From Lytechinus variegatus (taxonomy: Eukaryota > Echinodermata > Echinoidea > Temnopleuroida > Toxopneustidae): a DNA stretch of 64,000 bases. Location: the NCBI RefSeq assembly GCF_018143015.1, contig NC_054750.1, positions 9,328,501 through 9,392,500 on the forward strand, written 5' to 3'. The first letter of the stretch is position 1. Every line of letters begins with the position of its first letter. Below are positions 1 to 64,000 of this stretch, piece by piece. The position numbers and the translations under genes were made by a program. Below the pieces are notes generated by a model that had not been told where the DNA came from, searched no databases, and saw only the letters and a list, made by a program, of their open reading frames with translations.

Positions 1-548
1 ATTCCATGTTCCATGTCATAATAAAATGTTATTGGCTGAAGATTCCATGTGAAGGTATTTATATGGGATAGTGATTATCACTATCATCAAAGAATTGCTA
101 TACCAAAAGAAGTCAGCCATTGTAAAGAGTATTTTATGACTAAATCCCTTTAGAGTTCATTGAAAGAATTTTGGAGCCAGCTAAATTTAGTAGGCAGCAT
201 AATACAGGACCCACATAAAACAATTTAGAAAATTAATTTATAGTCTATAGACTTTGTCTTTAGTATTAATATGCAACAGACTTTGGTAAAGGAGAACAAA
301 TAGAGATATCAGAGAGATGTAGTATCAACAAGTAACAAATGAGTTAATTAGACTGATTGAATTGTGACTTGTATGTTTTAATTGATAGAAAAATTCACAT
401 ACAGAACACAGCTGTAAATATTTTATCTCAAATACACAGGAATAATCATTAATGTAATCTTAATCTCATTTATTTTAAATGGCTACAGATGCAATTGAGA
501 ATATAAGGATGCTGAAATATTGCAGAAAAATTGAATAATCCAATCATT
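1..548. other. Intergenic, AT-rich, nothing recognised
   Basis: No coding pattern, splice-bounded frame or recognisable repeat seen on either strand. Confidence 0.5.
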
Positions 549-996
549 TAAAGGACAATTCCACCCCAACAAAAAGTTTATTTGTATAAACAGAGGAAAA
601 TCCAACAAACCTAAATTTCATCAAAATCAGATGTAAAATAACACAGTTCTGGCATTTTAAAGTTTCATTTAATTTCACAAAATGGCAATAAGCACATCCT
701 GCTCAGTTTGCAAATGAGGAGACTGGTGATGTCATACACTTATTATTTCTTTTGTATTTTATTATGTGAAATATGGAATATTAATTTTCTCCTCATTGTC
801 ATGTGAAGCAATTATTAATTCACTGAGTTGTCACTGAGTTGTGCATATCACTGTTTTGTGAAAAATAAACAAAATTTTAAAATGTAATAACTTTCTTACT
901 TTACATCCGATTTTGATGACATTTTCAGCATTATGCTAGTTTAATCTTTCTCTATTTATTCAAATCAACATTTTTCTGGAGTGGACTTGACCTCTA
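549..996. mobile_element. A-family foldback MITE, copy A1
   Basis: It begins TAAAGGACAATTCCACCCC and ends GGAGTGGACTTGACCTCTAA, the inverted complement. Just inside each end lies the shared core (CATCAAAATCAGATGTAAAA; on the right TTACATCCGATTTTGATG). The copy is shorter than A3-A5, having lost part of the centre. It is an imperfect palindrome with no coding capacity. Related copies are at 9009, 18979, 32993 and 50681. Confidence 0.75.
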
Positions 997-1317
997 ACAG
1001 AGCAGTGGAGAAGCACAAAGCTTACAAATTATTGAAAGTAGAAAATTACAATAATTGATATCTTTCCACCAAGTTTGCTTAGTTTTTGTCCTCTCCCTCA
1101 TCATATGAGATGCTATAGATCAGAAGCTTTGTATGTATATTTGGGGGTTTTTTTCAATGTGATTTTTTTTAATTATTTTGGTTGGTATGTTTTTATCTGT
1201 ACAAATATGTTCCTTTCTCTTTTATTTCACATTTAGTACAAACAACACATATGACATCATGATTTAGTTATAGAAAAATGCCGTACTGATTATTATGTAA
1301 CTGCTTTATGTTATGAT

Positions 1318-1704
1318 GGCTGCGTTCTATGGAATAGTCTCCCCCAAAACCCTCAACAATTTCAAACTCTGTTAAAAGACATTTCCTCAATCTTGCCTAG
1401 GCCGATCAACTGGGATGCAATACCTTTCCCCCTTTTAGGACTGATGCTATTAACTATTATCTCTTTTTTTTTATGTATTGCTTCATATAATCACTTTAGT
1501 CACTTAATCATGCTTTATACGTCTGTACATGTATCTTAATAATATCATATGGACTGATGATTGTACATGTGTATGTATTATCACCATTTACTGTTTTTAA
1601 TTGTATATAGTTGTATTGTTTGTTTTCCAGGGCCTCATGGAAGATCAACTTTTGTTGAATGAGCTACCCTGGTGAAATATTGAATAAATAAATAAATAAG
1701 AAAA
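1318..1704 (+). mobile_element. LINE 3'-end remnant (CR1/L2-like)
   Basis: A decayed frame near 1320-1440 reads like the end of a reverse-transcriptase ORF (WNSLPKTLNNFKL-type: TCTATGGAATAGTCTCCCCC). A 3' UTR follows with GGGCCTCATGGAAGATCAAC and GAGCTACCCTGGTGAAAT, then an (AATA)n tail at 1682-1700. The same UTR style occurs reversed at 10390-10490. It is heavily 5'-truncated; the clade call is tentative. Confidence 0.55.
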
Positions 1705-1989
1705 AACACATTGCAATATATGTAAATGTATCTCGCAAGGCAATCAATGCCTTATAATATACTCAGATGAAGTAATCTAAATACATCAAGTATTCAGTTT
1801 TCTTGACTGCATATCAAAATCAATTACAAAAACACATTTTAGATCATCTATTGAACTTCATTTAAAATGTTGCAAAAATCCTCTCATTTTAGTCAACTAT
1901 TTCACATATAAACACCCATAATGGTATTACCAGTAGGCCTACTGCATTTTCATTATGATGAAAGTACAATACAATAAAAAAGTTTCATT

Positions 1990-2570
1990 ACGTGAAAACA
2001 CCATTTGGAGTCGGACCGCAGTTCAGATTGCAAACTGCGGTGTTATACCCAATTTTTCGTTTGGATCTCCCAAATATTATTTCCAAGCCCTTAGCACCCG
2101 CGCTTGGCAAGGTAATCCAGGGGTAATACTTGCTGTCTCAATTTCACCCCCACAGGCCAGTATATGAGCGTTTAGCAAAGGACCAAAAGATAAACAACAG
2201 CTGTGCTATTACGTAAGACTTCTCTGCCTGTAGTTGGACCTTCGGAATGAAATTATTGTATTCGATATTTAATCACGTTTTCAAAGGCATATTGTATTCA
2301 GTAATCCAATGTTAGTCCATTTTCAATTTCGACCGAAGAAAATCGATCTCGAATAAGGAAAGTAAACGAATAAAAATGACGGCATGTTTTGCAGAAATCG
2401 AGCTCAGCGCTGCGCATGCATCCCATCGTGTGTGGCCCCCTACTGTGACTGTATATGCCGGGCTCTTGTGTTATCTTCAGACCGACGTCAAGAAACAGGT
2501 GTTTTGATACTTAAATTGCTTGCTTGGGGCATGTTAGGGTTTGTCGTATTTGGAGAAGAGAAATGATGAG
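1990..2570. promoter_or_regulatory. GC-richer patch, possible promoter or first exon of an unseen neighbour
   Basis: This patch is clearly richer in GC and CpG than the flanks. It contains TTACGTAA-type and TGCGCATGCA (NRF1-like half palindrome, about 2412-2421) sequences and a plausible donor after AAGAAACAG near 2500. No family-recognisable peptide is present. It could be the promoter of a gene reading left out of the window, or a relic of a repeat. Confidence 0.25.
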
Positions 2571-2626
2571 AAGGGAAACCGGGGTATAGTGATCTCAAAT
2601 GGAAGTTTTTTGTCATGTGGCAATAT

Positions 2627-2665
2627 GAAATATTAAGCTAAACGTAGAAATATTAAGCTAAACGT
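2627..2665 (+). repeat. 19-bp tandem duplication
   Basis: GAAATATTAAGCTAAACGTA is present twice in direct succession. Confidence 0.8.
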
Positions 2666-2937
2666 AATTTACAACACTGAATATCTTCTTGCTTCATTGG
2701 ATGACCTTCACCTCAGGCCAAAATTCATCAAAAAAAGTTCTACCAATAAATTGAAGAAAACAAATTGCATGGTTTCAACTGCCTAGCTACAGATAAAAAT
2801 GTTGGTGATTTTTTTACCTGATTGCTATAAGAAAGCATGAATGCTTGTAAGCAAGCAACCAGAGGACCAACAGCTTAAGATCCTCTCTGAGGAACCTGAT
2901 AATAAAGATAAATGCCTTACCAAAGGACAATAGCGCA

Positions 2938-2999
2938 CCAAGTGGGAATCAAATCCAGGTCACTAGAACCGCCGCTATACCCATTGAGCCTCATCATGG
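2938..2999 (-). mobile_element. tRNA-like SINE head remnant
   Basis: Reverse complement shows GGCTCAATGGGTATAGCGG (A-box-like) and GGATTTGATTCCC (B-box-like) at tRNA spacing. The body is not recognisable. It is a degenerate promoter head, not a functional tRNA. Confidence 0.4.
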
Positions 3000-4003
3000 T
3001 CACTTGCAATTGATTTCAAAAGTTCAAATTCATAACTGAATCCCTGAGTTGTAATTTATTTTTCTTTAAATGTTGAACATTTATCAAAAAAGGCAGTCCA
3101 CTGGGACAGTAAGTTGGTTTTCATTTAATATGAATTTTTTACTTTTACACTTTTCATTCTTATACGCAAGTAGCCCCATATGTCATGCAACTAGAATTCC
3201 ATATTGCTATTTTCTTATAAAATGATATAACCAACCTATATGAATGATATGTTCTCAATATGTTGCTATGAAAAACAAATATTTCAACCACAATGAACCA
3301 CATCTACATGAGATATGGATCGAGAGCTGCTCATTTAACATGTGGTATCAAAATATCCAACCTTTAAAAGAAATGATATAATTCAATCATGCTTTTTAAT
3401 TGATTTTTACCAAGACTGCATTAACATGTGTCTCTTAATAATTTTCCTTAATCAAAGCCAACATGACATCAGAGAGGACTTCCTTTTTAACTGGGATCGG
3501 ATACTTAAAGAAGTAATCCCTCTGGCAGCTTTAATAGCTTATGATCCCTGTACAAACCCTATGAAAATCAAATAATTCAGTATTCAAAAGGTTAAAACAT
3601 CTTCCTTATTTAACCCAATGTCTATTGTCTAGTATTGGATTCAACATTAAGCGGAATGGATTCAAACAATCTTATATTCACTACATACATTGAAATTTAT
3701 TTCGTCAGTTCATACAATACGATATCTTCTCCAGAAATTCATGGAATTCATTTTCTTTCAGATTATCTTTCAATCGAATGTGACACAGTTTTTAATTCAG
3801 GATCTTTTCTACACAATATTCCCTTCCAGGTGGTCATAACAGTTTTTATATTCTAGCATATTGAGTTAGACACGTTTCCTTAGCATCCAAATATCAAAAC
3901 CTATTTTTTTTATTTTCAATAATTTAGAATTTTACAAGGCAAGTTCAACTTCCAGCAAGGATTGGATTAGAATTTAATCTACGATCCAGTTGCAAGAAAA
4001 AAC
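3000..4003. other. Intergenic, no gene seen
   Basis: AT-rich DNA with short chance frames of up to 77 codons that look like no known protein and lack splice-consistent neighbours. Confidence 0.5.
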
Positions 4004-4718
4004 AAAATTTCAATTTCTAAGTGCTCAGCGAACACTTCTGCCAAATTCAAATAATTTCTTTTACCGGTATAAAAATACATTCTTCAATTCCTAAAATGCA
4101 AAACAAATTCAAATTTGAACATTTAGCAAGTTACAAAGGCTTCATTCAATAAGATTTCAATTTCTTAGAGCTCAGCGAATACTATTGTCAAATTCAACTA
4201 ATTTCATTTACCAATATAAAATACATTCTTCAATTCCTAAAATGTAAACAAATTCAGATTTGAACATTCAGCAAGTTATTAAAGTTCCATTCAATAAGAT
4301 TTCAATTTCTTAGTGCTCAGCAAGCACTATTATCAAATTCAACTAATTTTCATTTACCAGTATAAAATACATTCTTCAATACCTAAAATGTGAACGAATT
4401 CAAATTTGAACATTTAGTAAGTTACAAGTTTCATTCAATAAGATTTCAATTTCTTAGTACTCAGTGAATACTATTCTCAAATTCAACTAATTTTATTTAC
4501 CAATATAAAATACATTCTTCAATTCCTAAAATGTGAACGAATTCAAATTTGAACATTCAGCAAGTTACTAAAGTTCCATTCAATAAGATTTCAATTTCTT
4601 AGTGCTCAGCGAACACTATTGTCAAATTCAACTAATTTCATTTACCAATATAAAATTCCTAAAATGTGAACGAATTCAAATTTGAACATTTAACAAGTTA
4701 CAAAAATTTCATTCAATA
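4004..4718 (+). repeat. 145-bp tandem array, about 5 copies
   Basis: Units start at about 4004, 4151, 4296, 4440 and 4585, giving periods of 147, 145, 144 and 145 bp. The anchor is AAGATTTCAATTTCTTAG followed by a CTCAGYGAAYAC-type block. The last unit is shortened near TATAAAATTC and the array stops at about 4718. Units differ by scattered substitutions. The array lies downstream of PAXX; no coding frame persists across units. Confidence 0.9.
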
Positions 4719-6116
4719 TCCTAACCTTAATTTTTTCACCAAAGAATGTGACTATCTAATGCGTAGTTTGAATATTTTTTTTAATTCTAACTTTCCATAA
4801 ATAAAAAGATGAATTTTCTGTGAATTGAAGACCAACAATAAATGTATTGAAGGGGATAATATTTTGGATTTCTTGTTAAAATGACATTTCAATGAGGAAA
4901 CAAGTTCATTTCATTGAGTAGAATTTCATTTCATGAGCCATTTCATTTCATAACATTTAATTATTGTATAAATGCTGAATCGTATCTTTATCACAATAAT
5001 GATGCTCTCATATTTTGAAAATTTTATTTACATTTCCATGTGAATACAAATGTTAGTTTAAAAAAAAGACAATATATTGACAGCAATAATGAAAGTTCAC
5101 TTGCATGAAAAGTTTCAATGCACTTGCCCTGGAAAGGATAAGTAATCGAAGTTGTAATCAAATTTCTAATATGTTTATTGAAATATTGACCAAACTCCTG
5201 ACCAACAGTCTAAATTCAGTCATAAACAGTGATTTCAAGAAAAGCAATGCTTCATGATTTTTCTAGAGCAAATTAATTAAAGTGTCCATAGCTTTACAGG
5301 CAAATTAAAGAAAGAATTGATTTCAAGTCTCTGCAAATTTCATTATTTTCATTATTGATTAAGTGCCCAAAACTCAAAATGGCAAATAATTGATTTGCAT
5401 CCTTCTTTTTATCAACAATTGATTTCTTCTTTTTTAACTGCCATCTTCATTGGATAATACACAATGAGGAAACAGGGATATTTGATTAAATGTCTACAAA
5501 TTTCTGTTAGAGTACTAACAAGGTTTGGTTTCTCTGTCTTCATATCTCACATTTTCTTGCCAGCAAGACATTTCATTCTAGTTTATAAATATGGTCTCTT
5601 TTCAATCAAGCATCAAGACCAGCCTATATACATTGTGTACAAGTAAAGGTGGACTGAACACATTGACAGGAGTAATTATAGTGGTATTAAAAACATTGTT
5701 GTCCTGCACAATACATATTAAAAATAGATTATATTTCTAATTATTCTTTATTGTCTATTGTTAAGAATGTCACCCTTGAATAATTAAAACAAATACTTGT
5801 AGTATTCCTAATTAAATTTGCAGTTAATGAAATGTAATACGGATATATTATTAACATTACACCAGTCAGCTTTGTAATACACCAAATGTATCCTTGAATT
5901 CTCAGCTCCATCCAAGAGGTTGTATATCGCATTGGCAATGGAATAGCATCAGATTAGTGAGACCTATCCTATAGCTTGACACACTGGATAGTACTCTGGA
6001 TTCTGGACAGCTTTCACAGCATCTATGATTCATCACAACCATATTGAAAGACCTCTGTGACTATAATAGGAGTCCATGTTGAAATTCATTGCAAGCATAA
6101 TATTGATCTTTTGGCA
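4719..6116. other. 3' flank of PAXX, probably including its 3' UTR
   Basis: AT-rich, with no gene recognised. The part next to 6117 should be PAXX 3' UTR on the minus strand, perhaps to the AATAAA at 5747-5752. Confidence 0.4.
5747..5752 (-). promoter_or_regulatory. Candidate PAXX polyadenylation signal
   Basis: AATAAA on the minus strand, about 365 bp past the PAXX stop codon (6117-6119). It is the first full hexamer I noticed in the expected direction. AT-rich DNA gives chance matches, so confidence is low. Confidence 0.3.
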
Positions 6117-9100
6117 TCAGTCAAACTCCACCCCTTTGGCAGCTTTCCGCCTGTAATATCAATGGTAAGAAAATCAAGAAAGCATGAGTTAGTTTAAGCA
6201 TCCGGCTATTGGTATGTTGATTGAATCGCATAAATGCATAAATCAAGGAGCTATTATTAGAACTGATAGAAAGAGACATGAGTGTATAGATAAAGTCATA
6301 CTCTAAGGTTTCGAACCATGTATGGGCCAATCAAGCATGAATCACCTGGTAATGTAATCAATCAGACCCCCCTCGACTTAAAATCCACACCAAATGTTCC
6401 CTCAAGTATCTAATAGAGCCATGTCAAATTTTATGCCCTAAGGTCACACGGTTGCTAAGTTACAGCCTGAACTAGTAACCAATGCATTGACAGTAAATCG
6501 TCATTCTTGAATATTTAAAAAACATGAGTATTGGGAAAAGTGAATCATTATGTGGAGTTATTCTTCAGTAGAGAACTTACATTTGCTTTCGTGATCAGCA
6601 TTCTATCTATACACAATTCACACATTATAACAGTTGTATACATAAGTGCAAAACTGAAGAAACTGGTAGGACATATTCTCTTGTTTTCATTTAACATATC
6701 ATCTTTCATGATTTTCAAATGTTCTTTGAATGAGTGTAAGCCAGTTCGTAGTTCCTTTCTGCGCATGATCAAAAGATTCTACGCATGATCAGAAGAAGGT
6801 CATTTGTACTAAAGTGGCATGGCGTTTTAAAATCTAATGAGATAAGCACCAACTTTGATGTCTTCATTATTCATATATTCTTTTGAATTGTCGTTTTCAT
6901 TTACATCCACAAAAAACGACAATACTTCCACGAACGACTGGTATTTCACAGTTTGCAAAGTACATTGTGCAACATGCTAAGATATGCATTCGAAGAAGTT
7001 ATGCAACAAATGCCATCATTAAGTGTTCATTTGTGTGCTATTCTAGTCATCTGGTCTATTCAATTTCTTCATCCTGCTATGTAAGGCAAGCTTGCGTAAT
7101 ATCTTGCTTTGAAATCTGCCTATCATAATGAAAGAAATGAAAGGTCATTTGACCAAAATTGTCCATGAAGTAATTACGAACTGGTCTATTCACATACAGA
7201 TTTCAATGAATCAATATATCAATGCCATGAAAAAATAGAAATTAATTCATGTAGTTAAAAGCATGAATAACGAGATACAATCCAGATGAAAATAAAATAA
7301 AGTTATTATATAGAATATATACCACATTATTACATGTAAATAACATCTCTGTGTGCTTCCAAAAATCTTGCATATCAAAATTCCACCAGTTTTGCCAAGT
7401 AGTATTTCATTTTATGTACATAGTGTATGTAGTCAACATCTAAAAATAAGATTTCAAGGAATGAAACTTGCCAAGTCTCAATTTTTTGTGAGTGCAGCAC
7501 AGTTACGGTGGGAAAATCACTTGCTGAAGGAAATGAATGATATATGACTGGGATTCAAACACACCACCCTCTGATTTAAAGGAAAAGACTCTTCTTCTTC
7601 TTTGGGTATACTGCCCAACGCCCTACAGTAGGAGCCAACCGGGCAGGAAGTGCGCAGGTGTTTGGCACAGAGAGAGAAGATGCTCACCTCTCGATATCTG
7701 ATTGGGGGTTGCAGGTGGACCACTACACTGGGGTTTCCCCCTACTCTTATTCGAATAGTGCAGTGGGTTCTTAACGTGCAAAGGTGGTGACTCTCCTCTA
7801 CACAGGGCCTCCATTTAACGTCCTTGTAACGTCCCTGTAACATAGCCTGCATCTATGGAACAGGGGAGAGATGCTTGCACACAACGCACTGGCTTCAGTC
7901 ATCCGCCCAGGGTGGACTCGAACCCACGATCTTTGGTTCGATGGGCAGACGCTTTACCGACTGAGCCAACTTCGCTCTCAGCACAATGATGCTCCCATTT
8001 GAGATTATTTGTCAATGACTTACTTTTTACTGGATGGGTTGACTATGCTGAGGCCTTGTTGCTTGACAATCTTGGGCTGGTTTCCTGATTGCTTCTTCAT
8101 CTCAAAATCTACAAATAACAAATAATAATACCGGTATCCTAATAATGATCTTACTTGGTAATATGTTACCCTGATGTTTTGTTGGATAACCAAGTACAAG
8201 GTACTTGACTTTCACCTCTTTTTTGTCCCATTCCTTTTCTAATGTTGGACAATATGCTCTTTTTACCACCAGCTAAATGGGAAGAGGCTTTAAACTATTT
8301 CTTCTGATAATCAAAAGTCAACAGCTGGTATTCTTTGTGTGTGTGTGTGTGTTTCTTTCTCTTCTAGGGCTGTTATCATTGAGAAAATTCTGTCGATATC
8401 ATGCTAAAAATATCTTACCAATATGGATAACTATCAACAAAAGAACATAATCAAAAGGCATTTTCCATTTGAAAAGCCACTTTTGAAGGGCCGTTTCCAT
8501 GAAATCGCGGAAAATCACTGTGTCCCTACATAATAGCGGGTATTATCGACAACAAGAAAAAAGTTATCGATATTGCTAGGTGGCAAAATACAAGCGATTA
8601 TCGACAGGACTAGCGATAAAGATGTTATCGATAACAGCCCTATTCTCTTCTGATAATGTATTTTGTATCTGTATTGATGTTCATGATCAATTTACTGATA
8701 CTTGCTTTTGTTATGAGTATCATGATAGCATATATACCTTGGAAATGACCTAGAATAAATGAATGCTCTCTAAAAACATTGTACGGCCAGTTTATAGTAA
8801 TCTTAATGACGAGATACATGTGTATGAATTATTTTACCTGGTAATATGTTGCCCTGGTCAGTGGTACTTGTCCTCTGTTTCTTCAGCAATGCCAACTCTT
8901 CTTCTTGAGTGATCTTTGCTGTAAATGATATTTTAATTGAAAATGATTTTTTTTTTCTGATTCTAAAGGCAACCCCTGTGTTACCATGTGTGCGCTACAG
9001 TCTACGCCACAAAAAGTTTATTTGAATAAAAAGGAAAAATCCAATAAAAATAACACTGATAATTTCATCAAAATCGGATGTAAAATAAGAAAGTTATGAC

Positions 9101-12100
9101 ATTTTAAAGTTTCGCTTAATTTCACAAAACAGTATATGCACATCCTGGTCGGTATGCAAATAAGGAGACTGATGATGCCATCAACTCACTATTTCTTTTG
9201 TATTTTATTATATGAAGTATGAAATATTCTAATTTTCTTCTCATTGTTTTTTTTAAACAAGTGCACACCTAGTTACCAATAATGCATATAGCATTTCCAT
9301 TTATTGTCAAGTGAAACAATGATTAATTCCTCCCTGAACATGTGTAATTAGAATTGTTTAATACTATATGGTTCAGTCAAGTTGGTCTAAATTGTCAAAT
9401 CTGTAAAAATTGAAATATTGTATAATTCAAACAATAAAAAACAAAAGAAATAGTGAGGGACATCATAAACAAACTGAGTTGTGCATACATGTATCACTGT
9501 TATGTGAAAAACAAGCAAAAGTGTAAAATGACATAACTTTCGTATTCTACATCCGACTTTGATGACATTTTTACCATTATGCTGGTTTTATTTTCTCTAT
9601 TTATTCAAATCAACATTTTTCCAGGATGGATTTGACCTTTAATGAAAAGGATTGCTAAAAAAAATCCGAAACCATTTGTGTTGTAAGAAAGTAAGACAAT
9701 GAGTTGCTTCAACAAATTCTAATCCAATGGCCATTTTTGTGGGCAAAGGGGTGTTTTCTTCATAATTCTTCATGAAAATTTTTTATGGTCATTTTATTTT
9801 CCATCTCTTCATAATGATCACTGTAATAAAGCCAACAAGTGGAACGCCTCTGGCAGTCTCGCCTGCATCGCGCGATTCAATATAGCAGCAGTGCTGATTT
9901 TGAAAACTACTATGGAATAATTATTCACAAAAAACACCATTCATAAAATGATACAATACACAACAAAAGTAGACACAGTTTTTAATGGCCTCGCAACAAT
10001 TTACCCAAGAATTAACTTGGAGCCAGAAGATATAAATGATATTAATGAAGCCTTTTCATTCTGAAGAAATGATTCGCTTTTTTGGGGGGGAGTTCAATGT
10101 TATAATTAAAGGGGTCCTCTTCATACACTTCATCACTGCGTTCACCTGTTAGTTTCTTTTTCAAATCACTGGAATATTCTGCAAAGTAGAAGAGCGCCCT
10201 CTGTAAATCAGCTTTGCTCTCATCAGCCCTGGCTTCAAAAAGGTCGTAGCTGAGGGCATTTGGACCACTTCCAACTGTCAGGAGGACTTTATGGTTCTGG
10301 AGTGTCACTGTAATGTCCCCAGCTCTGAAAGCATTGCTGTAGGGAATAAAGTGGATAGACAATGGAACAGTGCATGCATCAGCGTGATGTTATATTTTTA
10401 TTTATTTTTTATTTATTTTCAGTTTTATTTAATCAGGGTGGCCTCATCAGTTAACAAACTGCTGTCCTTGAGGGCCCTGAGATAAAAATCAATATGTACA
10501 ATATTTACAAAGAATGAATACATAAATCAAAATGGCATACACTAAAACAGTAAATAAAAACATTTAAAAAAAAATCTAATAAAAGATCAACATTGAATTT
10601 CAAGAAACAAAGGAAAAAGAAAAGGCTATCGGAAACTGCTACATACGATTTAACGGGAGAAGGATGGATGACTGGTGACAGAGTTATGTTCACATTGATT
10701 GATAATAATTTGAGTAGAGATTGTAATGTTTATATCGTGGCTGGATCACTACAGAGAGGGTGATCGACTGCCCCGCCCCCCCACCCACTCCCTCCCAATC
10801 TCCCATGAATATATTTTCAAGTGGTCGGTGTAATCATGTGATGTAAAAAATTTTAAAAAGGAACAAATTAAGTAAAAGGAAGAAACAGAGAGATAGGGAA
10901 GTCAAAATAGATTAAGTCTTTGGATTGCCAATTGTGTTAAATCCTAGTAAATAAAACTCTAAGGCCTGTATTCTGAAGTCAGGTATAATTTAAACTCTGG
11001 TCTAAAATTGTGTTTAACTATGGACAGCCAATCATGACATAAATCTCTAACAGAAGATGTTCATAGTATCAGCTCATTTGACTCTCAGATCATTCTAAAT
11101 AGTCTGAATTGACAAGATAATTGTCTTCACCATTAAAACACATTAGGAAAGAGCACAGTAAAACTAAGAAGTATACCATGTGAACAAATTTTGATGTGTT
11201 TGGCTTACCATAATTATAGCACAGGGTTAGACCGCAGAGTCTAAGCTAAACACGAGTTCAGTATACGGACCTAAATAGTTTACTGATAGCTCCTGAATCA
11301 ACCTGCTGTTATTCATTTTGTTGAATAATGAAATAACTTACAATACAATGTGAATAAACTTGAAAAATAAGAAATCCTTCAAAGTTTTTCTAGTTTATTT
11401 TGCCATCTTTGCTATTGGGCTTTTCAATAAAAGAGACATTTTTCAGTTGATCTGACAAAAAAAAAACCTAAAATGAAAAATGAATTACAAAGCTGAACTA
11501 TGACATTAATGAACCAACCTGAATCTTAAAAAATAAGCCTCATTTGTAGTCACATCTGCCAAATCTCTCTGAAAAAAGAAAAGATACCAGTAATATTCAG
11601 TGAACTGAAGGTGATGACATAACAGAATGTTGAGAGAGAAAGAGAGTGTGTCAAAGAAAAAAATAACGACTAAAAGGGAGAAGGATGGAAATAAAAAAAG
11701 AATGAACAACAGAAAGACAAAGTTTTAAAAGTTTATAAAAAGAAATATGGAAAAAGAAGCTGCTGAAAACTGCTTATCTAAAAAAAGAGCCAATTGGGTA
11801 AATTAGAGAGTCAAAAGGGGCCTAAGCTTTCGATCCTAGCAGAATCTTCTTCGGAGGCAAAAGGACCAAAAGAAATATGAGAAAGAAAGATTAAAGAAAG
11901 AATGGTAGAACATAAAAAAAGACAGAGAGAAGGGAATAAAGGAAGCAAGGTGATTATATTAATACTGTCAAAACCAGTATAAGTGTAAAATGCATGTTAA
12001 GAAAATAAAATCAGGAACCCTCTCAGTGCTTTTCAAATTAATAATAATAATAATAATTTGATACTTATATAGCACCTAACAAAATTTCTCTAAGCGCTTT

Positions 12101-15100
12101 ACATCATAAAACCTAACTACTTAACTTAATAAACTAAACTCACTTATCAACTTAACTACCTTACATAACTAAACATCCTACATAACCACCTTAATACTAA
12201 CTGAACTATGGGCATATTAACTGTAAAAAATCATAGGCCTACTATTTACGGAAGAGATATGTCTTAAGTGCTACTTTAAAGGAACTTAGAGAAGAATGTG
12301 ATCAAATTGAGAATGAAATTTGCTGAGCAGGATTTCTGCTGAAAGGCATGAGTTCAGATTATTGTCTATGTGCTTTATAACAGGAGTTTCAGGACAACAT
12401 TTAAAGGGGAAGTTTACCCTGACAAAAAGTTTATTGTAAAAATAGCAGAAAAAATAATAAAAAATATTGCCGAAGGTTTGAGAAAAATTCATCAAATAAT
12501 TAAAAAGTTATTAGAATTTCAATTATTTGATTTGTGACGTCATATGCGAGCAGCATTCCTACATAGCGAATGGTAAAAAATCAATTAAATGTCATTTTCT
12601 CAGAAAATTGAAAATGGTTTTCACTGTAACTTTTGTATATCAATAGACAAATCATTTCACACAAGATCATGAAAAGAAAACAAAATTAAGTCATCAGGAA
12701 CCATACAAAATTTGAAATTCATACATTTTATATTACATAACACATGGGGCAGCTGCTCGTTTATGACGTCACAAATCCAAAATTTTGAACTCTAATAACT
12801 TTCTTACTTTTTAACGGATTTTCCTCAAACCTTCACCAATATTTTTTATTATTTTTTCTGCTATTTTTACAACAAAGTTTTCTTCAGGGTGAACTTTCCC
12901 TTTAAGTGGTCTATAAATTTACTATAAACAAGCAAGGCATAGGATACAAGATGAATGAATTTTTCAATTTTGAAGGCAGTCAAATAAGTATACCTTCCAT
13001 TAACTGAAGTTGAAGTAATTTTTTCAACCAGATTATTAGCAATCTTCAAAATGAATTTCTCCTGATTTTAACAGATTCCTGTGACCCCAATAGATTTTGA
13101 CATAGCATTACAGAATATGATACAAACATGCATACATATTCTATCCATACCAAACTTCCATTCAAGTTTCATAAATCTTTCAGAATCTGGAGATTTAATG
13201 AATACACTGAATGCATTTTTCTTACATGAGATTCCAACTGTGAGGAGTCCATGGCCAGTCGCCACACATCAATGCCAGTTGTTACACTGTGAAAAAAAGA
13301 TGAAAATATTAAATGAAATGATAAAACAAAATGAAAAAAAGATGACCCCGAGGGGGCCACTTCCAATACCAGGAGCGACGAAAGAAAAGTAAAAAAAGGA
13401 TCTTGTTTTCAAGATTGGGCATGTTACGTACATACCGTAATAAGGGTGTCAAAAACACCAAAATAACAAAAAAGGGTATCTATTTCTCTAGAAAAGCAAA
13501 GTGTTTAGGGTCAAATTTGCAAGGGTATAAGACTAAAATGCTTTATAAAGGATGTACTATTTGCCCCCAACACCACATGTTTAGAGTCCGATTTGAGCGA
13601 GGTGGGGCGGTACTAAACCCAATAAGGTCATGTGATGTCCATAACATAACACTGTCGTTGAACTTGTTTCGGGGGTCAATCCAGAAAATATTTGTCAAGG
13701 GTACCGTTTTGTTATTAAGGGTTTGGGTTTCCCATATGCCAATACTTATTATGTTAAGGGGTGCATTTTCAGAATATGAAAAATACTTTAGGGTGCTTTT
13801 CAAATCCCCATGGTATCCACTCGTCAATGAAAGTGCCCCCCTCCCCAGGGTGTCTGACACAAACATACTTACCCTCACATGTAACATACATAACATACAG
13901 CAAGCACACAGGCACTCATTCAATGAACATGATATGACCTTGTTCTCCGTTACTACTCTGTGTGGTGAAATAAGGTTGGAAATTAATGTTTGGCAAAACA
14001 AGGCCAATTTAAGGAATTTGACTGCATTAATTTAAAGATGAATCCACACATAACAGTAGTTTTAACCATTTGATGAGTAAAAAATTATTCTTATACCTTG
14101 AAAAGTGTGGGGGGTGATTGTTCATGCCATCCCCCCCCAAAAAAAAGTGGGGGGATGTATCCCCCATCCCCGGGATTTATGCCCGTGTGTCCAAAAAGTC
14201 AATAGGTGAGTTGTCCTGGGCTCCGTAACACAAAGATTAGCGATCAACCGCTAAATGAACTGACCAGTCAATATCAATGTTACACGCGCATTCGGTTTAA
14301 AATGCTGACCAGGGACCAATCAGTGCGCTTCTTTCATATTTGCAATCCATCGCAAACTAGTCTATCGCAAACCTTTGTGTTACGGAGCCCAGCTTGCCCT
14401 CAAATTTTCTATGTTTTGAGTGAACAATGTAGCTAAACTTAGCACTGTCCATCTTCCCATTTTCTGGCAGCCAAGTTGATTATCTATTCATGTGACATGT
14501 TTCCATGGCTCACACAGACCTAAGTCAGCATAGACTTCAAAATGCCTATTTTCAGCCACTAACAAATTAGCCCACACAGTATAGCATAGGTTATAGGAGT
14601 CGATCATGCCATGGACCAATATGCATACACTATTTTATGGAGTAGACTCCTATTTAAGCCTTATTTTTCACTATTTAGGAGATTTTGAGGTGAGTTTTTA
14701 GCAATGTCTGTAATAATAATGCTAATAAAGAGTATATTAAGCCATTAAGGTCATGGGCAGAAATCCCAGGGGGACAGGGGGATACATCCCCCTACCAAAA
14801 ATAATAGTAGGGGGGGACAAATGTATTGCCGTACACATGCATGACCAAATTATTTCTAAACACCCCCTAAACAATTTTTTTCTCTGTGTGCAAATTAACC
14901 CCTAAACAAGTTTTTTGCGGGCTTTATTTACACAATTTGGCCCCTAAACAAGTTGTCGCCAAAATATGACCTCAGGGAAAAACATACCCTAAACACGTTT
15001 GGCTAGTCTTTAAAAAAAAAAAGCTTTGGAAAAAAATACCCTTAATAGTAATACGTTTTTACCCTGCGATTGACCGTGAGTCTTTCAAAACCACCCTTTT

Positions 15101-15776
15101 TCTTTAATATCTGTGTTTTTGATACCCTTGAATGCACCTACGCTACGGCCCACGTCCAAAACTGAAAATACACCCCTTTATTAAGTTTAAACACAATTTT
15201 TGGGGTGTAAAGCATTATATTTGACTGCCCTCCACCCCCCCCCCCCCGGTACCTATCAAATGCCCCCTTCTATTTTTGGTCTTTTATGGTGGAGAAAATA
15301 ATATGACCTTACATTTTGGTTGATAACCTTTTTTTGTCTCGTCAAATTTTACAGTCCCTGGTACCTTTGCTTTGGGGGGAGATTTCCACTCATATTTAAT
15401 GTTCTATAACATTAAATGCTTTGTTGCTAGTTCTTTTTTTTCTCCTTTTTTTGTCCGACGTTAACTGATCTAACGTTAGACTTAGATCTAACTTAGTGAG
15501 TAGCTTAGTCTACTTATACTTAGTCTTGAAGACGCAATGATGACTTTTTAAAATCCTGTCATATACTTCTTCATCATTGACAGGATTTTAAAAAATAATC
15601 ATCAATTCGTCCTCAAGCATGTCAAGACTAATTAGTATCGTTAGGTCTACTTACTGTAATATCCATGAATCTTTGTCGCAAGACGTGTAACATAAATACT
15701 TGGTTGATTCATTTTTCACAATGAAATGATGACAATCAGCCCCCGCGTCTCTGGCTGCAGATTTGGCCGAAGACAT
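6117..15776 (-). CDS. PAXX: PAXX, non-homologous end-joining factor (7 exons, 207 aa)
   Basis: Coding exons on the minus strand, 5' to 3': 15776-15655, 13286-13226, 11568-11519, 10336-10146, 8918-8838, 8108-8024, 6150-6117. They sum to 624 nt with every phase matching and GT-AG borders throughout. The protein starts MSSAKSAARD. The head domain (about aa 26-142) has the XRCC4-family pattern: KYLCYTSC near aa 26, GIDVWRLAMDSSQLESH at 45-61, then the long beta strand/helix exon with DITVTLQNHKVLLTVG and NALSYDLFEA. A predicted coiled stretch (EEELALLKKQ) follows, then GLSIVNPSSKK and the extreme C terminus KGVEFD. Human PAXX is 204 aa and ends GGVDFDET; its Val and Phe there bind Ku, and both are kept here (V204, F206). 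The known role is to bind Ku at DNA breaks and stabilise the ligation complex in the nucleus. The gene is divergent from DIMT1. Recognition is from memory of the family and the whole-length fit makes me confident; exon 1 is the least conserved part. Confidence 0.9.
7585..7979 (-). mobile_element. tRNA-derived SINE in PAXX intron 6
   Basis: On the minus strand the 5' head at 7979-7910 has a clear box A (TTGGCTCAGTCGGTAAAGCG) and box B (GTGGGTTCGAGTCC), followed by about 320 bp of body. It ends in a GAA-rich tail (AAGAAGAAGAAGAGTC) near 7590. Length and layout fit a full-length SINE. Its head lies only 45 bp past the PAXX exon 6 donor. Confidence 0.75.
8337..8351. repeat. (GT)n microsatellite
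   Basis: Short GT dinucleotide run directly before the MITE at 8365. Confidence 0.8.
8365..8642. mobile_element. 278-bp MITE with TAGGGCTGTTATC ends
   Basis: Terminal inverted repeats TAGGGCTGTTATC (8365) and GATAACAGCCCTA (ending 8642). The inner parts also carry complementary TATCGAY motifs. It has no coding capacity and lies in PAXX intron 5. Confidence 0.75.
9009..9642. mobile_element. A-family foldback MITE, copy A2 (left end missing)
   Basis: It starts inside the left arm (CACAAAAAGTTTATTTGAAT), with the subterminal core CATCAAAATCGGATGTAAAA, and ends GGATGGATTTGACCTTTAA. The right half is complete and has the same core inverted. It lies in PAXX intron 4. Confidence 0.75.
9836..9941 (-). 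mobile_element. End fragment of the large repeat seen at 27944-29280
   Basis: Reverse complement matches 29170-29280 over about 100 bp: ATAATTATTC, GCACTGCTGCTATATTGAAT, GATGCAGGCGAGACTGCC and the CATTCCACTTG-like border (here CGTTCCACTTG). The satellite part is absent. Confidence 0.7.
10390..10620 (-). mobile_element. LINE 3'-end remnant, reversed
   Basis: Reverse complement reads ATCTCAGGGCCCTCAAGGAC, then TGATGAGGCCACCCTGATTA and an AAATAAA-rich tail at 10437-10390. This is the same UTR style as 1630-1700. It lies in PAXX intron 3, about 50 bp from exon 4. Confidence 0.5.
12038..12110 (-). mobile_element. SINE tail fragment
   Basis: Reverse complement shows AAGCGCTTAGAGAAATTTTG, GTTAGGTGCTATATAAGTAT and an (ATT)n tail. 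This is a variant of the GCGCCTTGAGCACCTAACA tail of the SINE at 23263. Only the 3' part is present. Confidence 0.5.
12401..12904. mobile_element. B-family foldback MITE, copy B1 (504 bp)
   Basis: It starts TTAAAGGGGAAGTTTACCCT and ends AGGGTGAACTTTCCCTTTAA. Arms pair over most of their length, including TTTGTGACGTCATATGCGAG on the left and TTTATGACGTCACAAATC on the right. Copy B2 is at 58546. It lies in PAXX intron 2. Confidence 0.8.
13403..14035 (+). other. Unexplained 210-codon open frame inside PAXX intron 1
   Basis: An ATG-to-stop frame of 210 codons, longer than expected by chance in AT-rich DNA. The opposite strand is also open for 154 codons over 13543-14007. The peptide resembles no family I know and has no splice partners. 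The flank has features of old interspersed repeats (AACACCAAAATAACAAAAAA near 13455, echoed inverted near 15000-15130). Most likely it is repeat-derived and not expressed. Confidence 0.3.
14100..14830. mobile_element. Inverted-repeat element with G-rich ends
   Basis: GGATGTATCCCCCATCCC and GGGATTTATGCCC at 14152-14184 reappear inverted at 14752-14800 (GGGCAGAAATCCCAGGGGG, GGGATACATCCCCC). Exact borders are unclear. A second element sits inside at 14216-14392. Confidence 0.5.
14216..14392. mobile_element. 177-bp MITE with perfect 20-bp inverted ends
   Basis: CTGGGCTCCGTAACACAAAG at 14216-14235 is mirrored exactly by CTTTGTGTTACGGAGCCCAG at 14373-14392. The complementarity continues imperfectly inward (TTAGCGATC against TATCGCAAA). 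It is non-coding, nested within 14100-14830, and probably recent given the perfect ends. Confidence 0.85.
15521..15630. repeat. Hairpin next to the PAXX exon 1 donor
   Basis: The arm TAGTCTTGAAGACG...TTTTTAAAATCCTGTCA is mirrored by TGACAGGATTTTAAAAAA...CGTCCTCAAGC...AAGACTA, with a loop of about 16 nt. Its edge is 24 bp from the 5' splice site of PAXX exon 1. Confidence 0.8.
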
Positions 15777-15842
15777 CTTTCACATACAAAAAAAGCAAGT
15801 GCATTGATAATACATGCAAAAAATGGAGCGGCGCTGGAGTTG

Positions 15843-15853
15843 GGGAATTTCCC
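15843..15853. promoter_or_regulatory. kappaB (Rel/NF-kB) type site
   Basis: GGGAATTTCCC fits GGGRNWYYCC perfectly and is a palindrome around the central T. It lies 10 bp from the NRF1-type palindrome in the shared PAXX/DIMT1 promoter. Such a site would be unexpected in a pure housekeeping promoter; a chance match remains possible. Confidence 0.4.
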
Positions 15854-15862
15854 TTCTGTGTA

Positions 15863-15872
15863 GCGCATGCGC
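15863..15872. promoter_or_regulatory. NRF1-type palindrome
   Basis: GCGCATGCGC is a perfect 10-bp palindrome matching the core of the NRF1 site (YGCGCAYGCGCR). It lies 90 bp from the PAXX ATG and 161 bp from the DIMT1 ATG. NRF1 sites are typical of divergent housekeeping promoters. Occupancy is not shown. Confidence 0.6.
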
Positions 15873-16032
15873 ACTAAAGATCAGCCGTAACTGTATTGCG
15901 ACGTACGCCTACCACATGCACATTCTGCTGCAGTGATCTACGATTTTGTGTTAACTTTAAGATTAAATTCTGCCAGAAAATTCAAGTTACTGGGAATCGG
16001 AAAGCCAGCGAAAGTATAATAAGCCCAGCAAG

Positions 16033-30452
<14,420 letters not shown>

Positions 30453-31151
30453 TACATAGCATCGATAAAAACTCTTACAGACAGACTTGATTGTTGATGA
30501 ATGCTCTGATGTCGCAAGAATGGCATATTAATTGGAAAGGAAACAGATAACCCGAAAGGAAAGAATAAGAAAACTTGGAGAAAGTTTCACAGATGGTAGC
30601 AGTAATCATGAAAGAACGACTGCCTGCGATTTGAGATTATCTTTTCTATTCCAGAATATTTCACCTTATGGTATCCTTAACAGCTAGAGCATCAATAATG
30701 TGACAAGACCAGCCTCGCCATTGACATGCAACAAAGGAACGTACAGGATTTTTTTTTTTAACTTGTGCTAAATATTTTATTGTATGGTGAAAAGTGGAAA
30801 TGCATTCATCGTTTCTATTTACCTTGTCAAGTACTTCTGGTGAAAACTTGGGGAGTAAACCAGTTTTTCAATATTTTTTGTCATCATAATTTTTTTTTAG
30901 ATCTAAATTTGATTTTTCTTAAAATCTGTTTTATTGGTTTCACTTGGATTATCACCATAACTAATAATACCAAGGTGATATCACACCTCTAACTTCTCCT
31001 TGATAATACTGGGAGCCTTTGAATGTTATAATTATTCAAAGAGTTATTATTGTTCATGTTAGTGATTGTTGTATATTTATATTTTTTAAAGAATGAATGA
31101 AGCATGTTCTGAAGTTGAAAATTAACCTATTTGCATGGAAAAACATTGATT
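30453..31151 (+). other. 3' flank of DIMT1, probably 3' UTR
   Basis: Directly follows the DIMT1 stop. AT-rich, no coding pattern. I saw no clear AATAAA in the first 700 bp, so the poly(A) site is not placed. Confidence 0.4.
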
Positions 31152-31735
31152 TTAAAGGAGAATCCTGCTTTCTTGAGAAAAAAATGAAAATCAGACATGT
31201 TGATTGGTGAAAGTTTGAACAATATCAGACAAACAATAAGAAAGTTATGAATTTTCAAAAGTTATAACAATTGGTAATCACTATCCCCATGGAAACTTCA
31301 AATTGGCTACATATATGATGTTATAGTGATGTAAGGCAAGGACTATTCTTCCATGTACAGTACTCCATACATGAAATGACTTCTTTTTTTCAAGTTTTAC
31401 TTCAAATTATTTTTTTCTCATGATGACATAAAACAATATACCACCTGGCTTATATTTAGATTACTTCCCCGGGGGAATGGGTACTTAGGAGAAAACCACA
31501 AATCCCTGATAATTAAGTACATATAGCTGATGGGAAAGTTGTGTCCTTGCCCCTTGTCATAATTTACTCACCCAGTTGCCAGTTTGAATCTACATAGTCT
31601 TAGGGATCTCAATTTTAAAGCAGCCGTAACCTTTTTATTGCTTGTCCAATTTCTTTCAAACTTTCACCATTTTGTTTCTTTATATTTCTTCTTTCTAACA
31701 AATTGTTTTATGACCCAAGCTGGACTCCACTTTTA
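31152..31735. mobile_element. C-family foldback MITE, copy C2
   Basis: It starts TTAAAGGAGAATCCTGCTTT and ends GCTGGACTCCACTTTTA. The inner blocks ACAAACAATAAGAAAGTTAT and ACTTCCCCGGGGGAATGGGT match C1 in the opposite orientation. It lies just downstream of DIMT1. Confidence 0.78.
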
Positions 31736-32071
31736 GTACCTATCATTTTGTGAATATGAACATATTAGTTATTGTTTAATTTGAAACATTTTAAAGCAAG
31801 ATGAAAAAAAAATACTGATGCAATTATATGGACATAGTATGTTAATACTCTTTTACTTTTGAACTTCTAAAATATTCTGTATGATTTTTAGGGCTCTTCA
31901 TCAAAAGTTATTGGTCAAACAACAAAATATGGTCACTTGTCCCAATGGTATTTATTATAGTAATGCAACATAACTGAACTAAATGCACTACAAATAAATA
32001 CAAAATTATCCTGTATGCAGGTTCATAACACCTACTTCAATCATAGTGAATGAAAACTGCACTATTGATCA

Positions 32072-32661
32072 TTATAGGGAATGAAACCTTTGGAACAGGA
32101 TAGCTTGTGTGAAAACAGAAAAATCAAAGAAACGGATCAATGAAAGTTTGAGAAAAATTGGACAGATAATGAGAAAGTTATGAGCATTTGAATATTGCGA
32201 TCACTATGTTATGGAGATCCTCACATTGGCAATGTGACAAAGATGTGTGATGTCACTTGTGAACAACTCTCCCCATTTCTTTAGTATATATTTCACTTAA
32301 ACTGTCTCTTTTATCAGATCTATCAGTAGATCATGTGTTTTTTCTATAGGAAGGCATGTAAATACATATTCAAAAAATACATTATGGATAAAGAGTTTGT
32401 AGTACCTTAAGAAGAAGCAAAAAGAGACATTTTTGGGGTATTTTAGAGTCCATCAAAGGGAAAGTTGTTCACATGTGACATCACACATCCTTGTTGCATT
32501 GCCAATGGGAGGATCTCCATAGCATTAGTGATGGCAATATTCAAGTGCTCATAACTTTCTCATTATTTGTCCGATTTTTCTCAAACTTTCTTTGTTCTTA
32601 TTCTTTGATTTTTCTCTTTCAACACAAGCCTATTCGTTCCAAAGGTTTCATTCCCCTTTAA
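32072..32661. mobile_element. D-family foldback MITE, copy D2
   Basis: It starts TAGGGAATGAAACCTTTGGA (the outermost bases are lost) and ends AAAGGTTTCATTCCCCTTTAA-like. It matches D1 over most of its length, including ATGTGTGATGTCACTTGTGA and GATTTTTCTCAAACTTTC blocks. Confidence 0.78.
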
Positions 32662-32992
32662 GTATTTGTCATGCATATAACAAATTATTATGCATGATAA
32701 ATCAGCTGTCTCTCTATTCTATTGCCTCATAATTATATGTTACTCAACATATTGCCTCATCTATTAAATCATTTTTGAGATTATAGAATATGAAATGAGT
32801 GTGTTTACTTGATTTACTTAGAGTACTATTAATACAATCACCATCTGCTATTGATGGGATTTAGTAACATGGAACAAAGCTTGATTTATGGAAGGTGAGA
32901 ATTCTGATGCCTGGGCTTGCCAAGTATGTTTTCTTAAAGGTTTTTTAACTGCGCTTGACTTCATGCATTACAGGTTACTTTTTCTTATGCTG

Positions 32993-33571
32993 AAAGGACA
33001 AGTCCACCCCAACTTAAAGTTGAGTTGAATAAAAAAAATCCAACAGGCATAACAATGAAAATTTCATCAAAATCGGATGTAAAATAAGAAAGTTATGACA
33101 TTTTTAAGTTTCACTTAACTTCACTAAACAGATATATACACATTCTGGCTGGTATGCAAATGAGGAGACTATGATGTCATATCTCTTGAATTTTATTGTA
33201 TGAAATATTCTAATTTTCTCCTCATTGTCAAGTGATGCAATGATTAATTCCTCCCTGAACATGTGGAATTACCATAGTTTGATACTATATGGTTCAGTCA
33301 AGTTGGTCCTTATTGTCAAATCTATTTAAAAAAGTGAAATATTGTATAATTCAAACAATAGAAAAAACAAAAGAAATAGTGAGTGATGGACATCGTCTGA
33401 CTCACCTAGTTGTGCATTTCACTGTTTTGATCGAGAAAAATGAGCGAAACTTTAGAACGTCATAACTTTCTTATTTTACATCTGATTTTGATGAAATTTT
33501 CAGCACTATGCTAGTTTGATTTTTCTCTATTTATTCAAGTCAGCATTTTCCTGGGGCGGACTTGACCTTTA
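32993..33571. mobile_element. A-family foldback MITE, copy A4
   Basis: It runs from AAAGGACAAGTCCACCCCAA to GGGCGGACTTGACCTTTAA, 579 bp, with the same cores as A3. Confidence 0.82.
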
Positions 33572-33949
33572 AATAAGATGACAGATGAAAAACTTTCAGA
33601 TTTTTGTAAAACTCACAGAAAATTTGTAATCTACACAGATCAAAATTTAAAAAGCTAACAGGAATAGAGTGAATGGGAATATGATTTGACACCCAAGAAA
33701 GGTTCCGCAGTTATTCATGGGTTAATTCAAATATTTTTTCAATTTCAATTGCTCTGTAGTACAAAATCATGGACTAAGCAGATTTCTTATTTATAATAAT
33801 GATTATTTAATCTCATGCACACAAGAATAGTCCAATTATAAATGCGCACTTTTGGCAAAGGGCGACTAATTAAACTACAATAGCACATGGAACCTTCATA
33901 ACCCATGTTTTTGTACCATGGATAATATGGGCGAGATCTCTGCGCTCAT

Positions 33950-34095
33950 CGATATCTTGTGCTCTGCTCATTACCAGATTCAAAAACTTTGGGGGAAAAA
34001 ACCTTTGCTCAACCAAGCCCTGCATTGTGGAATAGCCTTCCTGAGGACACTAAAACCTGCACCTTTTCTTAACTCTATGTAGTCTCAAGCACAGC
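33950..34095 (+). mobile_element. LINE RT-ORF 3'-end remnant
   Basis: One frame reads ALWNSLPEDTKTCT (34023-34064), the common end motif of CR1/RTE-type ORF2. The part before it (FGGKNLCSTKPC) is in another frame, so the fragment is frameshifted and dead. It is very short. Confidence 0.5.
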
Positions 34096-35080
34096 AGATT
34101 TGGCACATAAGCTACTTTCTCATCTTTATTACTTGCTACATCTTGGAATTCCAATCTTATGCAATTTTATTCAGTCCTTAAATAAAAAAAACATGAGAAA
34201 GAAAACAGAATCAGTGACCCCTATTTTTCAGTTAAACTTACTCCCTCTAAATCTCTCATAGGAAATCGGGTTAGATGTCAGGAATATTGGTTCGTATGGA
34301 TACGATTGTTGGTTCTGCTTAATTAATGAAGATTTTTCAAATGAGTAATAAGGTGTAGCAAATGATAAAATTTGATGGAGACTTACATGTTGAGATTCAA
34401 CAACAATCATAACGAAGAAGAATGGAAGAAACAAGACATAAACTTGGTATATTTTTGTCCATCATATTTTATTCCAGATTTGTATATATAATTATATAGC
34501 TACAAGTCATAGTGGCAAACATATTTTTTTCATATTTACAAAAGTACATGTAAAAATAATTTATACAATGACGTATTTTTTTTCTCCACTTTACTGCAGC
34601 TAAAATCGCATCACTATCCAATTTGGGTAAACCGTTTCTTGGTGTCAATTTTCAACCATAAACATCTATTGAACAAAATTTGAAATAATTTAAAAGCCAA
34701 ACGTATATTTACACAATCATTCAAGTAGATTATAAAAAAAAATAATAAAAAATTATGGAAAATACTACACTGTGATCACATTTTTACTGTACAAAATGAT
34801 TTAAAGCTATTCATGACACCACATTTTAATGCATGTATATGGGACGCAACTTCTGAAAGTGGGGATAGTAGTGCTAGCAAAGCTTATGAAAATATTGGAA
34901 ACCAAACTGTGGCTGTAGTGTAGACATACTGGGGATGTTCTCTTCATTGGATCATGAATGAAATTACACACTCCTTGTATACACCTTCATAACTTAAAAG
35001 AATTTCAGAAGGGGAACTGGGACCTATTTCATAAAGCCATTTGTAAGTTAAGCATAACTTAAACATGCTACTGGTGATCT

Positions 35081-35210
35081 GGGAAGTGTTTCGTCAACAA
35101 TTTTCATCTGACAAGTTGTCAGATCTGACTTCTGACTGGCTGAGAAGCAATGTTGATATGGTGACTGTCAGTCCTATCAAACAGGACTTTCCTTTCATGA
35201 AACACTCCCC
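35081..35210. repeat. Inverted repeat with AAGTGTTTCRT ends
   Basis: GGGAAGTGTTTCGT at the left and ATGAAACACTCCCC at the right, with AGGACTTTCC-type inner arms. It belongs to the general TTTCATRAA palindrome group. Confidence 0.55.
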
Positions 35211-38200
35211 AGTTCTTGTGCATACGATAAAAAAACAAATTTTCTCTGGTCTATCAACAATGTTTGACTGAATTTCTTATAACCCTTATCATCAAAGTAT
35301 AACAAATTAATCAACTTTGCTTTCAGATGCTTAGTAACAAGACAAATATTAGTCTACAAAGCTCTGATTTTAACTTTAGCCAGTGGGAATAAAAATGACT
35401 TTGAGAATCCGTGGAGTTTTTCATGAAAGGACTTGTCAGACATTTTATCGGACACGAACTGTTTTAACGACAGTTGCCATATCAAAATCGTATCAAAATG
35501 TAGGAAGTTGTCAGATTTGACATCTTGTTAGATGAACATGTTGATGAACCTCTCCCGAATTTACAGCAGAACCCTTGGAACAGGTCACAGTTTTAAAAAA
35601 CACTACCCTCAAAGATTTCTGAAACGATCAGCACCAAGAATTAGGAGTTTTTCCTACATATCATAAGATAATGGTGCCAACCAAAACAGGTGAAAAAAGC
35701 TATGTAGATGCATATCAGAAGGAGGAGGGAGTAATTGATGGATGTTAAAAAAAAAAGAGTGATTAAAGTTTTCATCTGCAACAAACAGCTCCTGCCTTAA
35801 TATCGCTAATGATATTGGTTTGGAGATATGTTCGGTTTTCAGTTCAGAATGCTGGGTCATATGTCTGGGTATATTGTTTAGAATGCAGATTTTCCAATAG
35901 GATCAATTGTCACCAGAACAAATGCCATGGATTCAAAAAAAGTTTTCAGTATCAATAGCTGATCTGGGCCTTCTGCATTCAAAGACTTGGTATCATTATA
36001 AGAACTTTGCCATTAGGGTAACTGCCATGATTGTGAAAAGGGCTCTAAATTGCAAAAAGTCAAAAGCAATGTTTTCAAGGTAGTTTATGGCAAGGTTACC
36101 ATACAATGGGTCCTAAAATTATTGTAAGCAATTATGGCCAATTATAGCAAATTATCATTTATTATCGAGATAAAAAAAAAATTGGTTGACATGCCACTGG
36201 ACTGCAACAAACAATAATGCCCAAAATGTGGCAGAATAAACTCATTCATAAACTTACAAAAACTAACAACAAACAGAACTATGCATCGTGTAAATATAAA
36301 ATAATTATATTCATCTCTCAATAAATCTGAAGGGGAAAACCCCAACAAAAGTCGCATCAAAATAAACAATACATGTCATTACAGCTTTCAAGGAAAAGAA
36401 GAATAATTGCATAAAAAAATGCATGTTTTGCTTTGCAAAGATCATAGCATCAGAACTTTGAAATTATAACTCTTGAAATGGATACAGTTGTACATGAAAA
36501 TTTCAACCTGCCAATAGGGAGAACAGAACAAACTCCCATAGTCATTTGTATAAAATAAATCTGAACTGTAAATTCCTAAACCCATTCTACCTTGAATTTT
36601 AATGATGCATCCAGTGATTAAAAACACATGTACACACACCCGTAAAAAGGAATACTACTAGGTATTATTATTAAACCTGACAATGTCTCCATTGGCACAA
36701 AGTATATTTCAATGAACTGGGAGTGATTCATTATTAATCAATTCTCTTATGGATAGTGATAACATCCTATCTACACATTTTTTTTTATTTCATCCATTAA
36801 AGTACAACTGACTTGAAAATGCAAGACATTGAACTTATTTGGCCCCATGGCACAAACAGCTCCCCAGTACAAGGTGTTCATTTTATGAAGGCATATTTTT
36901 TCTCACCGAAAGGATCAGTTAGTTTAGAAATATATCAGCTATCCTTCCTTCACTTCATTTGTAGTACATGTATTTTGTCATAGGTAACATTTATTGGATT
37001 TTAAAGTTAAACCAACTACTGTATGGCAGGTAATATTCACAAACCTCTATTTTCTCATGATATTTTTAAAAACCATTTACCAAGTATTTGTAAATTGTTA
37101 TCCTCTAAGTGCATTGCTCTATCAGCATGTATGCTGTCAACACAAAGTAGTCACTGGCATGTTGATGTGTTTGAACAATATACAAATGTTTGAATTGAAA
37201 ACATTAATGTTAAGACTCATGCATGATTTGTTGCTTAATTATTCCTAGCATTGGGCTGAAATTGCATTTTTACAGATGAGAACATGAACATGATACTTAG
37301 GGTATGCTACATCAGTCAATTCAGATTTCATATCCTCACCTATGGATTAATTTCATATCCTTATTCAGTCTTATGGAATGAGCTGAATTCTATCAAGAGT
37401 TGAACTCAATCCTTGGCTTGAGGAACACTGGAGAGCTGTGACCAAAACTGGAGACAAGTCCCTTCTTCAGTAATAAAGGAATGATAAATTACAAGTGGCA
37501 ACTGACAAGCAGAAGGGTCATCTAATCCTTGTGATTTTCTTTTCTTATTCTCTAGCGTAACAAACTCTATGGAAACAGACCCATTAGCCTGGATTGCCAC
37601 TCTCTGACCTTGTCCATCCCTAATTCTCGATCTTATATACACATATTATACAAACAAAAGCAAATTTACAATGTCTAACAATGTCAATTAGCACCTTTTG
37701 ACTGATTTTCTTTTTAAGAGATTTATTTAAATATTATAAAGAATAACATCATAACTATATACCTATAATACAAAAATATTGTCTTTTTTCTTCTTCCACA
37801 GTTTCTTTTTCTCATCTTGCTTTTTGGAACGATTTCACTTCAGAACTTCTAGAAGTAGAATCCTACAGATGTTCTTGGAACATTCCTGTACTAAAAATTA
37901 TTTCTATCGTAGAATGAATACCGTACTAGTTGAATATTTACATCTCCTCCTTTCTAACAATCTACTCTTCTAACAAAATATATACAAACAGAAAGAATGT
38001 ACAGCTTTACAAATAATATCATCATACCAAGTAATGAGATGATAAAATGTGACATAAGATACATGTACAAAACTAAACTTTGGTGCTGCCAATCTCCCAC
38101 ACATCTACAATGCAAAAACCCAATAAAATAATACTTTGTCACATGTAGTATAAATAAACAGAACATGCACTCTAATCATGTGAAGGTCTGAGTTGTCTTA

Positions 38201-38974
38201 AAGGCCACATTAATTCAAATATCAAATTAATGAATTTAATAAATTAGTGCTGATTGTAATTATGTAAAAAATTTAGAGGTATGTATAATGGGATAATTAG
38301 GAATGGCAGGGTTAAGTTTTATCTATCACTAGTAGTATGAAACAAAATCAAATGCATTTCAATATATTCATATCACTGTGGAATTCAATCCTTTAAAATA
38401 CTGTTCCTCCACCAATGATAAGCCACCTTCAGTTAAATATTTGTAAAAACTTGACTTTTTCCCAAACTTAATTATTAAACATTTTGATAGCTGTAAAAAC
38501 TGCAACTTCCTATTTTTTAAATCTTTGAATCAGAATGTGATATAGCAGCTATAATATGTAAGCACCAAAATGTATGAAGTTATTATCAATGAATTAGGAT
38601 ACAGCGCTGTAGGAAATATCCCTAAACAACCAGAAAAGGGGTTCATGGTTCAAATCCCAAGTCATATTTTTAGAAAAGTGATTTTAAGGTTGATCCCCAG
38701 GTGCCCCTTATACAAAGCTTAGCAATCATCATGTAATTTTTGTATGTTCGATCACAGACTATAACGTGCAATTAATCATAAAACTAACTATATGATTAAA
38801 CACTAACCTTTGTGATATGGGACCCTGATGGTAACAAGCTCTTGAAAGATAATCTGAAAAAACTTGATTACTGTGCACACACACATTTGAGAAGCCACAA
38901 TTTATTACACATAATTTAATATTTTAGCATCTAAAGATAAGAAAGCAGGTCCCAAATACACAGCTGCCTAATCT

Positions 38975-39147
38975 GGTGCGTGTTTCATAAAGCTGTTCAT
39001 AAAGTAACGAAAGACTTTAAGCATGACTGGAACATGTTCTTAGGTCATAACTCAATTACTCAGTGATATCACATAGCACAAGAAAGGTTCACCAGTCGTG
39101 CGTAAAGTCGTTTGTATCTTACGAACAGCTTTATGAAACACCCACCT
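38975..39147. mobile_element. 173-bp TTTCATAAAGCTGTTC palindrome
   Basis: GGTGCGTGTTTCATAAAGCT is mirrored by AGCTTTATGAAACACCCACC. Inner blocks pair (GACTTTAAGCATGACTGG with CCAGTCGTGCGTAAAGTC). Sister element at 48067-48221. Confidence 0.85.
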
Positions 39148-39394
39148 GGTTATAAAGCTAAGGGCAGAGTCACAGAAAAAGATCAATTGTTAGTAGGTGG
39201 TCGGGGAGGCAATGCCACACCACTGCTTAAGGGTGAAAACATTCTGAATACATTTTCACTCTAATCAAATATCAGCTTTCTACACAATTTCAACATGCTA
39301 ACAGCAGTGCTCCCATAGCCAGAATGGTCATCAATCAGCAACGGTTTCACAAAGAGTGACTAAAAATCAAACTTTTATTTCCATTTGCCTGTGG

Positions 39395-39637
39395 CAAGGC
39401 TCCACACTAACCTCTTTTGTTGGTGGCCCGATTGGTTCACCAAAATCATCAATTTCATATTTTTGGTGGCTCGCAAAGCAATTCTAGTGGCCCTAACACA
39501 ATAGAAAACATTAGAATTTATCAAAACTTTGGTAGCCCAACAGGGCCCCCAGGTGTTGGCATTTACAGAATTTTGGTGTTCCGACTCTCATTTTTTGTTG
39601 CCCCGGGCCACCTGGCCACTGCCAATGTCGAGCCCTG
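39395..39637. mobile_element. hAT-like MITE (243 bp)
   Basis: The left end CAAGGCTCCACACTAAC and the right end (inverted) CAGGGCTCGACATTGGC match the CAGGGCTCGA-type hAT ends. CCTGTGG flanks both sides (39388-39394 and 39638-39644), 7 bp visible of the usual 8. No transposase. Confidence 0.65.
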
Positions 39638-40923
39638 CCTGTGGTATAAGCATCAAGGTATTGGTCAGATCATGAGACACAATCTACCCAAGATCTATTA
39701 ATGAGATTAAGCTTTAAATAACATGTGTGTGTTGGCACAAAAGCAGAAATTAGTTAGACCCAACTCTTAGTGAAATATCCCCCCCCCACCACCACAACCA
39801 ATCAACTGGCAGTGTAAAATCCAAAGCTGGAAGTGTCTGGTCAAGAAGACACACAATAAATGGTTGGATTTCTTCATAGTCCTCCTATTCTTTCAAAAGA
39901 CATATATCTATGTTTGGCATGCTTCACCCAGGCAGTGGTACAACTGAGAGTTTCAGCAGCACCGGGACTGAAAAGGGCCCGTGGAGAAAATGTGTGACAT
40001 TGTGCCTCAAATAGTTGCCATAAAAAACTAGAGATTACAATAAATATCTGGGCGGTTGTGCAGAGTAAGAAAATTTGGTTCAAGCCCAAATGCTCAATGG
40101 CTACTCTACTTCATTGCAGCCATAACTTGACTACAATAATGGCTAATCTAGATCGAATATATTCAAATGACCTACTAAACGACATAAAATAAATCGATTC
40201 ATCATTCTATTTCTCCTCAGCCTCTATATTATTATGGCTGAGATAAAGATAACCATAAAATAATGATGCCCAGTCACTATTACAGTTGATATGCATCTGA
40301 GCTTTATCTTCTTTTAAGCAAATTCCTTTTTAATGAAACCTAATGGAAGCATGTAAGATTATAAAAAGCAATAGATAAAACTTGAAAGTAGCAACTTGAA
40401 AACCAAGTGCACACTCGGGTGCATTTTAGTAAAACATTTATCACCGACCAGTCCCTCACAGAGGACTGAAAGCTGTCAGTCTTCTGGTTGGTTTCTTACA
40501 CAACCAAATTTAATCTGATTTATGAAAACTCATCTGGGATGGCTTACAAATGAAATGTATTTGGTTATGTGCACACTTACATGAGATGATGACATGTACG
40601 ATCACAGGCAAGGCCTATAGGAATTTTTTTGTATCTACATAGATGTATCTTAGGAGGGAAAAATGAAGCATTCGTGTCTGTAAAAATGACATAAGATATG
40701 GATTTCTATATTAAAAAAGGAATGGTCGGTTACATATACAAAGAACGAACAGAAAAATATGATGCTACCAATATGTATCATTGCACACAACTCCAAAAAA
40801 ATGAATCATCACGCAATGCCTTCACGGTAAACTTTGTGATAAAGTCCTTCCTTTTCATTAACTTTCTATTTTCATACCTCTCTTCACCTGAGAACATGAT
40901 ATATATTTATATTTTAGAACATC

Positions 40924-40929
40924 TTTATT
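40924..40929 (-). promoter_or_regulatory. Candidate MIER1 polyadenylation signal
   Basis: AATAAA on the minus strand (CCCCAATAAAGATG), about 366 bp past the MIER1 stop. Vertebrate MIER1 can have much longer 3' UTRs, so this may not be the only or main site. Confidence 0.3.
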
Positions 40930-41294
40930 GGGGGGAAATAAAAGATTTAAGAGAACAGGGAGGAATATAGTCTTAAGATTCACAGTAATGGTAAAATTTC
41001 ATGACAGGAAAGTGAGGAAGAAATAGAGGATTGCGATAATGGCAAAGAATTACAATTCCTCACGTTGAGCTAATCTGTTTGTAGTGGTATCCCGTCACTT
41101 CAAACAAACTTCACACCAACTCCGCAAACAAGATCACGTCCTTTCTTCTACCATAATTTTTTTTTTACTTATCTTATTTTTTACAAAGATACAACCAGGT
41201 GGTACAAAAAGATGGATCACATAAACTCTATCTTGCATCTCTCTGGCTTATTTACATATTAACACAGAATACTGCAGCACATAACGCGTGTCCA

Positions 41295-53781
<12,487 letters not shown>

Positions 53782-54026
53782 GACTGCAGTATTATGGGAT
53801 AACGATGACCTAGCGCTGCTGACGTAATGATTACAAAAAATACCCGGATGAAGAATTCTCTTACAACGTATTTTCAAGAAAAGAAACTCCTTATTAGTTG
53901 AATAGAATTGTAAAATCAATTGATTATTCTCTTAAACTATAGTTAGAATCATTATTATCTAACCAAAACCAGAAAAGAACTAAATTTTGAAAGTATATGC
54001 GAACTTGTGGACTGCTGATCAATTGA

Positions 54027-54034
54027 CCAATCAG
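54027..54034 (+). promoter_or_regulatory. CCAAT box
   Basis: GACCAATCAGAG contains the full NF-Y core CCAATCAG, 59 bp before the X-box-like motif in the MIER1/DNAI4 divergent region. NF-Y is a known partner of RFX at cilium and MHC promoters. Functional use is inferred. Confidence 0.45.
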
Positions 54035-54085
54035 AGAGCATACAATGGTGACGTATGCGGTGGCAGAAAACTATATCCCAGTCAC

Positions 54086-54099
54086 GATCCCATGGCAAC
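54086..54099 (+). promoter_or_regulatory. X-box (RFX binding site), near consensus
   Basis: GATCCCATGGCAAC matches the RFX X-box RYYNYYATRRNRAC at 13 of 14 positions and carries the strong half-site ATGGCAAC intact. RFX factors drive cilium genes, and DNAI4 is an axonemal dynein subunit whose presumed first exon begins just downstream. The match is seen; the role is inferred from the family. Confidence 0.55.
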
Positions 54100-54250
54100 T
54101 CGGTCGGCTTCGGCTTGCAAGTTTCTCGTTGTGTGGATCGATTGGATCGGAGCGCTCGCGCGGAGGAAAAACAACACGCTGATTTTAGCAAGTGGGACTG
54201 TACCGAAATTTCCGTTCTGCTAGTGCTACTGCTAGCTGCTGCTGTAAAGT
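54100..54250 (+). other. Probable DNAI4 5' UTR exon
   Basis: A strong donor (AAGT followed by GTAAGTAACT) at 54250/54251 and the lack of a coding upstream exon joining in phase suggest a non-coding first exon. The next acceptor is at 55774 (TTCTCAG), 22 bp before the ATG at 55797. The transcription start cannot be placed, so the left edge is a guess. Confidence 0.4.
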
Positions 54251-54575
54251 GTAAGTAACTAGTAAGCATTAATTAAGTAGAGATTTTTCTTTTGATTACA
54301 AACATAGTAGAAAAATGAAATTATTTGTAGGCTGCATCAAAATATCCCAAAAGAAATGTAGGCCCTAAAGGCAAGCCAAAAGGAAATTTAGATCATTTGC
54401 AAATCATTTATTTTTTTAATTGAATTGAGGAACAAAATTAATTGTGAATGGGAGTTGTGTGTGGCACTGCCAGTGCCACTGCCTGGCATGACACTGATGA
54501 TAGTGACAGCCAGTGACGAGTAAACCCAAGGCAAGGCCAAGCCTAAAAGAGGGCAGGTTTCGCGGCCGGAGCCCA

Positions 54576-54973
54576 GGGGCCGATTGCACGAAGGGGGGTC
54601 TTTCTAGTTTCTACATCACTCAACATGCTCAAAGTAACTAAGAGTAAGACATCAGTACCGTACATCATGTTCTAAATCTAAGGCCACACACAGCCGTCTT
54701 TTTTGTCTGAATATGCAGAATATTTCTGGAATGTATGATATGATAAACAAATAAAATTTGTTAGCTTAAATAGCTACTAAGGCTTAAGCTGGTATTATTT
54801 GTAAAAAATATGATGCAACACTCACATTTTATAATTTGTTTACTTTAGTCTTTAGTGGATGAATGAAATATGTTTGCAGGTAGGCCCCTAAATGTGTTTC
54901 ACATGGCGCATCATAATAAAATGGGTGACATGAAAGACGATTCTTGCAAAGACCCTTTCGTGCAATCGGCCCC
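54576..54973. mobile_element. 398-bp MITE with GGGGCCGATTGCACGAA ends
   Basis: GGGGCCGATTGCACGAA is mirrored by TTCGTGCAATCGGCCCC. The GGGTCTTT block next to it is also mirrored (AAAGACCC). It lies in the presumed first intron of DNAI4. Confidence 0.88.
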
Positions 54974-55015
54974 AGAACTCATCCGTGTAAACTAGGCAGA
55001 CATGTCATGGGTACT

Positions 55016-55400
55016 CTCCAAAATGGGGTCGCAATAATAGCACTCCAAATAAAAGAGGAAAATTAATTATGCACTTAACTCGATTAGCCTATAATATGGA
55101 TGAAGGTCTATCGTGACACAGAATCCTGACAATCGAGGCACAAACTGGACCCTCAAAAAAGGGAAAAGTTAGACCTCTACATCATGTCATGTTCATTCTT
55201 GCTATCGATTGGCCATTTTGTTTTCTATTTTAAAAGGAGAACAAACGAGACAGAACTTTTCCTTTTTTTGAGGGTCCAGTTTGTGCCACGTCAGGATTCT
55301 GTGTCACGATAGACCCACATCCATATCAAGGTAAGTGCATAAGTTTCCCCCTTTTATTTGGGGTGCTAGTATTGCGACCCCATTCTACCCCATTTTGGAG
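55016..55400. mobile_element. 385-bp long palindrome (MITE)
   Basis: Arms include CTCCAAAATGGGGTCGCAAT, GGTCTATCGTGACACAGAAT and CACAAACTGGACCCTCAAAA, each found inverted on the right side. The right arm has a small insertion (ATTCTACCCC). It lies in the presumed first intron of DNAI4. Confidence 0.88.
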
Positions 55401-55468
55401 AATACACTTTGCCTAATATTATTTCAATCCATATCCATCCTCCGGTTAGCCTCAAAATTGGTGATTTA

Positions 55469-55668
55469 GAGCCAACATCAAGTTCCTCACACATGAATAA
55501 TTCGCTGCCGATTTCAAAACATCGCATGCGCGAGGGTCTGAGCTCGGACCCTCGCGCATGCGATGTTTTTACCATCGGACACAGACTCGCCTTGCCATTT
55601 CTTTTAAACGTCTCATTTGAAGCCAGTTCGAAATTCCTCACACATTAATTCACTGCCGAATCCAAAAT
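55469..55668. repeat. Direct repeat pair flanking the hairpin
   Basis: TTCCTCACACATGAATAATT and GCTGCCGATTTCAAAA (about 55483-55519) recur as TTCCTCACACATTAATTCAC, TGCCGAATCCAAAA (about 55633-55667), framing the hairpin at 55516. They may be the ends of one element or a small duplication. Confidence 0.55.
55516..55569. repeat. Perfect 23-bp stem hairpin, GC-rich
   Basis: AAAACATCGCATGCGCGAGG plus GTC is followed by the 8-nt loop TGAGCTCG and the exact complement. It lies 228 bp before the DNAI4 start codon and contains the NRF1-like CGCATGCGCG on both arms. Confidence 0.92.
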
Positions 55669-55796
55669 GGCGAACGCGGATTGCACTATCGCGGGGGTCA
55701 CAGTAGTGCAATTTACCTGTCTGCATAAATCTGTTGTACTGCATATGACGATATTTGATCTTTTCTCTTCTCAGGGTCTGATAATTCACAATAACC

Positions 55797-58700
55797 ATGC
55801 TAAAGCTTCCTGGAGGACAGAATGCTTCCAGCGTCATGAAGAGCAGCAAGATCAGTGGTTCAACTAGCCAGAATCGAATTGGCAAAGACCGTAATGTGAC
55901 CCTAGGCATTGGGTCAAGGACAACCCTGAACTCCAGCAGAAAGAGCCAAGTTGGGATTGATAGCAAAACAGAACACCACAAGCTTCCAGGGGCCAAATTC
56001 CATAATATCCAGGTGAAACATTTGTTTATAAAGTCATTGGTAGGGGAAGGCGGGGTAAGTTGTGACAGTTTTTGCTTTTTGCATGTTAGAATTGATATGA
56101 TTAATAATCTTGTCGAAATAAGTACCTTGCCTTGAAATTTAATTCTTCTGAAATATTTTCCACCTATATATTCTGTTTCTGTTTCTGTTTCTGTTTTTGG
56201 TAACTCCCGTATAGGAACTCGACAGGACAGCACTTTGCTGGTAAACGCCAAGCTGGTGTATAACCAATTACCTATGAAACATTTTACGTCTAGATTAATC
56301 AGTCATAGTGGCTGACGTTATAGACGACAGATATCACTCTCGGGCCTTTTTATCAAAGTGGAAACAGTGGCAGAGTTGGGATTCGAACTCACAACCTTGC
56401 GATTATGAGTCCAATGCTCTAACCACTGGACCACACGACCCGTATAACTTTCTATCCCCACACTGAAAGTCATCGTGACCTTTGAAAAAAACGATGTCAA
56501 ATGGCTCAACTTGCCCCATATATGGGGTAAGTTTGAGCCACCTTCTGGGGCAAGTTGAGCCACAAAAACTATGTACAAAATGTATGCGGAGAACCAGCAT
56601 GTCAATTTTTTTATTAAAGTCTTTTCACTTGCTAATTCTATATAAATACTAACATCCTTTAAGAGGAAAAGTGCAGTCATGTAAATTTGCTCCTTTCAGC
56701 CAGCATTTCAATTGATTTTTATGGTTTGTTTGTTTTTTAAGATACATTACCATAGGAATTACCATGGCTCAACTTGCCCCATGCTGTTTGGCTCAACTTA
56801 CCCCAGTCCGAACTTAGTGTGATAATTTTGTATCCACACATTTATTATGCATCCATCATATAAAAGACTATGACAAGAATGAAGATCCATACCTGGACTA
56901 ATAATGTTGTTATCATGTCTTTATTATATTCAAAGACGTGTGTGTTTATAAAGCACTTATCTATTTCACACTCTTTTTTACTTTTTTGGCTGAAATTCAT
57001 GTTTTTCCCTCTAAAAAACTACTTTTTGTTTCAAAGTTGAAAACAATGTGGTGGGGTTAGGGGTTATGCTATGGGTCATCAAGACATGACACCACCACAA
57101 GGTCTGACTCATTCATTATTGGCCTGGGGCTGGTGGCTCAACTTGCCCCTATGCTCAACTTACCCCGCCTTCCCCTAATGTTTGCTACAACAATTTAGGT
57201 TGAAGTTGACAGATGCATAGGAGCCCCTTGATACACTCTACAGTACTTGTGATAATTTTCAGCCACTGGAGTCTTTTACCAAAGAAAAAAAAAGAAAGTG
57301 AATGATGTGAACTGAACTGAGATTCTGATTACAGTACTTTAACCATTTAAATGGCATTATATTTATTGTCCAGCTAAAATGCATTGCCATCAGCATCCTT
57401 GTTTGCTTTATTCTTTTTATTGGTTCTTTTCTCTCTTGAAACTAATGGAAGTTTTCAGAAAAAAAGAAAATTCTGCAGAAAACAATCACACATTTTTTAA
57501 GAATACATTTACGCTCATGAATAAGGGAATTATTTTACTTCTATAAATTTGATTAGCATATTTTGGTCAGTGGGAAAAGATGACACTGCCATTCTGTAAA
57601 GTCCTACATGTACAGTACATAAAAACTTGCTACACAAAAGAAATGTTGTGTATCAGTGATTTAAAAAATGCATAGCAAATTGCAATGCAATACCAGAAAA
57701 AAAATACCACTTTTACCACTTCCCTTACATATTTTGGGGAGAATAGAAAACACCAATTCTCTAGTGAAGATGACTTTCTCAGCCCATAAAATACTACATT
57801 AAACTTATAAAAGGTTGACATTTTTTTTGTACTACAGATCACCTGTATTTTTTCTGCAGACCCAGATGGATGTTCACCCCGCCATAGTTTGATGGGTGTA
57901 GAATTACAACAATGATAATTGTAGTGCCATAAATGCTTGAGGTACTTATGAGTTAGAAAAGTTGATAAAAAAGGAGAATGGAATATCTGTTATTCAACAT
58001 AAACTGTCACAGATGTAACTTTTGTTTGCTCTTAAAGCATACATGCATGCGATTATTTATGCTGATCTAGCATTTCATGATGTTCTGACATCCTCTGTGC
58101 AATGTAGGTATTAGACGATGAGGGCCAAGATGTCACTCCACAGCCCCTTATTGCTGCAGATCCCTCCTCAGTCAAACAACAACAAAGCAAGCTTTTCAAT
58201 GCTGGTGAATCAAGCCATGGAACAGTGAGTACCTCTGTCCCTCTTATGTATGATTAAAGTTTAGCTTGGAATGGGAGCCAGGCGGGCTGTATATTTCTGA
58301 AATTTGAAATTAATGTAACTTGGCCGAATCTTGATAAGACAATTCTTTTGGGACCAGTCACCATAAAAGTCTGTTTTACTTGAGAAGCTTGACTTAAAAG
58401 AGGTCTATTACACATGTTTTGCATGATCTGGTCATAATAAACAAAAGTTTTTTTACTTCGGCAAATATTTGACATATGATGTTGATTTGTGCAAACAAAT
58501 TATCTACAGGTATTGTATTTCTCAGAAAGAACTTAGATTCTTCTTTTAAAGGGGAAGTTCACCCTGACAAAAAAATTTATTGTAAACTTTGAGAAATATT
58601 CATCAATTAATTAAAAAGTTATTAGAGTTACAATTATTTGATTTGTGACGTCATATGCGAGCAGCATTCATACATAGCGAATGGTAAAAAAATCAAAGAA

Positions 58701-61700
58701 ATATCATTTTCTCAGAAAATTGAAAATGGTTTTCACTGTACCTTTTTTATATCAATAGACAAATCATTTTACACCCAATCATGAATAGAAAACAAAATTA
58801 AGTCATCAGGAACCATACAAAATTTGAAATTCATGCATTTTATATTACATAACACATGGGGCAGCTGCTCGTTTATGACGTCACAATTCCAAATTTTTGA
58901 ACTCTTATAACTTTCTTACTTTTTAACGGATTTTCCTCAAACCTTCACCAATATTTTTTACTATTTTTTCTGCTATTTTTACAACAAAGTTTTCTTCAGG
59001 GTGAACTTCCCCTCTTAAACTCTTATAACTTTCTTACTTTTTAACGGATTTCTTACTTTTTAACGGAGTTTCCTCAAACCTTCAGCAATATTTTTTACTA
59101 TTTTTTCTGCTATTTTTACAACAAAGTTTTCTTCAGGGTGAACTTCCCCTTTAAAAAAAAGTGTGCAGACACCATAGATAAAGCAAACAAAATAAATCAA
59201 TCAATGACCCCACATTAAAATGTACAGGAATAAGTGCATAATTACATAATGTAGACTTGTAGTTTATTTTAAGTTTAATTCATCAAAGTGATACAGTTTA
59301 AAGTGACAAGAATAATTGTAAGTAATTGTAATTTGTGCTGTCATTTTTGTGAGGTCACTGATGATATTGAAGTATGATGGAGGCTAAGTTGTTTTGCAAA
59401 TGCTATCTGCATAAGATATGAACCTCTCTTGTAATGATGAATATCACTTTTTCTTGTACCATCAGGCAATAATTTTTCGGCTTTACATTGGAATTTATTA
59501 TTTGCTTAGCATTTATTACGATGTGTAACTATTTCTTCTTCTCCTGACCATCTGTAATATATTGAGGATTTATTGCCATGGGAGATTAAATAACCCTCTC
59601 CTGTACAAAATTCAAATTTCGGGTCCCCCATCCCCCTGTTGTCCCATGGATCCCCCCCCCCACACACAAATATATGACTATCAATATCTTTGATCTAAAG
59701 GCAAGGGCCTGAAATATTTTACTATGAAACCTCCACCTTGTTAATTGTCTTCATTGCTATTATTAATTCTGAATCTGACAAGGTCCAAAATTTGTCTCAT
59801 TGATTCCTTGCGTTTTATCTCTTTAATTTATTTTTAGCCGACTGATCTTATGTCACAAGCATCTATTTATCAGACTGGAACAACAAGCTTTGCTGGACCA
59901 TTTACAAGGTAATTATAAGGGTTATATCTAATTCTTTCAAAATCATCTATCAATAATAAACAGTTACTTAATTTTTAAATCAGAGAAGATTTGGATGTGT
60001 ACACTTCTGAGAAAAGGGTGTTTGGTATAATGTTCGCAATTTTCAACTGAGTGCAGTAGATAGGTCATCTTGTAGTGGACCTTCATTAAAAATGATTAGT
60101 GGTATTCTCACAGCAATAATTGAGTTGACCATTGTCCTAACTGTGGCTTAGACCATTCTTTGATAGATTCCAGCCAGTTTCCAGATCATTTACCTTGATC
60201 AGATTATAATCCTGGCATGAATAATGTTGACAACAAAGATGAAGTGAAATGAGATGAGAAATTAACATGAATTTGACAAGGAGGTTTGAATAATTCTTTG
60301 GTACATTATCTTTGAATATTGAATAAAGAGGATAAAACCTAGCATCAAGTTTGGACTGACATTTTTGGTTTCACCTCCAATCATGAATTCCAACCCATTT
60401 TTGTCTGAGCCTTAGAGCACTGATTCTCTGATGTTAACTAAGGAGAATGTCTAAGTTTATTTAGGTCTGATTAAAGTTAATTTTTGTCTCCTTTTGTTTT
60501 GTCTGTGTTACGATAGATCTGTGTTTGGAGCCAGTATGTCACATGCTTCCAGTCAATCTAACACAGAATCCTTCACAGATGAGATAGCTGAACCAACATC
60601 TATGAAAGATATGCTGAGTGGCTTAGAAGGTAAATAATTGTCATGTCTTCATCAAAGGAATTGTTTTATGAAAGGGGGTGGTACACTGTTAATGATTACC
60701 ACATTACATTTTGCATACTTCCTTTTACCAGTGTAGTATTTTCTTGTAAGGGGTTGAGTATGGGAGTATTAAAAAATACAACTCTTCAATAATCATAATT
60801 ATTTTTTGTCTTATTATGATTATATTACATGGAATGCTGTTGAATATCTATTAAATTTGATAGAGTAGGTGCCATGTTAAAAAGAAGCATTTGTAAAAGG
60901 CTTGTTTTTGTTTCATCCGAACAAGACCAAATGGTTGTAGTTTGAACTGTGCTTGTCAAGCTGCGGAGGTATGATATAGCTGTTGTAGATTAAATTCTTG
61001 AAGTTCTTGAAAAGAACTTCATGAAATTTCTCAGAGAGGCTCATACATAAAATGTTTGTAGAAAAACAAAATAGTAATTTTGTAATATACTTCATGGTAT
61101 TTCCATCCATTGTATAGATATCCAGACACGAAGGGAGGAGACAAAGGAAGATCTAACAGAGGAAGACCTTGAGAAATATATCCCAATCAACCTGACAGAG
61201 ACTGCCACAATATGGTTATTAGATATCAATGGAGTCAGTATGTCAATAGATGCCGAGGACGCATCAGCAATTAAAAGCAAGAATGAGAAATATAAAGAGG
61301 TAAGAGAAGATTTGGAAGAAGGAGAGAGAGAGAGAGGTAGACAGACAGACTGGGTACCATGTTATGAAACTTTGCCAGAACTAACAAATCAACATTTCGA
61401 TGACAATTACCTTGAAACATTTCGTCATAGATCAGTGGCTCATCAGCCAATCAAAACCAAGGATTTATTATTGAAATTGTCACTGTTGTCAATTCAGTCA
61501 GATAGTGCTGGCAACTTTCAAGAAAAGGTTCCCAACGAATCATTTATCAATGATCTTCCCTGACACCTGTATAAGCTACAGAAATAATTGTATCTAATAT
61601 TCTGAGAGCAAAGTCCTCAGTCAAAATCGTTGACAAGAAGGAGCACTGATGATTAGGTTGTACACCAGCTTTACACAATTAAAGAGAAATACCAGTAAAG

Positions 61701-63604
61701 AGAAATACCAGTAGTTGCAGTAAACACTGATTTCATGAGAAAGTCTGTAAAACCAGGCTTAATTGTCAGTATATCATCGAGGATCTAGATCTGGTACAGT
61801 TACATAAACTGAACTTTGTGAAATCTTGAAATCTACGCTGAATAATGTTCACACTGAAGATCACCAACACAAATAAGTGCACGTGGGACAGTGTATTATT
61901 GCTATGAATGTCGGCCCGACGCTTGACCCAAATCCTGTGCTTATTTGCTAATTTCTCAGCAATTACACAATTTCTTCCAGAATCCTTTGGCACATATTTT
62001 TTATTTATACATACAGACACTTTGGTGGTCATTTCATTGGATTTTGTACGAACTCATTTTGATATCGTTACCACAACTGGCATTTACTTTTAACCCTTTG
62101 AACCATATAGGCCGGAATACCGGCCTACCAGAAAACACGCAAATACCTGATAGGCCGGAATACTGGCCTACAGCCATGTGATTTCAAAAGCATGGATTCT
62201 AAATGTCAGGTGATCTTAGAAAATGACGTCATCTTTCTAGTACGTGTAGGAATATTTAGTCAATAATTTCAGTCAATGTGGGCAATGATTTCGGAAGGAT
62301 TGAGCTTCAAAAATGGCCAAAATATGCCACTTTTTTGTGATTGCTCGTGTCGTACGTGCGGTAACACACTGTGTAATACGCGGCGAGTCACATGCTTACT
62401 ATGGGGAAGCAATTGGTATATCTCACTTTGGTGAAAACAGTGATTTTGAGCCCAAAACAGACACTAAATTTGATATAGGTCTACGAGAAGCCAAACAACT
62501 TCAGCCGGCTCGTCCGAGTACAAGCGGGGGGAAGGTGCCGTTGGGTCTCGAATCATGGAGGATTGTGGGAATGTGGTCGAGAAGTCATTTATGTGCAAAT
62601 AATTCAGGGTGTATGTCACGGCCGCCCCTAATAATTCAAGGTTCAAAGGGTTAAGGTTCATCCTTTAATTGTTATTTGTAATTATTTTGATTGTCTCTTT
62701 TTGTAGCTGTGCAAAAGTCGTGATGGTAATGACAGATATGCTGAAAGGGGGATGCAGACTTTCAACGACCTCCCGAAGAACAAGGACATCCAGACATCTC
62801 GAGTAAACTTCATTGTAAGTTACCATGAAAAATCATGAGTAAAAGTGTTGGTGAACTTATTGAAAAGATTTTGTGTCATCATTGTAGTGCCTTGACAGTT
62901 CTTGTTTGTAATACATTATTGTTCAGAATTCTAGTACATTGCAAAGCAAGCAACATCATTACTGCACATTAGAAATTGTTTCATATTTTTCTTGTTACTG
63001 CGCATTGATAACGCTAAGATTGCATGATAAGGTTTTATGAATTTAATCAAAATTATGGTCTAAAGTGTACTGTGTTCCAATAATCACACTACTTCTGTAC
63101 TAGAATTTCGCCCATTTCAATTTGCCCTATATTTAAGGTGTATGTTCTTTTTGATAGCAAAATGCTATGATTGTTTGAGTTTATTGAAACAAGGACTTCA
63201 ACTTCAACTATATGGAAATCCATCAGTGTCATAATTTTTCTCACAGAAAATTTGCACAATGTCCTGTGTAAACAAAGAGGATCACACTGAATTTTCAAGG
63301 AACTATGAATGTATGAATATGCAACATATTTAGGAAACATGTGGAACTAACATGCTTTTAAGATGATGATGTATTTGGCTTTCCATAGTTGTGGTTGATG
63401 GGATTAATCATAACTCTTTGTAAGATGGGGCCCTGTTTTTAAAATGAGAGCATACCTGTACTAAAAAAATTCAGCATTTAAATACAGATCAAAGTAGCCA
63501 ATTCCTAATTTTGTCTTTTGTTTTTTAATTACAGGACCAAGAAACCATAGTGAATAATTGGGATATGTATGATACATACCAAGATCAGGAAAGAAAAGCC
63601 AACT
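55797..63604 (+). CDS. DNAI4: DNAI4 (WDR78), axonemal dynein intermediate chain, N-terminal part (runs off the window)
   Basis: Coding exons: 55797-56012, 58108-58224, 59838-59908, 60517-60629, 61118-61299, 62707-62814, 63535-63604. Phases agree and 292 complete codons are present. The last exon ends in phase 1 at a GTAAG donor, so the gene continues past 64000. Recognition rests on the block in exons 6-7: LTETATIWLLDINGVSMSID, then KNEKYKELCKSRDGNDRYAERGMQTFND and NKDIQT, which resembles human WDR78 (SETETIWFLDM; LCKNR-GND-YVERMMQTFNG). VLDDEGQDVTPQPL in exon 3 is also typical. The Ser-rich first 72 residues are not recognisably conserved. The C-terminal WD40 propeller would lie to the right of the window. 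The known role is as the human counterpart of Chlamydomonas IC138, part of the two-headed inner dynein arm of cilia and flagella. The chosen ATG is 22 bp into an exon with a TCTCAG acceptor; upstream sequence is probably 5' UTR (54250 donor). Confidence 0.9.
56167..56196 (+). repeat. (TTTCTG)n microsatellite
   Basis: Four to five units of TTTCTG, perhaps the tail of the SINE that lies next to it on the minus strand. Confidence 0.8.
56200..56441 (-). mobile_element. tRNA-derived SINE nested in the 56041 element
   Basis: Reverse complement starts ACGGGTCGTGTGGTCCAGTG (box A GTGGTCCAGTGGTTAGAGC) with box B GAGTTCGAATCCC and an anticodon-like CTCATAA loop (CAT, Met type). Acceptor and T stems pair poorly, so it is not a working tRNA. 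The body runs to a (CAGAAA)n-type tail near 56196. Confidence 0.6.
58546..59154. mobile_element. B-family foldback MITE, copy B2, with duplicated right arm
   Basis: It starts TTAAAGGGGAAGTTCACCCT. The first right end is at about 59015 (AGGGTGAACTTCCCCTCTTA), followed by a second copy of the last 135 bp to 59154 with its own TTCTTACTTTTTAACGGA duplication. It matches B1 closely over the body. It lies in a DNAI4 intron. Confidence 0.85.
62090..62654. mobile_element. 565-bp TTAA-flanked MITE (piggyBac-like ends)
   Basis: TTAACCCTTTGAACC at the left is mirrored by GGTTCAAAGGGTTAA at the right. Near the left end a TAGGCCGGAATACCGGCCTA hairpin is followed by a near copy 40 bp on. A 113-codon frame (62313-62654) is not recognisable. 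It ends 52 bp before DNAI4 exon 7 (coding exon 6). Confidence 0.8.
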
Positions 63605-64000
63605 GTAAGTTATGACTTGTAGAATTCAACCTTGTATGTTGTTATATGCAATTATGGTATTCACCAAGTTTCTTCATTGAATTTGTAACTTGAAGTGATG
63701 TAATACTTCCTCAAATCTATAGAATTTGGATGTCTTATGGAAATCTCACAAAAAAAGTTGAATTCTCAGTAAAAAAAACAACTAAAAGCATTGCCATTGT
63801 GGGCTTCCATTCATTTTTTTTTTTTTTTTAACGAAGGCAGCTTAGCTAAACATGATTATACAAATAGTGATATTTCTCAATGGCAACTGTTAAAAGCTTT
63901 CATGTGATTGGCACAGAAAAAATTTTGCTTCATAGAATGCTCCCCAGAGCTGACTTAAAATTCTGCTCAAGAGCAACATAGAAAGTACTTGGTTTAGCAA

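Follow-up and report, generated by a model that had tools for sequence, protein, structure and literature searches.

Do the genes for a MIER-family chromatin co-repressor and for the axonemal dynein intermediate chain DNAI4 share a promoter, and has this kept them together since the divergence of echinoderms and human? We addressed this question in a 64,000-nucleotide stretch of the Lytechinus variegatus genome (hereafter the window), in which the two genes lie head-to-head.

A divergent MIER–DNAI4 gene pair

The head-to-head placement claimed in the original prediction was borne out by a complete MIER coding gene on the minus strand and by the structural-chain match of DNAI4 on the plus strand (Table 1). 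The two are divergent neighbours with no gene identified between them, and Pfam searches with two open frames that lie in the intervening stretch or overlap it gave no match. The MIER ORF comprises 1578 nt (525 aa) with a single terminal stop and GT/AG borders at all nine introns; exon 2 is a 25-bp microexon (50053-50029), the sole candidate to pass a splice-site and phase scan. The encoded protein shows the ELM2-then-SANT/Myb order of the MIER family: ELM2 was detected by Pfam (E 1.8e-9; 38.8 bits against a cut-off of 21.7), Myb_DNA-binding scored 18.9 bits, under its cut-off of 24.4, and the SANT stretch matched solved SANT domains of RERE, RCOR and MTA1 (best E 1.3e-10), with no MIER chain among its 14 solved-structure matches. 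The MIER1/3 C-terminal domain (MIER1_3_C, PF19426), which sets MIER apart from MTA, RERE and RCOR, was also found, aligning at profile positions 1-51 of 216 only (E 8.8e-8; 32.6 bits against a cut-off of 27). NCBIfam, a prokaryote library, gave no match to MIER.

DNAI4 ends ~21 kb past the edge of the window, near C11:9413824. Its assembled exons matched chain 8j07_k2 (Dynein axonemal intermediate chain 4), which we take to be the human protein, in an alignment covering residues 110-774 of the 778-residue query (E 2.4e-192). Within entry 8j07, DNAI4 scored 644 bits compared with 230 for DNAI1, 101 for DNAI2 and 45 for DNAI3, and DNAI4 was likewise preferred over cytoplasmic chains. The second-best match, 9fqr_Hx (633 bits), is labelled CFAP100, presumably a label slip; its alignment is DNAI4-like. 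Pfam returned no family above cut-off for the first 570 aa of DNAI4.

Flanking genes were identified as PAXX, DIMT1-like, RAD23-like, Tctex-1 and NDUFB6-like. Searches for the NDUFB6 and NFI families gave no match, but ran without a working positive control, and the NDUFB6-like identity comes from a separate search; tRNA and Rfam scans of the window gave no match. The Tctex-1 gene, an open frame to the left of the window, was considered as DYNLT5 (which we take to be TCTEX1D1, a human neighbour of WDR78). Among solved structures it is closest to a flagellar outer-arm light chain 2 and to DYNLT2B, and orthology with DYNLT5 is therefore not established.

Table 1. Features of the MIER–DNAI4 locus (window coordinates)
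Feature	Position	Strand	Basis or remark
MIER gene, 10 coding exons	41295..53781	-	splice-consistent ORF, 525 aa; ELM2 and MIER1_3_C
MIER coding exons 1-5	53781-53773, 50053-50029, 49510-49377, 48609-48378, 47607-47531	-	
MIER coding exons 6-10	46234-46165, 45142-44991, 44477-44301, 43566-43439, 41868-41295	-	
MIER coding exon 1, ATGGCGCAG, then gtaagt	53773..53781	-	sequence and splice-consistent ORF
CpG-preserved island	52151..54450	.	longest of 19 such stretches in 124 kb examined
Presumed bidirectional promoter and 5'UTR starts of both genes	53782..54250	.	CpG o/e
CRE/ATF-like site TGACGTAA	53820..53827	+	motif scan
NF-Y-type CCAAT box GACCAATCAG	54025..54034	+	motif scan
RFX X-box-like site GTTGCCATGGGATC	54086..54099	. 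(match on minus strand)	12/14 to consensus; in both copies
Predicted DNAI4 5'UTR intron	54251..55774	+	donor gtaagt at 54251, acceptor ctcttctcag (CTTTTCTCTTCTCAG) ending 55774; read from sequence
Nested foldback inverted repeats, MITE-like, within UTR intron	55011..55405	.	inverted-repeat pairs I1, I2, I3, I6, I9
Second foldback, 27-nt arms without spacer, within UTR intron	55516..55569	.	inverted-repeat pair I4
DNAI4 first coding exon, 72 aa	55797..56012	+	ATG 55797; part of exon assembly
DNAI4 later coding exons	near 58108, 60527, 61126, 62719, 63532	+	

The spacing of about 2 kb originally given for the pair holds from ATG to ATG (53781 for MIER and 55797 for DNAI4; 2,015 bp), but not for the promoter. 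Some 1.5 kb of it is a probable DNAI4 5'UTR intron (54251-55774) with a strong splice-donor sequence (GTAAGT) at 54251, and the promoter interval is therefore at most 469 bp (53782-54250). This interval is bounded by the MIER translation start at 53781 and the end of the predicted DNAI4 UTR exon at 54250, and the transcription starts of both genes are predicted to lie within it.

The CpG island and putative promoter motifs

A CpG island is typical of head-to-head bidirectional promoters, and a single one (52151-54450) spans the whole interval of both predicted starts. CpG-preserved stretches were defined as merged 400-bp windows with o/e ≥1.0 and no fewer than 10 CpG, a threshold passed by 99 of 2,472 windows in 124 kb of the copy of the locus analysed here (copy 1). 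CpG o/e reached 1.15 over 53783-54250, compared with 0.45 for the whole window. The island lies off-centre relative to the shared interval, since about 1.6 kb of it reaches into MIER intron 1.

Three candidate promoter motifs lie in the interval (Table 1). The X-box-like site carries two mismatches in 14 positions relative to the X-box consensus. An equally good X-box occurs in 93 of 2,471 sampled 468-bp stretches, and X-box and CCAAT together in 32 of 2,471, the motifs having been picked after inspection of the interval. TGACGTMA was counted 12 times in the window against 1.9 expected, a count reached by none of 100 shuffles; this excess was set aside, as five palindromic TGACGTCA sites, each scored once per strand, account for 10 of the 12 entries, and the promoter interval contains a single entry (53820). 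X-box-like sites near 24935–24989 were rejected as a second promoter, being part of a palindromic, MITE-like element. Four perfect X-boxes and a fifth with a single mismatch, at 77793–78373 in extended coordinates, resemble a repeat; the equivalent position in copy 2 shows no site as good.

The MIER–DNAI4 pair is present twice in the assembly, the second copy lying 3.87 Mb away with the same arrangement. Contig 11 carries a duplication of ~3.9 Mb in the same orientation with about 2% divergence, most likely representing two haplotypes assembled in tandem, which concerns users of the assembly for copy number or synteny. The copy 2 counterpart of the CpG island (C11:13255501-13257850) is the longest in 120 kb of that copy, and the X-box-like, CCAAT and CRE-like sites are identical in both. 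Over 53774–54250 the copies differ by 3 mismatches in 477 bp, with 0.9-1.1% in the flanking introns (n=2); over 54001–54250 there is no mismatch and two indels. With too few differences between near-identical copies for constraint to be read, promoter footprinting by copy comparison was given up and nothing is inferred from it.

A probable shared promoter and its alternatives

MIER and DNAI4 diverge from one short CpG-rich stretch, and a common promoter is therefore probable; our best reading is a single predicted CpG-island bidirectional promoter of at most ~470 bp. Transcription of both genes would start inside the island in opposite directions. General factors such as NF-Y would hold the promoter open for the broadly expressed MIER, and RFX (at the X-box) together with FoxJ1 would boost transcription towards DNAI4 in sperm and in ciliated cells. 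Provided that the human arrangement was inherited and is not coincidental, splitting the genes would cost at least one of them its core promoter, and the pair would have lasted for that reason, rather than through a joint need for co-repressor and dynein chain.

Several published observations bear on this reading. DNAI4/WDR78 is a named target among FoxJ1/RFX-regulated motile-cilium genes in fish, as is its orthologue in fly (PMC3493443, PMC3414849). Zebrafish wdr78 is there described as induced by FoxJ1 of sea urchin and of placozoan (PMC3493443), and the fly orthologue CG13930, among other genes, as strongly reduced or absent in fd3F mutants, in a paper whose title refers to cooperation with Rfx (PMC3414849). 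By contrast, RFX or FoxJ1 binding at the echinoderm MIER–DNAI4 promoter is putative. X-boxes of validated human RFX targets lie mostly <500 bp from the start (PMC5838959); neither WDR78 nor MIER1 is named in the main text of any of three RFX papers, this one included. In human colorectal cancer, MIER1 and WDR78 are among nine prognostic genes selected out of 113 candidates; each is lower where survival is poor and declines with stage, and the text on their expression does not mention that they are neighbours (PMC9373052). This joint fall fits a shared promoter, and a shared deletion would give likewise. The suggestion of a shared regulatory element or an inseparable promoter retains its first half, a shared promoter supported by the CpG island and weakly by the joint fall with stage (PMC9373052), whereas "inseparable" is unsupported.

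The arrangement is of a familiar kind, and at present MIER–DNAI4 is one more head-to-head pair. In the ancient metazoan microsyntenic pairs that Irimia and others reportedly described in 2012, adjacency kept between distant animals is said to be credited to cis-regulation, typically for a developmental gene paired with an enhancer-bearing bystander, whereas for MIER–DNAI4 we propose a shared core promoter. Divergent neighbours with presumed starts <1 kb apart are common to our pair and to CpG-island bidirectional promoters as outlined by Yang, Taylor and Elnitski 2008 (PMC2423431); theirs are human pairs, whereas ours is an echinoderm pair with starts predicted from sequence. Human bidirectional pairs <1 kb are retained in chicken more often than tail-to-tail pairs, according to the same paper. 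The asymmetric bidirectional promoter of SERPINI1-PDCD10 (PMC1796892) also links two unrelated genes tightly, with conserved linkage; MIER–DNAI4 differs in having a ciliary partner and a promoter that is predicted.

It is rather unlikely, by comparison, that the genes stayed or became adjacent without a shared regulatory element, as two compact promoters lying close by chance. Chance proximity is supported by the abundance of such arrangements, since divergent transcription is possible for 45% of genes in the compact Amphimedon genome and bidirectional promoters are reported for 32.2% of Drosophila genes (PMC4773876). Window-wide counts point the same way, with neither X-box-like sites (28 against 26 expected) nor CCAAT sites (4 against 3.9) above shuffles. 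Arguing against it are the interval of at most 469 bp under a single CpG island and the flanking PAXX, DIMT1-like, RAD23-like and NDUFB6-like genes, which are not known to neighbour the human pair, although the Tctex-1 gene possibly does. If confirmed, retention of only this pair among differing neighbours would favour constraint. Very improbable is an inseparable, functionally required coupling of chromatin co-repressor to cilium programme over >500 million years: MIER could receive ciliary input given the RFX-like site between the genes, but its response to FoxJ1 or RFX would be hypothetical, the Drosophila orthologues are not known to be paired and presumably lie on different chromosome arms, and no DNAI4 partner is known for vertebrate MIER2 and MIER3.

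The human pair and the age of the arrangement

Human MIER1 and WDR78/DNAI4 are probably head-to-head, presumably with transcription starts nearly touching. Their adjacency, part of the original prediction, fits the order printed for a human resting-heart-rate locus of chromosome 1, 'LEPR, PDE4B, SGIP1, AL139147.1, TCTEX1D1, INSL5, WDR78, and MIER1' (PMC11412739). In the echinoderm the adjacency is observed directly; COX1 of the same genome reads AAA as Asn and AGR as Ser, the echinoderm/flatworm mitochondrial code. Sources naming both MIER1 and WDR78 (an accession list, a locus list, a cancer expression list and a review citing it) mention, in the passages concerned, no shared promoter or adjacency, and a literature search pairing the names DNAI4 and MIER1 gave no match.

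Deep conservation of the pair across animals is plausible. That the two genes formed a promoter unit already in the deuterostome ancestor (perhaps in that of bilaterians) and outlasted the reshuffling of their neighbours, with RFX/FoxJ1 input placing the MIER co-repressor regularly in the motile-cilium programme, is a speculative and doubtful extension. Should the pair prove divergent across deuterostomes, this would explain the joint presence of MIER1 and WDR78 in a cancer expression list (PMC9373052), and variants close to the start of human DNAI4 might disturb MIER1 as well. The pair would further offer a simple natural test of whether a common core promoter is enough to bind two functionally unrelated genes together for >500 million years.

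Structure of the MIER–DNAI4 pair

MIER was readable end to end on the minus strand as 10 coding exons with GT/AG borders, giving 1578 nt and 525 residues with a single terminal stop; for its 25-bp exon, scanning returned the same single candidate with or without a residue-composition filter. Pfam searches of the protein placed ELM2 and the MIER1/3 C-terminal domain above their cut-offs and the Myb domain under its cut-off, and among solved structures the SANT region matched the SANT domains of RERE, RCOR and MTA1, with no MIER chain among the 14 hits. DNAI4 (WDR78) starts at 55797 on the plus strand, with exons assembled to ~21 kb past the window, and matched the chains of entry 8j07 with 644 bits to DNAI4 versus 230 bits to DNAI1 (we take the DNAI4 chain of this entry to be human). 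The MIER reading frame and domains, together with the DNAI4 structure match, therefore confirm the original prediction that the two genes lie head-to-head with ~2 kb separating their start codons (2,015 bp as counted), and MIER–DNAI4 is a real divergent pair. Borders read from sequence at 54251–55774 place a predicted intron in the DNAI4 5'UTR, composed in part of foldback repeats (55011–55405 and 55516–55569); the non-coding interval common to both genes would thus be at most 469 bp (53782–54250).

Features of the MIER–DNAI4 locus and its neighbourhood (window coordinates unless prefixed C11, contig 11; the window is C11:9328501–9392500)
Feature	Position	Strand	Location	Remark
XPC-binding domain	C11:9317327		left flank	read as RAD23-like gene
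344-aa open frame	C11:9326506–9327513	-	shortly left of window	C-terminal Tctex-1 domain
PAXX exon	10042–10389	-	MIER side of window	
RrnaAD methyltransferase exon	21688–21939	+	MIER side of window	reads as DIMT1
MIER exon 2	50053–50029	-		25 bp; sole survivor of splice-site and phase scan
MIER exon 1	53781–53773	-		codes Met-Ala-Gln only
CRE-like TGACGTAA	53820		promoter interval	unchanged in second copy
CCAAT box	54025–54034		promoter interval	unchanged in second copy
X-box-like site	54086–54099		promoter interval	12/14 matches; unchanged in second copy
NDUFB6-like gene			right of DNAI4	

A candidate promoter for both genes

The CpG observed/expected ratio is 1.15 at 53783–54250 versus 0.45 over the entire window. 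When 2,472 windows of 400 bp were scanned across 124 kb, 99 cleared the threshold (ratio 1.0 with 10 CpG) and merged into 19 stretches; the longest, 52151–54450, runs ~1.6 kb inside MIER intron 1, and its counterpart was again the longest in 120 kb scanned around the second copy of the locus. The promoter is probably common to both genes. An X-box of equal quality to that in the interval occurs in 93 of 2,471 sampled 468-bp stretches, and an X-box and CCAAT box together in 32; across the window, counts of both show no excess, being equal to shuffles. The motifs, picked post hoc once the sequence had been read, are weak evidence.

Published work bears on the DNAI4 side. DNAI4/WDR78 is a FoxJ1 target, zebrafish wdr78 being induced by both sea urchin and placozoan FoxJ1 (PMC3493443), while its fly orthologue CG13930 belongs to a set strongly reduced or absent when fd3F is mutated (PMC3414849). 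X-boxes of validated human RFX targets are described as lying mostly <500 bp from starts (PMC5838959); the main texts of that and two other RFX papers do not mention WDR78 or MIER1. A nine-gene prognostic set for human colorectal cancer, drawn from 113 candidates, is reported to include both MIER1 and WDR78, each of which decreases as clinical stage advances; the available portion of this source leaves their neighbour relation unmentioned (PMC9373052). Shared copy loss would also account for this joint fall. As the most likely working model, a single CpG-island promoter would serve both genes, its basal activity directed to MIER, with RFX and FoxJ1 in ciliated cells boosting the DNAI4 direction. 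The gene layout, the CpG island and the motif sites are observed; the sites of initiation, the binding of factors, activity in both directions and selection of any kind at this promoter are inferred.

Motif-bearing sequences were also observed elsewhere. A palindromic, MITE-like element at 24880–25040 carries X-box-like and CCAAT sequences, and a DNAI4 intron (C11:9406293–9406886; 77793–78386 in window numbering extended rightward) holds what appears to be a repeat with five X-box palindromes, four of them perfect and one nearly so; the counterpart position in the second copy carries no site of equal grade.

A second copy on contig 11

With MIER as query, the animal's own genome (869.6 Mb, 33 contigs) returned at least 16 matches; every one of these lay on contig 11, eight in each of two same-orientation sets 3.87 Mb apart. 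For DNAI4, a query of the C-terminal 404 residues found at least 24: 22 on contig 11, with 11 at each of the two MIER places, and on contig 5 two weaker matches that presumably mark a paralogue. Alignment of 124 kb with 120 kb yielded collinear pieces from 8251 through 104000 (extended numbering; the end of the DNA compared), with 1,377 mismatches in 65,794 aligned bases over 19 collinear pieces of at least 1 kb (2.09%, which omits shorter pieces and off-diagonal repeat matches) and many insertion differences. Of the 1578 coding bases of MIER, 5 differ between the copies, a single one of them altering a residue (A510T). The window's first 8 kb has no collinear counterpart within the 120 kb compared; genes to its left are nonetheless duplicated, the RAD23-like gene and the Tctex-1 frame (98% identical) at similar offsets. 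A muHD gene occurs twice as well (7.68 and 11.60 Mb), and so does a stretch of anonymous sequence (10.50 and 14.34 Mb), both at similar offsets. Offsets are 3.83–3.92 Mb across sampled places that cover 2.8 Mb, describing a same-orientation duplication of ~3.9 Mb, sampled between 7.68–10.50 and 11.60–14.34 Mb, that holds most of the window twice. Two haplotypes laid end to end by the assembler are the likeliest cause, a true tandem duplication being less likely; under either, the head-to-head arrangement is observed twice.

Several further observations concern this assembly. A ~187-bp element at C11:10503387–10503573, with dozens of near-identical copies across the genome, is missing from the second copy; there, at 14.338 Mb, the matches to its two flanks share 8 bp, resembling a target-site duplication. 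Tctex-1 matches on contig 4 (C4:17964186–17964467 and C4:20928228–20928509) have identical scores and the same strand 2.96 Mb apart, possibly another haplotype duplication. COX1 on contig 33 contains 12 in-frame TGA codons within the matched stretch, and its MNNMSFW stretch, conserved among animals, takes Asn from two AAA codons and Ser from an AGR codon; this codon use is that of the echinoderm and flatworm mitochondrial code, and we take the residues to be otherwise echinoderm-like.

Neighbouring genes and depth of conservation

We know of none of PAXX, DIMT1 (as we take the RrnaAD exon to be), the RAD23-like gene or the NDUFB6-like gene beside the human pair; the Tctex-1 gene, which may be DYNLT5 (TCTEX1D1), is a possible exception. 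The original prediction held that the pairing may be conserved from echinoderms to human, suggesting a shared regulatory element or an inseparable promoter. Human MIER1 and WDR78 are presumably head-to-head, with starts separated by a few bases. In Drosophila, CG13930 and the MIER gene presumably lie on different chromosome arms, and vertebrate MIER2 and MIER3 are not known to neighbour a DNAI4 gene; should both points hold, the pairing would be separable.

The genes printed for a human resting-heart-rate locus (LEPR, PDE4B, SGIP1, AL139147.1, TCTEX1D1, INSL5, WDR78, MIER1), as given in PMC11412739, are consistent with WDR78 adjoining MIER1. No treatment of MIER and DNAI4 as a promoter pair was found in the portions of the open-access literature covered, supplements aside. 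According to PMC2423431, 60 of 821 human bidirectional pairs have an orthologous pair in each of seven other species, fish included, and in chicken human bidirectional pairs are retained more often than tail-to-tail pairs; an echinoderm-deep pair would therefore be uncommon yet of a known kind. The MIER–DNAI4 arrangement is ordinary in kind, and the pairing is possibly ancient.
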